Source of the DNA: Actinomycetota bacterium
Lineage (GTDB): Bacteria > Actinomycetota > Geothermincolia > Geothermincolales > RBG-13-55-18
Direction: 5' to 3'
DNA length: 64,000 bases
Assembly (NCBI GenBank): GCA_014360655.1
Contig: JACIXC010000006.1
Coordinates: 1 to 64,000, forward strand
Below, piece after piece: positions 1-64,000 of the stretch. Within the stretch, counting starts at the first letter, position 1. Each line of letters begins with the position of its first letter. Both the position numbers and the translations under genes were made by a program. A model generated the notes under the pieces. The model searched no databases. It was not told where the DNA came from and was given only the letters and a program-made list of their open reading frames with translations.

Positions 1-480
1 CGGCCTTGGTCGGGTGGAAATATGGAGGCCGCTTGCGATGTCCCTCGCCCGACCCCCGGACCCGGCCTTGGTGGGTGGTTCAGTAAAGGCTCGCTGCGAC
101 CGACCCGGTCGTTCCCGGCCTTGGTCGGGTGGAAATATGGAGGCCGCTTGCGATGTCCCTCGCCCGACCCCCGGACCCGGCCTTGGTGGGTGATTCAGTA
201 AAGGCTCGCTGCGACCGACCCGGTCGTTCCCCCGGGAAGGTTGGGTGGAAATACGTCCTCCTTCCGACGGCCGGGCCGGGGCTCGTGCTCGCTCCGCGAC
301 GCGCGGCCTCGCGATGGTTTCTCCTTTTAATGCAGGTGCTCAATCCATGCAAGGGTTTACCATATACCTTCCTGGTCCGGAGGCCGCTTGCGATGTCCCT
401 CGCCCGACCCCCGGACCCGGCCTTGGTGGGTGGTTCAGTAAAGGCTCGCTGCGACCGACCCGGTCGTTCCCGGCCTTGGT
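1..480. repeat. Tandem intergenic repeat, about 115-bp unit
   Basis: Two nearly identical 115-bp units stand head to tail (1-115 and 116-230; one G/A difference near 192). A third, left-truncated copy occupies about 379-470, and a fourth start follows at 471-480. The unit is rich in CCCGACC/CGGTCG-type words. No convincing reading frame is shared between copies and no gene signal is visible, so it is read as a noncoding repeat. The left edge of the window may cut a longer array. The function is unknown; a REP-like element or a structured RNA are both possible. Confidence 0.8.
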
Positions 481-551
481 GGTTGCGTGTAAGGAGGCCG
501 GGCCGCCGGCTCGGGGTAACGGTTCATGCGGTATCGACCTCCTGGATGTTC

Positions 552-557
552 TATAAT
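552..557 (+). promoter_or_regulatory. Putative -10 box (TATAAT) for the gene at 618
   Basis: A perfect TATAAT lies about 60 bases upstream of the ATG at 618. No good -35 hexamer stands at the usual distance. It is the only AT-rich promoter-like element in the gap between the repeats and the first gene. Confidence 0.4.
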
Positions 558-617
558 TACGGGGAGGATGGTCGCGGGAAGGGAAGAAGATAAGACGTGA
601 GGAACGAGGTGGGTTGA

Positions 618-1100
618 ATGGGATTTTTTGACAAGTTGAAGGAACAGGCATCCAGTATCGGTGCCCAGCTGGACCAGGCACTTGACGGCACCAAGCAGAA
701 ATCACAGCTGAACTCCATGCGCAAGCAGAGGGAGGGGATGGTGGCGCAACTGGGGGAGGCCCTCCTGAACCAGTTCAGGGAGGGGCAGGTCAACGCGGAG
801 GCGCTGCGTTCCCAGGTGGAACAGGTGTTCGACCTGGAACGCGAGATGATAGAGCTGGAGAGGCAGATAGAGGCCCAGAAGCAGGCGGCAGCCCAGGCGC
901 AGGCGGCCGCCCAGGCCCAGCCGCAGGCCGGGGCACCGGCTCCCGCGGCGACGGCCGCTCCGCCCCCGCCCCCGCCGACGGCCGCTCCGCCCCCGCCCCC
1001 GCCGTCTCCCGCGGCGGCGTCCACGGCCTGTCCGTCCTGCGGGAGCGAGATCCCGGAAGGATCGGCCTTCTGTCCCAACTGCGGGAACAGGATAGCCTGA
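618..1100 (+). CDS. Coiled-coil protein with C-terminal zinc ribbon
   Basis: The 160-residue protein has an amphipathic, charged N-terminal two thirds (about 1-95) that should form coiled coil. A low-complexity Ala/Pro linker (about 95-135) contains two Pro-rich blocks. The C-terminal double CxxC zinc ribbon reads CPSCGSEIP...CPNCG. The start ATG has GAGGTGGG about 5 bases upstream. No membrane segment or signal peptide is seen. Small helical proteins ending in a 'double zinc ribbon' are common in Actinomycetota and their role is unknown. The next gene also carries a zinc ribbon, at its N-terminus, so the two may act together (inference). Repetitive GCCGCTCCGCCCCCGCC runs encode the linker and may be prone to slippage. 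Confidence 0.85.
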   Translation: MGFFDKLKEQASSIGAQLDQALDGTKQKSQLNSMRKQREGMVAQLGEALLNQFREGQVNAEALRSQVEQVFDLEREMIELERQIEAQKQAAAQAQAAAQAQPQAGAPAPAATAAPPPPPPTAAPPPPPPSPAAASTACPSCGSEIPEGSAFCPNCGNRIA

Positions 1101-1262
1101 GGGATAGCGGAAGAAGCGAGGAAACCGCTTACCCGCGAGAAGCGTCTCAAGGTGGGAAGGGCAGGAAGCGCCGGAGGTACTGGCAGGTCCCCTCCCCGAA
1201 GGTGCGAAGGTTGAGCCGGGGGAGGACACGGGCGATGGGACGCTGGCGAGAGGAGGTATCGG

Positions 1263-1985
1263 TTGCGCTGTCCCAACTGCGGTTACGATAACCCCGAGGG
1301 TCGCCGCTACTGCGAGGAGTGCGGCGAGAAGATAGCGCGCCTGGAGGCGGAGAAGGCGCGGGCGCGCCGCAAGGCCCTGCGCGAGGCCGCGCGCCTGCGT
1401 CTGGAGCTGGAAAAAGAGGGACTGAGCCGGGAGGAGGTGGAACGGCGCCTGCGCAGGGCGAGGCGCCGCACCACCCCCATGATGGGCGTTCTCCTCCTGC
1501 TGGGACTGGTGGTCCTGGCGGTGGTGCTGATCGTTGTCCTCTCCGGCGGCGAAAGCGAGCCCGAGAAGGCGGTCAAGGCCTTTTACCAGTCCATAAAGGA
1601 CAAGGACGTCCTCACCTACCTCAAGCATACCGAGCCTGACGTGTTCAAGATGGCCAGGAGCGGCGAGTACCAGCCGGATCCGTACACGGAAGGGATAGAC
1701 TACGACTACTACGTGCTGGAGGACCTGCGCACCCGGCTGGTGAGGGAGGAGGGGGAGTACGCCGAGGTCGAGGTCACGGGCGGTTTTTTCGAGGGCTTTT
1801 ACGACAACGGCGTCAACAGCGGAGGCGTGGATTTCGGGCAACACCCCCGCCTGGTGAAGCTGGTGAAGGTGGAGGGAACCTGGATCGTGCAGGAATACGC
1901 CACCGCCAAGCTTCCCTATCCCGTGGAGGAACTGGGCCCCGCCGGGCCGGAATTCCCCGAGGCGGAGGAGGGGGAGGGCGGCTGA
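1263..1985 (+). CDS. Membrane-anchored protein with N-terminal zinc ribbon
   Basis: A protein of 240 residues with a TTG start, chosen because GAGAGGAGGT lies just upstream and the zinc ribbon begins at codon 2. Residues 1-25 form the ribbon (CPNCG...CEECG). Residues 26-72 are a strongly basic/acidic helix, 75-98 a single transmembrane helix, and 100-240 a likely extracytoplasmic domain with alternating hydrophobic pattern, perhaps NTF2/DUF4878-like (EKAVKAFYQSIKDKD). The predicted topology puts the ribbon in the cytosol. The C-terminus ends in an acidic Glu/Gly tail. The same direction and the shared ribbon motif link it to the gene at 618. Substrate and role are unknown. Confidence 0.85.
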   Translation: MRCPNCGYDNPEGRRYCEECGEKIARLEAEKARARRKALREAARLRLELEKEGLSREEVERRLRRARRRTTPMMGVLLLLGLVVLAVVLIVVLSGGESEPEKAVKAFYQSIKDKDVLTYLKHTEPDVFKMARSGEYQPDPYTEGIDYDYYVLEDLRTRLVREEGEYAEVEVTGGFFEGFYDNGVNSGGVDFGQHPRLVKLVKVEGTWIVQEYATAKLPYPVEELGPAGPEFPEAEEGEGG

Positions 1986-2010
1986 CATCCAGGCTCCCTT
2001 ACCCTATACT
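1982..2010 (+). promoter_or_regulatory. Sigma70-type promoter upstream of the lipoprotein gene
   Basis: CTGACA (1982-1987) and TATACT (2005-2010) are separated by exactly 17 bases. The -35 box overlaps the stop codon of the preceding gene. Transcription would begin near 2017, leaving a leader of about 180 bases before the TTG start at 2200. This leader is GC-rich and holds no recognised riboswitch. Confidence 0.55.
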
Positions 2011-2199
2011 GGTGAGGATTGCGCTGTAGCGGTGGGGACGCCGCGGGCGTCGGCGCGCCGGTGGCGGGAAGCGCGCCTGCTCGTCCCGCCGCGGGATGGC
2101 CCGTGGGCTTGCCGCGGCCGAGCGGTACGGGCGGGACGGACGCCGGCATCGGGAGCGCCGGCGACGTCGGCGCCGTGGAACCGGCCCGGGAGGTAGCTC

Positions 2200-2871
2200 T
2201 TGAGACGCGAGGGTTTACTTGAGCGGAAGGCCGCCGTACGGCGGCGAAAGGCGGGGTGGCGAAAGATCGCCGTATACCTGGCCGCCGCCGTTCTGTTGCT
2301 GCTCGCCGCGGGATGCGGGTGGCAGAGCGGGGCCTCTTTCCTGGACGAGTTCGACCCCCAGGACACGAGCCCGGTGGCTGCCGTGAAGAAATGGTTCAGG
2401 TCCATGGAGTGGAGGGAGAACGAGGACGGCGTCCGCAACCCCGACAACGGGCGCGATTTCGCGCTCTTCCTGCAGGTGGTTAACCCGGATACGCTCCTGG
2501 ACAGCAACGGCCAGTTCATCGGGCTCGAGCAGTTGAAGTCCCTGGAGGAAAGGTGGAACTCCAAGGACTGGGAGGTGGAGTTCAAGGAGGTCCGGCTGGA
2601 GGAAGGGAGCGTGAGCGGGGACGAGGCGGTGGTCAAGATCGTCGGCGGAGGCATCCGTTACATCGGCAAGGACATGTTCGGTACCGTCGAGTACAAGATG
2701 GACAGCTTCGGCGACAAGGAGGGCGAGGTCCGCCTGCGCTGGTACGAGGACCCTGCCAACGATCCCCTCCTCCACGTGGAGGGCTTTCAGGACATCGCCG
2801 GCAAGGGGCGCTGGGTGGTCCTGGGGGGGCTCGACCTCTCGGAGAAGGAAAGCTGGGGGGTGGCGCCCTGA
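2200..2871 (+). CDS. Predicted lipoprotein of unknown function
   Basis: A protein of 223 residues. The TTG start is supported by GGGAGGT 5 bases upstream. The N-terminus is basic, followed by a hydrophobic stretch and the lipobox LLAAGC (Cys near residue 39), so it should be lipid-anchored outside the membrane. The mature part has an 'AAVKKWFRSMEW' helix near its start, which recalls the NTF2-like region of the preceding membrane protein. It lies 214 bases after that gene but has its own promoter. No enzyme motif is visible. The family is not recognised. Confidence 0.8.
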   Translation: MRREGLLERKAAVRRRKAGWRKIAVYLAAAVLLLLAAGCGWQSGASFLDEFDPQDTSPVAAVKKWFRSMEWRENEDGVRNPDNGRDFALFLQVVNPDTLLDSNGQFIGLEQLKSLEERWNSKDWEVEFKEVRLEEGSVSGDEAVVKIVGGGIRYIGKDMFGTVEYKMDSFGDKEGEVRLRWYEDPANDPLLHVEGFQDIAGKGRWVVLGGLDLSEKESWGVAP

Positions 2872-3041
2872 GGGCCCCGGGAGGCGTCCGCTGCTCGGGC
2901 ACGGAGAGGTAATGCCCCGGCTTTAAGCCCCGGTTCCCGGGGACCGCATGTCTGCTGTTCCAGCCGCACCCCTTCAGCGAGAACGATGAGAACGATAAGA
3001 TATATGTTCTAAACGGGAACCACGAATGCGCAACACGTGGA

Positions 3042-3530
3042 CTAATCCAGCCACACCACTTCCGCGTCCAAGCGTCCGCCGTCGACGACGATGACGGCGT
3101 AGGAAAGGCGCTTGGAGAAACGCCGGTCGTTGGGGGTCCCCGGGTTCACCAGGAGCACCCCCCTTCTCTCCTCCACCAGCGCCGCGTGGGTGTGCCCGAA
3201 GACCACCACGTCCACCCCGGAGAAGCGGGAAAGCACCCTCCGCTCTATTCCCAACGGGGGACCCCATCCGTGGGTCAACCCGATGAGCTTCCCCTCCACC
3301 TCCACCACCCTCTGCTCGGGGAGTACGGCCTTCACGGCCGGGTAGTCCATGTTGCCCGCCACCGCGACCACCGGCGCCAGCCCGCGCAACTCCTCCAGCA
3401 CGGGAAGGTCTACCAGGTCCCCGGCGTGCAGGACGAGGTCCGCTCCCCGCATGGCATCCAGCAGCGCCGGGGGCAGCTCGCTTCCCACCTTCGGGATATG
3501 GGTGTCGGAAACGACAACCACCCTTTGCAT
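3042..3530 (-). CDS. YfcE/MJ0936-type metallophosphoesterase
   Basis: A cytosolic calcineurin-like phosphoesterase of 162 residues, the usual size for the YfcE group, which hydrolyses phosphodiesters with two bound metals. Metal-site motifs are in order: SDTH near residue 8, GDLVD, GNMD, a Thr-His-Gly segment and GHTH, with NPGTP near the end. The ATG at 3530 is preferred over an upstream in-frame start because AAAGGAGG lies 9 bases upstream and the SDTH motif then sits at the normal distance from the N-terminus. It stands alone, divergent from the folate gene at 3766. The natural substrate cannot be told from sequence. Confidence 0.92.
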   Translation of the reverse strand: MQRVVVVSDTHIPKVGSELPPALLDAMRGADLVLHAGDLVDLPVLEELRGLAPVVAVAGNMDYPAVKAVLPEQRVVEVEGKLIGLTHGWGPPLGIERRVLSRFSGVDVVVFGHTHAALVEERRGVLLVNPGTPNDRRFSKRLSYAVIVVDGGRLDAEVVWLD

Positions 3531-3684
3531 TTCCCGTACCGCCTCCTTTCGCGTGCTCCTCCCGTCGTGCAAACTACGCCATGCCTTTGCGCCGTCGCCC
3601 TCCGCCGACCACGCTCCCACTTATCGTTGGCCGCCTCCCCTCCTCCCGGGAAGCGGGGCCCGCGCCGCGCCCTTCACGCCTTGC

Positions 3685-3715
3685 TTGCTTTCGACCCCGC
3701 CTTAAATATTATAAT
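3685..3715 (+). promoter_or_regulatory. Putative promoter for the 5-FCL gene
   Basis: TTGCTT (3685-3690) and TATAAT (3710-3715) have a 19-base spacer, longer than ideal. The AT-rich TTAAATATTATAAT patch is distinctive in this GC-rich context and lies about 50 bases before the ATG at 3766. Confidence 0.45.
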
Positions 3716-3765
3716 CTTGCCGCGGGCCTGGACCCGCTCGTTTCCGCGGACCGAGGGAGAAAAGG

Positions 3766-4365
3766 ATGATCCACAAGAGGAAGAAGGAACTGCGCAAAAA
3801 GGTCCAGGAACTGCGTGACGCCCTGCCGCTCGAAAAGAGGGAGGAGCTCTCCGCGCGCATCGCCGAGAACCTTTGGTCGGTGCCGGAATTCGCCGCGGCG
3901 GAGACGGTGCTCTTCTTCATCTCCTTCCGCAGCGAGGTGAACACCCTGCCCATGATCGAGCGCGCCCTGGCGGAGGGCAAGCGTGTCTGCGTGCCCTGCA
4001 CCGACATGAACGACAAGTCCATGACGGCCTCCCGGCTGCGCGACATCTCGCGGGACCTCCAGTTGGGAAATTATGACATCCTGGAGCCACGGCCGGAATG
4101 CCTTGACCCCGTGCCCGCGGACGAGATCGACGTCGTGCTCATGCCCGGGGTGGCCTTTGACCTCACGGGAGGGAGGCTGGGGTACGGGGGCGGCTATTAT
4201 GATCGATTCCTGGAGAAATGCAACCCTCGCTGCCTGCTGGTGGCCCTTGCCTTCGAGCTGCAGGTAGTGGAGCACGTGCCCTGCGCGGACCACGATCACC
4301 ACATCCACAAGATCGTCACCGAGAGCCGGGTGATCGACTGCCCGGCGTCATGCGCCCTGCACTGA
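3766..4365 (+). CDS. 5-formyltetrahydrofolate cyclo-ligase
   Basis: This enzyme converts 5-formyl-THF to 5,10-methenyl-THF at the expense of ATP, returning the storage/inhibitory folate to the one-carbon pool. The protein is 199 residues, typical for the family. Visible hallmarks are the basic N-terminal helix (KRKKELRKKVQ), FFISFRSEVNT, the 'MPGVAFD' strand and the glycine-rich nucleotide-binding loop GRLGYGGGYYDRF near 144-156, followed by the usual 'LVALAFELQVVEHVP'. AGGGAGAAAAGG precedes the ATG. It is monocistronic with its own TATAAT promoter. Confidence 0.95.
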   Translation: MIHKRKKELRKKVQELRDALPLEKREELSARIAENLWSVPEFAAAETVLFFISFRSEVNTLPMIERALAEGKRVCVPCTDMNDKSMTASRLRDISRDLQLGNYDILEPRPECLDPVPADEIDVVLMPGVAFDLTGGRLGYGGGYYDRFLEKCNPRCLLVALAFELQVVEHVPCADHDHHIHKIVTESRVIDCPASCALH

Positions 4366-4445
4366 GGAGCCGGCCCCGACGCGGCCTTCGTGACGCCCGG
4401 ATGGAAGGATTTCCCCGCGTTGTTTTCCCGCTTTACCCCGTGAGG

Positions 4446-4451
4446 TATAAT
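4446..4451 (+). promoter_or_regulatory. Putative -10 box (TATAAT) for the Nramp-type gene
   Basis: GAGGTATAATC stands 62 bases before the chosen ATG at 4513. A weak TTGTTT about 20 bases upstream is the only -35 candidate. Confidence 0.4.
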
Positions 4452-4512
4452 CAACCAGGACTTTCATCGAAGCATCCTGAAAGCAGGGGTGATAAAGGGT
4501 TGGAGGAGAGTC

Positions 4513-5787
4513 ATGCCCGGCAGGCAGGGGCGCCCGGGAAGGCGGCTGGGCCGCAGGGAGATCCTCATCTTCCTGGCCGTGCTGGGCCCCGGCATCATCG
4601 TCAACATGGTGGACACCGATGCCGGGGGCATCGCCACCTACTCCGTTTCCGGCGCCCGCTACGGGTATAACCTCCTCTGGGTCCTCACCGTAACCGCGGT
4701 ATTCCTCGCCCTCATCCAGGAGATGATCGTACGCCTGGGCACCGTGACCGGCAAGGGGCTGGCCGCCTTGCTCAGGGAACGTTTTTCCCTGCGCATCACG
4801 GCCTTACTCATGCTGGCCCTGCTTTTCACCAACTTCGCCAACACCGTTTCCAACTTCGCCGGACTGGCAGCCAGCCTGCAGCTCTTCCACCTTCCGCCCC
4901 TCATCGCCATACCCCCCCTTGCCTTTGCCGTGTGGTGGCTGGTGGTCAAGGGGACCTACAAGAGGGTGGAAAAGGTCTTCCTGGTGGTCAGCCTGGTGTA
5001 CATCGCCTATTTCATCTCCGCCCTCATGGCCAGGCCGGACTGGTCGGAAGTGGGGCGATCCCTGGTGGTGCCCCGTTTCAGCATGGAAACCTCATACCTT
5101 GTGCTCGCGGTGACCAACATCGGGACCACCATCGCCCCGTGGATGCTCTTCTACCAGCAGTCGTCCATCGTGGACAAGGGGCTGGACGCCGAAAAGATGG
5201 CCTACGAGCGGGCCGACACCCTGGTGGGCGTGTTCTTCGCGGTGGTGGTGGGGATGTTCATCATCATCTGTTGCGCGGCGGCGTTCTACTACAAGCCCGG
5301 GATCGGGGCGTTCAGCATCACCTCGGCCGAGGAAGCAGCAGCCGGACTGGCGCCGGTGGCGGGAAAATACGCCTCCTACCTGTTCGGTTTCGGCCTCTTC
5401 GCCGCCTCCCTTTTCGCCGCGTCCATACTGCCGCTGACCACCGCATACACGGTTTGCGAGGCGTTCGGGTGGGAAGCCACCCTGGACCGCCCCTACCGCG
5501 AGGCGTCACAGTTCTACCTCACCTACACCCTGTTTATTGCCGGCAGCGCCCTGCTGGTGATGATCCCCCGCATCAACCTGGTGCTCATCATGGTCGCCTC
5601 GCAGACCCTGAACGGGGTGCTCCTTCCCGTGATAGTCACTTTCATGATGATCATGGCCAACGATCGCGAGCTTATGGGAGAATATGCCAACAGCTCGCGT
5701 TTTAACGCGGTCATGTGGTTGGTGCTCGCCGTTCTCTATGCCATTAACCTGGCCATGATCGTTTCCACCTTTCTTCCGTCCGGCTGA
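4513..5787 (+). CDS. Nramp-family divalent metal transporter, variant motif
   Basis: A polytopic membrane protein of 424 residues with about 11 hydrophobic helices, the length of Nramp carriers. TM1 carries GPGIIV...DTDAGGIATYS where canonical Mn2+/Fe2+ Nramp proteins have the DPGN metal motif. The TM6 motif is TTIAPWMLFYQQS instead of the classical MPH. Both variants are typical of a less-studied Nramp-like clade, so the transported metal is uncertain (Mn2+, Mg2+ or other). The start at 4513 is preferred over the GTG at 4489 because GGAGGAG lies 4 bases before it. The PRC-barrel gene follows after 78 bases, probably in the same transcript. Confidence 0.88.
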   Translation: MPGRQGRPGRRLGRREILIFLAVLGPGIIVNMVDTDAGGIATYSVSGARYGYNLLWVLTVTAVFLALIQEMIVRLGTVTGKGLAALLRERFSLRITALLMLALLFTNFANTVSNFAGLAASLQLFHLPPLIAIPPLAFAVWWLVVKGTYKRVEKVFLVVSLVYIAYFISALMARPDWSEVGRSLVVPRFSMETSYLVLAVTNIGTTIAPWMLFYQQSSIVDKGLDAEKMAYERADTLVGVFFAVVVGMFIIICCAAAFYYKPGIGAFSITSAEEAAAGLAPVAGKYASYLFGFGLFAASLFAASILPLTTAYTVCEAFGWEATLDRPYREASQFYLTYTLFIAGSALLVMIPRINLVLIMVASQTLNGVLLPVIVTFMMIMANDRELMGEYANSSRFNAVMWLVLAVLYAINLAMIVSTFLPSG

Positions 5788-5865
5788 GGGAGGTGAAGGA
5801 AACGGCCGCGTTGCGCTGGAAACCTTCACCGAGGAGTTCTTCCTTCTCGAGGAGGGGGTGATGGC

Positions 5866-6441
5866 TTGAAGGAAGACGACCACTTCATGCTGGCGTCCCT
5901 GCTCAAGCGCGAGGTGAGGGACGCGGAGGACCGCGAGGTGGGACACCTGGAGGACCTGGCCTTCGACATGGGCGCCAGCCCGCCGGTGGCCACGGGTATC
6001 GCCGTGCACCTCGCGTGGACCGACCGTATCGGGAACCTAGTGCTCCCCCGCCCGGTGGAGGACATCGTGCTTCTCCTTCCCTGGGAAGAGCTGGAATCCA
6101 TCGATGACGAGGCCTTCCGCCTGCGTCACGCCCACCCCGACTTCGAGGTGGTTTCCAGCGAGGGGAGACTGCTGCTGCGGCGGGACGTCCTGAACAAGCA
6201 GATCGTGGACGAGGAGGGCAACCGCCTGCAACGCGTGGACGCGGTGATCCTGAAGAGGGAGGGTATCCTGCTCTTCCTTGAGGGGCTCCAGGTGGGGATG
6301 GAATGGTTTCCGGCCGGGAAAAGGCTGCAGAAGCTGGTCGGCAAGCTGCGCCGCCGTTACAACCGCGCGGGAGAGGTGAACGTGATACCCTACGAGGCCA
6401 TCCTCAGCGTGGACGAGGAGGCCGTGGTCATAAGGGTTTAG
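5866..6441 (+). CDS. Tandem PRC-barrel protein
   Basis: A cytosolic protein of 191 residues with two PRC-barrel-like halves. Each contains the pattern of a 'V-x-D-x-[ED]-x-x-x-V' strand (DAEDREVGHLEDLAF near 20-34; DEEGNRLQRVDAVIL near 112-126). The TTG start follows a purine-rich GAGGAGGGGG; the nearby ATG at 5860 runs into a stop at once. In many bacteria a PRC/CBS regulatory protein is encoded beside an Nramp or MgtE transporter. This small protein has no CBS or transmembrane part. A regulatory partner for the upstream transporter is a plausible inference. Confidence 0.8.
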   Translation: MKEDDHFMLASLLKREVRDAEDREVGHLEDLAFDMGASPPVATGIAVHLAWTDRIGNLVLPRPVEDIVLLLPWEELESIDDEAFRLRHAHPDFEVVSSEGRLLLRRDVLNKQIVDEEGNRLQRVDAVILKREGILLFLEGLQVGMEWFPAGKRLQKLVGKLRRRYNRAGEVNVIPYEAILSVDEEAVVIRV

Positions 6442-6703
6442 CGTTCAAGCCCCGTCGCGGTTGCCCGCGGATGTAACGCCTCCGGGTAGCGGCGGGAGGA
6501 CCCGCGGCCGGTTGCGGCGCATCGCGTGCGCGGCATGGCCGCATTGATGCGGCTTGTCCGGCTGTGATAGATTACCCTTGGGCGTTCGCTCCCGTGAAAC
6601 GGCGCGCAAGGGAGGGAAGCGCGGGAGCAGGGAGATACGGGACGGCGCAATCAGGTTTGCTTGCAAAAACCGCCGGAAAGACATGGGGGAGGGGGATGCG
6701 GTG

Positions 6704-8650
6704 ATGGTTCGTCTTCTCAAGAAACGCGGCATGCTTACTTCCTGTGGCAAATCGTTCTCCCTGGCTCTCGTCATTTTTCTCACCTTCGCCTTGCTCGCGC
6801 CCTTCGCGGTAGCGAACGCCGGGGTCGTGGCGGCATCCAACCACCGCCCGGTGGCCCGCATATCGGCACCCGCGGAGGCGCTGCAGGGGGAACGGGTGGA
6901 GCTGGACGGCACCGCGAGCTCGGACGCGGACGGCGACGCCCTTACCTACCGGTGGTCGCTTGCGGGCAGGCCGGCGGGCAGCGCTGCGGTGATGGAGGAG
7001 GCCTCCTCGCCGAAACCCTGGTTCGTCGCCGACGCGGAGGGGCGCTACCTCGTGACCCTGGTGGTGAGCGACGGGAAGCGTGCAAGCCGGCCGGCGACGG
7101 CGGAGATCGAGGTTTTATTCGGCCGCCTGTCAAACCCCGTATCGGATGACGACTACCGCCCGCTGGCGCGTTACGGAAGATCGTACCTGGCGCAGAACGG
7201 TGCGGGAAAGAAACTTCTCTACCTGGAGGGAAACGCGCGCGAGAGGGGTTACGCCACCGGTTTCCTGTGTCCCCGCTCCGTGCACCGCATGACCCACGAT
7301 TTCGTCACCAACATCGTGGGGGAGATGCTGCCGACGGTGGGCATCGATCTCGATCCGAAGGTGCTCGGAGAGTTGCTGAGGCTGCTGTGGCCCCTTCTAC
7401 AGGTGGTGGCGACGGCCAACATGGACGCCGTTCCCGCGGAGTTCCTGGAGGAGATGCGGGGCATCTCGGAAGGTTGCCGGAGAAAAGGATATGATGTCAC
7501 CTTCCTCGACGTCCTCACCCTCAACCTTGGATTCGACGTGCTGGAGAGCATCTTCGTGTCTTTCGCCGCCCTCTTCTGCAATGAGTTCGCGGTGGCGGGA
7601 GGGGCTACGCGCGGTGGGCGGCTGTATCACGGCAGGGATTTCATGTTTCCCACCGGAGGGGGCGTTTTCTCCGACGAGGCCTTGCTCATAGTGCAGAAGC
7701 CGGACAGCGGTTATCCTTTCATCGCCTCCGCCGCTCCCGGCTTCGTGGGAGTGCCCACCGCCCTGAACTCCCGGGGGGTGAGCTGCGGCATGGACATGGT
7801 GGCCTCCGTCCTCGCGCGGCCCATCATAACCGGGGAGGGTTCCCTGCTCCTCTGCCGCAAGGCGGTGCAGTACGGGGAATCCCTCGAGGAGGCGACGTCG
7901 CTGATCAGGGACTCCGACCGGGCGGTGCCCTGGCTGTACATGATCGCCGACGGGAAGCAGGGCGAGGCCGTGGTGCTCGAGACCACGGCCGCGAGCCTCC
8001 TCCCCCCGGCGGAGCGGAGCAAAGCGTTTCTGAGTCGCCTCGTCGCGGGCATCCTGCGGGTCCTCTTTCCCTGGCTCGAGGCGAACGGCGCGGGGGCCGG
8101 CGCCTCCTCCGGCCGCTCGTGGGAGGCGGCGGTCCCGAACGGCGGTGATGTGCGGGCCCTCCTGGACGGCAAGAACGAGGTCCGTGACCAGCGGGGGGTC
8201 ATGGTCAGGGGGATGGAATACGTGGATCCTTCGTGGCTGGCCGACTTCATCTCTTACATGGAAAGATTTGGCAACACCGCGATGGGAAAGATCCTTCCCC
8301 TGCAGGATGAGAGATACCCGGACCTGGTGGCCATGACCAACCATTACGTCCTCCCCTGGAAGGCCGTCACCTATCCCTCCACGGGTTCGAAGAAGGATGA
8401 TTCCCTGTGGAGATACGAGACCATGCTCGCCCTGCTGCTGCAGGCCCACGGGAAGATCGACCGTACGAGGGCCATGTGGATCATCGATTTCCTCAACCCC
8501 GCCCGCTGCGACTATTACGGGACCGATACCTCGCAGGCCGTCAGGGGGCACCACGTGCTCATGGACAATACGGGCAGGGAGATGTGGTCGCTGCACGGTT
8601 ACTACGACGAGGCCTGGGCCCACGCGGACCTGGACGATTTTATCAGGTGA
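6704..8650 (+). CDS. Exported C45-type acyltransferase/hydrolase with PKD-like domain
   Basis: A protein of 648 residues. The ATG at 6704 is chosen because AGGGGG precedes it and a good Sec signal peptide follows (basic start, hydrophobic about 16-35, cleavage after AVANA). Residues about 48-137 read as a PKD/Ig-like domain (DGTASSDADGD, YLVTLVVSD). The remainder resembles the C45 autoproteolytic (isopenicillin N acyltransferase-like, Ntn) family: the putative nucleophile is Cys292 in FCNEFAV, followed by LYHGRDFMF, NSRGVSCGMD and near the end ARCDYYGTD. In that family the chain is cut before the Cys. The substrate is unknown; amide hydrolysis outside the cell is likely. The fusion with a PKD domain suggests surface or polysaccharide attachment (inference). 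Confidence 0.8.
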   Translation: MVRLLKKRGMLTSCGKSFSLALVIFLTFALLAPFAVANAGVVAASNHRPVARISAPAEALQGERVELDGTASSDADGDALTYRWSLAGRPAGSAAVMEEASSPKPWFVADAEGRYLVTLVVSDGKRASRPATAEIEVLFGRLSNPVSDDDYRPLARYGRSYLAQNGAGKKLLYLEGNARERGYATGFLCPRSVHRMTHDFVTNIVGEMLPTVGIDLDPKVLGELLRLLWPLLQVVATANMDAVPAEFLEEMRGISEGCRRKGYDVTFLDVLTLNLGFDVLESIFVSFAALFCNEFAVAGGATRGGRLYHGRDFMFPTGGGVFSDEALLIVQKPDSGYPFIASAAPGFVGVPTALNSRGVSCGMDMVASVLARPIITGEGSLLLCRKAVQYGESLEEATSLIRDSDRAVPWLYMIADGKQGEAVVLETTAASLLPPAERSKAFLSRLVAGILRVLFPWLEANGAGAGASSGRSWEAAVPNGGDVRALLDGKNEVRDQRGVMVRGMEYVDPSWLADFISYMERFGNTAMGKILPLQDERYPDLVAMTNHYVLPWKAVTYPSTGSKKDDSLWRYETMLALLLQAHGKIDRTRAMWIIDFLNPARCDYYGTDTSQAVRGHHVLMDNTGREMWSLHGYYDEAWAHADLDDFIR

Positions 8651-8709
8651 GCGCGCAAAGAGCCGGGCCAGCGCGGCCGGAACGCGCCCCGGTCACGCGG
8701 AAAGAGAGG

Positions 8710-8730
8710 AGGGCCGCCTCGCGCGGCCCT
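8710..8730. terminator. GC-rich hairpin between convergent genes
   Basis: AGGGCCGC and GCGGCCCT form a perfect 8-bp stem around a 5-base loop, with extra GAG/CTC pairing outside a bulge. It sits between the convergent ends at 8650 and 8814 and could serve both strands. A U-tract is lacking, so it is only a probable terminator. Confidence 0.5.
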
Positions 8731-8813
8731 CTCATCGTCAAGTCCGTGAGGTGTTCGGACTCCGGTAGCGGGTAACCGGGAAGGAGATCCCCCGGCTCCT
8801 CCGCGTCTCGTTC

Positions 8814-9929
8814 TCAGTGGTCCCTCTCGTCTCCCACCAGCGGGATGAAGCGGTCCTTGAGCTTCTCCACCACCGCCGGCATGGTGGTGTACTCCATCTC
8901 GTCCAGGGGCAGGCGGTGCGGCTCGAAGGGACCGTGGCGGCGCAGGTAATCGGCGATGTCCAGGGCCTGGCGCCGCGCGTTGTCGTAGCTGGGGTCGGCG
9001 AACATGTCCCGCGGGCCCACCAGCCTGCCGTCCTTGAGCTGGAAGCCCAGGGCCACCACCCGCGGAGGCCCGTCGAAACGCGTGGGGGTGTCCCACTGCG
9101 AGCCCACCGGCATGAAGGGACCGTGGTGGCTGCCGCGCATCCAGCCGGCGACCGTGTAGGGGAAGGCGAAGGGCTCCAGCACCTCGCCCACCGCGGGGAG
9201 CCCGCTCTGGCAACGCACCGCCATAACCGGGTCGTCCTTGCCCACGTAGCGCCCCGCCATGAGGAAGAGGCGCTGCGTGGAGGTGACCGCGACCGGCTCG
9301 TCGTCGCCCTTGCGGAAGACGTGCTTTATCACGTAGCGCGAGGGTGCGCCGATGAAAACGAGCATGTCGTAGAGTTCCTCGGGACAGCTGAAGACGATCT
9401 TCTTCTCCTCGATGAGGTCGTGCACCTCGAAGCGGAATCCGTCGTGCATGGAAGGGTCGATGACCAGCCCGGCGGTGTTGAAGGGGTCGGCGAACATCTT
9501 GTAGAGGGGGAAGTTCCAGGAGCCGGGCTCCGTCTTGTCCGCCAGGAAGCAGATGACCGGCTCCGACTTGCGCTCCTCGAACTCCATCTCCGCAAAACCG
9601 GGGCCCATGCCGCGCAGGTTGCCCGAGAAGGCGTCGGTGAGAAGGTCCTGGCCCGCGCCGTACTGGCCCAGCTCCTTGGCGATCTCGGTGATGGCCTCGA
9701 AGGTGTTCCAGGCGAAGCGGTGGATCTCCTCGTTGTCGGGCCCCTTGTCGTGGGTCATGATGAGGGCTATGTCGTCGCCGCACTTGGCCTGGCAGTAGTC
9801 GATGAGCAGCCCCTTCTCCTTGGCCTCCGCCAGTGCTTCCCTCGCCTTGCTGAGCATGGCCGGATGGACGTCGGAGTGACCGACGTATCCTCCCACGTCC
9901 GCCTTGATTATGCTCAAAGTCACCTTCAT
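8814..9929 (-). CDS. fbp: Fructose-1,6-bisphosphate aldolase/phosphatase (bifunctional)
   Basis: The type V FBPase makes fructose-6-phosphate directly from triose phosphates and drives gluconeogenesis one way. It is found in most archaea and deep-branching, often thermophilic, bacteria. The 371-residue length fits. Near the N-terminus are the Mg2+ ligands in KADVGGYVGHSDVHP. The Schiff-base region GRYVGKDDPV holds the Tyr and Lys of the aldolase site, and the second catalytic Tyr is in the MEYTT segment near the C-terminus. AAGAAGGAGGT lies 6 bases before the ATG. It is monocistronic, and no class I or II aldolase is seen in the window. Its presence hints at an autotrophic or gluconeogenic anaerobic lifestyle. 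Confidence 0.95.
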   Translation of the reverse strand: MKVTLSIIKADVGGYVGHSDVHPAMLSKAREALAEAKEKGLLIDYCQAKCGDDIALIMTHDKGPDNEEIHRFAWNTFEAITEIAKELGQYGAGQDLLTDAFSGNLRGMGPGFAEMEFEERKSEPVICFLADKTEPGSWNFPLYKMFADPFNTAGLVIDPSMHDGFRFEVHDLIEEKKIVFSCPEELYDMLVFIGAPSRYVIKHVFRKGDDEPVAVTSTQRLFLMAGRYVGKDDPVMAVRCQSGLPAVGEVLEPFAFPYTVAGWMRGSHHGPFMPVGSQWDTPTRFDGPPRVVALGFQLKDGRLVGPRDMFADPSYDNARRQALDIADYLRRHGPFEPHRLPLDEMEYTTMPAVVEKLKDRFIPLVGDERDH

Positions 9930-10280
9930 GCCGATACCTCCTTCTTAACTCCTGTAACCATCTTCTTGTCTCCCCTTATCTCTCTCGCCTCTCTTCTCGG
10001 ATCTCCGACCACGCGGACGCGGAGAGCTGTTCCGCGGAAGTCCCTCCGCCCGCCGGCTTCCCTTGTCGATATTACAGGCCGGCTTCCCGTCCGCGCAACC
10101 GCATGCGGACACACGTCAACTGGCGGCCGACAAACATTATCAGTAATATCGTTGTCGGTGACAACAACCGGCGACACCGCCGGCGGACGTGCAGCATCGG
10201 CGCCCGGGACCGGCGCGGTGTCCTCGGTTACCGCCACCCACCCATCTACTATTAATACCCTGCCAGGGGGGAGGTGAAAC
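9930..10280. promoter_or_regulatory. Divergent intergenic region with GTTGTC-GGT-GACAAC palindrome
   Basis: This 351-base gap separates the divergent FBP aldolase/phosphatase and P-type ATPase genes and holds no gene. A perfect 6-3-6 inverted repeat lies at 10151-10165, within an AT-richer patch (ACATTATCAGTAATATC) that stands out. TATTAAT at 10250-10256 could be a -10 for the ATPase. The palindrome may be an operator; no regulator gene is adjacent. Confidence 0.35.
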
Positions 10281-12986
10281 TTGCAGGTCGAGCGGGGCAG
10301 CGTGCGATGGCACCGGCTGGATGCGGCCGAGGCGGCAGAGCTCCTGGGCAGCGATCCCGTGCGGGGTATCGGCGAGGCAGAGGCGGAAGCGAGGTTGCGC
10401 CGGTACGGTCACAACAGGTTCCGCGAGGAGAGGCCCGCCCGTCCCCTCGTCCTGCTGCTGAGGCAGTTCCAGGACTTCATGATCTACGTCCTCATCGCGG
10501 CCGCGGCCGTCTCCGGGTTCCTCCTGGGGGAGCTGCTCGATGCCGCGGTGATCATGTTCATAGTGGCGGCCAACGCCGTGCTGGGTTTCGTGCAGGAGTA
10601 CCGGGCGGAGAAGGCCCTGGAGAGCCTGCGGCGGCTGAGCGCCCCCACCGCCAGGGTGGTCCGCGGTGGGAGGGAGAGGGTGATACCGGCACGCGACCTC
10701 GTGCCCGGGGACCTCGTTCTCCTGGAGGCCGGCGACCGCGTGGCGGCGGACGCGCGGGTCCTGGAAGCCCACGGCCTGCAGGTCGACGAGGCGTCCCTGA
10801 CGGGGGAATCCACGGGCATGGACAAGAACGCCGCGGCGCTTCCCGGCGAGGATATACCGATCGGGGACCGCAATAACATGGTCTTCGCGGGTACCCATGT
10901 CGTGCACGGACGGGGATCCGCCCTGGTGGTGGAGACGGGAAGGTACAGCGAGCTGGGGCGCATAGCGGAGATGATAGGCGAGGCGGAGGAGGAGATGACG
11001 CCGCTGCAGCGCGAGCTGGCCAGGACGGGGAAGAGGATCGCACTCCTCTGCCTGGCCACCTGCGCCGTGATCTTCCTCCTCAACCTGTGGCGCGGGCACG
11101 AGTGGTCGGAGGTGTTTCTCTTCTCGGTGAGCCTCGCGGTGGCCGCCATACCCGAGGGCCTGCCCGCCATCGTCACCGTGGCCATGGCCCTTGGCGTGCG
11201 GCGCATGGCGGAGAGGAACGCGCTGCTGCGGAGGCTTCCCGCCGTGGAAACGCTGGGCTGCGCCGACGTCATCTGCACGGACAAGACGGGGACCCTCACC
11301 CTCAACCGGATGGAGGTGCGGGAGATCCGTCCCCCGTACGGCCGCGCGGTGGAGATAGGAGACCTCCGCGAGGGCGATGAAGCCCTGCGAGCGGCCGCCT
11401 GGCCCGTACTGGCCACGGCCGTTCTCTGCAACGACGCCCGCGAGCAGGAGGGGGAGTTCATGGGGGAGGCCACCGAGGCCGGCCTGCTGCGCGCCGCCCG
11501 CGATCTCGCCTTCCCGCGGGAAGAGGTCGCACGCCTGCTGCCCCGCCGGGAGGAGATCCCCTTCGAAAGCGAGCGCAAGATGATGAGCACCGTTCACGCC
11601 GTGGAGGAACCCGGCGAAGCCGCCCTCTTCTTCCCCCCTCCCGTCCCGCCCTACATCCTCCTCGCCAAGGGGGCGCCCGAAGCCATCCTGCGCCGCTGCA
11701 GCAGGGTACTGACGCCAGGGGGTATCCATGACCTTTCCGGGGAGCAGCGCGCGCGCTTCATGGAGGAGGCGGAGGCCATGGCACGGCGTTCCCTGCGCAC
11801 CCTGGCTTTCGCCTGCCGGCCCCTGCCGGACATGCAGGGAGAGCAGCCTCCGGGCGAGCTGGAAAGCGACCTCGTTTACCTGGGGATGGTGGGGATGATG
11901 GACCCGCCGCGGCCCGAGGTGCGGGAGGCGCTGGAGAAATGCCGCCGCGCGCACATACAGGTGGTGATGATAACGGGCGACCATCCCGCCACCGCCCGGG
12001 CCATCGCGGAGGAGCTGGGCATCCTGTCGCCCGGCAAGGAGCTGGTGAGCGGGGAGGAACTGGCGCGCATGAGCGACGGGGAGCTGGCGGATAGGGTGGA
12101 GAGGATCGCGGTCTACGCCCGCGTTTCCCCGGCGGACAAGGTTAAGATAGTGCGCGCCTGGAAGGCGAAGGGCAGGACGGTGGCCATGACCGGAGACGGG
12201 GTGAACGACGCCCCGGCCCTGAAGAACGCGGACATAGGCGTGGCCATGGGCATCACCGGTACCGACGTGAGCAAGGAGGCTTCGGACATGGTGCTCGCCG
12301 ACGACAACTTCGCCACCGTCGTGGGAGCGGTGGAGCAGGGGAGGATCATCTACGACAACCTGAAGAAGTTCATATATTTCCTCCTCTCCTGCAACATGAG
12401 CGAGGTGGTCGCCATGTTCCTGGGCATGCTGGTCACATCGGTATCCCCCCTGCGCGCGGTACAGGTACTGTGGATGAACCTGGTGACCGACGGCCTGCCC
12501 GCCATGGCCCTGGGAGTGGACACCCCCGCACCCGACGTCATGAGCCGCCCTCCGCGCGATCCCGCACAGGGGATCCTTACCTGGCGGAAACAGGTGCACG
12601 TGATCATGCAGGGAGCCGTCCTCGCCTCCGGGGCGCTTGCCGCCTTCTTCGTCTCCCGTTACGTGCTCTTCCCGACACGCCTGGACGTGACGCAGACGGT
12701 CGTCTTCACCACCCTGGTATTCTCCCAGTTGCTGCACGCCTTCAACGCGCGGTCGGAGACACTTACCTTCGGCGAGATGTCCCATACAGACAACAAGGCC
12801 CTCATCGCCGCGCTTCTCGTCTCCGCAGCCATGCAGCTCCTGGTGGTGCTCTCTCCCCCCTTCATGCGCCTTTTCGGGACGGCACGCATGAACGGAGCGG
12901 CATGGGGCCTGGCCGTCGCGTGTTCCTTGCTGCCGGTGGTCCTCGCCGACCGCCTCAAGCTGCTGCTGCGCCGCCGCTTCGACTGA
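10281..12986 (+). CDS. P-type Ca2+-transporting ATPase (P2A class)
   Basis: A cation pump of 901 residues, full length for P2A. Order: cytosolic N-terminal cation-ATPase domain (1-70), TM1-2, actuator loop with LTGES, TM3-4 with PEGLPA, phosphorylation site DKTGTLT, nucleotide-binding domain, hinge GDGVNDAPAL, then six C-terminal helices. TM5 NMSEVV and TM6 NLVTDGLPA match the Ca2+ ligands of SERCA-type pumps (Asn/Glu and Asn/Thr/Asp), so both Ca2+ sites appear present. This supports Ca2+ export over Na+, H+ or heavy metals. The TTG start follows GGGGGGAGGTG by 5 bases. It is monocistronic. Confidence 0.93.
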   Translation: MQVERGSVRWHRLDAAEAAELLGSDPVRGIGEAEAEARLRRYGHNRFREERPARPLVLLLRQFQDFMIYVLIAAAAVSGFLLGELLDAAVIMFIVAANAVLGFVQEYRAEKALESLRRLSAPTARVVRGGRERVIPARDLVPGDLVLLEAGDRVAADARVLEAHGLQVDEASLTGESTGMDKNAAALPGEDIPIGDRNNMVFAGTHVVHGRGSALVVETGRYSELGRIAEMIGEAEEEMTPLQRELARTGKRIALLCLATCAVIFLLNLWRGHEWSEVFLFSVSLAVAAIPEGLPAIVTVAMALGVRRMAERNALLRRLPAVETLGCADVICTDKTGTLTLNRMEVREIRPPYGRAVEIGDLREGDEALRAAAWPVLATAVLCNDAREQEGEFMGEATEAGLLRAARDLAFPREEVARLLPRREEIPFESERKMMSTVHAVEEPGEAALFFPPPVPPYILLAKGAPEAILRRCSRVLTPGGIHDLSGEQRARFMEEAEAMARRSLRTLAFACRPLPDMQGEQPPGELESDLVYLGMVGMMDPPRPEVREALEKCRRAHIQVVMITGDHPATARAIAEELGILSPGKELVSGEELARMSDGELADRVERIAVYARVSPADKVKIVRAWKAKGRTVAMTGDGVNDAPALKNADIGVAMGITGTDVSKEASDMVLADDNFATVVGAVEQGRIIYDNLKKFIYFLLSCNMSEVVAMFLGMLVTSVSPLRAVQVLWMNLVTDGLPAMALGVDTPAPDVMSRPPRDPAQGILTWRKQVHVIMQGAVLASGALAAFFVSRYVLFPTRLDVTQTVVFTTLVFSQLLHAFNARSETLTFGEMSHTDNKALIAALLVSAAMQLLVVLSPPFMRLFGTARMNGAAWGLAVACSLLPVVLADRLKLLLRRRFD

Positions 12987-13003
12987 CGCGCTTTTTGCCA
13001 CGG

Positions 13004-13020
13004 GCCGGGGGCGACCCCCG
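13004..13020. terminator. CCGGGGG-CCCCCGG hairpin between convergent genes
   Basis: A perfect 7-bp stem with a 3-base loop lies 18 bases after the ATPase stop and faces the end of the minus-strand gene at 13200. The T-run lies upstream of the stem (plus strand), so intrinsic termination is uncertain. Confidence 0.35.
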
Positions 13021-13199
13021 GGGACGGGGGCTCCCGCTGCGATAAGAGCGACAGACCTTGGCGATGAACGGAGATCCGGTGACAAACGCGGTCTGCACTG
13101 AAAACATCCCCGCAGATAAGGGGGCCCGGTTTCATCTTCCCGCGGCGCGTCGTGCGCGTGGAGCCGGTTCCCGCTCCCGGGGCATGTCCGTAGGGCGCC

Positions 13200-14879
13200 C
13201 TATGTCTGGGCGGGCTGCAGGGCTTCCTCGGTGAAGGTGCAGTTGGGGTCCCAGAGTAGCCACTCCTTGATCCCCAGCTCGTAACAGGCGCGTATCTGCG
13301 CCTGCACCTCGTTCACGCCGTAGTTGATGCGCAGTGAGAAATCCTGCAGCCACGGGCGCAGCTTGCAGGCGGTGCCCTCCAGCTTTTTCTGGAAGTCGAC
13401 CAGGCTCAGGTAAACGGTGTCATGCGGGTTGGCCTCGGGGTTGCCGATCTTGTACTCCCCCGGGTTGTAATGTGACGGGTAGACCATGGGGCAGAGGTAA
13501 TCCAGTTGCCGGGCCATGGCGGTGATATCCTGCCCGATGCCCATGGAGCCCTGGTCGGAGGCGGTGAGGCCGAAGACGTCCGCGGAAAGGACCACGCCCA
13601 TGGGCTTCAGGCCCTCGCGCATGTATCCCAGGAAAGCGACGATGGTTTCCTCCATGGGCCTGCCGTCATTGGCCGGGTAGACGCAGGTCGTGGTGTTGCC
13701 GTCGGAGGGAAAACGCACGTAGTCCAGCTGTATTTCCTTGAACCCCTTGCGCGCCGCCTCCTGCGCCAGGCCCAGCAGGTAATCCCACACTTCCCGGTTA
13801 TAGGGATCCAGCCACTGCCCGTTGCCCCACAGCCCGCCCCCCGCAGAGTGCACCGCCAGGTCCGGACGCTTGGAGGCCACGATGGGGTCCTTGAAGCAGA
13901 CTATGCGCGCGATGGGGTAGATGTCGTTGTACCAGCACTTGTCCATCACCCTCTCGATATCCACGCCGCCCCTGGTCAGCGGGCTTCCCACCTCCAACCC
14001 CAGGGGGACCTGGCTGGGATAGGCCACCCTGCCGCTCTCGTCCTTGACGTCTATCTGCATGCCGTTCAGCTCGCTTTTCTTCACCAGCTCGACCATCTTC
14101 TTGAAGAAGGGACGGTCGGCCGCGACCCAGATGGAGACGTGTATGCCCTTGATCTCGGGGGGCGGCGAGGTCTCCACCAGTAGCTCGCGGCGGTTGCCGG
14201 CGCCGTCCACGGCCACCAGGGTCACCGAGGAGCGCTCGAAGCGGTCCACCTCGAGGTGGAAGGCACCGTCGGGGCCGACCTTCACCCTGTGCCCGTCCAG
14301 GAGGAGTTCCTGCGCGCCCTCGACCTTCCCGTGCAGGACGGTCTTCCCGTCCTCCCTCAGCTCCCACTCGTCCACCTGCAGCACGGGAGGGGTGTTATCC
14401 ACGCTGAAGCGGGAGGAGGCCTCCGACTTCCCTTTCACCTGCACCTCGAGCGAGTGCTCTCCGTCCGGCAGGGGGACCTCGAGGTGCAGCAGGCTGCCCT
14501 CCATGACCGCCTGCCCCGTCACATCCTGCCCGTCCAGCAGTACCGTGAGCTGCTCGAGGCCGACGCCTCCGCGCAGGGAAACTTCCATGCGCACGGGGGA
14601 GCCGCTCACGCAGGAGCCCTCCGCCGGCCACAATCCCTTCACGGGGGGCGAGTTCAGGAGCAGGGCGAGTAGGACGACGAGGAAGACGACCGTACCCATG
14701 CCCAGGAGGGCCCACACGGCTCGGGGCGTGAGCTTGAGCCTGCGCCGCCGCATGCGTGGCTGGGCGGAGCGGCCGCCCCCGCCAACACGTGCGCCGGTTA
14801 TCTTGGCGCGTGGGACCAGCCGCGAGCGCAGGCGCCTGCGGGTGAAGATCCTGCTGCCGCCTCTCGGATAATGCGCCAT
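13200..14879 (-). CDS. DUF4015 putative glycoside hydrolase, membrane-anchored
   Basis: A protein of 559 residues. A basic cytosolic tail (1-53) is followed by one transmembrane helix (54-76), two Ig-like segments carrying a 'DGQDVTGQAV'/'DGHRVKV' repeat (about 85-240), and a TIM-barrel-like DUF4015 domain (about 245-559). Signature pieces are KGIHVSIW, NGMQIDVKDESG, YPIARIVCFKD, IQLDYVRFPSDG, VLSADVFG and LCPMVYPSHY. The acidic residues in those strands are the likely catalytic set. The family is assigned to glycosyl hydrolases by fold only. The ATG at 14879 (AAGGGGA upstream) is preferred to the GTG at 14897. It follows the deacetylase gene by 33 bases, probably as an operon acting on wall polysaccharide. 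Confidence 0.88.
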   Translation of the reverse strand: MAHYPRGGSRIFTRRRLRSRLVPRAKITGARVGGGGRSAQPRMRRRRLKLTPRAVWALLGMGTVVFLVVLLALLLNSPPVKGLWPAEGSCVSGSPVRMEVSLRGGVGLEQLTVLLDGQDVTGQAVMEGSLLHLEVPLPDGEHSLEVQVKGKSEASSRFSVDNTPPVLQVDEWELREDGKTVLHGKVEGAQELLLDGHRVKVGPDGAFHLEVDRFERSSVTLVAVDGAGNRRELLVETSPPPEIKGIHVSIWVAADRPFFKKMVELVKKSELNGMQIDVKDESGRVAYPSQVPLGLEVGSPLTRGGVDIERVMDKCWYNDIYPIARIVCFKDPIVASKRPDLAVHSAGGGLWGNGQWLDPYNREVWDYLLGLAQEAARKGFKEIQLDYVRFPSDGNTTTCVYPANDGRPMEETIVAFLGYMREGLKPMGVVLSADVFGLTASDQGSMGIGQDITAMARQLDYLCPMVYPSHYNPGEYKIGNPEANPHDTVYLSLVDFQKKLEGTACKLRPWLQDFSLRINYGVNEVQAQIRACYELGIKEWLLWDPNCTFTEEALQPAQT

Positions 14880-14912
14880 TCGCGTCCCCTTAAACACCCC
14901 GGTGTCTTCGGG

Positions 14913-16058
14913 TCAATAGGTCCTCAGGCGCTTGTTCCCCAGCTTCTCCTTATCCACGCGTTCCTCCATGTGCTTGGGGATGGTGACCGTTGTGGGGTCG
15001 CCGTCGCTCACGTAGCGCCTTTCCGGGTTCTCCATGAAATACTGGACCCACGCGTAGAGTCCGCAATCTCCCGTATCCAGCGAGGGGTCGAGGGCCTGGA
15101 TGCGGGGAAGGCGCAGCGGATCGAAGGAGCGGTCACAGGGGGCGGGGGCCGGATTCGCGCCCACCAGCAGGGAGGCCAGGAAGTCGATCTTCACGCCCTC
15201 GTAATCCCCGTACCTGAGGACGTTGTAGTCCTTGGGCTCCGAGCCGTTGGGGAGGGCGATGCTCGTCTGCTGGTATGCCGGCAGGTACCGCTGCACCATG
15301 GCGATGTTTCCGGAGAGCTCCTTCAGTATGGTTTCGGTCGAGGCTTCACCCAGGGAAACGTGGTTCATGGTATGGTTGCCGATGTCGTATCCGTGCTCCA
15401 CGAGATAGGCTAACTTCGTCTCAGCGTACTCCTCCTGCCCGAAGAGCACCGGCAGCACGTAGAAGGTGGCGGTCATGTTGAAGTCGGGATGTTCCCTGGA
15501 AAACTCTTCCATGACTCCCACGGCGCAGCGGGGGTCGATCACCAGCTCTCCGTTCTCCTCTATGTAACGGAACTGGCTGGGATCGGAATCGTCGAAGGTT
15601 ATCACCAGGGGGGTGTATCCCGCCGGAACGGAGATGTTGTTGGTGACCAGGTCCTTGAGGCTGATGCAGCGGTACCCCTGTTCGTAGAGGTACGCGAGGT
15701 CGGAGCGGAAGTTTTCCGGTGTGCGCGACCACCTTCCCTCCTCGGCGATGCGGTGGTATTCGAGTATCATCACCGCCCCCAGCTCGTTGACCTTCAGGCG
15801 GTGAAGCTCGCTCTCCATGAGGCCCACGGTGCCGGCGAGCTTCTCCTGGAAATCCCCGCCTCCCCCCGAGGAGGCCAGGGCCGCGACCAGGATGACGACC
15901 AGGACGGACAGCCCCAGGGATCCCACGAGGATGTAGAAACGCCGGGTGAACTTGAGGCGCTTGCGCGTGCGCCTGCTGCGCGATCTCGCGGGCGAAACGC
16001 GCCTCCGTGCATTGCGAGATGCGCTGTCAACCCGCGTCCCGCCTCTCTCCTCCGACAT
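14913..16058 (-). CDS. Polysaccharide deacetylase-family protein, membrane-anchored
   Basis: A protein of 381 residues with a very basic N-terminal tail (1-40), one transmembrane helix (41-63) and an extracellular NodB-type domain. Visible motifs: ILEYHR opening strand, ITFDDSD (catalytic-base and metal Asp), and GNHTMNH (the two metal His). The family removes N-acetyl groups from peptidoglycan or other glycans. The start at 16058 has GGGAGGAAAC directly upstream and is better than the in-frame ATG at 16103. The tail resembles that of the next gene (DUF4015), and the two lie 33 bases apart, so they are likely co-expressed envelope enzymes. Confidence 0.9.
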   Translation of the reverse strand: MSEERGGTRVDSASRNARRRVSPARSRSRRTRKRLKFTRRFYILVGSLGLSVLVVILVAALASSGGGGDFQEKLAGTVGLMESELHRLKVNELGAVMILEYHRIAEEGRWSRTPENFRSDLAYLYEQGYRCISLKDLVTNNISVPAGYTPLVITFDDSDPSQFRYIEENGELVIDPRCAVGVMEEFSREHPDFNMTATFYVLPVLFGQEEYAETKLAYLVEHGYDIGNHTMNHVSLGEASTETILKELSGNIAMVQRYLPAYQQTSIALPNGSEPKDYNVLRYGDYEGVKIDFLASLLVGANPAPAPCDRSFDPLRLPRIQALDPSLDTGDCGLYAWVQYFMENPERRYVSDGDPTTVTIPKHMEERVDKEKLGNKRLRTY

Positions 16059-16207
16059 GTTTCCTCCCAGGCCGCCGGATCGTTTGGCCTGCATTTCCTG
16101 CAAGAGATTTCTTGCAAGAGTTTACCATCCAGCTCCGCTGAGCACCAATGATATGTGCCGGTTGTGACATGGACGTCGTTCCCGGGCCGCGTGTTCCAAC
16201 GGGATAC

Positions 16208-16441
16208 CTACGGGATATCCACAACCAGCCGCGTGTCCGTGGCCTGAATGCCCTCCACCCCGTGCAGGCCGCTGATGACCACCTCCGATATGCCGCGGGC
16301 GTCGTCGGAGTCGAGCACGGCGATGATGTCGTCGGGCCCTGTGATGCAGTGCACCTCGCTCACCGCCTTCATGCCGGACAACCTGTCGAGCACCTCCCGC
16401 AACCTTCCCGGCTCCACCTTGATGAGGACGAAGGCCTTCAT
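16208..16441 (-). CDS. Stand-alone Lrp/AsnC ligand-binding (RAM) domain protein
   Basis: A protein of 77 residues made only of the alpha-beta RAM/AsnC C-terminal domain, without the helix-turn-helix. The typical opening is MKAFVLIKVEPG, with the middle segment HCITGPDDIIAVLD and the end 'TRLVVDIP'. Such single-domain proteins form dimers or decamers and bind amino acids, and may modulate full-length Lrp proteins or enzymes. GGAGGTGAGAGC lies just before the ATG. No partner gene is adjacent. Confidence 0.9.
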   Translation of the reverse strand: MKAFVLIKVEPGRLREVLDRLSGMKAVSEVHCITGPDDIIAVLDSDDARGISEVVISGLHGVEGIQATDTRLVVDIP

Positions 16442-16788
16442 GCTCTCACCTCCTGTCTGTCATGGGGTCGCGCCGCGAAAAGGTGTCCCTGTGCCGTGAA
16501 AGGTATCCCGTTATTATATTAGCTCAACGCGGGACATGCTTATACCGGAGCATGCTTGCAGAGGACGGGCTCACACCGGATGTCACCTGTTTGCGGTGCC
16601 CCGCCCCCGGGCACCGCTGCTCACGGGGCGGTTGCCGGCCCCCTGGCTTGGCCGGTTGAGCTGGTGCCGCCGCGGACGGGCGCCGCTTCGGCGTGGAGCG
16701 GCACCGCCTACGCCCTGGAGGACGCCCCCCATGGTATATAATCCCCTTAGGCCGGGCTTTCGTGGAGGAACCCGGCAAAAGTGGACGC
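16442..16788. other. Intergenic region upstream of tRNA-Ala
   Basis: No gene is seen in these 347 bases. A TATAAT on the minus strand around 16513-16518 (TTATTATATTAG on the plus strand) may serve the RAM-domain gene. The rest is GC-rich and ends with the tRNA promoter. Confidence 0.5.
16737..16742 (+). promoter_or_regulatory. -10 box of tRNA-Ala promoter
   Basis: GGTATATAATCCCC places a TATAAT 46 bases upstream of the tRNA 5' end. No clear -35 element is seen. Confidence 0.5.
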
Positions 16789-16863
16789 GGGGATGTAGCT
16801 CAGTGGGAGAGCGCCTGCCTTGCAAGCAGGAGGTCGGCGGTTCGAATCCGCTCATCTCCACCA
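16789..16863 (+). tRNA. tRNA-Ala (anticodon TGC), CCA encoded
   Basis: The full cloverleaf can be drawn. Acceptor GGGGATG pairs with CATCTCC (one G-T pair). The D arm is GCTCAGTGGGAGAGC. Anticodon stem CCTGC/GCAGG surrounds loop CTTGCAA with TGC at 16821-16823. The T arm is CGGCGGTTCGAATCCGCT. Discriminator A and an encoded CCA (16861-16863) follow. Confidence 0.97.
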
Positions 16864-16872
16864 GGTGGATGA

Positions 16873-16912
16873 CCTGGCCGGGAGGCCTCCCCCTTCCGGC
16901 CAGGTTTCTCTT
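16873..16912 (+). terminator. Terminator after tRNA-Ala
   Basis: CCTGGCCGG (16873-16881) and CCGGCCAGG (16896-16904) make a perfect 9-bp stem with a 14-base loop, followed by TTTCTCTT, 10 bases after the tRNA CCA. Confidence 0.8.
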
Positions 16913-17298
16913 GGCGAGGTTGGGTCCAAAAAGGGGTTATATATTTTTTGGCCTTCTTTTTGGCCTTCCAAAGACAATTTTGAGACCCCCAAAGGCCGCC
17001 GATGACGCCTTTCATACATCCCCTGCCTGCCCCTTCCCCGCCTGCCTCGCAACAGTCGAAGATCAAAGGCGTGACCCCGCCCGGGCCTGCTTCCTCGTGA
17101 TACCGGCCGAATGCCCTTCGCTGCCCCGGAAAGCCGCCCGGTGACCGGCAGTCGGAGCGCCGCGTGCCCGACCGGCGAACATGCCGTTGAGCCTGCGATT
17201 GGAATAAGCCGGTTCGAACAGGTATGTTATAATCACCCAGAATCACTCGCGGTAGTATTGCGATTTCATGCCGTTTTGACGTGGGAGAGGATGGCTGG
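16913..17298. other. AT-rich noncoding stretch after tRNA-Ala
   Basis: There is no gene in about 385 bases. CCAAAAA (16926-16932) and TTTTTGG (16945-16951) form an inverted repeat, and TTTTTGGCCTTC occurs twice in tandem (about 16945-16969). Composition is far more AT-rich than the surroundings. No integrase or attachment-site duplicate of the tRNA 3' end is found in the window. Confidence 0.5.
17228..17233 (+). promoter_or_regulatory. Putative -10 box for the epimerase operon
   Basis: GTATGTTATAATCACC gives a TATAAT about 66 bases before the ATG at 17299. A -35 element at 17 bases is poor. Confidence 0.4.
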
Positions 17299-18354
17299 AT
17301 GAGGGGAGAAACGGGATCGAAGACCGTGATGGTAACCGGGGGCGCCGGTTTCTTCGGGGAATTGCTGAAAAAGAGGTTGCTGGATGAGGGGTATTTCTGC
17401 GTCAGCATCGACCTGGTGAAGGACGACTACCGGCACCCCGACCTGGTCTCCGTGCAGGGGGACATCAGGGACGCCTCGCTGCTCGAGGGCATTTTCTCGC
17501 AATACGCTTTCGACGCCGTGTTCCACTGCGCGGCGATCCTCGCCCACGCCGTGAAGGACAAGGGTTTCCTGTGGTCCAGCAATGTCGACGGGACAGCCCG
17601 CATCGCCGGTCTCGCGGAACGGTACGGGGTACCCCGGGTGATCTTCACCTCCTCCAACTGCCTGTGGGGAAAGAGCTTCGGGCGGCCGGTGAGGGAGGAC
17701 GACGTGCCGGAACCGGTGGAGGTCTACGGGAAGTCCAAATGGGAGGCGGAAAAGATCCTGCTGGACCACGGCGACTCCTTCAAGGCCGTGATCATCAGGT
17801 GCCCGACCATCATCGACTGCGGCCGCCTGGGCCTTCTGGCCATCCTCTTCGACTTCATCCGCGAGGGGCGGAAGGTGTGGGTGGTGGGGGACGGGAGCAA
17901 CAGGTACCAGTTCATCTATGCACAGGACCTCGCAGACGCCTGCATCAGGTCGCTCGCTTACCCGTCGTCGGCCGTCTTCAACATAGGGTCGGACAACGTC
18001 AAGAGCCTGAAGGAGGTCTACCAGTACGTCATAGACAGGGCGGGGACACAGGCGAGGATCGCCCATCTTCCCGAGAGGACCACCCTCCTGCTGATGAGAG
18101 CGGCCTATCACCTGAGGTTATCCCCGCTCGGCCCCTACCAGTACCGCATGATCTCCTCCGATTTCGAGTTCGACACCTCGAAGATCAAGAGCGAACTGGG
18201 TTGGAGGCCGACCCTGACCAACGAGGAGATGCTCTTCGAGGCATACGATTATTACCGTAGAAACTATGAGGAGATCAAGCGGCGTTCCGGCGTCTCGGCC
18301 CACAAGAAGAGCGCGAGCATGGGGATCATCAGGCTCTTGAAATGGATCTCTTGA
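17299..18354 (+). CDS. NAD(P)-dependent epimerase/dehydratase (extended SDR)
   Basis: A sugar-nucleotide-modifying-type enzyme of 351 residues. The Rossmann motif is TGGAGFFG (13-20), with an Asp at the end of strand 2 (SIDLV) suggesting NAD(H). Further signs are GDIRD (54-58), the HCAAI strand, and the catalytic Tyr143-x-x-x-Lys147 (YGKSK) with SSN at 118-120 in place of the Ser/Thr. C-terminal 'FNIGSDNVKSLKE' and 'DTSKIKSELGWRP' are typical of UDP-glucose 4-epimerase relatives. GGGAGAGG precedes the ATG. The product is unknown. It is coupled to the GT-C-type gene 3 bases downstream, which suggests glycan or lipid-linked sugar synthesis. Confidence 0.9.
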   Translation: MRGETGSKTVMVTGGAGFFGELLKKRLLDEGYFCVSIDLVKDDYRHPDLVSVQGDIRDASLLEGIFSQYAFDAVFHCAAILAHAVKDKGFLWSSNVDGTARIAGLAERYGVPRVIFTSSNCLWGKSFGRPVREDDVPEPVEVYGKSKWEAEKILLDHGDSFKAVIIRCPTIIDCGRLGLLAILFDFIREGRKVWVVGDGSNRYQFIYAQDLADACIRSLAYPSSAVFNIGSDNVKSLKEVYQYVIDRAGTQARIAHLPERTTLLLMRAAYHLRLSPLGPYQYRMISSDFEFDTSKIKSELGWRPTLTNEEMLFEAYDYYRRNYEEIKRRSGVSAHKKSASMGIIRLLKWIS

Positions 18355-18357
18355 CCC

Positions 18358-19809
18358 GTGGAAAGGTTATCTGATCACCTCAGGAAGAATTGGCTGGCCT
18401 ACCTGGTCACCGCTGTCTACGCGCTGTTGCTGGCGCTGGTCATCTCCCGGCACGAGCCCTGGTTCGACGAGGCGCAGTCATGGCTGCTGGCCAGGGACAC
18501 CAGCCCCATCACCCTGGTGACGAAGTACCTGAGGTACGAGGGCACCCCCGGTCTCTGGCAGCTGACCCTCATGGTCCCCGCCAAGCTGGGCCTGCCCTAC
18601 GGATCGCTCAAGGTCGTATCATGGATCGTGGCCGTCGCGGGGATCTACGTTTTCACGCGTTTCGCCCCCTTTCCCAATTACGTGAAGGTCATCCTGCCCT
18701 TCTCCTTCTTCCTCTTCTACCAGTACGCCGTGGTGGCCAGGAGCTACGTCCTCCTGCCCCTGCTGCTCTTCCTCATCGTCGTCATCTATGACCGCAAGAT
18801 GGAGAGGATCCCGGCTTTCACCGTCCTGGCCTGCCTGCTGGCCAACGTCTGCACGCAGGGCCTCGTGATGGCCGCGGTCCTCTTCGGGGTGCACCTGCTG
18901 GACCTGAGGAAGGCCTGGCCGGAGCTCGACGGGGCGGCACGGAGGAGGCAGGTATATGCCGTGCTCGCCTTCGCCGTCGTCTGCCTGCTGGTCGTGGCGA
19001 TGATCTTCCCGCCGCGGGACCTGGACTTCCCGGCCTTCAAGTCCGCCGGCATATCCGCCCTCTTCCACTCCCGGACGAAGTGGAAGATGCTCAGCACCTC
19101 CCTGACCGGCGTCCCCTTCCTCTCCGCCGCCGTCCTGCTGCTCAGCGCCCTCTGGTTCTGGCGCAGGAGGGTGCTGCTGCTCTACCTGGCCCTGACCCTC
19201 GCCCTGCTGGCGACGTTCATCTTCGCCTACGCCAACGTGTGGCACGAGGGCATCCTGCTCCTGGCATGGCTCTTCGTGACGTGGATCAGCTTCCAAGACA
19301 GGGAGGAGCGGGCGGCATGGAGCAGGGAATTGCCCACACGCGGGCTCAGGCAGGTGATGTGCGGGGCGCTGGTGGTGGTGGCGATCATCCAGGCGAACTG
19401 GTCCTTCAACAGCGCCAGGTATGACTGGTCCTACAAGTACTCCGCCAGCCGCGAGATAGCCGATTACATCAAGGAAAACCACATGGAAGGCGACGTGATC
19501 TACGCCAACGGCTGGCATCCCATCTCCATACTCCCTTATTTCAAGCGCAACATCTTCGACAACTACAACGGCAAGGACAACCCCTCGTTCTGGTTCTGGT
19601 CCGAGGAAAACAACATGGTCAGGTCGCTCGACCTCATGGTCGCCGATGGCCCCGACTGGATAATCTGGGGGGTGAAGTTCCCGGGGGAGGACATCCTGCC
19701 CACCATAGCTGGTTACGAACTCGTGCGCTACTTCGACGGCGCGCTCTACTGGAAATATTACGTATTCCAGAAGGACGCCTTCGCCCTGTACCGCCGGATA
19801 GAAACATGA
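18358..19809 (+). CDS. GT-C-fold membrane glycosyltransferase-like protein
   Basis: A protein of 483 residues with about 10-11 transmembrane helices and a soluble C-terminal part (about 365-483). The first outer loop has HEPWFDEAQSWLLARD, the acidic D-E motif position of GT39/PMT-like enzymes that use polyprenyl-phosphate sugars, followed by 'RYEGTPGLWQL'. The GTG start has no clear Shine-Dalgarno sequence and lies 3 bases after the epimerase stop, so translation is probably coupled. No homologue with known substrate is recognised. A role in decorating wall polymers or glycoproteins is inferred from the motif and the neighbour. Confidence 0.8.
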   Translation: MERLSDHLRKNWLAYLVTAVYALLLALVISRHEPWFDEAQSWLLARDTSPITLVTKYLRYEGTPGLWQLTLMVPAKLGLPYGSLKVVSWIVAVAGIYVFTRFAPFPNYVKVILPFSFFLFYQYAVVARSYVLLPLLLFLIVVIYDRKMERIPAFTVLACLLANVCTQGLVMAAVLFGVHLLDLRKAWPELDGAARRRQVYAVLAFAVVCLLVVAMIFPPRDLDFPAFKSAGISALFHSRTKWKMLSTSLTGVPFLSAAVLLLSALWFWRRRVLLLYLALTLALLATFIFAYANVWHEGILLLAWLFVTWISFQDREERAAWSRELPTRGLRQVMCGALVVVAIIQANWSFNSARYDWSYKYSASREIADYIKENHMEGDVIYANGWHPISILPYFKRNIFDNYNGKDNPSFWFWSEENNMVRSLDLMVADGPDWIIWGVKFPGEDILPTIAGYELVRYFDGALYWKYYVFQKDAFALYRRIET

Positions 19810-20247
19810 CCGATCGCCGAGAATGCGCGCCATGAAGGTCGCGAGGTTTAAAGGAATGCTTGAGCCCTCGACGTGGATGAATCCGCCTGGGCATTGCCCG
19901 TCCCCGGACGGCTCTCCTGTTTTCCACTCCGCGCGATCTTATGCACCGGCAAGATTCCGACATGCTGCAAGCGGGAGCCCGGCGGTTCGCACCTGCTCGC
20001 CTCTACCGGTAAACGCCCGGGCGAGGCATCCTTTTTCATGCGGGCCTTGTTCAAGGCCTCTGCGGGCACCCGTTTGCCTGCGGCGCGCGGGGAGGAATGC
20101 GCTTCCGGGAAGCGAAGGCTTTCATGGCATATCCCGAAAGGCTTCCCGGCGGTACGACGGAGCGCAGGGATGAACGCCCCGACCGTATAGGAGTGCCGCT
20201 GCGGCCACGGGAACGCGTCTGCCTTTACGCGGAAAAAGGAGGTGGCC
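19810..20247. other. Gene-free interval with GGCCTTGTTCAAGGCC palindrome
   Basis: No credible gene is seen in about 440 bases. A perfect 16-base palindrome lies at 20043-20058 shortly after a CTTTTT run. AAAAAGGAGG at the right end is the ribosome site of the next gene. Frames here are open only through GC bias. Confidence 0.45.
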
Positions 20248-20910
20248 ATGTTTTTCCAGCTCACGGAGGCATCGCAGAAAGCGCTGGAGGGTCTGCGGGA
20301 CCTGCATTCCTTGAAGTGGTATGCGATCCCCCTGCTGGCGCTGGTAGCCTATATCTACGCCCGGGAGGTGAAACGTTCTCGGGAGACGGGGAACTGGGAC
20401 CCCCTCCTGGCGGCGCTGCTCGTCTTCGGCTGCGACTTCTTCAACGAGACCTGGAACGGCTGGGTCTTCCACCTCACCAAGCGGTCGGCGGTCTGGACCA
20501 CCCCCGGGGACACCGCCTACCGCATGACGGTGGGCTGGAACATCGAGATTATCTTCACCTTCCTACTGCTGGGCCTCGCCTATTACCATTCCCTGCTGCC
20601 GGACAAGGAAAGGAAGATACTGGGAATACCCAACCGGTGGCTGCTGGCCGTCTTCTTCGCCGCCTTCTGCGTCTTCGTCGAGGTGCTGCTGAACATGGGC
20701 GACCACCTGGTGTGGGAATACCCGTGGTGGAACCGCACTTTCGGCGGAATCTGGCTCATCTTCATCCTGGGGTACTTCTACTGGTTCGCGGCGGTCAACC
20801 TCATGCTGGAGATGAAATCACTCAAGGGCAAGTTGGCCCTCCTGGGGAGCATATACGCCGTCCCCCTGGTCATGACCTTCATCGCCTGGGGCGCGGGCTT
20901 CCGCTATTAA
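20248..20910 (+). CDS. Six-helix membrane protein, unknown function
   Basis: A protein of 220 residues with about six hydrophobic helices, rich in Trp and aromatic residues. The ATG has AAAAAGGAGG 6 bases before it. Notable polar residues within or beside helices are DFFNETWNGWVFH, TVGWNIEIIFTF, VEVLLNMGDHLVWEYPWW and FYWFAAVNLM. The conserved-looking Asp/Asn/Glu/His in membrane positions suggest a binding or redox site, but no family is recognised. It ends in a 4-base tail-to-tail overlap with the minus-strand gene at 20907. Confidence 0.8.
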   Translation: MFFQLTEASQKALEGLRDLHSLKWYAIPLLALVAYIYAREVKRSRETGNWDPLLAALLVFGCDFFNETWNGWVFHLTKRSAVWTTPGDTAYRMTVGWNIEIIFTFLLLGLAYYHSLLPDKERKILGIPNRWLLAVFFAAFCVFVEVLLNMGDHLVWEYPWWNRTFGGIWLIFILGYFYWFAAVNLMLEMKSLKGKLALLGSIYAVPLVMTFIAWGAGFRY

Positions 20911-21992
20911 GAAGCCGCGCGGAGAATCCGTGACCGTACCAGGTCCACGAAGGCTTCCAGTCGGGTGTCCACCCCCGCCGGCGAGGTGTGTTCGTCGAAG
21001 CACAGCTCCAGGTAGGGCAGGCGGCTGCGTGAGAGGATGGCGGGCATGACGGTGCGGCATATGTTCTCCGGCATGCAGGTGAGGGGATAGGCGTGGATCA
21101 CGCCCTCGAATCCCTGCCGGGGCGCGTCCAGGATGCCGCTGACGGTCATGTGTTCCTCCCCGCCCAGCACGTAGGGGAGGTAGGGGCGGGTGCGCCTCCT
21201 CGCCAGCCATGCGCCGAGCTGGATGCGCGGGTCCAGCCACAAGGGACCCAGCAGCCACCGGTAGGTGGAGAGCACGGGGTGTACCTCCACGCGGAAGCGG
21301 CTGCCCAGCCTCCTCACCAGGTCGCAGCTCAGGGAAGGCTCCAGGAGCACGTATAGCTCCCCCACCAGGCGCACCCTGGTCACGCCGCCGTCCCCGTCAA
21401 GGGGCAGGGAGAACAGCTCCTCCCGGAAACGCTCGCTCAGCTCGCGCACCGCCCGCAGGGAATCCGCCTCGTCCAGCCTTTTCAGGTAGCGCGAGAGGAG
21501 CGCGTCCGTATCGCCGGGCTTTTCCCCGCGGGGACGTGCCCATCGCGCCAGGCGCTCGAGCTCGTCCACCGCCACCGCCTTACTCTTGAAGATGGCAAGG
21601 GCTCCGGGCAACCTGCGGAAGATGCCCGGCCCCAGCCTGGTGCGGAACTTCTCCGCCACCTCGGCCGCGTTCTCCCGCCCGATGAGCACGGAGTCGAACT
21701 CGTACCCCAGGTCCTTGAGGATCATGTGCTGCACGCGCCCGTAGTTGCCGAAGCGGCAGGCCCACATGCCGCAGACCATGGCCAGCGTGTCCGCCCCCCG
21801 GTCGAGGGCGGACAGGCAATCCCCCAGAGTGACCTTGAAGGGGAGGCAGACGAACTCCGGCGAGTGCTGGAGCCCCCTCTTCAGCGTCTCGGCATTGGGC
21901 CTCTCCGGGACCACCGCCTCCGCCCCCAGGCTCTCCACCAGGGCCCGCAGCGGAATAAAGGCGTTCCCCATGTGGGGAAAGGCTATCCTCAT
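20907..21992 (-). CDS. Acyl-CoA dehydratase activase-related protein (shorter subunit)
   Basis: A protein of 361 residues of the DUF2229/'CoA protein activase' type, related to components around 2-hydroxyacyl-CoA dehydratases. Features: MRIAFPHMGNAF start, EFVCLPFKVTLGD, MVCGMWACRFGNYGRVQ, and the C-terminal 'THAYPLTC-type' segment (VIHAYPLTCMPENI) with LCFDEHTSPAG. Several Cys could hold an Fe-S cluster. Its ATG overlaps the stop of the upstream gene (ATGA), so the pair is co-translated. No dehydratase subunit or BcrAD-type ATPase is in the window. The real function of such pairs is not established. Confidence 0.85.
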   Translation of the reverse strand: MRIAFPHMGNAFIPLRALVESLGAEAVVPERPNAETLKRGLQHSPEFVCLPFKVTLGDCLSALDRGADTLAMVCGMWACRFGNYGRVQHMILKDLGYEFDSVLIGRENAAEVAEKFRTRLGPGIFRRLPGALAIFKSKAVAVDELERLARWARPRGEKPGDTDALLSRYLKRLDEADSLRAVRELSERFREELFSLPLDGDGGVTRVRLVGELYVLLEPSLSCDLVRRLGSRFRVEVHPVLSTYRWLLGPLWLDPRIQLGAWLARRRTRPYLPYVLGGEEHMTVSGILDAPRQGFEGVIHAYPLTCMPENICRTVMPAILSRSRLPYLELCFDEHTSPAGVDTRLEAFVDLVRSRILRAAS

Positions 21993-23149
21993 GTCCTCCC
22001 TCCCGCTCTTGCGCGCGCTACCGCCTCCGCTCCCAACCTGCCTCCCGCTTTCTTCGTCTCCCGGTAGCGCAGCATGTCGACGAAGGCCTCCGCGCGCGTC
22101 CTCACCCCCGACTCCGCGCTGTGCTCGTCGAGGACCACCTCCATGAAGGCCTTGCCGTCACGGGGTAGCGTCTCGCGCCTGAACATCTCCATGACCAGGG
22201 AATCGGGGCCGCAGCCGAAGCTGGTGAGGTAGATGATGCCGTCCACGTCGCATCGCCGCGAGAACAGGGAGGCGGCGGCCAGGAGCTCCCTCTCGAAGCT
22301 CCACGAGATGTCGGGGAGGAGGCGCGCCTCCCGCTCGAGATCCTCGTCGCTGAAGGCGCTGTTGGTCAGGACCCTGGCGCCGCTTTCCCGCAGCCATCGG
22401 AAGAGGTTCTTGTTCAGCATCCCGTCGCCCAGGAGGTAGGGGTGGCCCAGCACGGCCACCGTGATGTCTCCCGCGACCTTTCCCTGCCCGGCCTGCGGTG
22501 GGAGGCAGCCGCCGTTCCCCCCGGCGCCCCCGTTCCCGCCGCGGGCCTCCCGCGCTCCCGTTGCCGCGGTCTCCCCTGCCGCCCTGCGAGGGCCCGCCCC
22601 TCGCGTTATCCCCGCGGCCTCGCCCGGCCCGCTTTCCCATTCCTCAATGGCTTCGTGGGGAAGCGACCCGCCCCGCAGCAGCGCCTCGTACCTCGCCTGC
22701 TCGCGCCGCGCCTCTCGGTAGGCCCCGAGGACCCTGCAGGGCGTGGCGCCCAGCCGCCCCCCCAGCCTCAGGCATCCCCACCACCAAGGGGCCCTCTTCA
22801 CGTCCAGCACCCATTCCAGGAGCAGGGGAGGGCGGTGGGGGAAGAAGCGCACCATGTCCGGCGCGGCGATGAGCTTGGGACAGGTGAAGGTGTCGTATCT
22901 CCGCTTCTCCACGCTGACCAGGCGGGGGACCAGCAGGGCATCCACCCCGTCCTTGAGGTGATCCACGTGCCCGAAGAAGGCCTTGACGGCCACGCAGATG
23001 TCATCGACGCAGCACTCGGTGCCCTTCTCCAGGATCCCCAGGTCCGTGGGCGGGGATGTCACCACCTCGTGGCCGCACCCTTCCACGAAGGTCTTCAGGA
23101 AGGGATAGTAACGGTAGAACATCAGGGCGCGTGGAATGCCGATCCTCAA
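21989..23149 (-). CDS. Acyl-CoA dehydratase activase-related protein (longer subunit)
   Basis: A protein of 386 residues, paralogous in layout to the downstream gene. It has the typical start RIGIPRALMFYRYYP, ECCVDDICVAVKAF, VPRLVSVEKRRYDTFTCPK, SFGCGPDSLVMEMF and VLDEHSAESGVRTR. The Cys in ECCVDD, TCPK and FGCGP are candidate Fe-S ligands. The TTG at 23149 is chosen over the in-frame ATG at 23167 because GGGAGGTGG then precedes it and the protein begins as in the family. A low-complexity Gly/Ala/Arg insert (about 175-225) with GGNGGAGGNGG splits the domain, which is unusual. Confidence 0.85.
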   Translation of the reverse strand: MRIGIPRALMFYRYYPFLKTFVEGCGHEVVTSPPTDLGILEKGTECCVDDICVAVKAFFGHVDHLKDGVDALLVPRLVSVEKRRYDTFTCPKLIAAPDMVRFFPHRPPLLLEWVLDVKRAPWWWGCLRLGGRLGATPCRVLGAYREARREQARYEALLRGGSLPHEAIEEWESGPGEAAGITRGAGPRRAAGETAATGAREARGGNGGAGGNGGCLPPQAGQGKVAGDITVAVLGHPYLLGDGMLNKNLFRWLRESGARVLTNSAFSDEDLEREARLLPDISWSFERELLAAASLFSRRCDVDGIIYLTSFGCGPDSLVMEMFRRETLPRDGKAFMEVVLDEHSAESGVRTRAEAFVDMLRYRETKKAGGRLGAEAVARARAGGRT

Positions 23150-23499
23150 GCGAAAACCACCTCCCATGGCGAGGGCGATCCGCCCGCTTGCAAACCACCG
23201 TGACCGCCGCAGACGCGCCCCCCGAAACCCGTGCAGCAGTGCCCTCGCCCGGCGATCCCCCCGGCACCGGAGTCATCTATAAGGGGGCGCGGTACCCACG
23301 AAGAGTATCGCGTGCACGTTGAAGCTACCATCGCTTACCCGAGGCCCCGGCGGCGAACAGGGATCCCCTGCCTTTATTTCCTTTCCCCCGCGGGGGGAAC
23401 TTCAGCTCCTTAGAGCGACTTGAACAATATTTCATTGTTTCCTTTTATCCACGGGAGAAACCTTCTGCCCCGCTCCGGCGCTACGCCGGTGGTTTCACT
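23150..23499. other. Intergenic region, no gene
   Basis: These 350 bases separate two minus-strand genes. TATAGATGAC on the minus strand (near 23273-23282) is a possible -10 for the activase pair. An AT-richer patch around 23410-23450 includes ATATTTCATTG. Nothing else is recognised. Confidence 0.4.
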
Positions 23500-23799
23500 T
23501 CACGGTTCGGCTTCAAGCCCCGGGCTTATCCTTTTCATCTCCAGGGTCACGGTGTTCGTCCTGTCCAGGCAGTCCAGCACCAACACGTCCGGGTTCCCCC
23601 ATTCCGGCGGGAACCCTCCCCCGAACTGCAGCATGATGAGGTAGGGGAAGATGTCATGGTAGAAGAAGCCGCACAGCCCCCCCGAACTGTAGCCGCTGAG
23701 CTCGAACTGGTCCCCGACCTTGTGTCCCGCGGAACAGAAGCCCTTGACCGCCTTGACGGTTCCCACCACGCGGAAACCCACCTGCACCTCTTCCTCCAT
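23500..23799 (-). CDS. TIGR04076 family protein
   Basis: A small cytosolic protein of 99 residues. The family signature is clear: CSAGHKVGDQFEL near 22-34, GLCGFFYHDIFPYL near 41-54, and 'LDCLDRTNTVTLEM' near the end. The conserved Cys pair and the His suggest metal or substrate binding. The function is unknown. AAGGGGGA is 7 bases before the ATG. TIGR04076 proteins occur mainly in anaerobes, consistent with the adjacent activase pair. It stands alone. Confidence 0.9.
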   Translation of the reverse strand: MEEEVQVGFRVVGTVKAVKGFCSAGHKVGDQFELSGYSSGGLCGFFYHDIFPYLIMLQFGGGFPPEWGNPDVLVLDCLDRTNTVTLEMKRISPGLEAEP

Positions 23800-24368
23800 C
23801 TTGCGATCCCCCTTGGTCGAAAGGCACTCCCATGCCGTCTGACCATGTGCGGGCCGTATGGCTCGCGTCCCCGCCCCACCGGGCGGCTTTCCTTAATATA
23901 CAACATCCCGCGAGTGCCATCCCGTAAAGGGTGCGGTTGGCCCGGGCGTGGGACCGGCTTTCCCGCGGACGGCCTCGTGTGACGCGAGAACAAGGCGAGG
24001 ATGACGTCCCTCCCGGGCGGCGTTTTGCTGTGTGCGAGGGACCGGTTACCCGTGCGGCGTTCCCGGGTGGCGAGGAGGAGGGCCGGCGAAGAAGGCGCAG
24101 GTAGGTGACGCGTTGCGCGTCCGGTCCGTGAAGCATGTCGGCGCCCGGTTCGGGCTTGAGAAGGGCTGGTTCAGGGTGGAGTCTTGACAAGGGGAGAGAG
24201 CCCGCGCACGCGGCCGCCCTCCCGCGTCCGCGGCGGCTTGCCCTCGCCCTTGCGTGATCAATAAAATGGATGGGCGGAATGGGCGGTCCCCGCGCTGAAG
24301 AGGCGGGGAGGCCTGGTTCGGAAAGCGCAGCGGGGCGCGCCCCGTGCGGCGCGCGAAAGGAGGTGGCG
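23800..24368. other. Gene-free divergent region
   Basis: About 570 bases separate the TIGR04076 gene (minus) and the GerMN gene (plus). TATATT on the minus strand at about 23895 is a possible -10 for the former. A TTGACA at 24184-24189 lacks a partner -10. No coding frame has a ribosome site, and no structured RNA is recognised. Confidence 0.4.
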
Positions 24369-25163
24369 ATGAGAAGGGCCGCTCTCGCCCTGGGCCTGTC
24401 GTTGCTTCTTGTCCTCGCCCTGTGCGGAGGTGCGGTACGGGCACAGGAAGAACTCCCGCAGGAGGGGGAGACCGCGGGGGAAGGGGCTCCGGAAGCGGGA
24501 CAGGTTTACTTCTATCTTAACGGAGAGCTGTCTCCCGTGCCCAGGGATATCGCTGCGGGGGGGCAGACGCTGGAATTCGCGGTCATGGAGCTGCTCAACG
24601 GGCCCAGCGAGGAGGAGCGCGCCGCGGGCTACGTCACCTACATACCGGAAGGGGTCAAGCTGCAGTACTCCACCATAAAGCAGGACCGCAGCGAGTACAG
24701 CGTCAACCTCTCGCGCGACCTCCTCTCCCTTGCCGGGAACCGGGAAGCGGCGATAAAGGCCCTGGCACAGCTGGTGAAGACGGTTCGGGAGGCCGGCGAC
24801 ATCCCGGTGGTGGGCGTCACCGTGGCCTCCGAGGACCTCTCGGGCATGCCCGAGGACGCCTTCGCCGCCCTCGGCGCCACAGCCCAGGAGGTGGAGGCGG
24901 AGATCTCGGGTGTCGAGCCGGAAGGCGGCAACGGCGGTGACGGGTCCGGCAAGGGGCTGGTCCTCCTCCTGGCGTTGGGCATACCGGCCCTGCTCATCCT
25001 CGCCGCGGCGGCTTTCTATACCGCGCGGAAAAGGAAAAGGGGCGATGGCGAGGGCGATACTTACGTGCGTAGGGGCGGCGCGGGGAAAGCGCGCCCCCGG
25101 GCGGCGCAAGGCGGTGGCAAAAAGGGCGCCGCGAGGGGCGGCGCAAAAGGGAAGGGCAGGTGA
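24369..25163 (+). CDS. GerMN-domain membrane protein
   Basis: A protein of 264 residues. The ATG at 24369 is chosen for AAAGGAGGTGG upstream and a signal peptide immediately after it (MRRAALALGL..., cut after VRA). The GerMN ('sporulation and spore germination') domain occupies about 42-165: VYFYLNGELSPV, LEFAVMELLNGPSEEER, TYIPEGVKL and 'VNLSRDLL'. Then come an acidic/Gly linker, a transmembrane helix (about 198-220) and a long basic Lys/Arg/Gly tail in the cytosol. In Actinomycetota GerMN domains occur in LpqB-type envelope proteins, so spore function need not follow. It overlaps the next gene by 4 bases. Confidence 0.88.
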   Translation: MRRAALALGLSLLLVLALCGGAVRAQEELPQEGETAGEGAPEAGQVYFYLNGELSPVPRDIAAGGQTLEFAVMELLNGPSEEERAAGYVTYIPEGVKLQYSTIKQDRSEYSVNLSRDLLSLAGNREAAIKALAQLVKTVREAGDIPVVGVTVASEDLSGMPEDAFAALGATAQEVEAEISGVEPEGGNGGDGSGKGLVLLLALGIPALLILAAAAFYTARKRKRGDGEGDTYVRRGGAGKARPRAAQGGGKKGAARGGAKGKGR

Positions 25164-26173
25164 GCATGGATGGCGCGGACGGTGCGACGCGGCGGTTACT
25201 CGTAACCTGCACCGCCGTACTCCTCTCCCTCGCGGTGGCGTGCGGGTGCGGTGCCTCTCCCGCGCCGGAGAACGGCGACCCCTTCCTGCTCTCCCTGGCC
25301 GACCGCGTGGATGCCTCCCGCATGATGGGGACCATCGAGTACCTGTGCGGCGATGAGCTCGGAGGGAGGCCGGCAGGGTCACCCCAGAGCGCCCTGGTGG
25401 AGGAATACCTGGCCGGGCGGCTGGAGGAGCTGGGGCTGCAGCCCGTGGCGCCCCTCGGCATCTCCGGCTACCGCCAGGACTTCCCGGTTCCCGCCGAGAG
25501 GTGCTTCCTCGAGGAGGAGACAAGGGCGGACCAGGCGGTCACGGCGAGCAATATCCTGGGCATGATACCGGGAGAGGGCGATGAGATGGTGATCATCACC
25601 GCGAACTACGACGGCATAGGCAAAGATCCCGAGAGCGGCGCCGTCTATCCCGGGGCCGATTACAACGCTTCCGGCGTGGGCGCGCTCGTGGAGGTGGCGA
25701 CCATCCTCTCCTCGCTGCAGGAACCGCCCCGGCGTCACGTCGTCTTCGCCCTGCTGGGAGCCGAGGAATGCGGCTCCTACGGGTCCTCCGCCCTCGCCTC
25801 CCTCCTGGAGGAGAAGGGCATGCGCGAGAGCGCGCGCGTCATCAACCTGGAGGGACTGGGAGCCGGTGACGGCGATTACATGGACGTCTGGGACCTCAAC
25901 TACCGGCGCAACCGCGAAACGGTGCGGGCCCTGGAGGACGCGGCGGACCTGCTGGGGGTGACCCTGGAGCTGGGAGGGGAAGACCCGGGGTCCTCCGCGG
26001 GCACCTTCTTCCTCTATCACATCCCCGCCGTCACCTGCGACTGGTCATGGTTCAACCGCGATGAACACCCGGATTTTCACCTCACCACCGACACGCCGGA
26101 AAGGATAAACCGGGAGGGCCTGCGCAAGGCCACGCGCGTGGTATCCGTCGCCGCATGGATGCTCGCGGGTTAG
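25160..26173 (+). CDS. M28-type peptidase homologue with altered metal site (lipoprotein)
   Basis: A protein of 337 residues. The GTG start overlaps the GerMN stop (GTGA); ATG at 25166 is an alternative. The signal-like N-terminus ends at Cys28, perhaps a lipobox. The M28 fold is recognisable: ILGMIPG, GADYNASGVGALVEVA, FALLGAEECGSYGS, INLEGLG and FHLTTDTPERIN. The metal ligands differ. The first His of the HxD motif is Asn149 (NYD), and the bridging Asp before NASG is Tyr168. Glu202/203, Glu231 and His307 remain. Two of five zinc ligands are therefore lost, so it may be inactive or bind one metal. The stop overlaps the next gene tail to tail by 4 bases. Confidence 0.85.
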   Translation: MSMDGADGATRRLLVTCTAVLLSLAVACGCGASPAPENGDPFLLSLADRVDASRMMGTIEYLCGDELGGRPAGSPQSALVEEYLAGRLEELGLQPVAPLGISGYRQDFPVPAERCFLEEETRADQAVTASNILGMIPGEGDEMVIITANYDGIGKDPESGAVYPGADYNASGVGALVEVATILSSLQEPPRRHVVFALLGAEECGSYGSSALASLLEEKGMRESARVINLEGLGAGDGDYMDVWDLNYRRNRETVRALEDAADLLGVTLELGGEDPGSSAGTFFLYHIPAVTCDWSWFNRDEHPDFHLTTDTPERINREGLRKATRVVSVAAWMLAG

Positions 26174-27399
26174 ATACGGTGGTGCTGCACCCTCCTGCCC
26201 TCGCTTTCCTCCATGCGTTCGATCCACAGGAAAGCGTGGCGTATCTCGTCCGCGCCGGGGAGGTTTTCCTCCCTCTTCCAGGCCAGGTTGAGGAAATCCA
26301 GGCCCTTCTTCTCCATCACCTCGCGGCAGAATAGCTCCCCCACCTGGTACTGCTGCAGCTTGAGGTCGAAGCCCAGCATCCTCTCCACCAGCCTTTCCGC
26401 CCCCGTCTTCGCCTCCCTGCGGTGGCGGAAGGCCACGCTCATCTCCCGGAAGGTGGGGATGACGTCCTTTCCCACCATGTCCATGACGAGGTTGCTGTAC
26501 CCCTCGACCAGGGACATGAAGGCCTGGATACGCGCCAGGATATCCCGCTGCTCGGGGGTGTGCACGATGGACATGAGGCCGCCCTGGTTGATGATCTCGT
26601 TGAGACGCCCGGCGTCGCGCAGCTCCTCCGGCTTGAGGCGCAGGCTCATCTCCTCGAGGCGCAGGGAGACGCTGCGGAAATACCTTTCCATGAGGGACCT
26701 CAGGTAGCCGCGCAGCCACGGATGGGCGGCGAACTCGAAGCCGTGGGTGACCTCGTGCAGGGTTATCCACAGGCGGAAGTCGCCCGGGTCAAGGCGCATC
26801 CTGCCCTCCGCCTTGACCAGGTTGGGGTAGACGATGTACAGCTTGCCGCTGTCCTCCAGCCTGGGCAGTCCCAGGTCGAACTGGCCGAGCACGTTGCGCG
26901 CGAGGTAACCAATGACCATGCCCAGCTGGGCGGTGAGCAGGCCCCTGGTGAGCCTGCGCCCCAGGCCGGAGCGCCGTTTCCTCCGCTCCTCCAGTCCCCG
27001 CAAGGCCTTATCGTAGCTTTCCGCGAGCGGCTCGAACATGAGCTGGAAGCCGGAGAGGTTGGCGTCGATCCACTGCGGGCGGTCGAAGACGAAGAGCGGC
27101 CCCACCTCCTCCAATGGTTGCAGGCGCGAGTAGCTCCGCACCAACTCCTCGCTGTGCCGCCTCATCTCCTCGAAAGCGCGCTGCACCTCGGGGCCTGGCG
27201 GGGTGTACGCCACCATGTCCGATTGCGCCACGATCACCGCGATCTCCCTGGCCTGCTCCCAGTCGATCACCAGGTCGCCCTGTTCCCGGAAGGCCGCACG
27301 CAGCGATCTCAGCACGGGTATCTTCCTGGCCACCGCCTCCATGAACTCGTTTACTTCCCGCAGGCTGCGGTCCCAGGCGTTTTCCCTTTCTTCATCCAC
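26170..27399 (-). CDS. DUF2342 zinc-dependent metalloprotease-like protein
   Basis: A protein of 409 residues of the actinobacterial DUF2342 family, sometimes annotated 'coenzyme F420 biosynthesis-associated'. The zinc motif is HEVTH (in LWITLHEVTHGFEF), with the third ligand Glu probable in VEGYSNLVMD. Other signatures are 'WEQAREIAVIVAQSD', 'VFDRPQWIDANL' and 'PNLVKAEGRMRLD'. No signal peptide is seen, and a hydrophobic segment around 155-170 may touch the membrane. The family is nearly confined to Actinomycetota (and some Chloroflexota), which makes it a useful taxon marker. The GTGG-rich bases before the ATG are a modest ribosome site. Confidence 0.92.
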   Translation of the reverse strand: MDEERENAWDRSLREVNEFMEAVARKIPVLRSLRAAFREQGDLVIDWEQAREIAVIVAQSDMVAYTPPGPEVQRAFEEMRRHSEELVRSYSRLQPLEEVGPLFVFDRPQWIDANLSGFQLMFEPLAESYDKALRGLEERRKRRSGLGRRLTRGLLTAQLGMVIGYLARNVLGQFDLGLPRLEDSGKLYIVYPNLVKAEGRMRLDPGDFRLWITLHEVTHGFEFAAHPWLRGYLRSLMERYFRSVSLRLEEMSLRLKPEELRDAGRLNEIINQGGLMSIVHTPEQRDILARIQAFMSLVEGYSNLVMDMVGKDVIPTFREMSVAFRHRREAKTGAERLVERMLGFDLKLQQYQVGELFCREVMEKKGLDFLNLAWKREENLPGADEIRHAFLWIERMEESEGRRVQHHRI

Positions 27400-27603
27400 C
27401 TCGTTAACCTCTCGACCAGGTCAGCGGCGCCTGCAAGGCGCCCCTTTTGCTCTCTCGCAGGCCACCGGACCCACTCCCGGCCCATCCAGGCCTTTTTCGT
27501 ATCGCCCGCTCTATCGTACCATGCTTCGGGCGGAACGGTATTGCGCGTACCGCAGCATGACCAGCGCACGTTTTTCCTGTTCAGAGCCCTTTTCCGTCTT
27601 TGA

Positions 27604-27621
27604 CTAATACCAGGGTATTAG
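27604..27621. repeat. Inverted repeat CTAATAC-CAGG-GTATTAG
   Basis: A perfect 7-bp inverted repeat with a 4-base centre, in the AT-richer part of the gene-free stretch. Operator or small hairpin. Confidence 0.55.
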
Positions 27622-27930
27622 GCCCGCGATCAATTACTACCGGCGGGGAATGGTCGTCCGTGGCCCCATCGCCTATGTTTGTTATCGGAAACGGTTCCTT
27701 GAAAAAGGCCCCAAGCGGACGCCGGGGATATAGAGCCAGAGAAGAAGCAAGCACGTCGTGGGCGAGCCGGTATCAGCAACAGTCGCAGCCCCCTTAAGTA
27801 GACGCAGTAGCATTCCCCTAGCACCATCCGAAGCCGACTAGCCGAGACAGCCATCTACCCCATTTGCAATCGAATGCAGCCCAGACGGACTACTTACAGC
27901 CCTCGCCCATGACGCAAGATTTTGCAGCAA

Positions 27931-27987
27931 ATACGCAGCATATACGCAGCAAAGAACGCAACAGCATACGCAGCACGGATGCAGCAC
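27931..27987. repeat. Short direct repeats of ATACGCAGCA
   Basis: Exact copies stand at 27931-27940, 27942-27951 and 27966-27975, with degenerate copies on both sides (TTGCAGCA at 27922-27929; ATGCAGCAC at 27979-27987). The spacing is about 11 and 24 bases. Iteron-like, but no replication gene is near. Confidence 0.6.
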
Positions 27988-28041
27988 AACCGATCATCCC
28001 TGAGGTATCCCCTGAATCCCCAATGGAGTCCGCATTTGCGG

Positions 28042-28070
28042 AAGGCCCCGTTCCCCCTGCGGGGCCTTTT
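28042..28070. terminator. Intrinsic terminator AAGGCCCCG/CGGGGCCTT
   Basis: A perfect 9-bp stem (28042-28050 with 28060-28068) and a 9-base loop are followed by TTCCGTTT. The stem begins AA and ends TTTT, so it can work in both directions. No gene directly upstream explains it. Confidence 0.75.
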
Positions 28071-28296
28071 CCGTTTCCGCCTGCCGACGGCAATGACGCG
28101 CCGGCGCCCGCGGTTTCCCCGCCATTGCAGCCTCTCTATCACGGCGCCATCGCGGAAGACCGCCCCCTCCCCCGGCTAAACGGCGGTGAGGCGGGAATAA
28201 CCCGAAAGGTAGCCGCGCTGTTCTTCCCCTCGATGCACCGTTTTGGTGGTTGCGGCCTCCCTCCCTCTTCAGTAACCTTTGGAAAGGAGGATGCGC

Positions 28297-29436
28297 ATGG
28301 GCGACGTGGAGCGATGCAAACTTTGCGGGCTGCCCCGCCCCCTCAACCGCAAGCTGGTGTGGACGAGGAACGGCGGGCTGTATTTGCGCAACCGCCGCTC
28401 CGAAAGGCTCGTCTTCCTTTCGGAGGAGGAAATCGACGCCGTGATGCGGGAGGGAGTGCGCCTGCGCGGCGAGGAGGTGCTGGATACCCTGTGCGAGGTG
28501 CGCCGCGGCTTCACCCGCGAGAGGGTGGCGTCGCAGATGGGAAGGGTGCGGGGGTTTTTCATGCGCCACCGGCCGCTGGCGAGGCGCGTCATCGCAGACG
28601 CCTTCAGGGAAGCCGCTTACTACGGTTGTGGGAACGTCGAGGTTTCCCGGCTCAAGCCGGGGAAAGAGATAACCGTCACCGCGCGCCGCCCCTATCATCC
28701 CCACCTGCTCGCCGGCGATATATGGGGCTTCTGGGAGGGTTTTTTCGGGGTAGAGGCCCTGTTCTCGCTGGAAAAGGTCTCGGAGACGGAATGGTCGATC
28801 ACGGTGAGGACGGTGGGGAAGAGGAAGACGGGGCCGGGGGGAGAACCCCTACCGCGCCGGCCCGAGCGGGATTATGACCTCGACGTGTGCGAAAAGTGCC
28901 GCCTCCCCTCCTTCACCTACGAGCTGCGCTGGGATCCCGACCTGGGCACCATCTACCACCCGGGCACCCACCGCCACCTGGTCATCACCTCCGTGGAGGG
29001 ATGGGAACGCGTTATAGGCGAGATAAACGGCTCGCGCGCCGGGGAGCTGCCGCCGGGCATGAGGGAGGCCCTGGAAGCGTCAGCGGCACGCGAGTACGCC
29101 TCCCAGGGCGGCGGCAATTACAAGACCGCTTACCGCAATTTCTTTCTCGGGCTTCCCCTGCTGGGTTGGGGAAAGCCGAGAAGGGTCATGCGCAAGCCCT
29201 TCCTCATGGAGGCGCAGATCGAGGACGTGCCCTTTCCGCAGCTCCTGGCATGCAGGATAGCGGGGGTTTTCCGGGCCCTGGAGAAAGAGGCGGCGGAGAT
29301 AGACTGTTCGCGCGAGGGGGACAACGCGTGGAGGTATGCCGTGGGCCCGCGGCTGGAGGGGAGCTTCCTGGCGCCGTCCTCGCTTTTCCGTGGCGACATG
29401 TTGCGCTCCCACCCCGGGATCTTCCTCCCCTTCTGA
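28297..29436 (+). CDS. Two-module CxxC protein, V4R-like (paralogue 1)
   Basis: A protein of 379 residues, cytosolic, not assigned to a named family with confidence. ATG at 28297 has AAAGGAGG 6 bases upstream. It contains a CKLCG zinc knuckle at 7-11 followed by 'LVWTRNGGLYLRNRRSERLVFL', a central segment YYGCGNVEVSRL...LLAGDIWGFWEGFFGVEALF that resembles a V4R (4-vinyl reductase/ligand-binding) domain, and a second knuckle CEKCRLPSF with 'ELRWDPDLGTIYHPGTHRHLVI'. The gene at 34348 has the same module order (knuckle, W...G...R strand, GYGNIEL V4R-like core, second knuckle, RWDLASGMILH...RRMVI). The two are clear paralogues. Role unknown. Confidence 0.8.
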   Translation: MGDVERCKLCGLPRPLNRKLVWTRNGGLYLRNRRSERLVFLSEEEIDAVMREGVRLRGEEVLDTLCEVRRGFTRERVASQMGRVRGFFMRHRPLARRVIADAFREAAYYGCGNVEVSRLKPGKEITVTARRPYHPHLLAGDIWGFWEGFFGVEALFSLEKVSETEWSITVRTVGKRKTGPGGEPLPRRPERDYDLDVCEKCRLPSFTYELRWDPDLGTIYHPGTHRHLVITSVEGWERVIGEINGSRAGELPPGMREALEASAAREYASQGGGNYKTAYRNFFLGLPLLGWGKPRRVMRKPFLMEAQIEDVPFPQLLACRIAGVFRALEKEAAEIDCSREGDNAWRYAVGPRLEGSFLAPSSLFRGDMLRSHPGIFLPF

Positions 29437-29724
29437 CAAGCGCATCCACCGGAAACCACTCCTCCTGGGACCGTGCTTACCGGCCACCGCCGGAGCGCGG
29501 CTGGGCCAGGCGAGCGAGATCGAAAGCGCCCTCGGGTCATGGTATGCGAGGCGGCAGACCCTCACACGGGTGGAGCCCTTGCATGAAAGGAAGCGGCCAT
29601 GGCGAGGCCGCGGCGTCGAGCGATGCCGTTACCCTGAGGCCCCGGGCGGGATGAAGGACGGAACCGCTCCCAGCCGGAGGGAAAAGGGGCCAGGCCGCGT
29701 CCATGCCTGACCCGGGGGCATTTC

Positions 29725-30435
29725 TCAGACGGGGGGTTTGTCGGGCTTCACGCTGTCCTTGTCCTTGAGCACCAACCCTCTCTCGATGGCCCAGAGCACC
29801 GCGTTGGTGCGGTCCGCAACCCCGATCTTGCGGAAGATGTTGCGGATGTGGACCTTCACGGTGTGCTCGCTGATGAAGAGGATATCGGCGATCTGCCGGT
29901 TGTTGTATCCCCGCGCCATGAGCTTGATCACGTCCACCTCGCGCTGGGAGAGGTTCTCGAAACCCTCTTCCTTCCTGCGCTTCTTCGCCGCGGGCTCGGA
30001 TATCTCCTCGAGCAGTTTCCTGGCCACCGAGGTGGAGATGAGGGACTCGCCCCTGGCCGCCGCCCGCACCGCCTTCACCAGCTCGTCCTTGGCGGCGTCC
30101 TTGATTACATACCCGATGGCCCCCGCTTTTATGGCCTGCTTGGCGAACTGTTCGTCGTCGAAGACGGTGAGGGTGATGGCCTCGATCTGCGGGTAGTCCG
30201 ATTTGAGGCGCCGGATGAGCTCGATGCCGTTCATCCCGGGGAGCTGGATATCCACGATGATGACGTCCGGGGGAAACCTCCCAATTTTTTCCATGGCCTC
30301 CTCGGCGCTCCGCGCCACGCTGACTATCTTTATCCCTCCCTGCTTCTCCAGGATGCGGATGAGCCCCTCCAGGACCACCTCGTGGTCGTCGACCAGCATG
30401 ACGTTGATGGAATCTCCCCGCGCGCCCACTCTCAA
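29725..30435 (-). CDS. NarL/FixJ-type response regulator
   Basis: A protein of 236 residues. The receiver domain has acidic pocket Asp16-Asp17, phospho-acceptor Asp62 (VDIQLPGMNG) and Lys112 (YVIKDA). The C-terminal LuxR helix-turn-helix reads LSQREVDVIKLMARGYNNRQIADILFIS-type, with the recognition helix in HTVKVHIRNIF. A TTG start overlaps the stop of the upstream kinase (TTGA). It binds DNA on phosphorylation by the partner kinase. A basic linker (KKRRKEE) joins the domains. Targets are unknown. Confidence 0.95.
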   Translation of the reverse strand: MRVGARGDSINVMLVDDHEVVLEGLIRILEKQGGIKIVSVARSAEEAMEKIGRFPPDVIIVDIQLPGMNGIELIRRLKSDYPQIEAITLTVFDDEQFAKQAIKAGAIGYVIKDAAKDELVKAVRAAARGESLISTSVARKLLEEISEPAAKKRRKEEGFENLSQREVDVIKLMARGYNNRQIADILFISEHTVKVHIRNIFRKIGVADRTNAVLWAIERGLVLKDKDSVKPDKPPV

Positions 30436-32069
30436 CCACCGCCCTCGGCGACCATGGGGATCCTGACCGTCAACTTCGTCCCCCTCCCGGGGGCGGATGC
30501 GATGGTCAGCTCTCCGCCCAGCAGCTCCGCCCTCTCCCGGATGGCCATGAGGCCGAGGTGCTTTCCGCTCTCCTGCTCGGCGGCCAGGGTATCGGGGTCG
30601 AAGCCCACGCCATCGTCCTCCACGGTGAGGATGAAATCCCCGCCGCGCGTCTCCGTCCTTATGCTCACCGACTCGGCGTTGGAGTGCTTGCGCACGTTGG
30701 TCAGTTCCTCCTGCAGTATGCGGAAGACGGCCAGCTCCACGGCGGGGGAGAGGGTATCCAGGCCCTGCAGGTCCACGCTGGTGGTGATGGCGTACTCCTC
30801 CTCGAACTGCTCCGCGTAGCGCACTATGGTCTCCCGCAGGCCCAGGATGTCAAGGGAAGTGGGCCTCAGGTTGGCCATGATGGCCCGCAGCTCGCGCAGG
30901 CAGTCCTTGGCGCGCAGCTGCACCTCCTCGATCTCCTCCACCGCCAGGCGCGGGTCCTCCTTGAGAAAGTCGAGGGCGAATCCGGCGGTGTAGATGATCT
31001 TCAGCAGCGACTGGGCCACGGAGTCGTGCAGCTCGCGCGCGATGCGGGCGCGCTCCTCCTCGTGGGCTGTGTTGATGCGCGTCATGAGGTGGTCCATGAC
31101 CTTGCGTTTCGCCGTCACCTCCCGGTAGAGGTGTATGTTCTCCAGGGTCAGTCCCGCGGTGTCGGCGAAGGAGCCGATCATCTCCAGGTCCCTTTCCCCC
31201 ACCGGCTCGCCAGCGTCCGCCTCGATGTAGAGGAGGCCGCGCATCGATCCTCGCGGGTTCACGGGCACGAGGAAGTAGTGGGCGTCCGGGCGCGGGGTGA
31301 GGAATGCTATCTGCTCGCCCTCCCGGGCCCGGCTCGTCCTTATCTCCCCTCCGTAAAAGGCCCGGGCTTCCGCGTTGCCCGCCATGGGGGATATGGGGTA
31401 AGCCCTTTTCTCGCGCAGCACCTCCTCCTCCCAGGAGGGGTCCTCCCTGTCCCGGGCGGAAACGGGGATGAGCATCTCGTGTTCGTGGAGGAAGAAGACG
31501 GCGCGCCGGAATCCGAGGACCTCGCAGACGCCCTCCACGATCTGGCGCACCAGGAAATCGTAGTCCTGCACAGCCCGCACGCGGTTGAGCAGGGAGTTGA
31601 ACTCCTGCATGCTCTCCTGGCGCTGCCGTATGAACTCCGCGGCCACGGAATTGGCGGCGGCGAAGTACGAGTTCCATATCACCTCGGCCGCCGCGACCAG
31701 TTCCTCCACGGGATAACCCGCCTCCCGCCAGGTCCTCTTCACCCAGCCCCAGACCACCTCGCTGCCCACCTGGAAGGCGCGCAGCACCTCCACCAGCTCG
31801 AAACCCTTGAGGACGCGCATGTCCAGCTCCCCCCGGCGCGGGAGCTTCCCTTCCAGTCCCTGGAAGAGGATGAGGCATGCGTCACGCACCACGCCGCGCA
31901 ACACAGGGAGGTAGGATTCCGGCATGTCGGTGAAGACACCGGACTCCGCGCGGATCCTCTCGACCACCTCCTGTACCATCTCGTCAAGGTGATCCCGCAG
32001 GAGCTCGACGGCCGGCGAATTTAACGGGGGCAAGCCATCCACCTCGCAACGTAAGGGGTCGTCGTTCAT
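30432..32069 (-). CDS. Cytosolic NarX/DegS-type sensor histidine kinase with GAF
   Basis: A protein of 545 residues with no transmembrane helix. Residues about 20-160 form an all-helical N-terminal domain of the RsbR/phosphosensor-like kind (DACLILFQGLEG, VLRAFQVGSEVVWGWVKRTW). A GAF domain spans about 165-318. HisKA_3 has His348 in ERARIARELHDS. HATPase_c has 'LQEELTNVRKHSNA', DDGVGFD and 'GLMAIRERAELLGG'. ATG overlaps the stop of the membrane-protein gene (ATGA), and its own stop overlaps the regulator start. The three genes form a translationally coupled cassette. The signal may be internal, or relayed by the upstream membrane protein (inference). Confidence 0.92.
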   Translation of the reverse strand: MNDDPLRCEVDGLPPLNSPAVELLRDHLDEMVQEVVERIRAESGVFTDMPESYLPVLRGVVRDACLILFQGLEGKLPRRGELDMRVLKGFELVEVLRAFQVGSEVVWGWVKRTWREAGYPVEELVAAAEVIWNSYFAAANSVAAEFIRQRQESMQEFNSLLNRVRAVQDYDFLVRQIVEGVCEVLGFRRAVFFLHEHEMLIPVSARDREDPSWEEEVLREKRAYPISPMAGNAEARAFYGGEIRTSRAREGEQIAFLTPRPDAHYFLVPVNPRGSMRGLLYIEADAGEPVGERDLEMIGSFADTAGLTLENIHLYREVTAKRKVMDHLMTRINTAHEEERARIARELHDSVAQSLLKIIYTAGFALDFLKEDPRLAVEEIEEVQLRAKDCLRELRAIMANLRPTSLDILGLRETIVRYAEQFEEEYAITTSVDLQGLDTLSPAVELAVFRILQEELTNVRKHSNAESVSIRTETRGGDFILTVEDDGVGFDPDTLAAEQESGKHLGLMAIRERAELLGGELTIASAPGRGTKLTVRIPMVAEGGG

Positions 32070-33100
32070 CCTATGGTGAAGTATATCAATTTCTGGTTGT
32101 TCTGGATAAAGGCCTCCCGGGGAACGGGCTCCACCTTGATCTCGAGTATGTTGCGGACGCCTCCCGTGGTCGGCACCAGCCCGGTGAAGGCCACCTGCAC
32201 CTTCTCGCCGGGCCCTATGTTGTCGATGGTCTTGTCCTGCCGGGTGGGGGTGGTGTTCACGGTGGAATATAGGCTGAGGGTGACCACCACCCCGCTCTCG
32301 GGACGGTTTCCCTGGTTCTCGATGGTCACCGTGACGGAGACCTCGCTGACCGAGGGAAGGCGGTGCACGGTCTCGCCGCCCTGCTCGCTCACCGTTCCCT
32401 TGGGTTCGAGCTGCACCTGCCCCACCGCCAGGCCGTGCACTTCCGTGCCCCGCAGGGAGATGAGGAAGGAGCGCACCTTGTCCTTGCCCGCGTTCTCCCA
32501 GTCGGGCAGGCACACGGAATCGGGCATGGTTATGTCCTGGATGTTGTTCGCCGTGAGTGCCTCGCTGACCGCCCGCTTGAAGAAAAGGTACGTTCCGTCG
32601 GAGTACATCATCTCCCGCAGGTCCTCGGAGAGGCTGGCGGCGTATACGTCAAGGTCCACGGCGGTTACGGCGTTGATGATGTCGGGACGGAAGCCCCTCA
32701 GCGCGCGGTAGCGTTGCTCCATGCAGATGGTCAAGGCCTGGTGCGCGACCTCCAGGCTCTCCGGCGGCACCATCGCCTTTACCTGGCCCAGGAGGTCCAG
32801 GGCCTGGTTCTCCAGGTTCCCGAGGCTGGCGTCGAGGGCTTCCGTGTCGGCTATCAGCCGGTCCAGGGAGGAGCGGATGTTGTTCCATTCCTGGCCTATG
32901 GCGTTCGATGCCTCCACCAGGGTGCGGGTGCGGTTTGCGTACTCGCTGAGGGAGGAGGCGTCCTCCTTCTTTCCCTTCCCGCAGGTGAGGTTGAAGAGCC
33001 AGCAGGCGAGGAGGAGAAGGGCGACGCCCACCACTATCGCCGGGGCGGGGCTCCTCCGCCGGCGCCTGGAAAACCTCGGTGCGTTCGTCTGCGCGTACAA
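32066..33100 (-). CDS. Membrane-anchored protein upstream of sensor kinase, unknown family
   Basis: A protein of 344 residues. The TTG at 33100 is chosen for GAGGAAGG upstream; earlier in-frame codons have no ribosome site. A basic N-terminus is followed by one transmembrane helix (about 20-42, ending in a Cys-rich FNLTCGK), a long helical region with coiled-coil character (about 50-150), and a C-terminal beta domain (about 225-344) resembling CARDB/Ig folds (VSVTVTIENQGNRPESGVVVTL-type, 'NIGPGEKVQVAFTG'). It should face outside. Coupling to the kinase by a 4-base overlap suggests that it senses or delivers a signal. Confidence 0.8.
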   Translation of the reverse strand: MYAQTNAPRFSRRRRRSPAPAIVVGVALLLLACWLFNLTCGKGKKEDASSLSEYANRTRTLVEASNAIGQEWNNIRSSLDRLIADTEALDASLGNLENQALDLLGQVKAMVPPESLEVAHQALTICMEQRYRALRGFRPDIINAVTAVDLDVYAASLSEDLREMMYSDGTYLFFKRAVSEALTANNIQDITMPDSVCLPDWENAGKDKVRSFLISLRGTEVHGLAVGQVQLEPKGTVSEQGGETVHRLPSVSEVSVTVTIENQGNRPESGVVVTLSLYSTVNTTPTRQDKTIDNIGPGEKVQVAFTGLVPTTGGVRNILEIKVEPVPREAFIQNNQKLIYFTIG

Positions 33101-33340
33101 CTTACCTTCCTCGCGATCCCGCCCCCTCCTCGCGCACCCACGGAGCGCCGTTCGACCACCGGGTATCCTCTCCCGCGGAGCCGTCACGGAACCCCAGCGG
33201 ATCGTCTCCTTCCTCCGCGGCGTCGCCGGCACCGGTCACCCGCGGCATCAACCCCGGGAGCGGGCCCTCGGCGGCGTCCGTCCCGCGTGGGCGGCGTACC
33301 CTGAAGATTCTTCGGTCAACGGGAGGGGACTCCTCCCCCA

Positions 33341-33370
33341 CAAGTTTGAAGGACGACCCGCGGCCGTCCT
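33341..33370 (-). terminator. Terminator after tRNA-Leu
   Basis: On the minus strand AGGACGGCC-GCG-GGTCGTCCT (9 bp with one G-T) is followed by TCAAACTTG, 9 bases after the tRNA 3' end. A second GGGAGG/CCTCCC hairpin lies just beyond. Confidence 0.6.
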
Positions 33371-33378
33371 CCCGTTCC

Positions 33379-33465
33379 TGGTGGGCGAGGCGGGACTCGA
33401 ACCCGCATGCCCGTACGAGCACTGGACCCTGAACCCAGCGCGTCTACCAATTCCGCCACTCGCCC
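33379..33465 (-). tRNA. tRNA-Leu (anticodon CAG), CCA encoded
   Basis: A class II cloverleaf of 87 bases. Acceptor GGGCGAG pairs with CTCGCCC. The D arm is GCGGAATTGGTAGACGC. Anticodon stem CTGGG/TCCAG (one G-T) holds loop TTCAGGG with CAG. A long variable arm (TGCTCGTACGGGCA) precedes the T arm GCGGGTTCGAGTCCCGC. The discriminator is A, followed by CCA. Confidence 0.97.
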
Positions 33466-33494
33466 GTTTCGTCATACCGTATAAGGGCAGAGAT

Positions 33495-33500
33495 ATTATA
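33495..33500 (-). promoter_or_regulatory. Extended -10 near tRNA-Leu
   Basis: CTGGTATAATATC (TG-n-TATAAT) lies about 30 bases before the tRNA 5' end on the minus strand. It may be the proximal promoter. Confidence 0.5.
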
Positions 33501-33607
33501 CCAGACATCGGACGATACCAGGCATCGGACCGTTGCCGGGTCGAATACTTACCGGGTTGAATACTTGAGAGGTTGCCCCTTTCTTTTTGTTGATTTGTTT
33601 TAGCGGG

Positions 33608-33637
33608 ATTATAGGGTGGTCTCCCGACCTTTTTCAA
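33608..33637 (-). promoter_or_regulatory. Sigma70 promoter, TTGAAA-18-TATAAT
   Basis: On the minus strand TTGAAA (33632-33637) and TATAAT (33608-33613) are 18 bases apart in an AT-rich patch. It would give a leader of roughly 135 bases before tRNA-Leu. That leader holds a near-identical 16-base direct repeat (CCGGGT[C/T]GAATACTT at about 33537-33567). The rest of the gap up to 33952 (about 300 bases) shows nothing recognisable. Confidence 0.65.
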
Positions 33638-33952
33638 CGCTGAAAACGACCACCGCAACGGCACGGCATCGTTGCCGGCGACGTTGTCGATGACGGGACG
33701 GCCGTCCATGTTCCCGCAGGGGAGGTCCTTCGGGGATACCCGCCTGGGCGATTGGTCGGGGATGCACGTCGGGGTGGTCCGGTGGCACGGCCAGTGGAGG
33801 CGTGGAAGGCGAGCCCCTTCCCGGGCGAGAGGTCCCGCGGCGAAAGGGTTACAATCATTGGGGCCGGCCTTCGGCCGCCGGCGAAGGGTTCGCGCCCGGG
33901 GACGCGGGCACGGCGGGTCACCGGGGTGGATTCCGGGAAAAGGAGGAGGCGC

Positions 33953-34237
33953 TTGGAGATAGGAAGGCTTCAGGAAACGGTAAGGGAGGCTTTCTTCGCG
34001 CGGGACGAAAGGCGCGGCGTGTGGGGCACCTACGCGTGGCTGGTCGAAGAGGTGGGGGAGCTCTCGCGGGCGCTGCGGAGGGGCGGACGGGCGGAGCTGG
34101 CGGAGGAGTTCGCCGACGTCCTGGCGTGGCTGGCCAGCCTGGCCAACCTCTGCGGGGTGGACCTGGTCGAGGTTGCGGAGAAATACGCGCGCGGATGCCC
34201 GAAGTGCGGCGGCATACCCTGTGCATGCCCCGAATAG
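33953..34237 (+). CDS. MazG-like nucleotide pyrophosphohydrolase
   Basis: A protein of 94 residues. TTG start with AAAAGGAGGAGG 3-5 bases upstream. The MazG-like four-helix motif has the metal ligands in WLVEEVGELSRAL (EExxE) and EEFADVLAWLASLAN (ExxD), as expected for enzymes that split NTPs to NMP and pyrophosphate (house-cleaning). The C-terminus has an unusual small Cys cluster, CPKCGGIPCACPE, a possible zinc or Fe-S knuckle not needed for MazG activity. It is followed by the convergent V4R-like gene after 110 bases. Confidence 0.9.
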   Translation: MEIGRLQETVREAFFARDERRGVWGTYAWLVEEVGELSRALRRGGRAELAEEFADVLAWLASLANLCGVDLVEVAEKYARGCPKCGGIPCACPE

Positions 34238-34347
34238 AGGGCCCGAAAACCGATGCAATGCGCGGAACGCCGGCACTGCGTGAAGCGAGGGAACGGCCGT
34301 CCTTCCCGGCGACGGGGTGCGCTGCCGGAGGGGGCGCGACGCAGGGC

Positions 34348-35415
34348 TTACACCTTGGGGGTCACCTCGACCACCAGGTCCCCGTCCTCCCTTATCTCCC
34401 ATTCCGCGCGGGCGTCCACCCCCGAGGCCAGTTCGTAGACACCCAGGATCAGGCCCACCATGGGCAGGTAAAGGCACGGGTTCTCCATGCGGAAGCGCAG
34501 GCCCCTCTCCCCCCAGTCCATCTCGCGCAGGTTGCCCAGGCCGCGCAGGGCCAGGGCGCGGCGGAAGTCGTCGAAGGTGCGGGCCTCGCCGAGGGAATAG
34601 AACTCGCCGCGCACGAAGCGCCGCTGGGCCTCGATCACCACCTCGGGTATGGTGTCGCCCAGCTCTTTCTGCAGCTCGTCAACGATGGTGTCTATGGTCG
34701 AGGGACCGAGGATGACCATGCGCCTGCCGCTTTCACGGTGCAGGATCATGCCGCTCGCGAGATCCCAGCGGTATTCCGCGAGGGCCCTGGGCCCACCGCA
34801 CGTACCGCACCTCTCGAGCTCGATGTCGCCTTCCTTGTGGGTGTAGGCGATGGGGCGCAGGCGGTCCGCGAGCTCCAGGGGATGGATGGAGATGTGGCCC
34901 GTTATCTCGTGCTCGTCCGGTCCCAGCTCGCGGTAGCTGACCGCCACCTCCCGGCGGTCGATGGCGTTGAAGGAGCCCGCCAGGTCGCCGCAGAAGAGCG
35001 GCAGGCTGTAGATGCCCTTCGTGTGGATGGTCACGTAATCCCCCTCGTCGCGCACCCGCCTCAGCTTGGCAAGCTCGATGTTCCCGTATCCCATGACCTT
35101 CCCCAGGGCGGTTATGTTCCGGATAACCGGCTTCACCCCGGTAACCCTCACCACCGCCTTGACCACTCCAGGGAGGATGTGGTCGACGAAATCGAAGGTG
35201 GCGCGGCGCTTGGCCTCCACGATGATGCGCTCGATCGGCATGCCGATGATCTCCTCGACGTTGCGGAAGATGCCCGCGATGTTCTCGTTCTCGATGAAGA
35301 TCATGCGGTGATCCGGGTTCTTGCTCTGTACGATGGTGCCGTCGCTCAACCAGCGATGTTCCCTCACTATGCGGAGTGAAGCGCCACATGCGCTGCAAAG
35401 TCTCCTGCCGGACAT
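34348..35415 (-). CDS. Two-module CxxC protein, V4R-like (paralogue 2)
   Basis: A protein of 355 residues with the same layout as the protein at 28297. First knuckle CSACGASL (7-14) is followed by 'HRWLSDGTIVQSKNPDHRMIFI', then a helical segment and a V4R-like core (MGYGNIELAKLRR...LPLFCGDLAGSFNAI). The second knuckle CGTCGGPRAL leads to 'YRWDLASGMILHRESGRRMVI'. The ATG has GGGGGAGGAG directly upstream. No membrane segment is seen. A 17-base palindrome lies about 150 bases upstream and may regulate it. V4R domains usually bind small hydrophobic ligands, so a ligand-sensing role is possible; this remains inference. Confidence 0.8.
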   Translation of the reverse strand: MSGRRLCSACGASLRIVREHRWLSDGTIVQSKNPDHRMIFIENENIAGIFRNVEEIIGMPIERIIVEAKRRATFDFVDHILPGVVKAVVRVTGVKPVIRNITALGKVMGYGNIELAKLRRVRDEGDYVTIHTKGIYSLPLFCGDLAGSFNAIDRREVAVSYRELGPDEHEITGHISIHPLELADRLRPIAYTHKEGDIELERCGTCGGPRALAEYRWDLASGMILHRESGRRMVILGPSTIDTIVDELQKELGDTIPEVVIEAQRRFVRGEFYSLGEARTFDDFRRALALRGLGNLREMDWGERGLRFRMENPCLYLPMVGLILGVYELASGVDARAEWEIREDGDLVVEVTPKV

Positions 35416-35567
35416 CTCCTCCCCCCTACTCGACCTCTGCGTTTCGGACCTACCGTGCGGTTTGTTCCCCGTCGATTTTTTCTACTCAATACTATGCGAT
35501 TCCTGCCGATACGGGAACCCCGAAAAGATTCCGCTACGGACACGCCCTGCAATATCGATAAACGGCA

Positions 35568-35584
35568 TGTCAACAATGTTGACA
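35568..35584. promoter_or_regulatory. Operator-like palindrome TGTCAACAATGTTGACA
   Basis: A perfect 8-1-8 palindrome sits in the 200-base gap upstream of the V4R-like gene (minus) and 35 bases after the radical SAM stop. Both arms contain TTGACA-like hexamers, so a repressor there could block a promoter. No -10 at 17 bases is convincing. Confidence 0.55.
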
Positions 35585-35618
35585 GGCCCGATACCGGGAA
35601 CGCCCGGCAGCAGGGCCG

Positions 35619-37082
35619 TCAGTAGTATATCCATTCGAAACGCGAGCGCCTGTCCGCCCAGTCCACCATCCTGGCAAGCAGGGGACGGCGCCACCTCCAG
35701 GGTACCCTGCGCAAGGTGAAGAGGGTGTCGACGACCCTCGCCGCCGCCTCGCCCGGCAGGCCCCGCTCGAAGAGCCGCGAGTAGAGCTCGGCCAGGGGGT
35801 AGAACTTCTCCCTGGCGAAGGCGAAGGCGGGCTCCGAGAAGGCGGGGATGTCCAGCGCGCTGCGACCGTCGAAGATGGTGTCCACGTGGCGACCGCTGAG
35901 GTAACCCCTTTCCTCGCAGTAGGCATAGAGCCTGGTGTTGGGGTAGGGGTGATAGGTGGAGACCTGCAGGCAGTGCGGCCTGGCTTTCGCGTTGAGTTTC
36001 ACCGTGTCCAGGAGAGCAGGCAGGTCCTCGTCCGGGAGGCAGGTCATGTTGGTGGACACCGTCTTGATGCCGTATTTCCTGCAGAGGCGGAAGGCCCTCA
36101 CGATCTCCTCGTTGGACATGCGGCGCCCCAGCACCCTGCGCCGCAGCTCCTCGTTGCCGCTCTCGATCCCCATGCAGATCACCGAGCAGCCGGCCTCCGC
36201 GAAGGCCCTCACCGTCTCCTCGTCCAGCACGTTCACCCGCGAGTTGCAGATGAAGGGCAGGTCCACCTCCCGCCGGTAGCGGGAGGCCAGTTCCCGGAAC
36301 CACTCCGGGTGCAGGGTGAGGATGTCGTCGTCGAAACGGATATAGCGCAGGCGGCCCTCCCTGTCCGCGGCGATTATGCCGTGGATTTCCCGCATGACGC
36401 TGTCCACGCTGCGGAAACGCACGTAGCGGCGGCGGTTGGGGTAGATGCTCCTCTGCGCGTGGTTGGAGCAGTAGGTGCAGCTGTAGGGGCATCCGCGGGA
36501 GGCCATCAGGGTGCCGCGCTCGTGCTGCTGGGGACAGAAACAGGACGGGTCGAATATGTCGCGGTCGGGAAAGGGGAGGCTGTCCAGGTCCTCGATGAGC
36601 GGCCGCACCGGGTTCCTGCGCACCGTGTCACCGACGCGGACCCAGAGGGAAGCGATGCCGCTGTGGTCCCTTCCCTCCTCCAGGGCTGCGCAGAGCTCGG
36701 CCAGCGCCTCCTCGCCCTCCCCGAGGCACACGGCGTCCAGGGGAGCCTCCTCCAGCGCGCCCGCCGGGTCGAGGGTGGTGTGGGCACCGCCGCAGATGGT
36801 AAAAATATCCATATCATCCTTGACCCAGGCGACCCACTTGCGCACGTGCGGGAACATGTGGGTGGTGCTGGAGAAGGCCAGCACGTCCGGGGCCTCCTCC
36901 CGCACGCGCGCGAGGAGCTCCTCCCTTGACGCCGGCCTCACCAGGTGGATGAGGGAGGTCTCGTGCCCTTCCCGCCGGAGGTAGGCGGAGAGATAGCCGA
37001 TGCCCAGGTAGATGCGGCCTTCCGGGAGATAGCGCTCCTCGTCGTACTGGAAGAAGTCCGGGTATACGAAAGTGACCTTCAA
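35619..37082 (-). CDS. B12-binding-type radical SAM protein
   Basis: A protein of 487 residues. The N-terminal cobalamin-binding-like Rossmann domain spans about 1-150 (VYPDFFQYDEERYLPEG, GIGYLSAYLRREGHE, ICGGAHTTLDP). The radical SAM core has the Fe-S motif CPYSCTYC (Cx3Cx2C) in ASRGCPYSCTYCSNH, then FDDDILTLHP, GCSVICMGIESGNEELRRRV and 'TNMTCLPDED'. The family modifies lipids, hopanoids or natural products. The DxHxxGG cobalamin His is not obvious, so B12 use is unsure. The start is uncertain: TTG at 37082 fits the domain boundary with GGGTGA 8 bases upstream; GTG at 37094 or 37145 also possible. Confidence 0.88.
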   Translation of the reverse strand: MKVTFVYPDFFQYDEERYLPEGRIYLGIGYLSAYLRREGHETSLIHLVRPASREELLARVREEAPDVLAFSSTTHMFPHVRKWVAWVKDDMDIFTICGGAHTTLDPAGALEEAPLDAVCLGEGEEALAELCAALEEGRDHSGIASLWVRVGDTVRRNPVRPLIEDLDSLPFPDRDIFDPSCFCPQQHERGTLMASRGCPYSCTYCSNHAQRSIYPNRRRYVRFRSVDSVMREIHGIIAADREGRLRYIRFDDDILTLHPEWFRELASRYRREVDLPFICNSRVNVLDEETVRAFAEAGCSVICMGIESGNEELRRRVLGRRMSNEEIVRAFRLCRKYGIKTVSTNMTCLPDEDLPALLDTVKLNAKARPHCLQVSTYHPYPNTRLYAYCEERGYLSGRHVDTIFDGRSALDIPAFSEPAFAFAREKFYPLAELYSRLFERGLPGEAAARVVDTLFTLRRVPWRWRRPLLARMVDWADRRSRFEWIYY

Positions 37083-37292
37083 AGCCGTTCTCACCCGCCT
37101 CGCGTCCCGCGCCCGCAAGCGGCCTTTCCCGCGGCGCCCGTTCACGGCGCCTTGGTGCGGAGCGAGCCGCCGGGCGTTCTTGCCGTCTCACGCCTCATTT
37201 TCCGCTCACGGGTTCACCCTCTTCACTCCACCGCGCGGCCGTCAAGCGGCCGGCACCTCCCCGTGCCGCGGCGCCCGCCGCCGCGCGGCATG

Positions 37293-37337
37293 CCGTGACC
37301 ACACCATGCCGTGACCACACCATGTGACCACACCATG
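37293..37337. repeat. Triple direct repeat CCGTGACCACACCATG
   Basis: Two exact 16-base copies (37293-37308 and 37309-37324) are followed by a 13-base copy (37325-37337). It lies in the 545-base gap upstream of the radical SAM gene. Confidence 0.7.
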
Positions 37338-37356
37338 ATATATTCCGAGAGGCCCC

Positions 37357-37409
37357 GGCACCAACCCGGCGGGGACGCGGCCGCGCCGCGTGCGGCCCGG
37401 GTTGGTGCC
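37357..37409. repeat. Long inverted repeat GGCACCAACCCGG/CCGGGTTGGTGCC
   Basis: The 13-bp arms (37357-37369, 37397-37409) are perfect. The 27-base centre is GC-rich and can itself fold (GCGGCCGC). No U-tract follows on either strand, so a structured leader or recombination-type site is as likely as a terminator. Confidence 0.6.
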
Positions 37410-37466
37410 CGCCTTCGCGGTTCGCGTTAAGAATAGGCAGGTTTTAGGGGAAAGCAAATCTTGGGA

Positions 37467-37494
37467 GGTTTCTCCACGCAAAGGTGGAGAAACC
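37467..37494. repeat. 11-bp hairpin GGTTTCTCCAC-GCAAAG-GTGGAGAAACC
   Basis: A perfect stem with a 6-base loop lies 134 bases past the stop of the reductase gene (minus strand). There is no clear U-tract. It could end that transcript or fold a small RNA. Apart from these repeats the gap 37083-37627 holds no gene. Confidence 0.55.
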
Positions 37495-37627
37495 ACGGCG
37501 TTCCGCCTGTGAGCGGCCCTTTCTGTCCTCAAGATTGTCGTGGCCATTGTGGTCGTATCCAAGGTTGCGGTCGGGACCGGCACCGCTCTTCGGCGGTTCT
37601 CGTGATGGCGTCCCGGCCGCGGACGGC

Positions 37628-38830
37628 CTATCCCGCGCCCGTTGGGGCCCGGGGAGGGAATTCTCCCCGCCTGCAGTTCACGAGGAACCGCCCCATCTTG
37701 TCTCCCAGGCGGGGCAGCCTGGAGGTGGCGAAGAGCAGGGGGTTGATGAACCACGGGGTGTTCCCGTGGCGTATGGCCCTGGCGCCCGCACGGAAATATT
37801 TCCCGTAGTGCCGCTCGAGGGCGCAGGGATAGGCGGCGAGCAGGCCGGGGTCGTTGCCTCTCAGGGCGGAAGCTATGGCCTCCGCGGCCCAGCGCCCGCT
37901 CTCCAGGGCGTAGGCAATCCCCTCCCCGCTGACGGGGTTGGTGAGGGAGGCGGCGTCTCCCACCAGCACCACGTTGGCCCGCCGCGGGACGGCCCCTCCC
38001 ATGCCCACCCGCAGCAGGGCGCCGCGCGGCTTCGTGACGGGGCGCGCCCCGTCCAGTTTTCCCGCCGCATGGCGCGTGCGGGTGCAGAAGCTCTCGAAGA
38101 CGCGGTTGAGGTTCATGCGCCGCCTTTCCCGCGCGTAGAGCATGAAGCCCACGCCCACGTTGGCCGTTTCCCCGTCGAGGGGAAAGATCCAGCCGCAGGC
38201 GGGCGAGATGGCGTCCTCGGGGTAGATCTCCAGGAAATCGGACATCCCCCTCACCCCCTGCATGTAGCAGCGCATGGAGACTCCCAGGTAGCGGGGGTCA
38301 TGACGCAGTAGCCCCAGCTTACCGGCCACCAGGGAGGAGGGGCCATCCGCGCCCACGATGTAGGTGGCGTATACCTCCCACCGCTCGTCCCCGGCAGCGA
38401 CGACCACCCCGGGTACGGACCCGTCCTTCCAGGGAAGGAGGTCCACGACACGCCAGCCTTCCCGCACCTCGACCCCCGCCTCGCGCGCCCTGCGCAGCAG
38501 GATGGCGTCGAGTTCCCGGCGGGGCACCACGTAACCGCGGTCCGGAAAAAGGCTGCCCATGGGAAAGCGTACCTCCGTGACTCCGCCGTGCGTGGCGAAG
38601 AAGCGCATGCCGACGGTGCGCCGGAACCCGGCCGCCAGCTCCTCCTCCACGCCCATAGCCTGGAGCGAGTGCACCGCCCGTGGCGTGATCCCGTCGCCGC
38701 ACACCTTCTCGCGGGGGAAGACCTCCTTGTCCAGCAGCAGGACGCGGAATCCCCCCGACGCCAGGAAGTATGCGGCGGAGGAACCGCCGGGTCCGGCGCC
38801 CACGATGACGGCGTCGTAACCGTTTTTCAT
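37628..38830 (-). CDS. Geranylgeranyl reductase-family FAD oxidoreductase
   Basis: A protein of 400 residues. The FAD-binding motif is VIVGAGPGGSSAAYFLA (8-24), the family motif is FPREKVCGDGITPRA (about 42-56), the ribityl-binding motif is VVLVGDAASLTNPVSGEGI, and 'GADGPSS' is in the middle. It belongs to the GG-red superfamily, which saturates isoprenoid chains of lipids, quinones or polyprenols. The substrate is unknown; menaquinone or polyprenyl phosphate are candidates in Actinomycetota. The ATG is 7 bases after a TATAAT, so the mRNA is probably leaderless, and no Shine-Dalgarno sequence is present. It lies downstream of pknB on the same strand but with its own promoter. Confidence 0.9.
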   Translation of the reverse strand: MKNGYDAVIVGAGPGGSSAAYFLASGGFRVLLLDKEVFPREKVCGDGITPRAVHSLQAMGVEEELAAGFRRTVGMRFFATHGGVTEVRFPMGSLFPDRGYVVPRRELDAILLRRAREAGVEVREGWRVVDLLPWKDGSVPGVVVAAGDERWEVYATYIVGADGPSSLVAGKLGLLRHDPRYLGVSMRCYMQGVRGMSDFLEIYPEDAISPACGWIFPLDGETANVGVGFMLYARERRRMNLNRVFESFCTRTRHAAGKLDGARPVTKPRGALLRVGMGGAVPRRANVVLVGDAASLTNPVSGEGIAYALESGRWAAEAIASALRGNDPGLLAAYPCALERHYGKYFRAGARAIRHGNTPWFINPLLFATSRLPRLGDKMGRFLVNCRRGEFPPRAPTGAG

Positions 38831-38837
38831 GTTGAGG

Positions 38838-38843
38838 ATTATA
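38838..38843 (-). promoter_or_regulatory. Extended -10 for a leaderless transcript
   Basis: CTGCTATAATCCTCAAC-ATG on the minus strand: the -10 hexamer ends 7 bases before the initiation codon, so transcription should begin at or next to the ATG. Confidence 0.6.
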
Positions 38844-39066
38844 GCAGTAGGGTGGAGAAGCAGGGCGTAGCGGCAGGGCGGCGGAGGGGAGGCGGAAGGT
38901 CGCCGTGCGCCCCCGGGGGTCGGGGCTCTCCGGCGGCTCTCGGGCAGGTGTTCGGAAGGCGGGTGTTCGGAAGGCGGGTGTTCGGAAGCGGTCGGCGGCG
39001 GAAGGTCACAGGCGGCACCCCGCTGCCGGCGAGATCATCCTCCTGCGGCGACGGCGCGGCCGCACC

Positions 39067-40854
39067 CTACAAGGTACCCACGTATATGTGCACGTTACTA
39101 CCTGATTCCACCATCGTGCCCGCGGCGGGGTTCTGGCTCACCACCTTGCCCACCTTGGTGGGATCCACGACCACCTGGGTATGCTCCACGGCGTGCAGCC
39201 CGGCATCCTCCAGGATGTCCTTGGCGTCGTCCGCCGTCTTGTCGATGACGCTGGGGACCTCCACCATGGCGGGGCCCTTGCTCACCACTATGGTCACCTG
39301 GCTCCCCTTGGCGACCTTCAGGTTGGCCAGGGGACTCTGGCGTATGACCTTGCCCTCCGCGACCTCCGAGCTCGCCTCCTCCCTCACCGCGACCTGGAAG
39401 CCGGCGTCGCGCAGCCTGCTCTCCGCCTCGTCCCGGTCCAGTCCCACCACGTTGGGCACCGTCACCTTTGTCTGTTCCACGCCCACCACCAGCCGCACGC
39501 TGGTCTTAGGGGATATGTACTTGCCGCTGGCGGGGTCCTGCGAGATGACGATGCCGACGTCGTCCTCGTCCTCGACCTCCTGGTTGGATATCTCGATGAC
39601 CTTGACTCCCAGCTTGCGCAGGGCCTCCTCCGCCTCGTCCTTGTCCATCCCGGTCACCTTGGGCATCTTCATCTCCCGGGTGACGGTGATGTTCACCTTC
39701 TCGCCCTTGGCCAGGAGCGTGCCCCACTCGGGGTCCTGGGAGACCACGACCCCCACCTTCTGCGAGGCGTCCTCCACGTACTGGTCCTCCACATCCCCCA
39801 GGGCGAGGCCGAGGTCCTCGAGTGTCTGCCGCGCCTGCTCCTCGCTCATGCCCTCCAGGTTGGGGACCTCCACCTTCGCTCCCCCTCCCGAGAGGACCAG
39901 GGCGAGCACCACGCCGAGGACCACCAGCAGGGAGACGATCCCCGCCACCACCCAGGCCCAGCGGTGTCCCGGGGCGGCGGCGGACGGAGCCGCGACCGTC
40001 ACGCCCTCCGGCAGCACGGGGGTGGCGGTGACCGGCATTCCCTCCAGGAAACGCAGGAGGTCCGCCTTCATCTCCTGGGCCGTCTGGAACCGGTTGGCGG
40101 GGTTCTTGGCCATGGCCTTCATGACGATGGCCTCCATGGTCGGGGGTATCTCGGGATCGATGACCGAAAGGGGCACGGGGTCCTCGCGCACATGCTTGTA
40201 GGCGATGGTCACCGGGTTGGGATCGTCGAAGGGCACCCGGCCCGAGAGCATCTCGTAGAGCACCACCCCCAGGGAATAGATGTCCGAGCGCCCGTCCACC
40301 TGCAGGCCCTGCGCCTGTTCCGGCGAGATGTACTGGGGGGTCCCCATGACCATGCCGGTCTGGGTCATCCCGCTCCCGTTGCCCTCTCGGGCGATGCCGA
40401 AGTCCATCACCTTCACCTGTCCCAGGCTGGTGATGAAGATGTTGTGGGGTTTGATGTCCCGGTGCACCAGGTTATGGCGGTGGGCGAACTGCAGCGCGGC
40501 GCAGATCTCGGCCGCTATCTCCGCCGCCCTCTCCGGGAGGATGCGGCCCTCGTTCTTCAGGATGTCCTTGAGGTCGCGGCCCTCCACGTATTCCATGACG
40601 ATGTAATAGAGGTCCCCCTCGTTTCCCCAGTCGTAGATGTTGACGATGTTGGGGTGGTTCAGGTTGGCGGCGGCCTGCGCCTCGTGCCGGAACCTCTGGA
40701 TGAAGGAGGGATCGGCGGCATACTGGGGATGGAGCACCTTCACCGCCACCTCCCTCCCCAGCAAGAGGTCATCGGCGAGGAAGACGTCGGCCATGCCTCC
40801 GCTTCCGATCTTTTCCTTCAAGCGGTAACGCTCATTGAAAACCCTGCCGAGCAT
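39067..40854 (-). CDS. pknB: Ser/Thr protein kinase PknB with four PASTA domains
   Basis: A protein of 595 residues. The kinase domain (1-270) is complete: glycine loop GSGGMADVF, Lys39 (VAVKVL), Glu in RHEAQAAANL, HRDIKPHN at 131-138, DFG at 151-153, activation-loop Thr residues in MTQTGMVMGTPQYISPE. A juxtamembrane linker is followed by one transmembrane helix (about 299-322) and four extracellular PASTA repeats (about 328-595), which bind muropeptides or lipid II. GAGGAGG precedes the ATG. It is the last gene of the fha-pstP-rodA-pbpA cluster and the only complete Ser/Thr kinase in it. Confidence 0.97.
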   Translation of the reverse strand: MLGRVFNERYRLKEKIGSGGMADVFLADDLLLGREVAVKVLHPQYAADPSFIQRFRHEAQAAANLNHPNIVNIYDWGNEGDLYYIVMEYVEGRDLKDILKNEGRILPERAAEIAAEICAALQFAHRHNLVHRDIKPHNIFITSLGQVKVMDFGIAREGNGSGMTQTGMVMGTPQYISPEQAQGLQVDGRSDIYSLGVVLYEMLSGRVPFDDPNPVTIAYKHVREDPVPLSVIDPEIPPTMEAIVMKAMAKNPANRFQTAQEMKADLLRFLEGMPVTATPVLPEGVTVAAPSAAAPGHRWAWVVAGIVSLLVVLGVVLALVLSGGGAKVEVPNLEGMSEEQARQTLEDLGLALGDVEDQYVEDASQKVGVVVSQDPEWGTLLAKGEKVNITVTREMKMPKVTGMDKDEAEEALRKLGVKVIEISNQEVEDEDDVGIVISQDPASGKYISPKTSVRLVVGVEQTKVTVPNVVGLDRDEAESRLRDAGFQVAVREEASSEVAEGKVIRQSPLANLKVAKGSQVTIVVSKGPAMVEVPSVIDKTADDAKDILEDAGLHAVEHTQVVVDPTKVGKVVSQNPAAGTMVESGSNVHIYVGTL

Positions 40855-41156
40855 CGAACCTCCTCGTTCCGGTCCCGAGTTTTCCTCCCCGGCCCACCTG
40901 GATTACTTCCATGGCCGCCGGGAAAATCCCTCCGTCGCGCCGTTTCCGGGCCCGGGCAACCGCCCGACGCGGGTTGTTCACGGGCGGCACCATGGCCACC
41001 TCGGGCGGCGGGAAACCTCGAACAGCGTGAAGCGGCGCTTCTCCCCGCGCGCCCCGGGGCCCGCGTCGCCGGCCCACTGCGCGCCCGCCGTATTTGAAGG
41101 TCTCCCGTCACCGCCCGGTTCCCGTTACCCCGCTGCACGTTACCGGAGCGATGCGC
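40855..41156. other. Intergenic region between the two PASTA genes
   Basis: About 300 bases, GC-rich, without gene, good promoter or strong hairpin. In most Actinomycetota the two kinase genes here are adjacent or overlapping, so the gap is longer than usual. Confidence 0.4.
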
Positions 41157-42506
41157 TCACGACCCCTTCCTGTTCACCACCAGGTTCACCGTCGCTCCCC
41201 CGGAGAGCTTGGCGCCGTACGGGGGGTCGGTCTCGACCACGCGGTTCTCGCTGTAACCCGGCGCTTCCCTGTAGGTCACCTCTCCCACGCGGAAGCCCCT
41301 GCTCTCCAGCACTATGCGCGCATCGTCCAGGGTGAGGCCGATGAGGTTGGGCACGGTGAGCGGGCCGAGGCTCTCCAGGACCTTGATCACCGTTTTTCTT
41401 TCCACCATGACCCCCACCATGGGGTCCTGCGAGATCACGTGGCTCGCTTTAACGTCCATGTCGTATTCCTTGCCCACCACCAGCAGCCCCAGGTCGCGTT
41501 CCCCGGCCACCCTGCGCGCCTCCTCCACGCTCATGTTGACCAGGTTCGGGACCTCGACCTTGCTGCCGCCGATGAAGGTGGAGATGATCCAGAAGAGAAG
41601 CGTTACGGCCGCGAGGCCCAGGAAGGCCGCGCCCGCCCAGATCTGCCAGCGTCGCAGGCGCGGCAGGGGAAGGGGCATCGCCGGCGCGGCGGCCTCGGCC
41701 TCCGCCACGGTCTCCTCGGGAACCACCTGGGGGATGGGTGCCATGGGCAGTTCCTCGCGCAGCGTGGAGACCGCCTCCCACAGGGCCTGGCGGGCGGTGG
41801 CGAAGCCCTTCCCGCCGGAGCTCTCCATGCACAGCTGCGCGAAGCGTCGCAATCTCGGGGGCACCTCCGCGTCCCAACGCAGCTTCCCGCTCCTTATGTC
41901 CCCTATCGCCTCGGCCTTGCTCCGTCCGGTGAGGGAGCGGTAGAGGAGGTATCCCAGGTCGCGCAGGTCCTTCTTGGCGTCCGCGAGAAGGGGAAAAGGG
42001 GTATCCGCCCCTCCCAGCAGGGTGGGGAACCCGGCATCGGAGACCTTGGCCCTTCTTCCCGGGAAGACGAAGACGTGCCTCTCGTCGAGGGAACCGTGGG
42101 CCACCCCCTGTTCCTCCAGGAACGCCAGTATCCTGGTCATCTCCACGGCGAAGTAGAGGGCGCCCAGTGGCTTCATCCTCCTCCCCATCTCCAGCATCTC
42201 GTGGAGGGTCTTGGCGTGCAGCATTTCCATGACCACGAAGGGCCTGTCCTCCTCCACCCCGTAGTCCATGACCTCCACTATGCCGGGATGGCGCAGGCGC
42301 GTCGCCCGGTGCGCCGCGACGCGGAATTGATCGCAGAACTCCCGGTCCGAGAGCAGGTGCAGCAGGGGAAGCTTCACGGCGACCTCCCTCTCCTCGAGCA
42401 GGTCGAAGCCGCGGAAGACCTCTACCGTGCGCCCCAGGGCTACCCGCTCGTCGAGGCGGTAGCGTTTCCTCAGGACCCTTCCTCTCCAGTCCTCGGACAG
42501 TTCCAT
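41157..42506 (-). CDS. PASTA-domain pseudokinase in the pknA position
   Basis: A protein of 449 residues. The N-terminal domain (about 10-270) has the Ser/Thr-kinase fold with Lys45 in EVAVKL, 'LRHPGIVEVMDYG' and 'FVVMEML', but the glycine loop is degenerate (VALGRTVEVF). The alpha-C Glu is missing (RVAAHRATRL), HRDxKxxN reads HGSLDERH (no catalytic Asp, no metal Asn), and DFG reads DAG. A transmembrane helix (about 300-325) and two PASTA domains follow. ATP binding may persist through Lys45 and Asp157, but phosphotransfer is unlikely. ATG at 42506 has GAGGAG 6 bases upstream. A scaffold or lipid II-sensing partner of PknB/RodA/PbpA is a reasonable inference. Confidence 0.9.
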   Translation of the reverse strand: MELSEDWRGRVLRKRYRLDERVALGRTVEVFRGFDLLEEREVAVKLPLLHLLSDREFCDQFRVAAHRATRLRHPGIVEVMDYGVEEDRPFVVMEMLHAKTLHEMLEMGRRMKPLGALYFAVEMTRILAFLEEQGVAHGSLDERHVFVFPGRRAKVSDAGFPTLLGGADTPFPLLADAKKDLRDLGYLLYRSLTGRSKAEAIGDIRSGKLRWDAEVPPRLRRFAQLCMESSGGKGFATARQALWEAVSTLREELPMAPIPQVVPEETVAEAEAAAPAMPLPLPRLRRWQIWAGAAFLGLAAVTLLFWIISTFIGGSKVEVPNLVNMSVEEARRVAGERDLGLLVVGKEYDMDVKASHVISQDPMVGVMVERKTVIKVLESLGPLTVPNLIGLTLDDARIVLESRGFRVGEVTYREAPGYSENRVVETDPPYGAKLSGGATVNLVVNRKGS

Positions 42507-42867
42507 CTTCACTCCTCAGGAAGCCCTTCCGCGATCCTCCGGGGTCGTTCTGGTTTCCATAACACTATCTTAATGAAACGCGCCCGCGCAAACAGCATAC
42601 CCCGCGAAGAAAGGTCGGACGCTTGGGGCACCGCCCCTTTCCTGCTCGCCCGGCTGTTTTATCGGGATCGACGGGGTTTTTCCCTCGATCCCTTGCTGCC
42701 CTGGAGCGCCTGCCGGGACTTTACGGCATCCCCTTTACGGCATCCCCCTAGCGGAGGTGTGCGCGGAGACGCACCCATCGCGCCCCGGGGGGCGGCCGCG
42801 CGACGCCGTCGAGCCCACGGCGCGGAAAACGCCGCGTTCACGCGGTTCCCCGGCGGTGCGGCCTCCC
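42507..42867. other. Intergenic region between pbpA and pseudokinase
   Basis: About 360 bases without a gene. A weak AT-rich patch at 42555-42580 (TTTCATTAAGATAGTGTTATGG on the minus strand, upstream of the pseudokinase) could hold a promoter. Two short CGGCATCCCC direct repeats stand near 42723 and 42738. Confidence 0.35.
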
Positions 42868-44298
42868 CTACTTGAGGGCGGCTTTCAAGACCTCGCGGGC
42901 GACGGGGGCAGCCGCGGCCCCGCCGCTCCCGCCGTTCTCGATCACCACGGCGACCACCACGCTGGGGTTCCCGGCCGGGGCGATCCCCAGGAACCAGGCG
43001 TGGGGCGGCTTTCCCTCCACTTCGGCTGTCCCCGTCTTTCCGGCCACCGTCACCCCGGAGATGGCCGCCTGGGTGCCGGTGCCCTTCTCCACCACCTCCA
43101 CCATCATCCGCAGAACTTCCCCCGCCGTTTCCGCCTTGATGGGGCTTCTCCACACGGAGGCCTCGTAGCGTTCGAGGATCTCGGCTCCCCGGCGCACCTC
43201 CTTCAACAGGTGGGGCACCATGATCTTTCCGCCGTTGGCCACAGCGCAACCCGCGAGGCAGAGCTGTAGCGGGGTGAGGAGAAGCTCGCCCTGTCCCACT
43301 CCCGTCCAGGCGAGTGAGACCGCGTCCATCTCCCCGGGCGATGGGATGGTGGAAGTGGAGACCGCGGGGTGGTCGAGCGGGGGCCTGTCGTTGATGCCGA
43401 GACGCTCGGCGCAGTCGACGAGCGCCTCCGCGCCCATGCGCACGGCCAGCTGGGCGAAGTAGGTGTTCACGGAGTAAGCCAATGCCGTTTCCATGGCTAT
43501 GCTGCCGAAGCTGCGCGGGGGGTTCCCGTAGTTGGTCACGCGCGAGCCGCCCACCGACCACACCCCCGGGCAGTCGAAGGCGGTGGAGGCGGGGAGTCCC
43601 TCATCCAGGGCCGCCGCGGCGGTCACCACCTTGAAGCTCGAGCCCGGCGCGTACAGTCCCATGGTGGCGCGGCTCAAGAGGGGACTGTTCGCGTCCGTGG
43701 AGTAAGCCTCCATGGAGGCCTCGGCGGATGACGCCCCGCCCTCCCCCTTCTCCCGGCCCACCAGCGCGTTGGGGTCGAAGGTGGGCCAGGAATAGAGGGC
43801 CAGAACGGCGCCCGTCTTCGGGTTTATGGCCACCACCGCACCCTTGCGCGGACCCAGGGCGGAGGCGGCGGCCTCCTGCACCCGCGAGTCGAGGGTGAGG
43901 TAGAGGTCGTTGCCCTCCTGCAGGACGGCGGTCATCTCCTGCACCCAGCCGCGGGCGGGCTTCCTTCCCAACAGGTAGTCGTTGTACTGGTCCTCGAGGC
44001 CGGTCCTTCCGAACTGCGGGCTGTCGTAACCCAGCACGTGCGCGAAAAGGCCTCCCGCGGGATACCTCCTGCGGTAGCGGAATGGCCCTTCCGTCTCCTC
44101 GCTCTCCGCCAGCATCACGTCGTCGCTGGTATAAACCCTCCCCCGCGCGATGGAGTACTCCTCGACCAGCCTCCTCGTGTTGGCAGGATTTTCCATGAGA
44201 CCCTTCTGCCCCCAGACCTGCAGGTAGCTCAGGTTTATCACCAGCACCAGGGTCACCACCACGAAGAAGCCCCCCAGGCGCTTGATGCCCCTATGCAA
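42868..44298 (-). CDS. pbpA: Penicillin-binding protein PbpA (class B transpeptidase)
   Basis: A protein of 476 residues, as for actinobacterial PbpA. One N-terminal transmembrane helix (about 9-28) precedes a short dimer region and the transpeptidase domain. Active-site motifs: Ser220-x-x-Lys223 (PGSSFK), YSVN (SxN) and KTGT. It cross-links peptidoglycan with RodA. The TTG start overlaps the rodA stop by 8 bases (TTGCATAG) and has GGGAGGTGG upstream. The coupling with rodA is the usual arrangement for an elongation/division SEDS-bPBP pair. Confidence 0.95.
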   Translation of the reverse strand: MHRGIKRLGGFFVVVTLVLVINLSYLQVWGQKGLMENPANTRRLVEEYSIARGRVYTSDDVMLAESEETEGPFRYRRRYPAGGLFAHVLGYDSPQFGRTGLEDQYNDYLLGRKPARGWVQEMTAVLQEGNDLYLTLDSRVQEAAASALGPRKGAVVAINPKTGAVLALYSWPTFDPNALVGREKGEGGASSAEASMEAYSTDANSPLLSRATMGLYAPGSSFKVVTAAAALDEGLPASTAFDCPGVWSVGGSRVTNYGNPPRSFGSIAMETALAYSVNTYFAQLAVRMGAEALVDCAERLGINDRPPLDHPAVSTSTIPSPGEMDAVSLAWTGVGQGELLLTPLQLCLAGCAVANGGKIMVPHLLKEVRRGAEILERYEASVWRSPIKAETAGEVLRMMVEVVEKGTGTQAAISGVTVAGKTGTAEVEGKPPHAWFLGIAPAGNPSVVVAVVIENGGSGGAAAAPVAREVLKAALK

Positions 44299-45757
44299 CC
44301 TCCCCACCTCCCGCGGAAACGCACAACAGCAGTCCAAGCAGCAGGAAGTTGCTCACCAGCGAGCTCCCCCCGTAGCTCACGAAGGGGAGCGTTATGCCGG
44401 TGAGGGGAAGCAGCCTGGTCACCCCGCCCATGATGATGAAGGATTGCAGGCCGACGATGGCCGACAGCCCCACCGCCAGCAGCCTCCCGAAATCGTCGGG
44501 GCAACGCAGGGCCACGTACAGTCCGCGGCAGGTGAAGGCGAGGTAGAGGAGGGCCAGGGCCACCGCCCCGAAGAGGCCGAGTTCCTCCCCCGCCGAGGCG
44601 TAGATGAAGTCGGTTTCCACGAAGGGTATGAGGTCCGGGCTTCCCCTTGCCAGGCCGGTTCCCGAGAGGCCGCCGTCCGCGAAGGCGAAGAGGGACTGCG
44701 CTATCTGGTAGCTCTCGCCGTTGACCGTCTGCGGGTCGAGGGGGTCGATCCAGCTCTTGACCCTGCTCTCCACGTGCCCGAAGAGGAAGAAGGTCAGGGT
44801 GGCTCCCGCCAGGAAGAGGACGACCCCCGCGAGCACGAAGGCGGGACGCTCAGTGGACACGTAGATGACGGCCAGGAAGATGCCGAAGAAGAGGAGGGAG
44901 GAGCCGAGGTCGCGCTGGAAGATGAGCAGGAGGAGGGACAACGCCCACATGGTGAGCAGGGGGCCGAGGTCCCGCGGTCGGGGAAGGTTGAGCCCCAGCA
45001 CCTTCTTGCCCGCGGAGGCGATGAGCTCCCTGCGCTCCGCCAGGTAGGCGGCGAAGAACACGGCGAGCAGTATCTTGGCGAGCTCCGAGGGTTGCAGGCG
45101 CAGGGGCCCGAAGACCAGCCACAGCCTCGCCCCGTTCACCTCCCGTCCCAGGATCATGGTGGAGAAGAGAAGCGCCAGACCGAGCAGGGCAAGGGTGTAG
45201 CGGTACCTCTCCATGAGCCTGTAGTCGCGCAGGAGGGCGACCAGGAGGAGCATGGCGAGCATCCCCACCCCCATCCATATCAACTGCAGCCTGGCCATGT
45301 GCGCGTTGAGGCGCAGGAGGAGGACCATGCCCACCAGGCAAAGGGCGGCGGCGAGCGGCAGGAGGACCGGGTCGGCGTGCGGGCGCAGGCCGCGCAGAAC
45401 GAGGTGGGCGAGGAGGAAAGCCGCGCAGAGCAGCAGGGGATATGTCACGTTCGCGGCCACCACCCTGCCCTCGCGGGCCAGGTCCAGGGAAACCCATCCC
45501 AGGAAGGATACGGGAAAGGCGGCCCCGAGGAGCAGCAGTTCTTTCCAGCGCGCCCCCGTGCCGGGAGCAGCCGTTCCCGCGCCCCCGCCTGACGCTCCGC
45601 CTGCCGCTCCGCCGCCCGCCCGCGCGCGGCCCGCACGTGCTCCGCCGGCCGGCACGCCGCGCGCGCCGTCGCTCCCGCCCTTTCCCGCCGCGACCTTCAT
45701 GCCCGCATCGGCCCTTCCGCGCCCGTACCCTCCGGTCTCCCTTCCGGGGCCGCTCAT
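44291..45757 (-). CDS. rodA: SEDS glycosyltransferase RodA/FtsW
   Basis: A protein of 488 residues. A low-complexity Gly/Ala/Arg cytosolic tail (about 1-70) precedes about 10-12 transmembrane helices. SEDS signatures: REVNGARLWL, LQPSELAKI, FQRDLGSSL (with the essential Asp), GESYQIAQSLFAFADGG, TDFIYASAGEELG, GITLPFVSYGGSS. It polymerises lipid II into glycan strands. ATG overlaps the pstP stop (ATGA). The disordered N-terminal tail is longer than in most RodA proteins. RodA is chosen over FtsW from its place next to pbpA and pstP. Confidence 0.95.
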   Translation of the reverse strand: MSGPGRETGGYGRGRADAGMKVAAGKGGSDGARGVPAGGARAGRARAGGGAAGGASGGGAGTAAPGTGARWKELLLLGAAFPVSFLGWVSLDLAREGRVVAANVTYPLLLCAAFLLAHLVLRGLRPHADPVLLPLAAALCLVGMVLLLRLNAHMARLQLIWMGVGMLAMLLLVALLRDYRLMERYRYTLALLGLALLFSTMILGREVNGARLWLVFGPLRLQPSELAKILLAVFFAAYLAERRELIASAGKKVLGLNLPRPRDLGPLLTMWALSLLLLIFQRDLGSSLLFFGIFLAVIYVSTERPAFVLAGVVLFLAGATLTFFLFGHVESRVKSWIDPLDPQTVNGESYQIAQSLFAFADGGLSGTGLARGSPDLIPFVETDFIYASAGEELGLFGAVALALLYLAFTCRGLYVALRCPDDFGRLLAVGLSAIVGLQSFIIMGGVTRLLPLTGITLPFVSYGGSSLVSNFLLLGLLLCVSAGGGEVA

Positions 45758-46539
45758 CCCCGTTTCCACCGCCGTACCTTCCTCGCTCGCTCGTCGGGGC
45801 CGCCCCTCCCGCCCGCGGGTTCACGAGGCAGGTCGCCCTCCTCCAGGTCGATGACGACCACGGTGACGTTGTCCTCCCCTCCCCTGGCGTTCGCCTCCGC
45901 GACCAGGTTGCGGCAGCATTCCTCCGTGTCCCGCACGCCCAGGAGTATCTTTTCCAGTTCCTCGTCCTCCAGGTGCGACGTCAGGCCGTCGGTGCACAAG
46001 AGGACCCTGTCACCCGCGCGCAGGTCGGGAGAGGAGAGGTCCACGACCAGGCGGCTTTCCATGCCGAGAGCCCTCAGGATAACGTTGCGACGTGGGTGTA
46101 CGCGCGCCTGTCGCGGGGTGAGGAACCCCTCCCTCACCATCTTCGCCACCAGCGAGTGGTCGCGGGTCAGGGAGGCCAGTCCTCCCTCGCGTAGCAGGTA
46201 GGCGCGGCTGTCCCCCACGTGCCCCAGGAACGCGCCCTCCTCCAGCAGGAGCACGGTGAACGTGGTGCCCATCCCCTCCAGGGAAGGGTTTTCCGCGGCC
46301 ATGCGGGAGATGAATTCGTTGGCCGCCAGGATGCCCTCGTGAAGCCTTTTCAGGGGAGGCAGACGCCTGTTCTTTTCCTCGAAGTACAGGAAACGCTCCA
46401 CGGCGGCGGAGCTGGCCACCTCCCCCGCGCGGTGGCCCCCCATGCCGTCGGCGACGATGAAGATGCGCCCGTCCGCATGCCAGCTGTCCTCGTTGTTCTC
46501 CCGGACCCTGCCGACGTCAGAAAGGCCCGCGTAGCGCAT
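45754..46539 (-). CDS. pstP: PP2C-type Ser/Thr phosphatase PstP
   Basis: A protein of 261 residues. All PPM motifs are present: GLSDVGRVRENNEDSW, VADGMGGHRAGE, GTTFTVLLL, GHVGDSRAYLLR, TRDHSLV, LCTDGL and GEDNVTVVV. These give the Asp ligands for two Mn2+/Mg2+ ions. It removes phosphate from PknB and its substrates. Unlike mycobacterial PstP, it has no transmembrane or extracellular part and ends in a basic tail, so it is cytosolic. GAGAGGAGAAGG lies before the ATG. It overlaps rodA. Confidence 0.96.
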   Translation of the reverse strand: MRYAGLSDVGRVRENNEDSWHADGRIFIVADGMGGHRAGEVASSAAVERFLYFEEKNRRLPPLKRLHEGILAANEFISRMAAENPSLEGMGTTFTVLLLEEGAFLGHVGDSRAYLLREGGLASLTRDHSLVAKMVREGFLTPRQARVHPRRNVILRALGMESRLVVDLSSPDLRAGDRVLLCTDGLTSHLEDEELEKILLGVRDTEECCRNLVAEANARGGEDNVTVVVIDLEEGDLPREPAGGRGGPDERARKVRRWKRG

Positions 46540-46622
46540 TCCTTCTCCTCTCCGGGGAAATCCCCGCGCCGTCCCCGTTCCCTCCCGCGTAGCCACGTCG
46601 GCCGCGGGACGGCGCGCGGGTC

Positions 46623-47069
46623 CTAACGCCTGAACTCCATCAGGGTGTTCCCTACCTTGATGCTGTCGCCTCCCCGCAACTCGGTCGGGTAATTGATGCG
46701 CCGACCGTTGACGTAGGTTCCGTTGGTGCTGCCCAGGTCCTCGATGTAAAACCTCCCCTCTACCTGGTAAAGTTTGGCATGCAGGTTGGAGGCGAATTCG
46801 TCCTGCAGGCAGAGGGAACACTCGGGCGCGCGCCCGATCAGCATCTCCCTGCTCGCGTCCCAGTCCACGCGGCGCCGCCGGCCTTCCCTCTCCGCGAGCA
46901 GGAGGAAGGGCCCGCGCTTCCCGCTCACCTTGCGTGCCGGCCGGCGCTCCCCCTGTGCCTCCCGGCCCGGACTCAGTTCCCGGTAGATGGTCCTCGCTAC
47001 CAGGAGGACGAAGACGTAAAGCAGGAAGAGGAAGGCGTATCTCAGGGTCACGTAGACTATCTCCGGCAA
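46623..47069 (-). CDS. fhaB: FHA-domain protein FhaB (membrane)
   Basis: A protein of 148 residues. An N-terminal transmembrane helix (about 6-26), a basic linker (about 30-65) and a C-terminal FHA domain (about 75-148) with phosphothreonine-binding residues: IGR, SNLHAKLY and DLGSTNGTYVNG. It reads phospho-Thr marks made by PknB near the wall-synthesis machinery. The TTG start has GGGGACAGG upstream. It lies 83 bases before pstP. Confidence 0.94.
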   Translation of the reverse strand: MPEIVYVTLRYAFLFLLYVFVLLVARTIYRELSPGREAQGERRPARKVSGKRGPFLLLAEREGRRRRVDWDASREMLIGRAPECSLCLQDEFASNLHAKLYQVEGRFYIEDLGSTNGTYVNGRRINYPTELRGGDSIKVGNTLMEFRR

Positions 47070-47202
47070 GACCTGTCCCCTTCCTTTCCCATCTTTTCCC
47101 TGTCCCGGAGGAACACCCGGCGCCCGAGCTCGCCGATGGAGGCCGCCGGCAGGGCTCGTCCCCCTCCTCTCCCCCGTCCGATCCCTTGCGGCGTCGTATT
47201 CA

Positions 47203-47946
47203 TCACTCTCCCGGGGGCGGGCTCGCCGCATCTCCGAGGAGCCCGAACCCCATTTCCACGTCGCCGCACCGCAGGATATCCCCCTCCTCGAGCAGCCTCT
47301 CCCGTATGCGGCGTCCCCCCACCAGGGTCCCGTTGGTGCTGCCCAGGTCGCGCAGGACGTAACCCTCGGGGAGTCGCTCTATCTCCGCGTGGAACCGGGA
47401 GACGCTGGGATCCGGGAGCACGACGTCGTTCTCGGCCGCCCTTCCGATGCGCGTCCTCGTCCCCTCCATGACGTGGCGCGAGCCCGCCGCGCGCCCGTTC
47501 AGGACGGTGAGCACTCCCGGCCGCGTTTCCCCGCCGCGGCGGGCGGGCGCGCCCGCCGCGCCCTCGACGCCGCGCTTTTCCTCGCCGAAGGAGGAGCGCA
47601 CCTCGAACTCCCCCTTTCCCAGCCCCTCCTCTTTTTGAAATGCAAGGCGGGGGCGGCTCGACAGGTGGTAATGCTCCCGGTTCGCGTACCCGATGACCAG
47701 GGATTCCAGCTCCGCGGCAAGGGAGGGTAACACCCCGGAGAGGTGTTCGTAGTCCACGGGGCTGAGCAGCACGGTGAAGCGGTGCGGCGCCTGTACCCCG
47801 TTCACCCCCAGCACGCGGGCGTCGTCCATCTCCTTCATCACGCGGCGCGCGATCTCCAGGGGATGAACGTCTCCCTTGAAAACCTTTGCGAAAGGCCCCT
47901 CGAAGGCCTTTTCAAGGCTCTTCTCGAAGCGGCGTAACAGTCCCAT
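47203..47946 (-). CDS. fhaA: DUF3662-FHA protein FhaA
   Basis: A protein of 247 residues. The N-terminal DUF3662 domain (1-115) has MGLLRRFEKSLEKAFEGPFA and 'VHPLEIARRVMKEMDD'. A variable linker leads to a C-terminal FHA domain (about 160-247) with RIGRAAENDVVLPD, SRFHAEIE and DLGSTNGTLVGG. FhaA binds phosphorylated wall-synthesis partners. ATG has GAGGGAGATG upstream. The start region is duplicated 73 bases upstream (see repeat at 47941-48049). It is the first gene of the cluster. Confidence 0.95.
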   Translation of the reverse strand: MGLLRRFEKSLEKAFEGPFAKVFKGDVHPLEIARRVMKEMDDARVLGVNGVQAPHRFTVLLSPVDYEHLSGVLPSLAAELESLVIGYANREHYHLSSRPRLAFQKEEGLGKGEFEVRSSFGEEKRGVEGAAGAPARRGGETRPGVLTVLNGRAAGSRHVMEGTRTRIGRAAENDVVLPDPSVSRFHAEIERLPEGYVLRDLGSTNGTLVGGRRIRERLLEEGDILRCGDVEMGFGLLGDAASPPPGE

Positions 47947-48049
47947 CACGGCATCTCCCTCAGGATCCCCCTCCACGCCGCGAATTCGCCCGTACCATCA
48001 CCATGCCAGGAAGTCCCATCACGTCATCTCCCTCGGGATCCCCCTCCAC
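47941..48049. repeat. 36-bp direct repeat, 73-bp tandem duplication at the fhaA start
   Basis: 47941-47976 and 48014-48049 match in 34 of 36 bases. The repeat contains the Shine-Dalgarno region and ATGGGA of fhaA. The second copy overlaps the end of the upstream gene. It marks a recent local duplication. Confidence 0.85.
47960..48019 (-). CDS. Possible 19-codon leader ORF before fhaA
   Basis: The duplicated start site gives an ATG at 48019 with the same GAGGGAGATG ribosome site as fhaA. It encodes 19 residues (MGLPGMVMVRANS, then an Arg/Gly-rich end) and stops 14 bases before the fhaA ATG, inside the fhaA ribosome site. It could couple translation or be an accident of duplication. No conservation can be judged here. 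Confidence 0.35.
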   Translation of the reverse strand: MGLPGMVMVRANSRRGGGS

Positions 48050-48500
48050 CGATGACGTCCTCCACCTCCGCGATGCGGCCGGGGAACCTGGCCATCTCCA
48101 GGACGATCAGCCCCAGGGACACGGCCGCGACGACGACCCCCCGGAGCATCTCGCCGGTGAAGAGGTAAAGGAACATCCCCAGCACCGAGGACATGCTGGT
48201 GCCCACCCCCTGCAAACCGAAGACCCCCTCGGCGTAGGTCCATCCCTTCTCGCTGTCCCCGATATATGGAAAGAGTTTCCACAGGCGGCGGTAGAGGTAA
48301 AGGTTGAAGAACGCCCACGCGCCCAGGCCGACGGCCACCAGGGCGGCGGTGAGCGCGTTGAGCGAGGCGCTTCCCATGCCGGTGCGCCGCACGGACCATG
48401 GAGAGAGGGCGAGGAAGACGATGAAGGCCAGGAGCACGGCGGGTATTCCCCATCCTATCATGCATAACCTCAAGAGGACCCTCTTCTTCTCCTCCGCCAT
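48024..48500 (-). CDS. Small membrane protein upstream of fhaA, unknown
   Basis: A protein of 158 residues with four hydrophobic helices (about 9-35, 46-70, 93-113, 117-137) and a Gly/Arg tail. ATG at 48500 is favoured because the TATAAT at 48556-48561 overlaps the upstream in-frame ATG at 48557; ATG at 48527 also remains possible. No enzymatic motif is seen. Same strand as the fha cluster and ends 5 bases before the leader ORF, so it may be the first gene of that transcript. Confidence 0.7.
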   Translation of the reverse strand: MAEEKKRVLLRLCMIGWGIPAVLLAFIVFLALSPWSVRRTGMGSASLNALTAALVAVGLGAWAFFNLYLYRRLWKLFPYIGDSEKGWTYAEGVFGLQGVGTSMSSVLGMFLYLFTGEMLRGVVVAAVSLGLIVLEMARFPGRIAEVEDVIGGGGSRGR

Positions 48501-48555
48501 AAACCCGTCTTCCCTCGCGCCGCGCATGAACCCGCGCTCTTTACAGGACAAGTGC

Positions 48556-48561
48556 ATTATA
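48556..48561 (-). promoter_or_regulatory. Extended -10 upstream of the fha cluster
   Basis: GTTGGTATAATGC (TG-n-TATAAT) on the minus strand lies about 55 bases before the membrane-protein start at 48500. It is a good candidate for the promoter of the whole cluster. Confidence 0.55.
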
Positions 48562-48761
48562 CCAACAGCATCGGCGGCCTTAAAAACCCGCGGGCCGGTG
48601 CCGATAAGATAACTTGTGCGGGCCGCGGGGGTTTTCCGCTGCGGCGGGTTGACCGGCAGCCGCGTGGGGTGCGAGCTGCAGTGTTGCGGAAAGGTTAACT
48701 GGCGAGTGATAGAATTAGGTTAACGGATGGCTTTCGTTTCAACGCCATGGAGGTGGCCGTG

Positions 48762-49940
48762 ATGGAATGTCCTTTCCATGCCGGAACCGAAGCGATAACC
48801 GCCTGCGTGCAGTGCGAGACCCCCATCTGCCCGCTCTGCGTATCGGAGAGCAACCAGGTACACCTCTGCCTGAACTGCTACAGGTCCCGCGTGGAGGAGC
48901 TTTCAGCCGTGCTGGGAAGCGCTTCCGTCCGCATGGCCAAGGAGCGCCGCAAGGCGGAGTCCAAGGTGGCGGTCGGACGCCGGGCGAAAGGCAGGGAGAA
49001 GGCGGCGGAAGCCCCGGTCGAGGCGCGCCCGGTCTTCAGCACGGAGGCGGCGGAGCCCATCTGGGAGAAGGAGGGCTTCGAGCCCTCCGCCGGCGAGGAG
49101 GCGGCGGAAGTCGCCGCGGGAATCGCTGCGGGGGTCGCGGCCGCCGAGGTGGTCGCCGAGGTGCCCCTTTCCAAGAAGGAGCTCGCGCGCCTGAAGAAGG
49201 AGGAGGCCAGGCGCCTGAAGGAGGAGAAGAAGCGGGCGCGCAAGGGAGCGGCGCCGGAGATGGCGGAAGCGGGAGCCGCCGAGGTGGTCGCCGAGGTGCC
49301 CCTTTCCAAGAAGGAGCTCGCGCGCCTGAAGAAGGAGGAGGCCAGGCGCCTGAAGGAGGAGAAGAAGCGGGCGCGCAAGGGAGCGGCGCCGGAGATGGCG
49401 GAAGCGGGAGCCGCCGAGGTGGTCGCCGAGGTGCCCCTTTCCAAGAAGGAGCTCGCGCGCCTGAAGAAGGAGGAGGCCAGGCGCCTGAAGGAGGAGAAGA
49501 AGCGGGCGCGCAAGGGAGCGGCGCCGGAGATGGCGGAAGCGGGAGCCGCCGAGGTGGTCGCCGAGGTGCCCCTTTCCAAGAAGGAGCTCGCGCGCCTGAA
49601 GAAGGAGGAGGCCAGGCGCCTGAAGGAGGAGAAGAAGCGGGCGCGCAAGGGAGCGGCGCCGGAGATGGCGGAAGCCCCGGTCATGCCCGAGCCGGCTCCC
49701 TTCTTCGAGCCGGCGCCGGAACCACCCTCCTTCGCGCCTCCCCCCGAGGCCGGCCCCGTTGCGGAACCCGGTAGGAAAGCGGCGGTCACGCCGGACATCA
49801 CCTTTGAATTCCCCATAGAGCCCGCCACGGAGGGCATCAAGCTGCCGCGGCTCGAGGACAGGCTGGAATCCCTGCCGCCGCTGGAGGAGGAGGAAGGGCC
49901 TCCTCCCGGCATGGAACCCCCCGAGGGCTTCTTCGACTAG
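48762..49940 (+). CDS. B-box zinc-finger protein with four perfect 45-residue repeats
   Basis: A protein of 392 residues. ATG at 48762 has GGAGGTG 6 bases upstream. Residues 1-45 form a B-box-type zinc finger (CPFHAG...CVQCETPICPLC...HLCLNC). A linker leads to four identical 45-residue repeats (about 127-305) made of an acidic 'AEVVAEVPLSKKEL' part and a highly charged helix 'ARLKKEEARRLKEEKK'. The C-terminus is Pro/Glu-rich and disordered. No membrane segment is seen. B-box-type fingers at the N-terminus of bacterial proteins usually sit in membrane or peptidase proteins; a Lys/Glu repeat tail is unusual. It ends in a 4-base overlap with the PHP gene. Confidence 0.85.
   Translation: MECPFHAGTEAITACVQCETPICPLCVSESNQVHLCLNCYRSRVEELSAVLGSASVRMAKERRKAESKVAVGRRAKGREKAAEAPVEARPVFSTEAAEPIWEKEGFEPSAGEEAAEVAAGIAAGVAAAEVVAEVPLSKKELARLKKEEARRLKEEKKRARKGAAPEMAEAGAAEVVAEVPLSKKELARLKKEEARRLKEEKKRARKGAAPEMAEAGAAEVVAEVPLSKKELARLKKEEARRLKEEKKRARKGAAPEMAEAGAAEVVAEVPLSKKELARLKKEEARRLKEEKKRARKGAAPEMAEAPVMPEPAPFFEPAPEPPSFAPPPEAGPVAEPGRKAAVTPDITFEFPIEPATEGIKLPRLEDRLESLPPLEEEEGPPPGMEPPEGFFD
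49141..49675 (+). repeat. Four perfect 135-bp tandem repeats inside a coding region
   Basis: Units start at 49141, 49276, 49411 and 49546. All are identical base for base as far as can be read; the last is 130 bases long. The period is a multiple of 3 so the frame is kept. Perfect identity shows recent expansion or gene conversion. Confidence 0.95.
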
Positions 49941-50590
49941 TCGTTGCGGCGCAGGCGGGCCTTCCAGCGTGAGAGCTGCGAGGCCCAGGGGCTGTAGCGC
50001 GAGCCGTGCAGCGTCGCTCCGTGCAGCGAGGAGAGGAATCCGTCCGGACCGGCAAACTCTTCCATCTCGACGAAGACCCTTCCCACGTCCTCCGCCCTGT
50101 GGGCGTCGCTGCCCGCCGACACGAGCAGGCCCTGCCGTGCGGCGAAGGCGGCCGCCCTGCGGTTGGCGCCCCAGTATCGGGGTTTGCCGTTGAGGGCCTC
50201 CAGGGCGTCGATATGGCGGGAGAGTTCCCGCAGGCGCCGTGCAGTCATGCGTTTCAACTTCACGTAGTCGAAGGGGTGGGGGACGACCACCAGCCCCCCC
50301 TGCCGGTGTATGAGCTCCATGGTCTCGTGGGCCGGGAGGCCGGGCGGCACCTCCTCCCGCAGGAAAAGGCCGATGATCTCTCCCTCCACCGACCTTATCT
50401 CCTCGCCGGGGATGATGATGAGCTGCGGGAGAGCGGCGGCGAACTCCAGCCCTCCCCGCAGGGAGTCGTGGTCGGTGACCGCCACGCCCGCCAGTCCCTT
50501 GCGGCGGCAGGCCTCCAGCAGGCCGGCGGCGTCAAGGGTGCTGTCGAAGGAATGGACGGTGTGCACGTGCAGGTCGAGCCGGATCCTCAT
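49937..50590 (-). CDS. PHP-domain phosphoesterase
   Basis: A protein of 217 residues. Metal-binding motifs of the PHP superfamily: DLHVHTVHSFDS (6-17), AVTDHDSLRG, IPGEEIRS, VVPHPFDY, and SAGSDAHRAEDVG. Related small PHP proteins hydrolyse nucleotide or sugar phosphates (e.g. 3',5'-nucleoside bisphosphate). The substrate is not certain. The basic Trp/Arg-rich C-terminus is a tail. It lies 19 bases after the LCP gene, probably one operon. The ribosome site is weak. Confidence 0.92.
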   Translation of the reverse strand: MRIRLDLHVHTVHSFDSTLDAAGLLEACRRKGLAGVAVTDHDSLRGGLEFAAALPQLIIIPGEEIRSVEGEIIGLFLREEVPPGLPAHETMELIHRQGGLVVVPHPFDYVKLKRMTARRLRELSRHIDALEALNGKPRYWGANRRAAAFAARQGLLVSAGSDAHRAEDVGRVFVEMEEFAGPDGFLSSLHGATLHGSRYSPWASQLSRWKARLRRND

Positions 50591-50609
50591 CGCGGCCGCG
50601 TCCCGCCTC

Positions 50610-51563
50610 TCAACGGAATTCCTCCGGCACCGTGCACAGCTCCTCGATGGAGTCGACGAGCAGGCGGAGCCTGGCCTCGTCCAGGAGGTAGACGCTGGCG
50701 CCTCCCACCGCGCCCAGTCTACCGGGAGCGACGCCGCCCTGCACGTCCACCACCGGGAAGGCGGCGAACTCCCGCGCCAGGCCGATGACCTCCTCCCGGG
50801 ATAAGTCGCTCTCCAGGGAGTCGAGGGCCACGCTGAGGAACCACGCGGCTCCCGGGTATGCCGCCATCTCCTTGCCCTTGTAGAGTATCTGCATTATGAG
50901 GCGCTGCTGCTGCCGCACCCTCTCCAGGTCACCCTGCGGGTAATTGCGCGACCTGGCCATGACCAGCGCCTGGTTTCCGTCCAGGAGGGAGCTCCCGGCC
51001 GGTATGTACCCCGTCTTGGGATCGGATATGGCCCTGTCCAGGGTGACCTGCACCCCGCCGAAGAGGTCGACCAGCCAGCGCAGCTCGTCGAAATCCAGCA
51101 CCAGGTAACGGTGGATGTCCATCCCCGTCACCTCCTCCACCGTGCGCACGGCGAGCCCGGCCCCGCCTACCGCGTAGGCTTCGTTGATCTTGCTGCGGCC
51201 GTGGCCGGGTATCTGCACGTAGGAGTCACGCGGGATGGAGAGGAGGCAGGTCTTCTTCCGGCTGCCGTCCACGTGGGCGATCATTATGACGTCGCTTCGC
51301 TCGTTGCCCTGTTGCGGCCTACCCATGCCGTGATCCAGCCCCAGGATGAGCACGTTCAAGGTACGCGACCCCAGGACCTCGCCGGGAGGGTAGAGGGGAG
51401 GTTCCTCCACGCCTGGGAAGGCCTCCCGGGGGATCTCGCCGCCGCTCTCCTCCCGCCACCAGGCGAGGGGGTCGATGAGGAGAAAGGAGCATGCCGCGGC
51501 GATGACGAGGGTCACGCACAGCGCGAGGACGCCCATCCCTTTTCTCTTCTTCCTCCCGGTCAT
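50610..51563 (-). CDS. LytR-CpsA-Psr (LCP) family cell-wall ligase
   Basis: A protein of 317 residues with one N-terminal transmembrane helix (about 9-31) and an extracellular LCP domain (about 67-250). Catalytic/phosphate-binding features: ERSDVIMIAHVD, LLSIPRDSYVQIPG, KINEAYAVGG, and RSRNYPQGDLERVRQQQ. LCP enzymes attach teichoic acid, arabinogalactan or capsule polymers to peptidoglycan. ATG has GAGGAGG 5 bases before it. It is followed by the PHP gene. The role fits other envelope genes in the window. Confidence 0.94.
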   Translation of the reverse strand: MTGRKKRKGMGVLALCVTLVIAAACSFLLIDPLAWWREESGGEIPREAFPGVEEPPLYPPGEVLGSRTLNVLILGLDHGMGRPQQGNERSDVIMIAHVDGSRKKTCLLSIPRDSYVQIPGHGRSKINEAYAVGGAGLAVRTVEEVTGMDIHRYLVLDFDELRWLVDLFGGVQVTLDRAISDPKTGYIPAGSSLLDGNQALVMARSRNYPQGDLERVRQQQRLIMQILYKGKEMAAYPGAAWFLSVALDSLESDLSREEVIGLAREFAAFPVVDVQGGVAPGRLGAVGGASVYLLDEARLRLLVDSIEELCTVPEEFR

Positions 51564-51755
51564 CGCGCCTCCTCGGCCTCTCCATCCTTGCCGGGTCTCA
51601 AGCCACGCATCTTATTTCTCACCCTCCTCCCCCATGTCCTTCCCCGGGCTCGGCCCTGCGCGGGCTTCCCGCGAGTGCGCGCGCCTGCGGGCTGCGTGTA
51701 TGATACCATCATCCCTGACAAGGTGGGCGACGAGGTCACTGGACGGGAGGGTACC

Positions 51756-52364
51756 TTGCTGGACTGGCTCCTTAACCTCGATTACACCCTGTTCACGTGG
51801 ATCAACGGCCTGGCGGGCCGGAATGTCGTCGCCGATTCCGCCATGAAGGCCTTCTGCAACGACCACCTGGTCCCCTTCACCATCGGTTTCCTGGCCCTGG
51901 TCATGATGTTGAAGGGGCGCGACAGGGAAGACGACCGCCGCAACATCGCCGCCGTGGTGCGCCTGTTCCTCACCGTGGCCCTCTCCGCGGCGCTCATGCA
52001 GCTGGTGATCACCCTCGTGCACCGTCCGCGGCCCTTCGTCGACCACCCCGTGAACCTGCTTTTCTACAGGCCCGTGGACTGGTCCTTCCCGAGCAACCCC
52101 GCCACCGCCACCTTCTCCTTCTTCTTCTCCGCCCTCCTCTCGGACCGGCGTTTCGGCTGGTGGTTCCTCCCCCCGGCCTTCCTCATGTCCTTCGCGCGCA
52201 TCTGGTGCGGCGTTCACTATCCCGGTGACGTGCTGGCGGGGATCCTGCTCGCCTTCGCCGCCGCCTACGCGGTGCACCGCCTCGATTTCCTCAGCCGCCC
52301 TTTCGTGTCCCTGGCCCAGGGCGTGGAGAGCAGGCTGCGCTCAGCGCTGAGCATGAGGGAGTGA
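51756..52364 (+). CDS. PAP2-fold membrane protein with altered active site
   Basis: A protein of 202 residues with about 5-6 helices. TTG start with GGGAGGG 6 bases upstream; a TATGAT at about 51700 may be its -10. The PAP2 core is clear from HRPRPF, SFPSNPATATF and ARIWCGVHYPGD. Compared with the catalytic motifs (KxxxxxxRP, PSGH, SRxxxxxHxxxD), the Lys position is Ile and the PSGH His is Pro. The C3 Arg, His and Asp are kept. Loss of the leaving-group His suggests weak or altered phosphatase activity. It is 3 bases from the next gene, so they are likely coupled. Confidence 0.85.
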   Translation: MLDWLLNLDYTLFTWINGLAGRNVVADSAMKAFCNDHLVPFTIGFLALVMMLKGRDREDDRRNIAAVVRLFLTVALSAALMQLVITLVHRPRPFVDHPVNLLFYRPVDWSFPSNPATATFSFFFSALLSDRRFGWWFLPPAFLMSFARIWCGVHYPGDVLAGILLAFAAAYAVHRLDFLSRPFVSLAQGVESRLRSALSMRE

Positions 52365-52367
52365 GGG

Positions 52368-53651
52368 ATGGAAGTCTTTCACGAGGACATCCTGGAGACC
52401 TTCCTCTTCTGTTTCCTGGCCTCGCTGGGGGTCATCCAGGTGATGGCGGCGAGGCGCGGGTGGCACGGGCTCTCCGTTTACGGGGGCCGCCTGCATAGGG
52501 GCGTGAATAACGCACTCGGCGCCGCGCTGCTCGTCTTCTCCTACGCCTGGTACTTCAGCGACCCCCTGCACCGCAACGTGCGCAACATCGAGGCTTTCAT
52601 GAGCCTGGTCTGCCTGCTGCTCGGGATACTGGCGGCCTGCGCCGCCACGGCCGTCCTGGCGTCCCTGAGCGAGTCGCTACGGAGGCGCTTGCGAGAGCGC
52701 GCCGGGGCGGGTGAAAGGCCCCGCGGGGATGCGGGGGTGCAGCCGCGGGAGCTTGCCCTGCCCGCCGCGAAGGTCCTGCTTTCCCCGGGATGGGAAAAAA
52801 TGGAACGCAAGGCCGTGGTCTTCGCCGAGGCGGGGAGAGGGGGCGAGAGGCTGGCGAGACGCCTGCTCCCCCACCTGGAACGCCATGCGGGATATATTTC
52901 CATTCACCCCCGGTGGCAGGGCGGGACGGCCGAGACGCATGGGCGGGGGGGTGGACCGGCGTTGCCGGAGATCCTGCGCGAGCTCGGGGAGCGGGGAGTG
53001 GAGGTACCGCCGGGCGCCGATCTCATCGGCCTCGGGTGGAGCGGCAACGCGCTGCTGCGGGAGCGCGGCCGCATCGAGGAAACATACCGGCCACGCCGCC
53101 TGCTCGCCGTCGCCCCGGTGGTGCCGGACCCCGAGCGCGCCATCCTGGGAGACTCCTTCCGCTCCGTTACCCCGTGGGACGCGCTGTGCCGCCTGGCGGG
53201 AGGAAGGCCCTGGAGGGAGGAGCCCTTCCGTGCCCTGCTGCGCCTGTGGGCTCCGCTCTTCCTGGCGTGTGTCGCCGCGGCCGTAGCGCTCACCACCGGG
53301 TTCGACATCCGGTGGAGCGTCCTGTCCGGCATCGCGGGTGGGAGCGTGGCCTCGCTCTGGTTGGCCTACTTCCCCGCCGCGCGCCGGGGCATCGTCGCCG
53401 GCGGGAAGGGCAGGGAGGAGAGGATGGTCCACGGCCTCTTCTGGGAGCACCTGCGCGGCGGGGGCTGCCCTCTCGAGGTGGTCGTCTGCGGGGACGACGC
53501 GCGCCTCTTCCGCGCGCGCCTTTCCTCGTGCGGCGCGTTGCGTGAAGCGCGGGACGGGTTGCGCTTTCACGTCCTGCCCGCTTCCCTGCGTGGCAAATTC
53601 TTCCTGGACCGCGAAGGAGTGCGCCGTCTCCTGGAACTGCTGGCGGAATAG
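52368..53651 (+). CDS. Membrane protein with degenerate alpha/beta-hydrolase-like region
   Basis: A protein of 427 residues. ATG follows the PAP2-like stop by 3 bases. Two to three N-terminal helices (about 10-30, 50-65, 75-100), a soluble region 105-280, then two helices (about 290-335) and a soluble C-terminus (about 345-427). The segment DLIGLGWSGNALL resembles the nucleophile elbow of alpha/beta hydrolases (GxSxx), and 'RRLLAVAPVVPD' the following strand. A His/Asp pair cannot be located with confidence. The family is not recognised. Operon position suggests a joint role with the PAP2-like protein in lipid-linked intermediates (inference). Confidence 0.75.
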   Translation: MEVFHEDILETFLFCFLASLGVIQVMAARRGWHGLSVYGGRLHRGVNNALGAALLVFSYAWYFSDPLHRNVRNIEAFMSLVCLLLGILAACAATAVLASLSESLRRRLRERAGAGERPRGDAGVQPRELALPAAKVLLSPGWEKMERKAVVFAEAGRGGERLARRLLPHLERHAGYISIHPRWQGGTAETHGRGGGPALPEILRELGERGVEVPPGADLIGLGWSGNALLRERGRIEETYRPRRLLAVAPVVPDPERAILGDSFRSVTPWDALCRLAGGRPWREEPFRALLRLWAPLFLACVAAAVALTTGFDIRWSVLSGIAGGSVASLWLAYFPAARRGIVAGGKGREERMVHGLFWEHLRGGGCPLEVVVCGDDARLFRARLSSCGALREARDGLRFHVLPASLRGKFFLDREGVRRLLELLAE

Positions 53652-53704
53652 CGCCCCCTGGTATGAAAATGTGCCCGGGGCGGGGTTGCGAGAGCGGGCG
53701 GGAG

Positions 53705-55078
53705 TCAACCGCGCCCCGCCACCATGACGTTCTCCACCGCAACCGTGGGAGCGCCCAGGCTCCCCTCGAAGGGCAGGACGCGCAGGTCCTCTCCCACCGC
53801 CACCGTGTCGCGCAGGAAATCGAGGGCCTTGCCGGCCAGGGTGATCTCCCGCAGGGGCTGGCGCAGCTCCCCCTTCTCGATGCGCAGGCCGAGGGCACCC
53901 AGCGAGATCTCCCCGCTCACCGGGTTAGCGCCGGCGTGCGCCCCCACCACCTGCAGGATCAGCACCCCGTCGTCCACCTGGCGGATGATGTCCTCCCGCC
54001 TGCCCCGCCCCGGCTCCAGGAGGAGGTTGCTGGCTCCCACGCGCGGCCTCTCGCGGAAGGAGGAACGGCTGGCGTTGCCGGTGCTCTCGACGCCTGAGCG
54101 GGAGGCGGTGTAGGTATTGTGCAGGTAACCCTGCAGCACGCCCTCCCGGATGAGTTCCTTGCGCCGCGTGGGCACCCCCTCGTCGTCGAAGGGAGAGGTG
54201 GAGGGGAGACCCGGGAGCGTGCCGTCGTCCACGAGGGTGACCAGGGGCGAGGCTATGGTTTCCCCCAGCCTGCCGGCAAGGAAGGAACGCCCCTTGAGCA
54301 CGGCTTCCGCCGAGATGGCGGACGCCAGCATGGCCAGGAATTCCGCGGCCACGAAGCTGTCCAGCACCAGGGTGGTGCGCCGCGAGGGCATGCTGCGCGA
54401 CCCCAGGAGGCTGAGGGCCATGTCCGAGGCCTCCGCCGCCACCGCGGCCGGGTCTAGGTCGGAAGGCTTCACGCCAGTGCCGAAGGAGAAGCCGGTCTGC
54501 GATTCCCCGCCCTCGACCGCTATGGGGAAGACGTAGCAGTGGCAGTGCGTGGAGCGGTAATGGCCGCACACCCCCAGCGTGTTGGCCACCGCCACGGTGG
54601 ATACGGAGTCCGCGAAGACCGCCGTTTCCACCCTGGCGATGCGCCCGTCGCGCGCCAGCGCGAGCTCCTCCAGGAGCAGGGCCATCTCCACCTTGCGCTC
54701 CGAGGCGGTCTCCTCCGTCTCGGGATGGTATATCCCCAGGTCCTCGGCGGGGTAATCGCCCGGCTCCGGCAGGCGGTTGTGCTCGTCCGGCTCGCTGAAG
54801 CGGGAGTTGGTCACCGCCTCCTCGACGGCCCGCCTCACGTCCTCCCACTCCAACCCGCTGCAGTACGCGTAGCCCAGGCGCCCCTCCCGCAGGGCCCTCA
54901 CCCCCACGCCGCGGGAGTGGGAGTAGCGCAGGCTCTCCACCTCACCGCCGTACGCCTTCACCGTTAGTCCCCTCTGCTCCTCGGCGTACAGCTCCAGGTC
55001 CACCCCCTTCCCCGCCAGGCGCCGTCCCGCCTCCAGCCATTCCCCGGCGAGATCCCGCAGACGCGAAGCGTCTTCCAT
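53705..55078 (-). CDS. tldE: TldE/PmbA-like subunit
   Basis: A protein of 457 residues, without the HExxxH zinc motif, as expected for the TldE/PmbA partner. Signatures: YGGEVESLRYSHSRGVGVR, YAYCSGLEWEDV, 'SFVAAEFLAMLASAISAEAVLKGRS', 'DDEGVPTRRKELIREGVLQGYLHNTYTAS' and 'GANPVSGEISLGALGLRIEKGE'. Together with TldD it forms a hollow heterodimeric peptidase that cleaves unfolded peptides and matures some RiPP precursors. ATG is one base after the tldD stop with GGAGGTGG upstream, so expression is coupled. Confidence 0.95.
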   Translation of the reverse strand: MEDASRLRDLAGEWLEAGRRLAGKGVDLELYAEEQRGLTVKAYGGEVESLRYSHSRGVGVRALREGRLGYAYCSGLEWEDVRRAVEEAVTNSRFSEPDEHNRLPEPGDYPAEDLGIYHPETEETASERKVEMALLLEELALARDGRIARVETAVFADSVSTVAVANTLGVCGHYRSTHCHCYVFPIAVEGGESQTGFSFGTGVKPSDLDPAAVAAEASDMALSLLGSRSMPSRRTTLVLDSFVAAEFLAMLASAISAEAVLKGRSFLAGRLGETIASPLVTLVDDGTLPGLPSTSPFDDEGVPTRRKELIREGVLQGYLHNTYTASRSGVESTGNASRSSFRERPRVGASNLLLEPGRGRREDIIRQVDDGVLILQVVGAHAGANPVSGEISLGALGLRIEKGELRQPLREITLAGKALDFLRDTVAVGEDLRVLPFEGSLGAPTVAVENVMVAGRG

Positions 55079-56485
55079 TCAGACCACCTCCGAGGTCCCG
55101 CCGACCACCATCTCCCTGACCCGCAGGGTGGGTTGCCCGGTACACACCGGCACCGCCTGCCCCTCCTTGCCGCACATTCCCGTGTCGAAATCCAGGTCGT
55201 CGGCCACGGCGTCGATGTCCGCGAGCACGCGCGGCCCGTTACCGATGAGGGTTGCGCCCTTCACCGCCTCGGCTACCTTTCCCTTCCTGATCATGTAACC
55301 CTCGGTGACGGCGAAGATGAAGTCCCCGGTGACCGGGTTGACTTCCCCGCCCCCCAGCTTGCGGGCGTAGAGCCCGAGGGGCGTGTCCGCGATGATGTCC
55401 TCGCGGCTCGTCCCGCCCGCCTCGATGTAGGTATTGGTCATGCGGGGGATGGGCACGAAGCGGTAGGACTGCCTGCGGCCGTTGCCGGTGGGGGCCGTCC
55501 CGTCCCGCAGCGAGCGCTTGCGGTCGTTGATGAAACCCATCAGCACCCCTTCCTCTATGAGGGGCGTGCGCGAGGCCCTCACGCCCTCGTCGTCGAAGCA
55601 GAATGAGCCCCAACGGTTGGTGAGGGTGGCGTCGTCATAGGCGTTGACCAGCCGCGAGGCCACCCTTTTCCCCAGCTTGTCCGCGAACACGGAGGCCTTT
55701 TTGTAGACGGCGTCCGCCTCCAGGCTGTGGCCGCAGGCCTCGTGGAAGAGGACGCCGCCGGTCCCGTTGGCGATGACCACGGTCATGGGGCCGGAGGGCG
55801 CCGGCCTGGCATCCAGCATGGTCAGCGCCTGCAGGGCGGCGGCTCTGCCCGTTTCCTCTGGTGGAAATCTCTGGAAGAGCTCATACCCGCCGAGCATGCC
55901 CGGGCTCTCGTGGCCGGTCTGGATCTCCCCGTCCCTGGCTGCCACCGCCTGCACCACCATGCGCACGCGCACCCGGTTGTCCTCCACCATCTCTCCCAGC
56001 GAGTTGGCGATGAACACCTCCTGGCGGGCGTCTCCCAGCATCACCACCACCTGGACGATGTGCGGTCCCGCCTCCCTTGCCGCCTGGTCGGCCCGGCGCA
56101 GGAGCTCTATCTTCTCCTCGCGCGCGTACGAGGCGATGTCCAGCAGCACCGGATGCTCCTCGCGGCGCGCCAGGGCGCGCAGGGGCTTTTCCAGGCCGAC
56201 CGTTTTTGCGCCCCCGTTGCGCGCCGACGCCGCGGCGACGAGGGCGGTTTCCTCGAGGGCCGCGGGGTCCAGGTCGTTGGTATAGGCGTAGGCCACCGAC
56301 TCGCCGCGTATCACGCGCACCCCCGCCCCCACCTCGCAGCCGGAGGCGTTATCCTCCACCCTGCCCTCCTCCAGGCGCAGGTTGTACACCGACCTGCGCT
56401 CGGCGAAGACCTCGGCGAAGTCGCCCCCCCGCGACAGGGCCCTGGCAAGCACCCGCCGCGCCGTTTCCCCGTCTATCATCGTCAT
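55079..56485 (-). CDS. tldD: TldD-like zinc peptidase subunit
   Basis: A protein of 468 residues. The zinc motif is HEACGHSLEAD (HExxxH), with the conserved FDDEGV, 'GFINDRKRS', 'RMTNTYIEAG', 'EVNPVTGDFIF', and 'GMCGKEGQAVPVCTGQP' ends. It provides the catalytic subunit to TldE. ATG at 56485 has GGAGGTGGCG; a GTG at 56518 overlapping the kinase stop is an alternative. No RiPP precursor is seen nearby. Operon: kinase, tldD, tldE. Confidence 0.95.
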   Translation of the reverse strand: MTMIDGETARRVLARALSRGGDFAEVFAERRSVYNLRLEEGRVEDNASGCEVGAGVRVIRGESVAYAYTNDLDPAALEETALVAAASARNGGAKTVGLEKPLRALARREEHPVLLDIASYAREEKIELLRRADQAAREAGPHIVQVVVMLGDARQEVFIANSLGEMVEDNRVRVRMVVQAVAARDGEIQTGHESPGMLGGYELFQRFPPEETGRAAALQALTMLDARPAPSGPMTVVIANGTGGVLFHEACGHSLEADAVYKKASVFADKLGKRVASRLVNAYDDATLTNRWGSFCFDDEGVRASRTPLIEEGVLMGFINDRKRSLRDGTAPTGNGRRQSYRFVPIPRMTNTYIEAGGTSREDIIADTPLGLYARKLGGGEVNPVTGDFIFAVTEGYMIRKGKVAEAVKGATLIGNGPRVLADIDAVADDLDFDTGMCGKEGQAVPVCTGQPTLRVREMVVGGTSEVV

Positions 56486-56514
56486 CGCCACCTCCGTGTT
56501 CCGTTGCGGCCGCG

Positions 56515-58842
56515 TCACGTCGCCAGGGGGATCTCGAAGGTGAAGACCGCCCCTCCGCCCGGTCTGTTCTCCGCCCAGATCCTTCCCCCGTGGGCCTCCA
56601 CCAGCTGGCGGCAGATGAAGAGCCCCAGCCCCACGCCGGCATAAGAGCGGCGCAGCGAGGCGTCCGCCTGGTAGAAACGGTCGAAGATGCGGTGCAGTTG
56701 CGCGGGGTCTATCCCGATGCCCTCGTCCATCACCTTCACCTGCACGCGGTCGTCCCCGACCAGCCCCTGTATGCGTATCTCCCCCTTCCCCCGGGAGAAC
56801 TTCACCGCGTTCGAGAGAAGGTTGGAGAGGACCTGCTCCAGGCGCCGCGCGTCGGCGACCACGGGGGGGAAATCCCGCGGGAAATCCACCACGAGGGGTT
56901 GTTCGGTCACCTTTCCCGCGTACTCCCCGGCCACCCTGCGCGCCAGGGCGGGAAGGTCCAGCACCTCCTTCTGCAGCCGTATCCTGCCCATCTCCAGGAG
57001 GGAGAGGTCGAGGAGGTCGTCCACCAGCGAGGAGAGGAAGCGGGTCCTCTCCATGATAACCCTCAGCGAGTGCAGTTCCTCGTCATAGGTCAGGCTCTCG
57101 TAGTAATCGTAGATGGTCTGGGCATGGCCGGCGATGAGGGAGAGCGGCTGCTTCAGCTCGTGCGTGACGGCCGATATGAAGTTGGACTTCATCTCGTCGA
57201 GGCTGCGCAGCTCGCGGTTGGCCCTCTCCAGCTCCTCCACGTGTGCCTGCAGTTCCCGGTAGAGAAGGGCGTTTTCCAGGGCGGTCCCCACCTCATCCGC
57301 CAGGGTCCCGAGGGTGCGTTTCATATCTTCCGGGAGCGGCCGCGCGTCCCCGGCGGCCAGGCAGAGGAGACCGAGCGTGCGGGTGGGCGAGCGGAGGGGG
57401 AGGGCCGCGAAAGAGCCGACGTCCCGTGGGATGCCGATCTCTCCCGCCACGCCCTGTGGCGCGTCAAGGATGGCCGCCTCGCCTTTCCTGGCAATTTCTC
57501 CCAGAAATCCCTCCTGCAGGCTGACGGTCTCGGGCATGTCCGCAGCCCTCTCCGCCGGGCAACGCCGGTAAAGCAGCCGCAGTGACTCCCCCGACAGCAG
57601 GTAACACCATCCTATCTCGTAAGCGGTGATGTCCATGCCGGCGCGCAGGGCCCTCTGCAGGATCTCCTCCGGCAGCATGGAGCGGCGCATGGAGGATATC
57701 ATCTCGTTCAGGATGCGCAGCTCCGCCGTCCTCTCTCGCACCTTTTCCTCCAGGGCCTGGTGGCTGCTCTGCAGGGCGTCCGCCATGCGGTTGAAGCCGG
57801 TCGCGAGGGCGCGCATCTCCTCGCTCCCGCCGATCTTGACGCGATAGGAAAGATCTCCCAGTCCCAGCTTCTCCGCTCCCCTCTGCAACCTCAGCAACGG
57901 GGCGGCGAGCCTCCCGGCCAGCAGGAAGGAGGCGAGCAGCGAGGCCAGGGCCAGTCCCAGCACGATGAGTACGATGCCGTTGCGCAGGGAGGCGAGGTCG
58001 GCGAAAGCCCGTTGCGCGTCCTCTTCCACCATCACTCCCCACCCCAGCTCGGGGATGAAACTATGGCTTCCCAGCACCCTCCTGCCCTCGTAGTTCAGGT
58101 ATTCGGAAACGCCGCTTTCCCCCGCGGTCGCGCGGCGCACCCCTTCCGTGTCCAGCGGGTTCCCCAGGAGTTCCAGCCCTGTTTCCTCGGCGGCGCGAGG
58201 CGGAAGGGTGAGAAGGCGCCCCTCCGCGTCGACGAGATAGACCTCGCCGGAGAGGCCCACGGAGAGGGAGGCGAGCTCGCCGCCCACTCCCTCCGGGGTG
58301 AGATCGCCCGCCAGGACGGCGATGACGTTCCCGCCGGCGGAGATGGGAGCGCCCACGGTCATCAGGATCTCCTCCTGCGGGGGGTCGCCCACGCGTCGGA
58401 AGGGGACGATGCCCGTCTCTCCCGGCGCGAGGCCCGCCAGCCCCTCCTCCGCCCTTCCCCGGTAGGCGGGGTCGGTGCTCGCGAGGAAGATGCCGTTGGG
58501 CAGGAAGACGTTCAGGCGCCTGAAACCGGGCACCTTCACCTCTGCCTGTTCGAGCGCGGACCTGAGGCTCTCGGGGCGCGAACCCTCCATGTACAGCCTG
58601 CCGGCGACCTCCGCCAGGACCTGCATCTCGCGCCGCAGGGTGGGGATCCACACCTTCTCGATGACCTCCCGCACGTCCTGCCCGATGTTGGCGAGGTTGC
58701 GCGAGACCTGGTCCCTGACCAGGGAGCGGGCGATGTAATAGGAGGCGCCTCCCACCGAGAACCCGGCCAGGGTGCTGATGAGGAGGAGGGCGAGGAAGGT
58801 CCTCCCCTTCAGGCCCCCGAAGATCCTGGCGAGAAAGCGCAT
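56515..58842 (-). CDS. Multidomain sensor histidine kinase (dCACHE-HAMP-GAF)
   Basis: A protein of 775 residues: TM1 (about 15-37), extracellular double-CACHE-like sensor (about 40-285; VFLPNGIFLASTDPAYRG, 'ILMTVGAPIS', 'VYLVDAEGRLL'), TM2 (about 288-312), HAMP (about 312-365), coiled coil, GAF (about 390-540), HisKA with His561 (AVTHELKQPL), and HATPase (NLLSNAVKF, DEGIGID, YAGVGLGLFI). ATG has AGAGGACAGGG upstream. No response regulator is adjacent, so it is an orphan. It is followed by tldD. CACHE domains bind small extracellular ligands such as amino acids or carboxylates. Confidence 0.94.
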   Translation of the reverse strand: MRFLARIFGGLKGRTFLALLLISTLAGFSVGGASYYIARSLVRDQVSRNLANIGQDVREVIEKVWIPTLRREMQVLAEVAGRLYMEGSRPESLRSALEQAEVKVPGFRRLNVFLPNGIFLASTDPAYRGRAEEGLAGLAPGETGIVPFRRVGDPPQEEILMTVGAPISAGGNVIAVLAGDLTPEGVGGELASLSVGLSGEVYLVDAEGRLLTLPPRAAEETGLELLGNPLDTEGVRRATAGESGVSEYLNYEGRRVLGSHSFIPELGWGVMVEEDAQRAFADLASLRNGIVLIVLGLALASLLASFLLAGRLAAPLLRLQRGAEKLGLGDLSYRVKIGGSEEMRALATGFNRMADALQSSHQALEEKVRERTAELRILNEMISSMRRSMLPEEILQRALRAGMDITAYEIGWCYLLSGESLRLLYRRCPAERAADMPETVSLQEGFLGEIARKGEAAILDAPQGVAGEIGIPRDVGSFAALPLRSPTRTLGLLCLAAGDARPLPEDMKRTLGTLADEVGTALENALLYRELQAHVEELERANRELRSLDEMKSNFISAVTHELKQPLSLIAGHAQTIYDYYESLTYDEELHSLRVIMERTRFLSSLVDDLLDLSLLEMGRIRLQKEVLDLPALARRVAGEYAGKVTEQPLVVDFPRDFPPVVADARRLEQVLSNLLSNAVKFSRGKGEIRIQGLVGDDRVQVKVMDEGIGIDPAQLHRIFDRFYQADASLRRSYAGVGLGLFICRQLVEAHGGRIWAENRPGGGAVFTFEIPLAT

Positions 58843-59234
58843 CCCTGTCCTCTTCCGACGGCTGCGGTTTCGTCAAGTCGATTATAATGCAACTCGCGCA
58901 CCCATGAACGATGCCGCCCCCTTGCCCGGACCCTTGACCCGCTCGCCCGCCCGTGATCGGGAGGCGCGGCGGCGCTCACCCGCCACGCTCACCCGCCACG
59001 CTTGCGGGCTCCCTTTCCCTGCAATAAGGTGGAGGGGTGGGGGTTGAGGACCGGGAGGGGAAGGGGGGTGAAAGGTCTCCAGGGCGGCTGTCGATGCGGC
59101 TTGCCGTACACCTTCCCTGACGCCGGGTGTGGCGAGGGGGGTGAAGGGGAGCACGCGCGGGGTCCGCGGGCGGCATCTCTCGCCCGTGCGCACGGCTCCC
59201 CCGTGCGGGGTTTCACGGGTCCGTAGGGGTGATG
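58843..59234. other. Divergent intergenic region with G-rich tract
   Basis: About 390 bases without gene. Contains the -10 of the kinase gene (58881-58886), two copies of GCTCACCCGCCAC near 58973-59000, and a plus-strand G-run cluster at 59031-59077 (GGGGTGGGGG...GGGAGGGGAAGGGGGG) that could fold as a G-quadruplex. Confidence 0.45.
58881..58886 (-). promoter_or_regulatory. -10 box of the histidine kinase gene
   Basis: GCATTATAATCGAC on the minus strand gives TATAAT about 40 bases upstream of the ATG at 58842. No clear -35 is seen. Confidence 0.45.
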
Positions 59235-59966
59235 ATGGGCTTGGCCGAGCTGCGGGTAGGCACTTCGGGGTGGCATTACCAGCACTGGAAGGGCCTTTTT
59301 TACCCTCCCGGCCTCGGCAGCGGCGAATGGCTCTCTTTCTACGCCGAGCATTTCGACACCGTTGAGATAAACAACTCCTTCTACCGCCTGCCGTCGCGCG
59401 AGACCTTCGTTTCCTGGCGTGAGAGCACCCCCGGAGGGTTCACCTTCGCCGTCAAGGCGAACCGCTTTATCACGCACGTGAAGAGGCTCAGGGACCCGCA
59501 TGAGCCGCTCGCGCGCTTCCTGCGGAGCGCCGCCGCCCTGGAGGGGAAACTGGGACCCATTCTCTTCCAGCTGCCCCCGCGCTGGAAGGCGGCGCCGGAA
59601 AGGTTGCGGGACTTCGTGCGCTCGCTGCCTCCGGGGCACCGTTACGCGTTCGAGTTCCGCGATCCCTCCTGGTTTGTGCCCGAGATATACCGCATCCTCG
59701 CGGAGGCGAACTGCGCCCTCTGCGCCGCCAGCTCCCCCTCCTTCCCGGAGGTGCGTCGCGCCACCGCCGATTTCGCCTTTCTGCGTTTCCACGGCGGCAG
59801 GGTCCTTTACGGGTCCAAGTACTCGCGCGAGGAGTTGGGGGAATGGGCCTCCTACGCCCGCCGCCTGCTGCGCGAGGGGCGGGACGTCTACGCCTATTTC
59901 AACAACGACGCGTACGGCTACGCCCTGGAGGACGCCCGCCTCTTCCTCCGCCTCCTGCGGGCGTGA
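59235..59966 (+). CDS. DUF72 (YecE-like) TIM-barrel protein
   Basis: A protein of 243 residues. Family marks: VGTSGWHYQHWKGLFYP near the start, HFDTVEINNSFYRLPS, FTFAVKANRFITHVKRL, 'ILFQLPPRWK', 'YAFEFRDPSW' and C-terminal 'VYAYFNNDAYGYALEDA'. DUF72 proteins have a TIM-barrel fold related to endonuclease IV and their activity is unknown. Three successive start codons occur (59229 GTG, 59232 ATG, 59235 ATG). The last fits the AGGGG site best. Alone on its strand. Confidence 0.94.
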   Translation: MGLAELRVGTSGWHYQHWKGLFYPPGLGSGEWLSFYAEHFDTVEINNSFYRLPSRETFVSWRESTPGGFTFAVKANRFITHVKRLRDPHEPLARFLRSAAALEGKLGPILFQLPPRWKAAPERLRDFVRSLPPGHRYAFEFRDPSWFVPEIYRILAEANCALCAASSPSFPEVRRATADFAFLRFHGGRVLYGSKYSREELGEWASYARRLLREGRDVYAYFNNDAYGYALEDARLFLRLLRA

Positions 59967-60043
59967 GGGGATGCGGCCTTGCTCCGCCTTTTCCTCGTGT
60001 TCCGTGAAGAGCGTTGCCCGCGAAAAGCGGCTTCGAGGCCGCT

Positions 60044-60457
60044 TCAGTCCCGGCGGTAGACGTAGTAGGTCCCCAGGGCCTTGGCCACCAGGCGGTCGCC
60101 TTGCGGACCCAGGTTGACGACCTCGGACTCCAGCACGGCGATGCGCGACCTGCGCTCGAGCACGCGCGTGTCGCACACCAGGGTGCCGGAGCTCACGGCC
60201 GCGAGGTAGGCTATCTTTATCTCCACCGTGGCGCAGAGCTCTCCCTCCGCGAGGATGGAGTAGAGGGCGCCTCCCATGCCGGTGTCGGCCATGGAGTAGA
60301 TGACGCCGCCGTGCAGCACGCCGTGGGGGTTGAAGAGCTCCTCCCGCACCGGCAGCTCGCAGCGGCTCCTGCCCTCCCCGCAAGCGCTGAAGGTGAGGCC
60401 GATCAGTTCCCCGAAGGGGTTGAAACCCCCTTGCCGTTCAGGGAAGCCGCTCTTCAT
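60044..60457 (-). CDS. PaaI-type hotdog thioesterase (copy 1)
   Basis: A protein of 137 residues. Hotdog-fold motif NPHGVLHGGVIYSMADTGMGGAL near 43-65 (the Asn and Asp/Gly positions form the active site), then CATVEIKIAYLA and ALGTYYVYRRD. It hydrolyses aromatic or medium acyl-CoA esters. ATG has GGGGGACGAG directly upstream. It overlaps the phosphoribosyltransferase by 20 bases, so it is in the same operon. The protein starting at 63588 on the other strand is a close paralogue. Confidence 0.93.
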   Translation of the reverse strand: MKSGFPERQGGFNPFGELIGLTFSACGEGRSRCELPVREELFNPHGVLHGGVIYSMADTGMGGALYSILAEGELCATVEIKIAYLAAVSSGTLVCDTRVLERRSRIAVLESEVVNLGPQGDRLVAKALGTYYVYRRD

Positions 60458-61100
60458 CTCGTCCCCCGTTCTTTCCCAGGTATCTCATCACCTCGCGGTC
60501 GCTGAGGTCGTGGAAGTCCCGGTAGAAGGATGCGACGGCGAAAGGGTAGTGGTGGGATACGTGCAGGCAGTGGAAGTGGTCCACCAGCGGCCTGATCCTG
60601 CGGGCGGTCCCGTCCGGGCTCACGGGAACGGCGACGCCCACGCTGGCGGGATGGAATTTTCGCACCATCTCAACGGCGGCGATCATGGTGTAGCCGGTGG
60701 CCAGCCCGTCGTCGGTGAGGATCACGTTCATCCCCGCGAGATCGGGAAAGGGACGGTCGCCGCGGTAAGCCTTCACCCTCCTGCGCACCTCCACCAGCAC
60801 CCGCGAGGCGATGTCGTTCACCTGTTCGGGCGGCAGGCGCAGGTGCTGCATCATCTCCTCGTTCAGATAGAGGGAGCCGTCGGGGGCGATGGCCCCGAAA
60901 CCCGCCTCGGGATTGTGGGGAATGGGAAGCTTGCGCGCCACGAGGACGTCGAAGGCGCCGCCCAGCTCCCGGGCCATGCGGTACCCCACGGGGATGCCGC
61001 CCCGCGGTATGCCGAGGACCATGAGCTTCTCCCTCGGTCCCACGTACGACTCCGCCAGCCTTGAACCCGCTTCCTCGCGGTCCTTGAACAGAACGGGCAT
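60438..61100 (-). CDS. Phosphoribosyltransferase-family protein
   Basis: A protein of 220 residues. Starts at the ATG at 61100 (FKDREEAGSRLAESY), the usual N-terminus of this group; TTG at 61142 lies next to a TATAAT and would be leaderless. Motifs: LGIPRGGIPVGYRMAREL, VLVARKLPIPHNPEAGFGAIAPDG, and the PRPP loop NVILTDDGLATGYTM (normally DDGxATGxT), so the pyrophosphate site is intact. Comparable proteins are often fused to or beside hydrolases. The actual base substrate is unknown. Confidence 0.92.
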   Translation of the reverse strand: MPVLFKDREEAGSRLAESYVGPREKLMVLGIPRGGIPVGYRMARELGGAFDVLVARKLPIPHNPEAGFGAIAPDGSLYLNEEMMQHLRLPPEQVNDIASRVLVEVRRRVKAYRGDRPFPDLAGMNVILTDDGLATGYTMIAAVEMVRKFHPASVGVAVPVSPDGTARRIRPLVDHFHCLHVSHHYPFAVASFYRDFHDLSDREVMRYLGKNGGRDEERLP

Positions 61101-61146
61101 GACCTGCCGCCTCAGCCGCCTTTCGGTTTTATCTTCCGTCAAGAGG

Positions 61147-61152
61147 ATTATA
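61147..61152 (-). promoter_or_regulatory. -10 box for the phosphoribosyltransferase operon
   Basis: GAGGCTATAATCCTC on the minus strand. It ends 4 bases before an in-frame TTG and 46 bases before the preferred ATG at 61100. Confidence 0.45.
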
Positions 61153-61237
61153 GCCTCATGCCGGAGAGTCTAACCCTCTCTCTTATCGGGTGCCGTGCGG
61201 GCGGGTGGAGAATCAACGGCCGTTACCGCGGCTCGTT

Positions 61238-63091
61238 TCACTGCAGGCGGAGGATGACCAGCCCCTGCGTCTTATCCGTCACGAACACCAAGTCATCGAG
61301 AGCGGCCAGGCCTGTGATCTCCGAAAAACCTGAATATACAGCCAACTTACGGGGATCGCCCGGGTCACTGACATCGATGGCGGCTATCCCGCACTCCAGC
61401 CTGTCCATCCACGTCTCGTGGGCGATACCATATATGTAGCTGACATATGCGACATCTCCGGATACGGCAACCTCTCCCATTATCTGCCGGCAGGCGGTGG
61501 GAGATATCTGGTCCGCCGAACTGGCCAGTATCTCCTTGAACCGTCCCAGGGTGGTGATGCGTTGAGGGTCGCTTATGTCCACTATGAACAGGCCTTCATC
61601 CCATCCAGCCGCATACGCGACGTTCTCGTTGAGGCATAGATCGGACCCCCAGCCGGTCTCGAGCCCGGAGATCTCCTTCGGCTGTGAAGGGTCGGTGGCA
61701 TCGACCACGTGCAACCTGTTGGCGATGATATAGCCGATTCCGTCGCGGGCGGCAACCCCCGGGTTGACGACGTTGGAGTTGAAAACGAACTCGCCCAGCA
61801 GTATCGACCGGGGGTCCTTGGTGAGGTCCCAGAGGACTAATCTGCCGCTGGTCGGCATGTACACCGTGGTCCCGTCGACCGCGAGGTTGCCCAGGAAACC
61901 GAACCCATCACTCGCCTCGAATCTGAGCTCCACGATCTTGCGAGGTGCCGATGGTGCGCTCACGTCCATCATCACCAGCTCGCCGTAGTCCATCTCGCCG
62001 CCCTCTATATCCGCCTGTTCTATCACGTAGGCTTGGTTGCCGGCCACCACCACGCTCTTGGCGTTATCGAGCTGGCATACGCCTATATTCTCGGGGTTGG
62101 AGGGATCGCTCACGTCCAGCACCACAAGCCCCCCTTTGCCGTTGGCCAGGTAAGCCGTGTCGCCGCTGACGTATATGTCGGAAGCTGTCCAGGGGGTCTT
62201 CCATTCACCAACCTTATAGAAGGCCACCTCCTCTTTCGCCGTGGCAGGTGCTTGTCCCACCCCCACCAGCATCGCTGGCGGGATGAACCAAAGAGTGGTG
62301 ACGACGATCCCTGCCGTGAGCATGTTTATAGCTCTGTAACGGCTGTTCGGGCTGTGTTTCCTCCAGGATATGAGTCCCCCCAGGAGACCCAGCGACGCGG
62401 GCAGCAGCCACCACCAGCTTCTTACCGGGGGTTCGAGACGCCCGCGTACCATGTCGCTGGAAAGACCGCGCCTCAGGCATAGGAGGCCTAGGACAAGCAA
62501 CGGCAGGGTGAGAAGGAGGAAGAGCAGAAGCCTTGCAAGGCGGGAATCGCCGGGAACCACGAAGAGCGCCGTTATCTGCCACCCCAACCACAGCGAGAGG
62601 AGTACCACCCCCGTCCACAGCATCGCCGGCCTTACGAGGAGCTCTTTGGACGGGAGGTATGGGGGCGGCGCCTCCTCCGCTTCCTTCGATAGGATGACCT
62701 GGACTATTTCCGCCAGCTTATGCAGGTGCTTCTCCAGGGGAGGGGTGATGGCGTCGAGCCAGTGGGTGGCGCTCAGGAGGTATTCCATGTCTTTGCTGGG
62801 AGGGAAATCCTCGATCCGGAAAGGGATTATGGGGATCCCCAGATGAACCGCCCGCTCGACCTCCCTGAGTACTTGGGGTGACCTGTTGGAATCGTTGGAG
62901 AAGACGAGCACGAAGACGCGGCTGTTGTTGATGGCCTCCACTATAGCGCCGGGAAAGGAGGTGCCGGGCTGTATATCCCTAGGCGCGATCCAGCAGCGTA
63001 TCCTGTTCTTCTCCAGCTCTGCGCAAATGGCGTCGGCGATGAGCTTGTTCCTCCCGTAGGAGGAATGGCTAATGAAGACATCGTGAGCCAC
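61238..63091 (-). CDS. TIR domain-transmembrane-LVIVD beta-propeller protein
   Basis: A protein of 617 residues. TIR domain at 3-95: DVFISHSSYGRNKLIADAI, IRCWIAPRDIQPG, FVLVFSNDSN and LREVERAV, with Glu77 the likely NADase Glu. A linker leads to about four transmembrane helices (about 156-178, 186-206, 225-242, 256-278). The rest is a propeller of LVIVD-type repeats ('VVLDVSDPSNPENIG', 'LHVVDATDPSQPKE', 'LFIVDISDPQRI', 'AAIDVSDPGDPRKL'). The GTG start has GAAGG upstream. GC is visibly lower than the neighbours. Topology cannot be fixed: four helices would leave both ends in the cytosol. TIR enzymes cleave NAD+ in immunity or signal. Function unknown; no partner effector gene is seen. Confidence 0.9.
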   Translation of the reverse strand: MAHDVFISHSSYGRNKLIADAICAELEKNRIRCWIAPRDIQPGTSFPGAIVEAINNSRVFVLVFSNDSNRSPQVLREVERAVHLGIPIIPFRIEDFPPSKDMEYLLSATHWLDAITPPLEKHLHKLAEIVQVILSKEAEEAPPPYLPSKELLVRPAMLWTGVVLLSLWLGWQITALFVVPGDSRLARLLLFLLLTLPLLVLGLLCLRRGLSSDMVRGRLEPPVRSWWWLLPASLGLLGGLISWRKHSPNSRYRAINMLTAGIVVTTLWFIPPAMLVGVGQAPATAKEEVAFYKVGEWKTPWTASDIYVSGDTAYLANGKGGLVVLDVSDPSNPENIGVCQLDNAKSVVVAGNQAYVIEQADIEGGEMDYGELVMMDVSAPSAPRKIVELRFEASDGFGFLGNLAVDGTTVYMPTSGRLVLWDLTKDPRSILLGEFVFNSNVVNPGVAARDGIGYIIANRLHVVDATDPSQPKEISGLETGWGSDLCLNENVAYAAGWDEGLFIVDISDPQRITTLGRFKEILASSADQISPTACRQIMGEVAVSGDVAYVSYIYGIAHETWMDRLECGIAAIDVSDPGDPRKLAVYSGFSEITGLAALDDLVFVTDKTQGLVILRLQ

Positions 63092-63587
63092 GCGTCCGCT
63101 ACCTTCCCCTCGTTCACCCTACCCCGGTTGTTCGTGCGTCGAGAGAGCGAAAAGCACACGGGATACCGATCCGTCCTGGTCCAGCTGTCGCCCGTTGGTG
63201 GACAATACCACGTATCCTTAGCCGCTTCGAAGTGATTATACCATGGATTGGGTTGTTTGCACGGACACGGGGCTCGCCATGGGGGATGAGGAGCCTTCTC
63301 GCTGCCCGTCACGACCCGGGAGCGCCTGCCGGGATGACGAGGTTGCCCTGGCCGTGTTCCCGATGCCAGATGTTCAAAGCCGTATCTCCTAACGCCGCGA
63401 AGCTACGTCAAGGCAGGGAAAGAATGTTCCTATCGCCCCTGGACCCGTGAAAGGTCGCCGAGACGGAAGGGCCTCGCCCGGGACGCTTTTCGGCCTGCGG
63501 GTCATGGGCCTCCTGCCGATTATGAAGGTTTGAGCGCTGGCTTGTGTGATAATGGGCTCGTGGTCGGCGAAGAGGAGAGGAGGAGCG
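63092..63587. other. Divergent intergenic region with two extended -10 elements
   Basis: About 500 bases without gene. It holds the minus-strand promoter of the TIR gene and, on the plus strand, TGTGATAAT at 63545-63553, 35 bases before the thioesterase start. Nothing else is recognised. Confidence 0.5.
63235..63243 (-). promoter_or_regulatory. Extended -10 of the TIR gene
   Basis: ATGGTATAATCAC on the minus strand (TG-n-TATAAT) gives a leader of about 135 bases before the GTG at 63091. No clear -35 is seen. Confidence 0.5.
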
Positions 63588-64000
63588 GTGTCCAGGCCAT
63601 TCCCGGAAGATGGAAAGGGGTTCAACCCCTTCGACGACCTCATAGGGCTGCGGTTCACGGAGCTGGGAGAAGGGCGCAGCCGCTGCGAGCTGGAGACGAG
63701 GAATGACCTTCTCAACCCCCACGGCGTGCTTCATGGAGGGGCCCTCTATGCCATGGTGGATACGGGGATGGGGGGAGCCCTCTACACCCTTCTCGGCGAG
63801 GACGAGCTCTGCGCCACGGTGGAGGTGAAGATAGCCTACTTCAGGGTGGTCAAAGAGGGCAGGCTGGTCTGCGAGACCAGGGTCATCGACCGCCGGCGCC
63901 ACATCGCCATACTGGAATGCGAGGTTTGGAGCGGCGGGGAGCTGGTGGCCAAGGCGCTGGGCACTTTCTACATCTACGGGAGACCGGCCGGCGCGCGGTC
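63588..64000 (+). CDS. PaaI-type hotdog thioesterase (copy 2, runs off the window)
   Basis: The GTG start has AGGAGAGGAGGAG a few bases upstream. The 137 residues visible have no stop before the edge, so the gene is partial. It has the motif NPHGVLHGGALYAMVDTGMGG, then CATVEVKIAYFR and ALGTFYIYG. It matches the protein at 60044-60457 along its full length (e.g. GFNPF..LIGL.F...GEGRSRCEL), so the two are paralogues placed in opposite orientation around the TIR gene. The N-terminal residues differ. Confidence 0.92.
   Translation, partial: MSRPFPEDGKGFNPFDDLIGLRFTELGEGRSRCELETRNDLLNPHGVLHGGALYAMVDTGMGGALYTLLGEDELCATVEVKIAYFRVVKEGRLVCETRVIDRRRHIAILECEVWSGGELVAKALGTFYIYGRPAGAR

Follow-up and report, generated by a model that had tools for sequence, protein, structure and literature searches.

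Organization of the locus

The window, i.e. the whole analysed stretch of 64,000 nucleotides from an Actinomycetota bacterium of the order Geothermincolales (positions 1 to 64,000 of contig JACIXC010000006.1, assembly GCA_014360655.1), carries a minus-strand gene cluster arranged in the order: membrane protein, fhaA, fhaB, PstP-like PP2C phosphatase, ftsW/rodA, pbpA, the gene analysed here, pknB and a FAD oxidoreductase of the geranylgeranyl-reductase kind (Table 1). The gene located between pbpA and pknB encodes a PASTA pseudokinase, for which we use the name PSK; its candidate partner is the product of the adjoining pknB.

The open reading frame of PSK (41157-42512, minus strand) begins with a GTG codon at 42512, which would give a protein of 451 aa, and the residue numbers used here are counted from this codon. 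The ATG at 42506, which was taken as the end of the gene in an earlier note on this DNA, is the better start, with a ribosome-binding site (GAGGAG) placed just 5′ of it. The gap between PSK and pknB is approx. 300 bp, and co-transcription of the two genes is therefore not certain; a scan of the 300-360 bp gaps for promoters and terminators revealed nothing above chance.

Table 1. Features of the PSK gene and of the surrounding cluster (positions in the window)
Feature	Position	Strand	Basis or remark
pknB, active PASTA kinase, 4 PASTA, VAVK/E/HRD/N/DFG intact	39067..40854	-	Pfam, NCBIfam, alignment
PSK gene, kinase-TM-PASTA2 protein	41157..42506	-	449 aa from ATG at 42506
PASTA 2	41166..41360	-	Pfam; 82% mean identity in PSK family
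PASTA 1	41361..41564	-	Pfam; 78% mean identity
Transmembrane helix, about res. 289-313	41574..41648	-	sequence; helix 299-313 in structure model
Juxtamembrane linker, res. 253-288, variable	41649..41756	-	alignment, identity
Kinase C-lobe, res. 98-252, shortened activation segment and alphaG region	41757..42221	-	65% mean identity
DAG where DFG expected	42030..42038	-	alignment
HGSLDERHV where HRDxKPxNI expected	42072..42098	-	alignment
VAVK, beta3 lysine retained	42372..42383	-	alignment
Kinase N-lobe, res. 12-97	42222..42479	-	81% mean identity, dN/dS 0.06-0.09
pbpA-type transpeptidase	42868..44337	-	Pfam, NCBIfam
FtsW/RodA family glycosyltransferase	44291..45769	-	Pfam, NCBIfam
PstP-like PP2C phosphatase	45754..46533	-	conserved part of ORF 45754-46821
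FhaB-like FHA protein	46623..47231	-	Pfam, NCBIfam
FhaA-like FHA protein (FhaA_N + FHA)	47203..47976	-	Pfam

The membrane helix and the two PASTA domains that had been noticed earlier were confirmed, the former from the sequence and the latter by Pfam (PF03793, 85 bits). The kinase domain was recognized by Pfam as a partial match ending at residue ~166 (PF07714, 41.7 bits; PF00069, 30.8 bits, slightly below the cut-off). Against the NCBIfam model PknB_PASTA_kin (NF033483; cut-off 450 bits) PSK scored 174 bits (173.7) and the adjoining PknB, to which it is ~32% identical, 669 bits.

Two further genes lie at the fhaA end of the cluster. The small membrane protein encoded directly upstream of fhaA (48024-48557, minus strand) has a position conserved across the order, and a search of NCBIfam gave no match for it, nor was there any Pfam match at curated level. 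The plus-strand gene at 48747-49940 of the window encodes a protein with a B-box-like zinc-binding stretch in its N-terminal part, a charged low-complexity middle part and four near-identical direct repeats of ~44 residues (GAAEVVAEVPLSKKELARLKKEEARRLKEEKKRARKGAAPEMAEA).

Catalytic motifs of PSK

The motif register was established by aligning PSK with PknA and PknB of M. tuberculosis and with 37 PknB proteins, an alignment of the kind that the earlier note had proposed, and every motif was placed unambiguously. The changes described in that note (HGS for HRD, loss of the metal Asn, of the alphaC Glu and of a normal glycine loop, with VAVK kept) all agree with the alignment: HRD is replaced by HGS, the catalytic Lys140 by Asp, Asn143 by His and the alphaC Glu59 by Ala (Ala66 in PSK, where FRVAAHRA stands in place of FRxEAxxA), and the glycine loop has degenerated from GSGGM to ALGRT. 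The alignment also revealed changes beyond that description, namely the replacement of DFG by DAG and the deletion of the alphaF-alphaG loop and of most of the activation segment, with which the activation-loop Thr residues are gone.

We also considered the possibility that the motifs had been misplaced and that the true HRD lies elsewhere. It was rejected, since a single register holds across 16 orthologs and PknA/PknB, and HRD does not occur anywhere else in the protein.

The losses are shared by nearly all of the 16 aligned orthologs: the alphaC Glu and the catalytic Lys are missing from every one, the HRD Asp and the metal Asn from 15/16. Retained are the VAVK Lys (15/16) and the Asp and Gly of the DFG position (16/16), which reads D(A/P/V/S)G. 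The replacement motif HGSLDExHxF is invariant in PSKs of family f1, and is not kept in those of families f2 and f3 (HGN, HGD).

Profile, structure model and alignment place PSK among pseudokinases in the general sense of the term, i.e. proteins with the kinase fold that have lost at least one of the VAIK Lys, the HRD Asp and the DFG Asp. Relative to the residue set of PASTA kinases (K, E, D, N, D), PSK keeps K and the last D and has lost E, D and N. PSK is almost certainly conserved as a pseudokinase and devoid of normal kinase activity. This state is not a general trait of the PASTA kinases of Actinomycetota, because all five residues are kept in 40/40 further PASTA kinases read outside the host order; the 37 aligned PknB proteins are likewise all catalytically intact.

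Conservation and selection

The PSK gene is present in 17/18 genomes of the host order, including 12/12 high-quality ones, and is absent from one that is 62% complete. One of the 17 copies is split over two contigs (genome G002), and the 16 full-length copies were used for alignment. In every readable genome of the order PSK sits between pbpA and pknB, with a longer stretch separating it from pbpA in genome G014. Such conservation beside PknB suggests a role as a receptor without enzymatic activity, or as a partner of PknB, in place of a role as a kinase.

The dN/dS ratios, calculated from six close pairs, were 0.06-0.09 for the N-lobe, 0.09-0.19 for the C-lobe, 0.06-0.23 for PASTA1, 0.06-0.09 for PASTA2 and 0.12-0.8 for the linker; for the kinase lobes and PASTA2 they remained within 0.06-0.19 in all pairs. 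Mean identities within family f1 were 81% (N-lobe), 65% (C-lobe), 43% (linker), 78% (PASTA1) and 82% (PASTA2), the last value exceeding that of each PASTA repeat of the adjoining PknB (52-75%). Both the N-lobe and the ectodomain with its PASTA repeats are thus under the strongest selection in PSK. The receptor or scaffold role put forward in the earlier note would fit this pattern of constraint.

Distribution and origin

A profile built from the 16 full-length PSKs was searched against 396 Actinomycetota genomes sampled evenly over the phylum. The profile scored 565-768 bits for the 16 members and 281 bits for the G002 fragment, while nothing else exceeded 266 bits. At the border of the host order the score therefore falls from 565 to 266 bits, and PSK was not found outside this order among the 396 genomes. 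In the kinase tree PSKs form a single clade (100/100) with a long stem. The clade is ancient, and in this one order of deep Actinomycetota its presence is fixed.

The earlier note had described PSK as occupying the pknA slot. As a position, between pbpA and pknB, this holds. As to descent, AU tests reject neither PSK as a duplicate of the PknB of the order (p 0.45) nor its grouping with PknA (p 0.32), so that the term can be used only in the positional sense. Among the PASTA repeats of PknB in the order, PASTA1 is slightly nearer (32-36%) to those of PSK, and the repeat tree gives no resolution.

The accompanying statement that two active kinases end the standard Actinomycetota cluster proved too general: in the Actinomycetota sampled outside the host order, 16/18 readable clusters have pbpA followed directly by an active pknB, and an active kinase is located between these two genes in only 2/18. 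In sister families belonging to the same class, pbpA of the fhaA-pbpA cluster is not followed by a kinase, and pknB is found elsewhere.

Several other arrangements were observed. In the sister-family loci L134-L145 the cluster fhaA-fhaB-PP2C-rodA-pbpA is present without pknB, and in three sister-family loci that were read pbpA is followed by an open frame of ~260-420 aa with an N-terminal membrane-like stretch. Loci L079, L083, L084, L085, L099, L100 and L101 carry, upstream of fhaA, an active kinase without PASTA domains. These kinases group with PknA (93/73), and PknA may therefore have shifted from one end of the fhaA-pbpA cluster to the other in Actinomycetota.

Further PASTA pseudokinases in the order

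PSK is not the only protein of this kind in the order. A second PASTA pseudokinase, with one PASTA and a PKD domain, is encoded in the same genome on contig C12 (79456-81540; L044:954-3041, minus strand). In this protein VAVK is replaced by VEID, HRD by YLG and DFG by RAG. Matches were obtained in 18/18 genomes of the order, and none of the 12 that were read has kept the kinase motifs.

A third, independent PASTA pseudokinase occurs in genus g6, where its gene lies between PSK and pknB (L056:5106-6638, plus strand; L058:8628-10166, minus strand). The extra gene, found in genomes G012 and G014, has HGG for HRD and DVG for DFG, with the Asn and the alphaC Glu kept, and in the tree it is nested within the PknB clade of the order; it is a recent duplicate of PknB at the PSK locus. 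That PASTA receptors have lost catalysis more than once within a single order is the most unusual of these results.

PSK as a possible partner of PknB

The reading that we favour, tentatively and at somewhat less than even chances, is that PSK pairs with PknB and serves the PknB system as a receptor subunit that has PASTA domains and no catalytic role. These domains would bind cell-wall material at the RodA/PbpA site, and the cytoplasmic pseudokinase domain, which would transfer no phosphate, would contact active PknB through its N-lobe. The geometry of this contact would most likely be back-to-back, as known for PknB and for the MviN pseudokinase, and the pairing would set the place or the strength of PknB action.

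The conservation of the N-lobe bears on this model. Among 27 N-lobe positions that are near-invariant in PknB, only R10, Y11, D30, F56, D76, G78 and E93 (numbering of M. tuberculosis PknB) are kept in 16/16 PSKs. R10 (R17 in PSK) and D76 (D83 in PSK) form the salt bridge in the back-to-back dimer of M. tuberculosis PknB. Survival of this pair may also be structural, RY and DxG motifs being conserved across the kinase family. An AlphaFold2 model of PSK has the kinase fold and is closest to M. tuberculosis PknB, but it is weak (pLDDT 63, built with four sequences), with values below 50 in the catalytic region.

At the position of Leu33, the third key residue of the back-to-back interface, every one of the 13 f1 PSKs has Glu (E40 in the PSK of the window), and the other three PSKs have Leu. 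The PDB holds structures of the D76A and L33D/L33E mutants of M. tuberculosis PknB, and E33 is like the dimer-breaking changes of Leu33, which speaks against a PSK homodimer and may weaken a heterodimer too. The f1 proteins may thus have kept the PknB-facing N-lobe with self-pairing disfavoured, or, equally, may have lost the interface. It is on account of these two readings that we hold the partner model only tentatively.

A wider proposal, in our judgement rather doubtful, is that in this order one active PASTA kinase is surrounded by several PASTA receptors without catalytic function, an arrangement in which PSK would be a dedicated co-receptor of PknB, accompanied by the PASTA and PKD pseudokinase and by the PknB duplicate of one genus, and in which the Glu of f1 would bias PSK from homodimer to pairing with PknB. 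HER3, acting with HER2 in animals, offers an analogy for such a co-receptor.

Binding of lipid II by PSK, as suggested in the earlier note, is plausible by analogy with the family. In M. tuberculosis PknB the lipid II contacts are S556, K557, N559 and Q560, located between PASTA3 and PASTA4 (PMC6428115). The stretch between PASTA1 and PASTA2 of PSK, aligned to these contacts, reads S-L-G-P-L; the Ser alone is shared, and three of the four contact residues are not conserved. PknB of the window itself reads SKGPA at this site, and ligand specificity may therefore differ across the whole host order.

Alternative explanations

The best of the alternatives, which we nevertheless consider rather unlikely, is that PSK is a phospho-scaffold like MviN: PknB would phosphorylate it, and the FHA domain of FhaA or FhaB would dock on the phosphothreonine and bring regulators to RodA/PbpA. 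The precedent is the mycobacterial MviN pseudokinase, which is phosphorylated by PknB and recruits FhaA (PMC6180346, PMC12599244). In the order, one and the same cluster codes for FhaA, FhaB, a PstP-like phosphatase and PknB, and MurJ of this genome lies in a frame of 571 aa with no room for the pseudokinase tail of MviN, so that the FhaA dock would be vacant. However, the juxtamembrane linker of PSK is poorly conserved, and the alignment of orthologs revealed no conserved Ser/Thr in its variable part; the Thr residues that are conserved (T29, T71, T102) lie inside the fold, and those of the activation loop are deleted.

It is less likely still that PSK is a decoy or sink, which would damp PknB signalling by competing with PknB for the PASTA ligand or for dimer partners. 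Its architecture and position are the same as those of PknB, and E33 of f1 resembles L33E/L33D. The strong and specific conservation of the N-lobe and PASTA2, together with a new invariant motif in the catalytic loop, nevertheless exceeds what a passive sink would need, and, apart from one Ser, PSK does not share the lipid II contacts of M. tuberculosis PknB.

SelO, SidJ and POMK are examples of kinase folds whose pocket supports a different chemistry. That PSK is an unusual active enzyme of this kind, with weak ATP binding, is improbable. The retained VAVK Lys and DFG Asp and Gly, and the invariance of HGSLDExHxF in f1, would agree with it, but hardly any PSK keeps the Asn, the alphaC Glu or the HRD Asp, most of the activation segment is deleted, and the motif is not retained in f2 and f3, which means that there is no order-wide catalytic signature.

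The reading of PSK as a pseudogene, a decaying and non-functional relic of a tandem kinase copy, was rejected as extremely improbable: the loss of catalytic residues and the less conserved C-lobe would suit it, but the gene is intact in 17/18 genomes over three families, dN/dS is far below 1 (0.06-0.19 in the lobes and PASTA2), and its position and the replacement residues are conserved.

Comparison with known systems

With PASTA kinases of the PknB/Stk1 type (NF033483) PSK shares the kinase-TM-PASTA layout, the site after rodA-pbpA and the fold. Unlike them it lacks the HRD Asp, Lys140, Asn143 and the alphaC Glu, its activation loop is largely missing, and it has two PASTA domains only. PknA occupies the same position between pbpA and pknB, but the sampled PknA proteins are active, whereas the motifs of PSK are lost.

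A further parallel is offered by the ActPs3 pseudokinase of MviN/MurJ in M. tuberculosis, another actinobacterial pseudokinase tied to cell-wall synthesis in the context of PknB and FhaA. Both proteins have a shortened activation loop and keep the Asp of the back-to-back interface; in MviN, L750 and D793 match residues required for dimerization in other bacterial kinases, and the matching residues of its pseudokinase make its dimer (PMC12599244). ActPs3, a fusion to the MurJ channel, lacks the beta3 Lys and DFG (PMC12599244), whereas PSK, a single-pass receptor with PASTA domains, retains the Lys and the DFG Asp. PSK falls outside ActPs3, defined by the loss of all three motifs, since the Lys (15/16) and the DFG Asp (16/16) are kept. 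The difference from mycobacterial MviN noted earlier is therefore upheld (no MurJ channel, PASTA in place of the carbohydrate-binding domain, and a separate MurJ frame in the genome), as is the difference from CwsA.

EssB/YukC of type VIIb secretion is also a single-pass membrane pseudokinase with degraded glycine and activation loops that serves as a structural subunit (PMC12599244), but it belongs to an unrelated system and has no PASTA. The DYD pseudokinases of Actinobacteria and Firmicutes resemble PSK in being membrane-bound and lacking the alphaC Glu (PMC12599244); they carry a beta3 Arg and DYD, whereas PSK carries Lys (15/16) and D(A/P/V/S)G. A 2025 review of bacterial pseudokinases does not list PASTA among the domains of any family, ActPs1, ActPs2, GLW, CP1 and DLHK included (PMC12599244).

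No PASTA pseudokinase is described in the open-access literature searched, a body of work that leaves aside most subscription papers and preprints. This literature does not describe the combination found in PSK, nor its proposed role; the fold and the domains were already known.

PASTA kinases are the main sensors that tie the state of peptidoglycan to growth control in Gram-positive bacteria, and they are drug targets in M. tuberculosis. How the binding of a ligand outside the cell sets kinase activity inside it is still debated for these proteins. PSK is a natural receptor in which the ectodomain and the N-lobe have been kept and catalysis has been removed; it separates sensing from phosphorylation and therefore makes the dimer model testable.
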